Origin: an uncultured Clostridia bacterium
GTDB taxonomy: Bacteria > Bacillota_A > Clostridia > Christensenellales > Aristaeellaceae
Assembly (NCBI GenBank): GCA_947165745.1
Contig: CAMVBO010000060.1
Coordinates: forward strand, 1-8,099
Direction: 5' to 3'
DNA length: 8,099 bases
Both the position numbers and the translations under genes were made by a program. Positions 1-8,099 of the stretch are shown in pieces (within the stretch, counting starts at the first letter, position 1; the number at the start of each line of letters is the position of its first letter). The notes beneath the pieces are model-generated. The model was not told the DNA's origin, ran no database searches, and was given only the letters and a program-made list of their open reading frames with translations.

Positions 1-1
1 C

Positions 2-37
2 AGCGCGTGGCTGCTGGATAAGAAGGTCAATCTTTAA
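2..37 (+). CDS. C-terminal end of an unidentified upstream gene (partial)
   Basis: Reading from base 2 gives 11 sense codons, SAWLLDKKVNL, followed by TAA at 35-37. The other forward frames are not clearly better, but this one ends just before the repeat element and reads like an ordinary soluble C-terminus. Too little remains to name a family. It is the only trace of a gene before uvrC. About 170 bases, mostly repeat element, separate its stop from the uvrC start, so tight co-transcription with uvrC is not obvious. Confidence 0.4.
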   Translation, partial: SAWLLDKKVNL

Positions 38-54
38 ACCCTGAGTCGTTTGTA

Positions 55-180
55 ATCGAGGCAATAGGCAATAGGCAAAAGGCAATAGGAATGGTGGCTG
101 CCGCCATTCCTGTCGCAACGCTCAGGGCAAAACTGCGGCAGCAGCTGTCCCTATTGCCTATTCCCTATTGCCTTATCGAG
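55..180. repeat. Heptad-built inverted-repeat element, copy 1
   Basis: The left arm (61-88) is four 7-base units: GCAATAG, GCAATAG, GCAAAAG, GCAATAG. The right arm (151-171) is three units in inverse orientation: CTATTGC, CTATTCC, CTATTGC. The arms can pair into a long stem. The core between them has its own hairpin, GGAATGG (88-94) with CCATTCC (104-110), and the word CTGTCGC (110-116). The sequence ATCGAG occurs on both sides (55-60 and 175-180) and could be a target-site duplication. No open reading frame of note lies inside. It fills the gap before uvrC and resembles the element at 4302-4387. Confidence 0.75.
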
Positions 181-206
181 CCCGGACGGATGGTTTAGGA
201 GGTCCA

Positions 207-2072
207 ATGACCGATATTCAAAGAAGGCCCTGGAACGGCGCGCGCATGTCGCCGGAGCTGGAGTTCAAGATCAAAAGCCTGCCGGATTCGCCGGGCTGCT
301 ACCTGATGAAGTCCGGGGGCGTCAGCCAGTACTTCCACTGGTCCGCCCAGCACACCCCGAAGGTGCGGGCGATGGTGGAGAAGATCGACGATTTCGACAT
401 CATGCTGGTAGACAATGAGCTGGAGGCCTTCACGCTGGAGTGCAACCTGATCAAGCTGCACATGCCCCACTACAACATCCTGCTGAAGGACGACAAGGCC
501 TATCCCTACATCCGCGTGGACCTGCGGGAGGACTTCCCCCGGGTGGACCTGGCCCGCCGCCAGGAGCGGGACGGCGCCCGCTATTTCGGCCCCTACCAGG
601 GGGCCACCGTGGTGCGGGAGGTGCTGGACGTGGTGCGCATGGTGTTCCCGATCCGGGTGTGCAAAAGGGCGCTGAACCCGGATAAGCCCCTGCGGCCCTG
701 CGTGCACCACCAGGTGGGCCAGTGCCCCGCCCCCTGCGCCGGGCTGATCTCCGGGGAGGACTACCGCCAGACCATTTTGAAGGTCATCGACTTCCTGAAC
801 GGGAAGTACGCGCCGGTGCTGGACGAGATGAAGGAGCGGATGATGGAGGCCTCGAAGGCCATGAACTACGAGCGCGCCGCCCTCTACCGGGACCGCATCC
901 GCGCCGTGGAGGCCGTGATGCAGAAGCAGAAGGCCATCTCCACCGCCCAGACCGACCAGGACATCATCGCCGTGCTGCCCCACGACGCCGACGCCATGGT
1001 GCAGCTGATGTTCGTGCGCTCCGGGCGGATGATCGGCTCCGAGCGATTCACGCTGGAAGGGGCCGCAGACGAGCCCCAGGGCGAGATCCTGACCCAATTC
1101 ATGCTGCAATACTACGGCCCGGAGATCACCCCGCCCCGGGAGATATTGCTCTCGGCCACCCCGCCGGAGCACGACGTGATCGAGCAGCTGCTGTCCGAGC
1201 AGCACGGCGCGCGCACCTACATCCTCACGCCCCGTCGGGGCGAGAAGCTGAAGCTGGTGCGCATGGCGCTCAAAAACCTGAAGGACGAGGCGAAAAAGCT
1301 GGACCGCCGGAACGCGAACAGCCGCGCGCGGACCATCGGCGCGCTGGAGGAGCTGCAGGCGGTTCTGAACCTGCCCGCGCTGCCCCGGCGCATCGAGGGC
1401 TACGACATCTCCAACACCCAGGGCGCCCAGAGCGTGGCCAGCGAGGTGGTCATGGTGGACGGCGTCAGCGCCAACAAGGAGTATCGCCACTACCGCATCA
1501 AGACCGTCGAGGGCGCCAACGACTTCGCCAGCATGTACGAGGTCATCACCCGGCGGCTTTCCCACGGGCTGGATGAGATGGAGGCGCGCAAGGCCGCCGG
1601 GCTGGACCCCCAGGGCGGCAAGTTCTCCTGGCTGCCCGACCTCATTCTGGTGGACGGTGGGCGGGGCCAGCTGGCCGCGGCCATGGAGGCCATGGAAGGC
1701 CAGGGGCTGAACATCCCGATGATCGGCCTGGCCAAGCGCATCGAGGAGATCGTGCTGCCCGGCCAGGAGGAGAGCGTGCTGCTGGACCGACACTCCCCCG
1801 CGCTGCACCTGATTCAGCGGGTGCGCGACGAGAGCCACCGCTTCGCCATCATCCACCACCGCACCCTGCGGGGCCGCGCCTCCATCGCCTCCCGGCTGGA
1901 CGGCATCCCCGGCGTGGGCGAAAAGCGGCGCAAGGCGATCCTCAAGCACTTCAAGACCGTGGAGGCGCTGCGCGCCGCCAGTCTGGATGAGATCAAGGCG
2001 GTCCCGGGCATGCCGGAGAAGGTGGCCGAGTCCGTGTACAACTTCATGCGGCAGGACGAAAAGGGCGGCTGA
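207..2072 (+). CDS. uvrC: Excinuclease ABC subunit C with a gap in the GIY-YIG domain
   Basis: UvrC makes the two incisions around a lesion held by UvrA/UvrB in nucleotide excision repair. The ATG at 207 (621 aa) is chosen because AGGAGG lies at 197-202; an upstream in-frame ATG at 168 falls inside the repeat element. Visible parts: SLPDSPGCYLMK (24-35) and LECNLIK..HYN (77-90) of the GIY-YIG nuclease; four cysteines C152, C165, C173, C177 expected to bind an Fe-S cluster; a UVR (UvrB-binding) motif around 195-232; an RNase H-like 5'-incision domain with D400 (YDISNTQG), D483 (VDGGRGQL) and H544 (DESHRFA); and tandem helix-hairpin-helix motifs at about 563-615. Oddity: MKSGG runs straight into VSQYFH, so the usual segment with YVGKAKxLKNR, about 14 residues, is absent. 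The reading frame is kept. Identity is certain; full activity is doubtful. Confidence 0.95.
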   Translation: MTDIQRRPWNGARMSPELEFKIKSLPDSPGCYLMKSGGVSQYFHWSAQHTPKVRAMVEKIDDFDIMLVDNELEAFTLECNLIKLHMPHYNILLKDDKAYPYIRVDLREDFPRVDLARRQERDGARYFGPYQGATVVREVLDVVRMVFPIRVCKRALNPDKPLRPCVHHQVGQCPAPCAGLISGEDYRQTILKVIDFLNGKYAPVLDEMKERMMEASKAMNYERAALYRDRIRAVEAVMQKQKAISTAQTDQDIIAVLPHDADAMVQLMFVRSGRMIGSERFTLEGAADEPQGEILTQFMLQYYGPEITPPREILLSATPPEHDVIEQLLSEQHGARTYILTPRRGEKLKLVRMALKNLKDEAKKLDRRNANSRARTIGALEELQAVLNLPALPRRIEGYDISNTQGAQSVASEVVMVDGVSANKEYRHYRIKTVEGANDFASMYEVITRRLSHGLDEMEARKAAGLDPQGGKFSWLPDLILVDGGRGQLAAAMEAMEGQGLNIPMIGLAKRIEEIVLPGQEESVLLDRHSPALHLIQRVRDESHRFAIIHHRTLRGRASIASRLDGIPGVGEKRRKAILKHFKTVEALRAASLDEIKAVPGMPEKVAESVYNFMRQDEKGG

Positions 2073-2094
2073 CCGCGCCTTTACCCCACGTTCG

Positions 2095-2125
2095 TTGACA
2101 AACCCGGGCGAAAGTGGGAAAATAT
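2095..2125 (+). promoter_or_regulatory. Candidate sigma-A promoter downstream of uvrC
   Basis: A perfect TTGACA lies at 2095-2100, 22 bases after the uvrC stop. The best -10 is poor: AAATAT at 2120-2125, with a long 19-base spacer. If real, it would transcribe through the palindrome into the DUF559 remnant and pepV. The exact -35 box is the only strong part, so this may be chance. Confidence 0.25.
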
Positions 2126-2130
2126 GGGAA

Positions 2131-2304
2131 GGTGCCCCCCTCTCAGGCGCTGCGCGCCAGCTCTCCCCCTCACGGGGGCGAGCCACGGCTGCCGCGCGCC
2201 CCCCCTCGCCTCGCCCCGGGCGTACTGTCAAGGCAACCGCAATCCCCCTCGCCTCGCCCCCGTGAGGGGGAGAGGTGTCTGCGAAGCAGACGGAGAGGGG
2301 GCCC
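2131..2304. repeat. Large three-armed palindromic element upstream of DUF559
   Basis: A perfect 22-base inverted repeat pairs 2161-2182 (CTCTCCCCC..GGGGGCGAG) with 2253-2274. Outside it, each side carries a small hairpin: GGCGC/GCGCC with a 3-base loop at 2146-2158, and GTCTGC/GCAGAC with a GAA loop at 2277-2291. An outer stem closes the figure, GCCCCCCTCTC (2134-2144) with GAGAGGGGGC (2293-2302). The centre holds an exact 17-base direct repeat, CCCCCTCGCCTCGCCCC, at 2201-2217 and 2244-2260. The strand would fold into a cruciform or cloverleaf. It ends 28 bases before the DUF559 start. I see no protein-coding signal in it. Confidence 0.8.
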
Positions 2305-2331
2305 AAAATCTCACCGGAAAGGCGTGATACC

Positions 2332-2693
2332 ATGGCCTCCATCCCCCCGAAGGACGTGATGCTGGCCAACGCCCGTGCCCTGCGCAGAGCCATGACCCCA
2401 TGGGAGCGCAAACTATGGTACCGTTTTCTGCGCACTTACCCCGTGAAGTTCTACAAGCAGCAGATCATCGGCCCGTATATCGCCGATTTCTGCTGTCCCA
2501 GCGCCAGGCTGATCGTTGAGCTCGACGGCTCGCAGCATTCACGCCCGACGAACAGCCGGCAGACGCAAAGCGGAGCGCTGCCCTGCAGGCGCATGGCTAT
2601 GCCGTTCTCCGCTTCCCCAGCGTCGATATCGACCGGCGCTTCCGGGCCGCATGCGAGGCCATCGACCTGGCCGTCAAGCGCCGCATCCAATAA
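2332..2693 (+). pseudogene. DUF559 (Vsr-like endonuclease fold) protein, frameshifted
   Basis: The first part reads MASIPPKDVMLANARALRRAM, then TPWERKLWYRFLR, IGPYIADFCC and LIVELDGSQH, the signature of the small DUF559 family (PD-(D/E)XK/Vsr-like fold). The pattern D..E.DGxQH holds the predicted metal-binding residues. Right after DGSQH the frame breaks. The next frame continues with the family's C-terminal half (AHGYAVLRFPSVDIDRRF, then ACEAIDLAVKRRIQ) to TAA at 2691-2693. One missing base near 2538-2540 (CATTC where CATTTC is expected) explains it. Restored, the protein would be 120 aa, a normal family length. AAAGG at 2318-2322 is a plausible ribosome binding site. The function of DUF559 proteins is not established. 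The gene is flanked by a palindrome on one side and by pepV 18 bases downstream. Confidence 0.85.
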
Positions 2694-2711
2694 AACCAGG
2701 AGGTCACTCAC

Positions 2712-4142
2712 ATGGACTACACCAACCTTGACATAATCGTGGATTCCTACCGCGACGAGCTGATCGCGAACATCCGCAAGTGGATCGCCATTCCCTCGGT
2801 GCAGGGCGAGCCGGCGGGCGAAAACGCGCCCTTCGGTATGGAAGTGCGCCGGATGCTGGACACCGCCCTGGCGGACGCCAGGGCCTTCGGCTTCGAGACG
2901 CGCGACATCGACGGCTACGCCGGCGACATCCGCTACGGCTCCGGCCCACAGACCATGGGCATGCTGGCCCACCTGGACGTGGTACCCCTGGGCGACGGCT
3001 GGAAACACGACCCTCTGGCCGGGGAGATCGAGGACGGCAAAATCTATGGCCGAGGCACCACCGACGACAAGGGCCCGGCCCTGTGCGCGCTGTACGCCAT
3101 GCGCGCCGTGAAGGAAGCCGGCATCCCGCTCAAGGACGGCGTGCGGCTGATCCTGGGCTGCGATGAGGAGACGGGCATGAGCGACATGCGCCACTACGCC
3201 TCCAAGGTTAAGATGCCGGACTACGGCTTCTCCCCGGACGCGGAGTTCCCGGTGATCAACATCGAAAAGGGCGGCGTGAATATGCGCCTGTCGAAGGTCA
3301 CCGGCGGCGAAGACGGCGCGGCGCTCCCCGTGTACAGCCTGTACGCCGGCGAACGGCCCAACGTGGTGCCCGCCGAGGCGACGGCCGTCGTCGGGCTGAA
3401 CGGGCTGACCCTGAGCGCGCTGAACGAGCGGCTCTCCGCCATTGCCGCAAGGCATGAGAATTTCAACCTGAGGGCCGAGGCCGAAGGCGACGGCCGGGCA
3501 AAGATCACCGCCACCGGCGTAAACGCCCACGCCGCCATGCCCCAGCGGGGCGTGAACGCGGCGGGCATGCTGCTGATCGCCCTCGATGAGCTGGGCGCGG
3601 GCGGCGCGTCCATCCGCGCGGCCATCGCCATGCTGGCGGACGCCGTGGGCATGGAATACACCGGCGCGTCCCTGGGCATCGCCTGCGAGGACGAGCTGTC
3701 CGGCGCGCTGACCTGCAACCTGGGCATCCTGCGCTATGATTCCAGCGAGCTCTCCGCCCTGCTGGACATCCGCTATCCCCTGTGCGGCAGCGAGGAACTG
3801 ATGCTGGGCCAGGCGGCCAAGCGCGTCGCCCCCGCGGGGATGAGCGTCTGCTGCGCCTCCAGCCACACCCCGCTGCACGTGCCCGCCGACAGCAAGATCG
3901 TGCGGGGCCTGTTGAAGGTCTACCATGAAGTCACCGGCCTGCCCGCCTACACCATCGCCATCGGCGGCGGCACCTATTCCCGCATGATGCCCAACACCGT
4001 GGCCTTCGGCGTGTGCTTCCCCGGCGACATGGACGTGTGCCACATCGCCGACGAATATATCGACATCGAAAAGATGATGCTGGGCGTGAAGATCTTTGCC
4101 CACGCCATCGCCGAGATCGCGGGAGGACAAATCGAGGATTAG
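2712..4142 (+). CDS. pepV: PepV-type M20 dipeptidase
   Basis: This is a 476-aa cytoplasmic zinc dipeptidase of the M20 family, PepV/Sapep branch, whose members run about 460-475 aa and cleave dipeptides during peptide use. Metal and catalytic motifs appear in order: MLAHLDVVP (H87, D89), GRGTTDDKGP (bridging Asp, D118), DEETG (catalytic E152 and ligand E153), SPDAEFPV (D176), NAHAAMPQRG of the lid domain, and near the C-terminus IGGGTYSR and CHIADEY (H444, last metal ligand). The start is fixed by AGGAGGT at 2698-2704, seven bases before ATG. No key residue is missing. The true dipeptide preference cannot be read from sequence; a beta-Ala-Xaa or broad dipeptidase is equally possible. The TAG stop (4140-4142) is made by the TA target and the first base of the adjoining mobile element, so the native C-terminus may have differed slightly. 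Confidence 0.92.
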   Translation: MDYTNLDIIVDSYRDELIANIRKWIAIPSVQGEPAGENAPFGMEVRRMLDTALADARAFGFETRDIDGYAGDIRYGSGPQTMGMLAHLDVVPLGDGWKHDPLAGEIEDGKIYGRGTTDDKGPALCALYAMRAVKEAGIPLKDGVRLILGCDEETGMSDMRHYASKVKMPDYGFSPDAEFPVINIEKGGVNMRLSKVTGGEDGAALPVYSLYAGERPNVVPAEATAVVGLNGLTLSALNERLSAIAARHENFNLRAEAEGDGRAKITATGVNAHAAMPQRGVNAAGMLLIALDELGAGGASIRAAIAMLADAVGMEYTGASLGIACEDELSGALTCNLGILRYDSSELSALLDIRYPLCGSEELMLGQAAKRVAPAGMSVCCASSHTPLHVPADSKIVRGLLKVYHEVTGLPAYTIAIGGGTYSRMMPNTVAFGVCFPGDMDVCHIADEYIDIEKMMLGVKIFAHAIAEIAGGQIED

Positions 4143-4303
4143 AGCGTGTTTCTAAATTCCCCAAGATGCATTTTCGGCGTCTTGAACTGCATTTCTGCGT
4201 TGGTTTCCCTTGACTTAGCGCCACTAAGCCTGCGGAAAACCGCCTTGAAATGCAGCCCAATCCACTCGAAACTGCACATGTCTCATTTTAGAAACACACT
4301 CTA
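4140..4303. mobile_element. MITE-like element with TA target duplication
   Basis: Terminal inverted repeats are GAGCGTGTTTCTAAA (4142-4156) and TTTAGAAACACACTC (4287-4301), matching at 14 of 15 positions. TA flanks both ends (4140-4141, 4302-4303), the duplication typical of IS630/Tc1-mariner transposases. The 160-base body has no transposase. It folds on itself: CTGCATTT (4187-4194) with AAATGCAG (4248-4255), GGTTTCC (4202-4208) against GGAAAACC (4234-4241), and a central hairpin CTTAG-CGCCA-CTAAG (4214-4228). It is therefore non-autonomous and must have been moved in trans. Most of the 297-base gap between pepV and cmk is this element plus the heptad element that follows; bases 4388-4439 hold only the cmk leader. 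Confidence 0.75.
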
Positions 4304-4387
4304 GGGAGCAGGGGGCAGGAAATGCCGAAGAACGCGACAGCAACTATTCCTGCTCCCTACTCCCTATTTCCTACTCCCTACTCCCTA
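4302..4387. repeat. Heptad-built inverted-repeat element, copy 2
   Basis: The left arm is three 7-base units: TAGGGAG, CAGGGGG, CAGGAAA (4302-4322). The right side is six units in inverse orientation, arranged as two 21-base blocks: ATTCCTG, CTCCCTA, CTCCCTA (4346-4366), then TTTCCTA, CTCCCTA, CTCCCTA (4367-4387). The two blocks differ at two positions, so the right arm looks tandemly duplicated. The left arm pairs with the first block. The 23-base core contains GCGACAG (4334-4340), the complement of CTGTCGC seen in copy 1. It begins at the TA that ends the MITE-like element, so the two are fused end to end. Confidence 0.75.
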
Positions 4388-4439
4388 TAAATCTGTCCCC
4401 TCGCACATATCAACATGACAAGAGGAAGGAAGCATCCAT

Positions 4440-5144
4440 ATGTCTGAAAAGCCCTTTTCCATCGCCATTGACGGGCCCGCCGGCGCAGGCAAATCCACCA
4501 TGGCCAAGGCCCTGGCCAAAGAGCTGGGGGCCATGTACCTGGACACCGGGGCCATGTATCGGGCCTTCGCGCTATACATGCTGCGCAAAAACGCGGTGAA
4601 CAACCCCGCCGTCGTGGCCAAATCTGTGGAGGAAGTGGACATCGACGTGCGGTTTGTGGACGGCGTTCAGCGGCTCTACCTCTCCGGCGAGGACGTCACG
4701 ACGGCCATCCGCGAACCGGAGGTCTCCATGGCAGCCAGCACCGTGTCCGCCGTGCCCCAGGTGCGCGAGCGCATGGTGGCGCTGCAGCGCAAGATCGCCG
4801 AAGGGCAGAACGTGGTCATGGACGGCCGCGACATCGGCACCAAGGTGCTGCCCAACGCCACGCTGAAGATCTATCTCATCGCCTCCGCCGAGGAGCGCGC
4901 CCGCCGCCGCTGCCTGGAGCTGGAGGAGAAGGGCACGCCCGAGCCCTATGAACAGGTGCTCAAGGACATGATCCGCCGCGACTACCAGGACACCCACCGC
5001 GCCGCCTCTCCCCTGCAGCCCGCCGAGGACAGCGTCCATGTGGACTCCTCCCAACTCACCATCGACGAGACCGTGGCGCTGATCAAGAAGCTGGCCGTGG
5101 AAGCCATATCGGCGGCCGCTGATCGCCCAGAGCATGAAAGGTGA
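4440..5144 (+). CDS. cmk: Cytidylate kinase
   Basis: Cmk phosphorylates CMP and dCMP with ATP in the cytoplasm, feeding CTP/dCTP pools. The 234-aa length is normal. Motifs: P-loop GPAGAGKS (12-19), YLDTGAMYRA (33-42), DGRDIGT (128-134), and the CMP-binding/lid segment RRDYQDTHRAASPL (179-192) with D181, D184, R187 and S190. The purine-rich leader GAGGAAGGA (4422-4430) lies nine bases before ATG and supports this start. The last codons run to TGA at 5142-5144, four bases before the plsC start, so the two are probably translationally coupled. Nothing is missing. The conserved order cmk-plsC-ispH/rpsA supports the call. Confidence 0.97.
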   Translation: MSEKPFSIAIDGPAGAGKSTMAKALAKELGAMYLDTGAMYRAFALYMLRKNAVNNPAVVAKSVEEVDIDVRFVDGVQRLYLSGEDVTTAIREPEVSMAASTVSAVPQVRERMVALQRKIAEGQNVVMDGRDIGTKVLPNATLKIYLIASAEERARRRCLELEEKGTPEPYEQVLKDMIRRDYQDTHRAASPLQPAEDSVHVDSSQLTIDETVALIKKLAVEAISAAADRPEHER

Positions 5145-5148
5145 TACC

Positions 5149-5736
5149 ATGAACAAATGCTTCTACCGTTTTATGTGCGCCGTGATGCGGCCGTTCTACG
5201 CGCTGTTCTATCCGGCTCAGGTGGAGGGCGTGGAGAACATCCCCCGCGAGGGTGCCTTCATACTGTGCAGCAACCACTGCAGCAACCACGATCCCTTCTA
5301 TATCGCCATCCGCGAAAAGGAGCGCTACCTCCACTTCATGGCGAAGTCCAACCTGTTCAGGTGCAAGATCGTGGGCGCCTTTGTCAGCGCGCTGGGCGCA
5401 TTCTCGGTGGATCGGGGCAACAGCGACCTGGCCGCCATCCGCGTCGCCATGGCGCTGTTGAGGGAGGGCCACGGCCTGGCCATCTTTCCCCAGGGCACGC
5501 GCGTCAGGGACAACCACCCCGCCCCGATGCTGGAGGGCGTTTCCTTGATCGCCATGCGCGCGAACGCGCCGGTGATCCCCGTCTATATCGGCGGCCCCTA
5601 CCGGCTCTTCCGCAAGACCCAGCTCTCCTTCGGCCCGCCCGTGAGCTTCGAGGGCCTGCCCCGGCGGGTGGACAGCGACACGCTGGACAAGGCCACCCGT
5701 CGCATCGAAGCCGCCGTGTGGGGCCTCAAGAAGTGA
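5149..5736 (+). CDS. plsC: 1-acyl-sn-glycerol-3-phosphate acyltransferase
   Basis: PlsC acylates lysophosphatidic acid to phosphatidic acid at the membrane, a core step in phospholipid synthesis. The start at 5149 (195 aa) is preferred over ATG 5134 because AAAGGTG (5138-5143) sits just before it, overlapping the cmk stop; 5134 lies inside cmk without a site of its own. Acyltransferase motifs: NHCSNHDPF (H43 and D48 form HX4D), GAFSVDRG (83-90), FPQGTR (113-118), and PVIPVYI (141-147). Motif III has Gln where the textbook form is FPEGTR; relatives in Firmicutes are known to vary here. The N-terminus (about 5-22) is hydrophobic and probably membrane-contacting. Its place between cmk and ispH-rpsA is typical for Clostridia. 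Confidence 0.93.
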   Translation: MNKCFYRFMCAVMRPFYALFYPAQVEGVENIPREGAFILCSNHCSNHDPFYIAIREKERYLHFMAKSNLFRCKIVGAFVSALGAFSVDRGNSDLAAIRVAMALLREGHGLAIFPQGTRVRDNHPAPMLEGVSLIAMRANAPVIPVYIGGPYRLFRKTQLSFGPPVSFEGLPRRVDSDTLDKATRRIEAAVWGLKK

Positions 5737-5843
5737 AGTAAGCGCAGAAATCCTGTTAAAATTGTATTAATTCCAAAAAAGAGGCAGGAATTATAAACAA
5801 TTCGAGCGAAATAACACGGATAGCGTAAATAGTATATTTATGC

Positions 5844-5860
5844 GTATACTCTGTGTATAC
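5844..5860. promoter_or_regulatory. GTATAC palindrome and possible -10 before ispH-rpsA
   Basis: The 168-base gap between plsC and ispH is far more AT-rich than its surroundings, as expected for a promoter region. It holds a 6-5-6 inverted repeat, GTATAC-TCTGT-GTATAC. TATACT at 5845-5850 is a 5/6 match to a -10 box, and TATATT at 5833-5838 is another. No good TTGACA lies at the right distance. A second, weaker inverted repeat is TAATTCC (5768-5774) with GGAATTA (5787-5793). A promoter with an overlapping operator is plausible but unproven. Confidence 0.35.
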
Positions 5861-5878
5861 ATTGTATTTCGAGGCTCT

Positions 5879-5893
5879 GGAGGCGATTTGAGA
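5879..5893 (+). promoter_or_regulatory. ispH Shine-Dalgarno out of register with the IspH frame
   Basis: GGAGG (5879-5883) is followed four bases later by TTG (5888-5890), but that TTG is not in the IspH frame. In the IspH frame the codons from 5890 read E-I-A-R-V-V-L-A-R-H-A-G-F, a normal IspH beginning that lacks an initiator. Adding one G after TTG would give M-E-I-A-R. The first standard in-frame start is GTG 5905, 21 bases from this site. ATC at 5893 has good spacing but is a very rare start. Confidence 0.5.
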
Positions 5894-5904
5894 TCGCGCG
5901 CGTT

Positions 5905-7917
5905 GTGTTGGCCAGGCATGCCGGGTTCTGCTTCGGCGTCCGCCGTGCGGTGGAAACCGCCGAGCGATCGGCCCCGGCGGTCACGCTCGGCCCCATCATC
6001 CACAACCCGCAGGTGGTCCAATCCCTGGCCGCCCTGGGCGTCACCAGTGCCGGCGCGCCTTCGGACATTCCCGAGGGCACCCGCGTAGTGATCCGCTCCC
6101 ACGGCGTCGGCCGACAGGCCTATGAGGCGCTGAAGGCCCGCGGCTGCGAAATCGTGGACGCCACCTGCCCCTTCGTGCAGCGGATCCACGACATGGCCCG
6201 CGCCGCGTCGAAGTCCGGCACGCCGCTGATCGTCATCGGCGAGGCGGAACACCCGGAGGTGCAAGGCATACTGGGCTGGACGGACGGACCCGCCTTCGCC
6301 GTGATGACGGAGGAGGATGTCCGCGCCCTTCCCCCGCTGGAAAGCGCCCTGGTCGTGGCCCAGACCACCATGGTGGAGGAAACCTTCGACCAGCTGTGTC
6401 GGGCGCTGGAAAAGCGCGTGCCCCGGCTGGACATCCACGCCACCATCTGCACCGCCACCCGTGACCGCCAGAAAGAGGTGGCCGACATCGCCCGCCAGGC
6501 GGACGTGATGCTGGTCGTCGGCGGACGGGAAAGTTCAAACAGTCGCAAGCTGTACAGGCTCGCTGCTGATAGTTGCCGCAGGACTTATTTCATCGAGACC
6601 GCGGCGGAATTGGACGGAATCGCCATCGGCCCGTCCGATACGATTGGGATTACAGCCGGTGCATCCACGCCGGATTGTATCATTAAGGAGGTTGTTGCAA
6701 GAATGAACGACATCGAGAAGAAAGTCACCCCCGAAGAGAACCAGGAACTTGAAGTCATGTCAGAAGAAGCCATTGACAAGACCATAGTTCAAATTCGCCC
6801 CGGCCAGATCATCACTGGCAAGGTCGAAATGATCACCGACGATGAGGTTTGCGTCAACATCGGCTACAAGTCTGACGGTATCGTTAAGAAATCCGAGCTT
6901 TCTTCCACCGATGTCAAGGAAGGCGATGAGATCGAAGTTGAGGTCGTCAAGGTGAATGACGGCGAAGGCAACGTTCTGCTTTCCCAGAAGAACATCATCA
7001 ACCGCAAGGCTTGGGAAGAGATCTGCGCCAAGGAAGAGGCCGGCGAGTTCGTCGAAGGCATAGGCAAGGAGGCCGTCAAGGGCGGTCTGCTCGCCGACGT
7101 GGCGGGCGTTCGCACCTTCATCCCCGCGTCTCAGCTCTCCCTGCGCTATGTCGAGAAGATCGACGAGTTCGTGGGCCAGCCCATGACCCTGAAGATCATC
7201 GAGATCGACAAGGCCAAGAAGCGCATCGTCGCCAGCCGCAAGGCCGTGCTGATGGCTGAAGAGGCCGAGAAGAAGAAGAAGATCTGGGAGAACCTGGAAG
7301 TCGGCGCCATCGTGAAGGGCACCGTTCGCCGCCTGGCGGACTTCGGCGCCTTCGTGGATATCGGCGGTGTGGACGGCCTGGTGCACGTCACCGACCTCAG
7401 CTGGGGCCGCGTGAAGCATCCCTCCGACGTGGTTTCCGTCGGCCAGCAGATCGACGTGAAGATCCTGAACATCGATCCCGAGCGCGAGCGCATCTCCCTG
7501 TCCTACAAGCAGACCCAGCCCCGCCCCTGGACGGTCGCCGGTGAGAAGTATCCCGTCGGCTCCGTGGTGGAGGGCAAGGTCGTCCGCATCACCACCTTCG
7601 GCGCGTTCGTGGAGCTGGAGCCCGGCCTGGACGGCCTGGTGCACATCAGCCAGTGCGCCCTGACCCGCATCGCGAAGGTCGAGGACGCCGTGAACGTGGG
7701 CGACATCGTGCGCGTGAAGGTGCTGGATGTCAACACCGAAGCCAAGCGCATCTCCCTGTCTATCCGCGAGGTGCTGGAGGACGAGGCGCTGGCCAGCGAC
7801 GAGGGCGAGTATGACATCGACGAGATCCCCGCCGAGGAGGAGTACGTCGAGGAAGCGCCCGTTGAGGAAGCTCCCGTGGAAGAGGCTCCCGCCGAGGAAG
7901 CGCCCGTCGAGGAATAA
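5905..7917 (+). CDS. ispH-rpsA: IspH-ribosomal protein S1 fusion
   Basis: The N-terminal third (to about 266) is IspH, the [4Fe-4S] HMBPP reductase ending the MEP pathway to IPP and DMAPP. Cluster cysteines are C9 (GFCFGV), C88 (DATCPF) and C182 (TICTATRDRQ). Substrate residues include H33, H66 (SHGV), H116 and E118 (AEHPEV), the SSNS motif at 210-213, and GASTP (252-256). From 267 on it is S1, the 30S mRNA-binding protein, with four OB-fold S1 domains at about 298-362, 384-446, 467-534 and 552-620. An acidic tail follows, with four VEEAP-type pentapeptides (648-667). Such fusions are known in Clostridia. The listed start, GTG 5905, is the first usable in-frame codon but has no close ribosome binding site; the true start is probably about six codons upstream. 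An internal start at 6703 may yield free S1. A terminator follows 13 bases after the stop. Confidence 0.93.
   Translation: MLARHAGFCFGVRRAVETAERSAPAVTLGPIIHNPQVVQSLAALGVTSAGAPSDIPEGTRVVIRSHGVGRQAYEALKARGCEIVDATCPFVQRIHDMARAASKSGTPLIVIGEAEHPEVQGILGWTDGPAFAVMTEEDVRALPPLESALVVAQTTMVEETFDQLCRALEKRVPRLDIHATICTATRDRQKEVADIARQADVMLVVGGRESSNSRKLYRLAADSCRRTYFIETAAELDGIAIGPSDTIGITAGASTPDCIIKEVVARMNDIEKKVTPEENQELEVMSEEAIDKTIVQIRPGQIITGKVEMITDDEVCVNIGYKSDGIVKKSELSSTDVKEGDEIEVEVVKVNDGEGNVLLSQKNIINRKAWEEICAKEEAGEFVEGIGKEAVKGGLLADVAGVRTFIPASQLSLRYVEKIDEFVGQPMTLKIIEIDKAKKRIVASRKAVLMAEEAEKKKKIWENLEVGAIVKGTVRRLADFGAFVDIGGVDGLVHVTDLSWGRVKHPSDVVSVGQQIDVKILNIDPERERISLSYKQTQPRPWTVAGEKYPVGSVVEGKVVRITTFGAFVELEPGLDGLVHISQCALTRIAKVEDAVNVGDIVRVKVLDVNTEAKRISLSIREVLEDEALASDEGEYDIDEIPAEEEYVEEAPVEEAPVEEAPAEEAPVEE
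6685..6705 (+). promoter_or_regulatory. Internal Shine-Dalgarno and ATG at the IspH/S1 boundary
   Basis: AAGGAGG (6685-6691) is a near-perfect ribosome binding site inside the IspH coding sequence. ATG follows at 6703, 11 bases on, in frame as M267. This is exactly where IspH homology ends and the S1 part begins. Translation from here would give a free S1 of 404 aa ending at 7917. The spacing is slightly long but usable. It may be a relic of once separate genes or a working second start. Confidence 0.5.
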
Positions 7918-7930
7918 TCCCATCATGCAG

Positions 7931-7956
7931 GAGCGGCACATCTGTGCCGCTCTTTT
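7931..7956 (+). terminator. Intrinsic terminator of ispH-rpsA
   Basis: GAGCGGCAC (7931-7939) pairs perfectly with GTGCCGCTC (7944-7952) across the 4-base loop ATCT, followed by TTTT (7953-7956). It lies 13 bases after the rpsA stop and is a textbook rho-independent terminator closing the cmk-plsC-ispH-rpsA block. Confidence 0.93.
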
Positions 7957-8013
7957 GTTAACCCGACGAATCCGCATTTATCGAGCGGTTATTCTGATAG
8001 TGCCTGAAAACAC

Positions 8014-8056
8014 AGCATTTCCAGCCGTTTTACTGGCGGAAAGGAGGATGCTTTCC
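8014..8056 (+). promoter_or_regulatory. Possible antiterminator hairpin
   Basis: GGAAAG (8038-8043) can pair with CTTTCC (8051-8056) around a 7-base loop, and AGCAT (8014-8018) with ATGCT (8048-8052) enclosing CCAG (8021-8024)/CTGG (8033-8036). Each uses bases that the following terminator also needs, so the structures exclude each other. I do not recognise a known riboswitch or T-box in 7957-8050. Confidence 0.35.
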
Positions 8057-8097
8057 CTTGATTTTTCCCTTATCAGGAAAAACAAGGGAAAGTTTTT
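8051..8097 (+). terminator. Second intrinsic terminator, possibly an attenuator
   Basis: CTTTCCCTTG-A-TTTTTCC (8051-8068) pairs with GGAAAAACAAGGGAAAG (8076-8092), a 17-pair stem with one bulged A and a 7-base loop, then TTTTT (8093-8097). It comes about 95 bases after the rpsA terminator, so it is unlikely to serve rpsA. It is more likely in the leader of a gene beyond the window. Alternatively, AAAGGAGG (8040-8047) and TTG at 8058 could start a gene reading 14 open codons to the edge; the long hairpin makes this less likely. Confidence 0.7.
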
Positions 8098-8099
8098 GC

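Follow-up and report, generated by a model that had tools for sequence, protein, structure and literature searches.

UvrC gene and its neighborhood

The window, i.e. the whole 8,099-nucleotide stretch of DNA analyzed here, comes from an uncultured Clostridia bacterium, most of whose relatives are MAGs from rumen and gut. It contains a uvrC gene, a DUF559 gene, genes for a PepV-like dipeptidase, a (d)CMP kinase and an acyltransferase, and a fused IspH-ribosomal protein S1 gene (Table 1). The uvrC product belonged to the UvrC family (TIGR00194, 512.9 bits against a cut-off of 285.45; NF001824, 528.2 bits against a cut-off of 451). Profiles and alignment to 2nrt and 3c65 revealed that the UVR motif, the RNase H-like domain and the C-terminal HhH domain were all present, and the profile matches and the 2nrt alignment agreed with the initial annotation, which had described these other domains of the protein as intact. 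The GIY-YIG domain, however, was not intact in this protein and lacked the second Tyr as well as the Lys and Arg (Y29, K32 and R39 in 1ycz). A profile search of the window UvrC gave no GIY-YIG (PF01541) match at E <= 0.001; the missing Pfam match was rejected as a test for the deletion, since intact relatives (e.g. P0003) also had no precomputed PF01541 match. Sequence clustering placed the window UvrC in a cluster of one sequence from one contig.

Table 1. Features of the window uvrC gene and private gaps observed in sister contigs
Feature	Sequence	Position	Strand	Remarks
uvrC	window	207..2072	+	621 aa counted from ATG 207; conserved start is ATG 246; carries the deletion
GIY-YIG domain remnant, N-terminal	window	246..540	+	lacks strand 2 and the beginning of the helix after it
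Deletion junction, 42 bases absent compared with relatives	window	318..321	+	breakpoint ambiguous, 3-base microhomology (GCG)
UVR (UvrB-binding) motif, intact	window	816..914	+	PF02151, 33.2 bits
RNase H-like 5'-incision region, intact	window	954..1850	+	PF22920, 108.4 bits; PF08459, 171.9 bits; alignment to 2nrt
Tandem helix-hairpin-helix (HhH) domain, intact	window	1893..2060	+	PF14520, 47.9 bits; PF12826, 46 bits
31-base private deletion in uvrC	L027			frameshift
93-base private deletion in pepV	L005	8769		in frame
65-base private deletion in pepV	L025	10059		frameshift
157-base private deletion in pepV	L012	4810		frameshift
43-base gap in ispH (IspH-S1 copy)	L025	13388		frameshifting; comparison of 12 of 33 loci

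Some other features of the window were also observed. The fused IspH-ribosomal protein S1 gene (5905-7917; NF000907, 750.5 bits) represents a known bifunctional arrangement. The match of the DUF559 ORF (2275-2736) was confined to positions 4-69 of a profile with 109 positions, and a plausible continuation of the domain could be seen by eye in another frame, so that the gene looks frameshifted; the relatives L001, L008, L013 and L021 gave partial matches only. This gene is adjoined by a 25-base inverted repeat (2158-2182 and 2253-2277, 96% complementary), and the exact core of the left arm occurred once in one of 45 loci, L013, near the DUF559 match of that locus. Just upstream of uvrC, repeat units of the AGGCAATA type (59-173) form a 39-base inverted repeat (82% complementary), and such a unit recurred in one of 45 loci (L030, at 9684-9721).

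The gap in the GIY-YIG domain

The nearest locus to the window, L030 in the rumen MAG RUG103, encodes an orthodox bacterial UvrC (TIGR00194) that shares with the window UvrC the full-length gene, the UVR motif, the RNase H-like domain and the HhH domain, at 93% protein identity. In contrast, 42 bases of its GIY-YIG domain have no counterpart in the window: comparison with L030 showed that exactly 42 bases, or 14 codons, were gone with the frame preserved, and that the sequence at 318-321 ran from ...ATGAAGTCCGGGG directly into GCGTCAGCCAGTAC... The flanks of the gap within the GIY-YIG domain were well conserved in the alignment with relatives. When the L030 domain was mapped onto 1ycz, the missing block corresponded to V26-R39 of the T. 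maritima UvrC chain, including Y29, K32 and R39, of which Lys32 and Arg39 are catalytic; Y19 was retained, as was the conserved portion further along the domain. Among 18 relatives that were 65-96% identical to the window across the GIY-YIG domain, 8 of the 14 positions of this block were invariant, including the equivalents of Y29, K32 and R39, and three more were nearly so. The observation of a clean in-frame loss of 42 bases that took away the second Tyr together with the Lys and Arg, made in the initial annotation, is confirmed by the exact comparison with L030 and by the 1ycz mapping. With regard to the junction itself, microhomology of at least 3 bases would accompany 11% of all possible 42-base deletions of L030 uvrC. 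A hairpin in the deleted stretch was considered as the cause and rejected, as the predicted DNA folding of L030:6046-6146 was unremarkable (z -0.24).

In the model of the intact L030 domain, the block comprises the strand 26-33 and the beginning of the helix 36-44. The predicted model of the shortened domain had a mean pLDDT of 45.9 (AlphaFold, 19 rows), compared with 76.8 (18 rows) for the intact L030 domain, which was confident in only two of five models and is thus an imperfect control. The shortened GIY-YIG domain is therefore predicted to have no stable fold. A protein translated from this sequence as it stands should have no 3'-incision nuclease, and the earlier expectation that 3' incision would be lost appears to hold by homology, as the block with the equivalents of Y29, K32 and R39 is absent. 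Laboratory GIY-YIG point mutants of UvrC also exist besides those of T. maritima and H. pylori, which are among the closest comparisons here. A change of the second Tyr in UvrC is reported to abolish activity (PMC9426483); such mutants (the second Tyr in T. maritima and a Tyr in H. pylori) resemble the window UvrC in that the same catalytic residues are lost and loss of 3' incision is predicted. However, the laboratory mutants carry substitutions in an otherwise complete domain, whereas a structural segment is gone from the window UvrC and the domain is predicted to be unfolded.

Distribution of the gap among relatives

A reading of the gap as a trait, one of those in the initial annotation, was not supported. 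The segment was present in all 33 genome loci found, so that close relatives do carry the missing bases, a finding that the initial annotation itself had named as evidence against the loss, and one of them was identical to the window at 246-409 apart from the gap. The motif was also kept in all 139 other proteins covering the region among the matches listed (138 by a strict pattern, plus P0136 with one residue changed); these were drawn from 141 proteins seen, leaving out the window's own and P0095, a fragment that starts after the region. A search with residues 20-62, which includes junction-spanning words, gave no second case of the junction among the 120 listed of 373 proteins. In an alignment of 120 listed of 7997 UvrC proteins, a set that favors intact reading frames, the only internal gap of such size was that of the window, and the gaps of P0105 and P0110 were N-terminal alignment effects. 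No evolved UvrC lineage devoid of GIY-YIG was detected, with the same gap in 0 of the 33 loci and in none of the 139 other listed proteins that cover the region. Nor was a naturally occurring UvrC devoid of GIY-YIG apparent from the titles and first abstract lines of the papers listed in literature searches, or from passages of PMC1564403, PMC7835731 and PMC9426483, which is no proof that none has been published. Judging from the sequences compared, the gap is not a lineage trait.

The possibility that the organism relies on a second, Cho-like nuclease, also suggested earlier, was not borne out. In E. coli, the 3' cut can be made by Cho, with UvrC then responsible for the 5' cut (PMC1564403). 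A UvrC that has lost 3' incision would naturally be partnered by Cho (NF007833), but none was found in the 12 sister genomes, where no protein exceeded the cut-off of the NF007833 model and UvrC alone matched it. The window UvrC itself is not Cho (23 bits against a cut-off of 367 bits). The GIY-YIG profile detected UvrC in all 12 sister genomes, plus eight other places in five genomes. Three of these eight proteins were compared with NCBIfam and gave a weak UvrC-like match (19.3 bits), a weak intron-endonuclease match (21.9 bits) and no match, respectively. The other five, whose translations were inspected by eye, were short frames with a single domain, 127-187 residues long from stop to stop, that resembled two of the scanned ones, and one of them had an internal stop. 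Thus, none of the eight places looks Cho-like from its sequence.

Age of the event and mosaic structure of the contig

Apart from the gap, the window was identical to L030 across 164 bases (246-409), and the next mismatches occurred at 410 and 485. The two uvrC genes differed at 134 of 1814 compared positions overall, and the sequences diverged again upstream of the conserved start ATG at 246. Since 246-409 matches the intact L030 apart from the 42 bases, the deletion is either very recent or artefactual. Relaxed selection, which could mark an old loss, was not seen: dN/dS of the remaining uvrC was 0.185 against L030, an ordinary value given that all pairs of eight sequences ranged from 0.08 to 0.22. 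The window UvrC had 5 private amino-acid changes, compared with 0-9 in the seven other sequences.

Similarity to L030 varied strongly along the contig. L030-like blocks (246-484 and 672-1042) alternated with divergent ones inside uvrC, and identity to L030 was approximately 99% at 251-500 and 751-1000 and approximately 90-92% between and after. Much of the remaining window was closer to L001 or L025 than to L030, and high identity near 6751 and 7501 was common to nearly all loci compared there. Given this blockwise variation, the contig is, on this comparison, a mosaic, which could have formed via natural recombination or the joining of co-occurring strains.

Private gaps in sister contigs

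The background frequency of such gaps was surveyed by aligning five conserved genes from loci filtered for a best stretch of at least 70% identity, 90% coverage and no large expansion, and leaving end gaps uncounted. Private deletions of at least 31 bases were found in 4 of 75 non-window gene copies, and no private gap was observed in the other aligned conserved genes of the window. At this rate, approximately 0.3 gaps of such kind would be expected per five-gene window; thus, one such gap in a five-gene window is not remarkable. In addition, the L025 copy of IspH-S1, left out of the 75-copy survey by the coverage filter, had the 43-base gap shown in Table 1, and the IspH-S1 gene of L008 had an 11-base frameshifting insertion that represents a tandem duplication. 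A cell that depends on the MEP pathway should not survive the loss of ispH, and therefore the L025 gap is probably artefactual. Since both ispH and rpsA are presumed essential genes, the gaps in sister contigs point to a certain rate of assembly or library artefacts in this material. On assembly artefacts, PMC8567270 provides general background only.

Origin of the gap

The gap was private among the sequences seen and adjoined near-identical intact sequence. Most likely, it reflects either an assembly error or a fresh mutation of one strain, and not a novel type of repair enzyme. Between the two, we lean towards an assembly or sequencing artefact, and the initial annotation was right to flag this alternative. 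An otherwise ordinary housekeeping uvrC of uncultured Clostridia would then have lost 42 bases in one 8.1-kb contig, and the loss would most likely be absent from the population of the organism. We infer an in vitro or in silico origin, in which the gap was probably introduced by an aberrant read, or when reads of co-occurring strains were joined, in the course of library preparation or assembly; around uvrC itself, the contig has a mosaic appearance, as might be expected for a mixed-strain contig. First, the gap is unique among the sequences compared, with the segment intact in 33 of 33 loci and in all 139 other proteins that cover it. Second, the alternation of L030-like and divergent blocks fits a mixed-strain contig, although mosaicism can also arise by natural recombination. 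Third, sister contigs have private gaps of this kind too, both in the 4 of 75 gene copies and, out of frame, over 43 bases of the L025 ispH. Finally, the DUF559 gene on the same contig looks frameshifted too, although this may be a real relic.

On the other hand, several facts do not favor an artefact. A k-mer assembler does not collapse sequence over three bases without reads spanning the junction; the 3-base microhomology is too short for such collapse by itself, which means that the junction must have been present in some molecule or read. Moreover, the loss is in frame, which has a chance of 1 in 3, and the other aligned conserved genes of the window have no private gap. The fact that this is the sole internal gap of its size among the 120 listed UvrC proteins also suggests that in-frame artefacts are uncommon in uvrC.

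The main rival, a genuine and very recent deletion in one strain through slippage or end-joining at the GCG microhomology, with loss of function, is possible but somewhat doubtful. Its best arguments are the kept frame and the short microhomology, which make a clean junction. In addition, the flanks are identical to the intact allele, as they would be for a fresh mutation, dN/dS elsewhere in uvrC is ordinary (0.185 against L030), and the remaining domain is predicted to be unfolded whereas the intact one folds in its best models. However, no second instance was found in the 33 loci or the proteins listed, and comparable gaps in sister contigs strike a gene expected to be essential, which suggests a background of artefacts. 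If the deletion were genuine, the GIY-YIG domain would be unable to fold or cut and 3' incision would be lost. Since 5' incision normally comes after 3' incision, nucleotide excision repair would be effectively dead in the strain, and such a repair-null allele would probably be short-lived.

An evolved 'half-UvrC', making only the 5' incision and partnered with a separate Cho-like 3' nuclease, is very unlikely: all domains besides GIY-YIG are intact, the gene is under normal constraint and the division of cuts described for E. coli Cho and UvrC (PMC1564403) offers a parallel, but the gap is common to no relative seen, the retained GIY-YIG half matches the intact allele letter for letter at 246-409 with no relaxation, the Cho model exceeded its cut-off in 0 of 12 sister genomes and the eight other GIY-YIG places are unlike Cho. 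Even less credible is a strain with a fixed UvrC that makes the 5' cut only while another nuclease supplies the 3' cut.

Only a lineage-wide loss would alter views of bacterial excision repair, and the relatives examined show none. Our results have little significance apart from a call for caution: metagenome contigs can be expected to contain single-copy gaps in which catalytic motifs are lost, and a gap being in frame does not prove that it is biological. A genuine deletion would point to a strain deficient in repair within its community.
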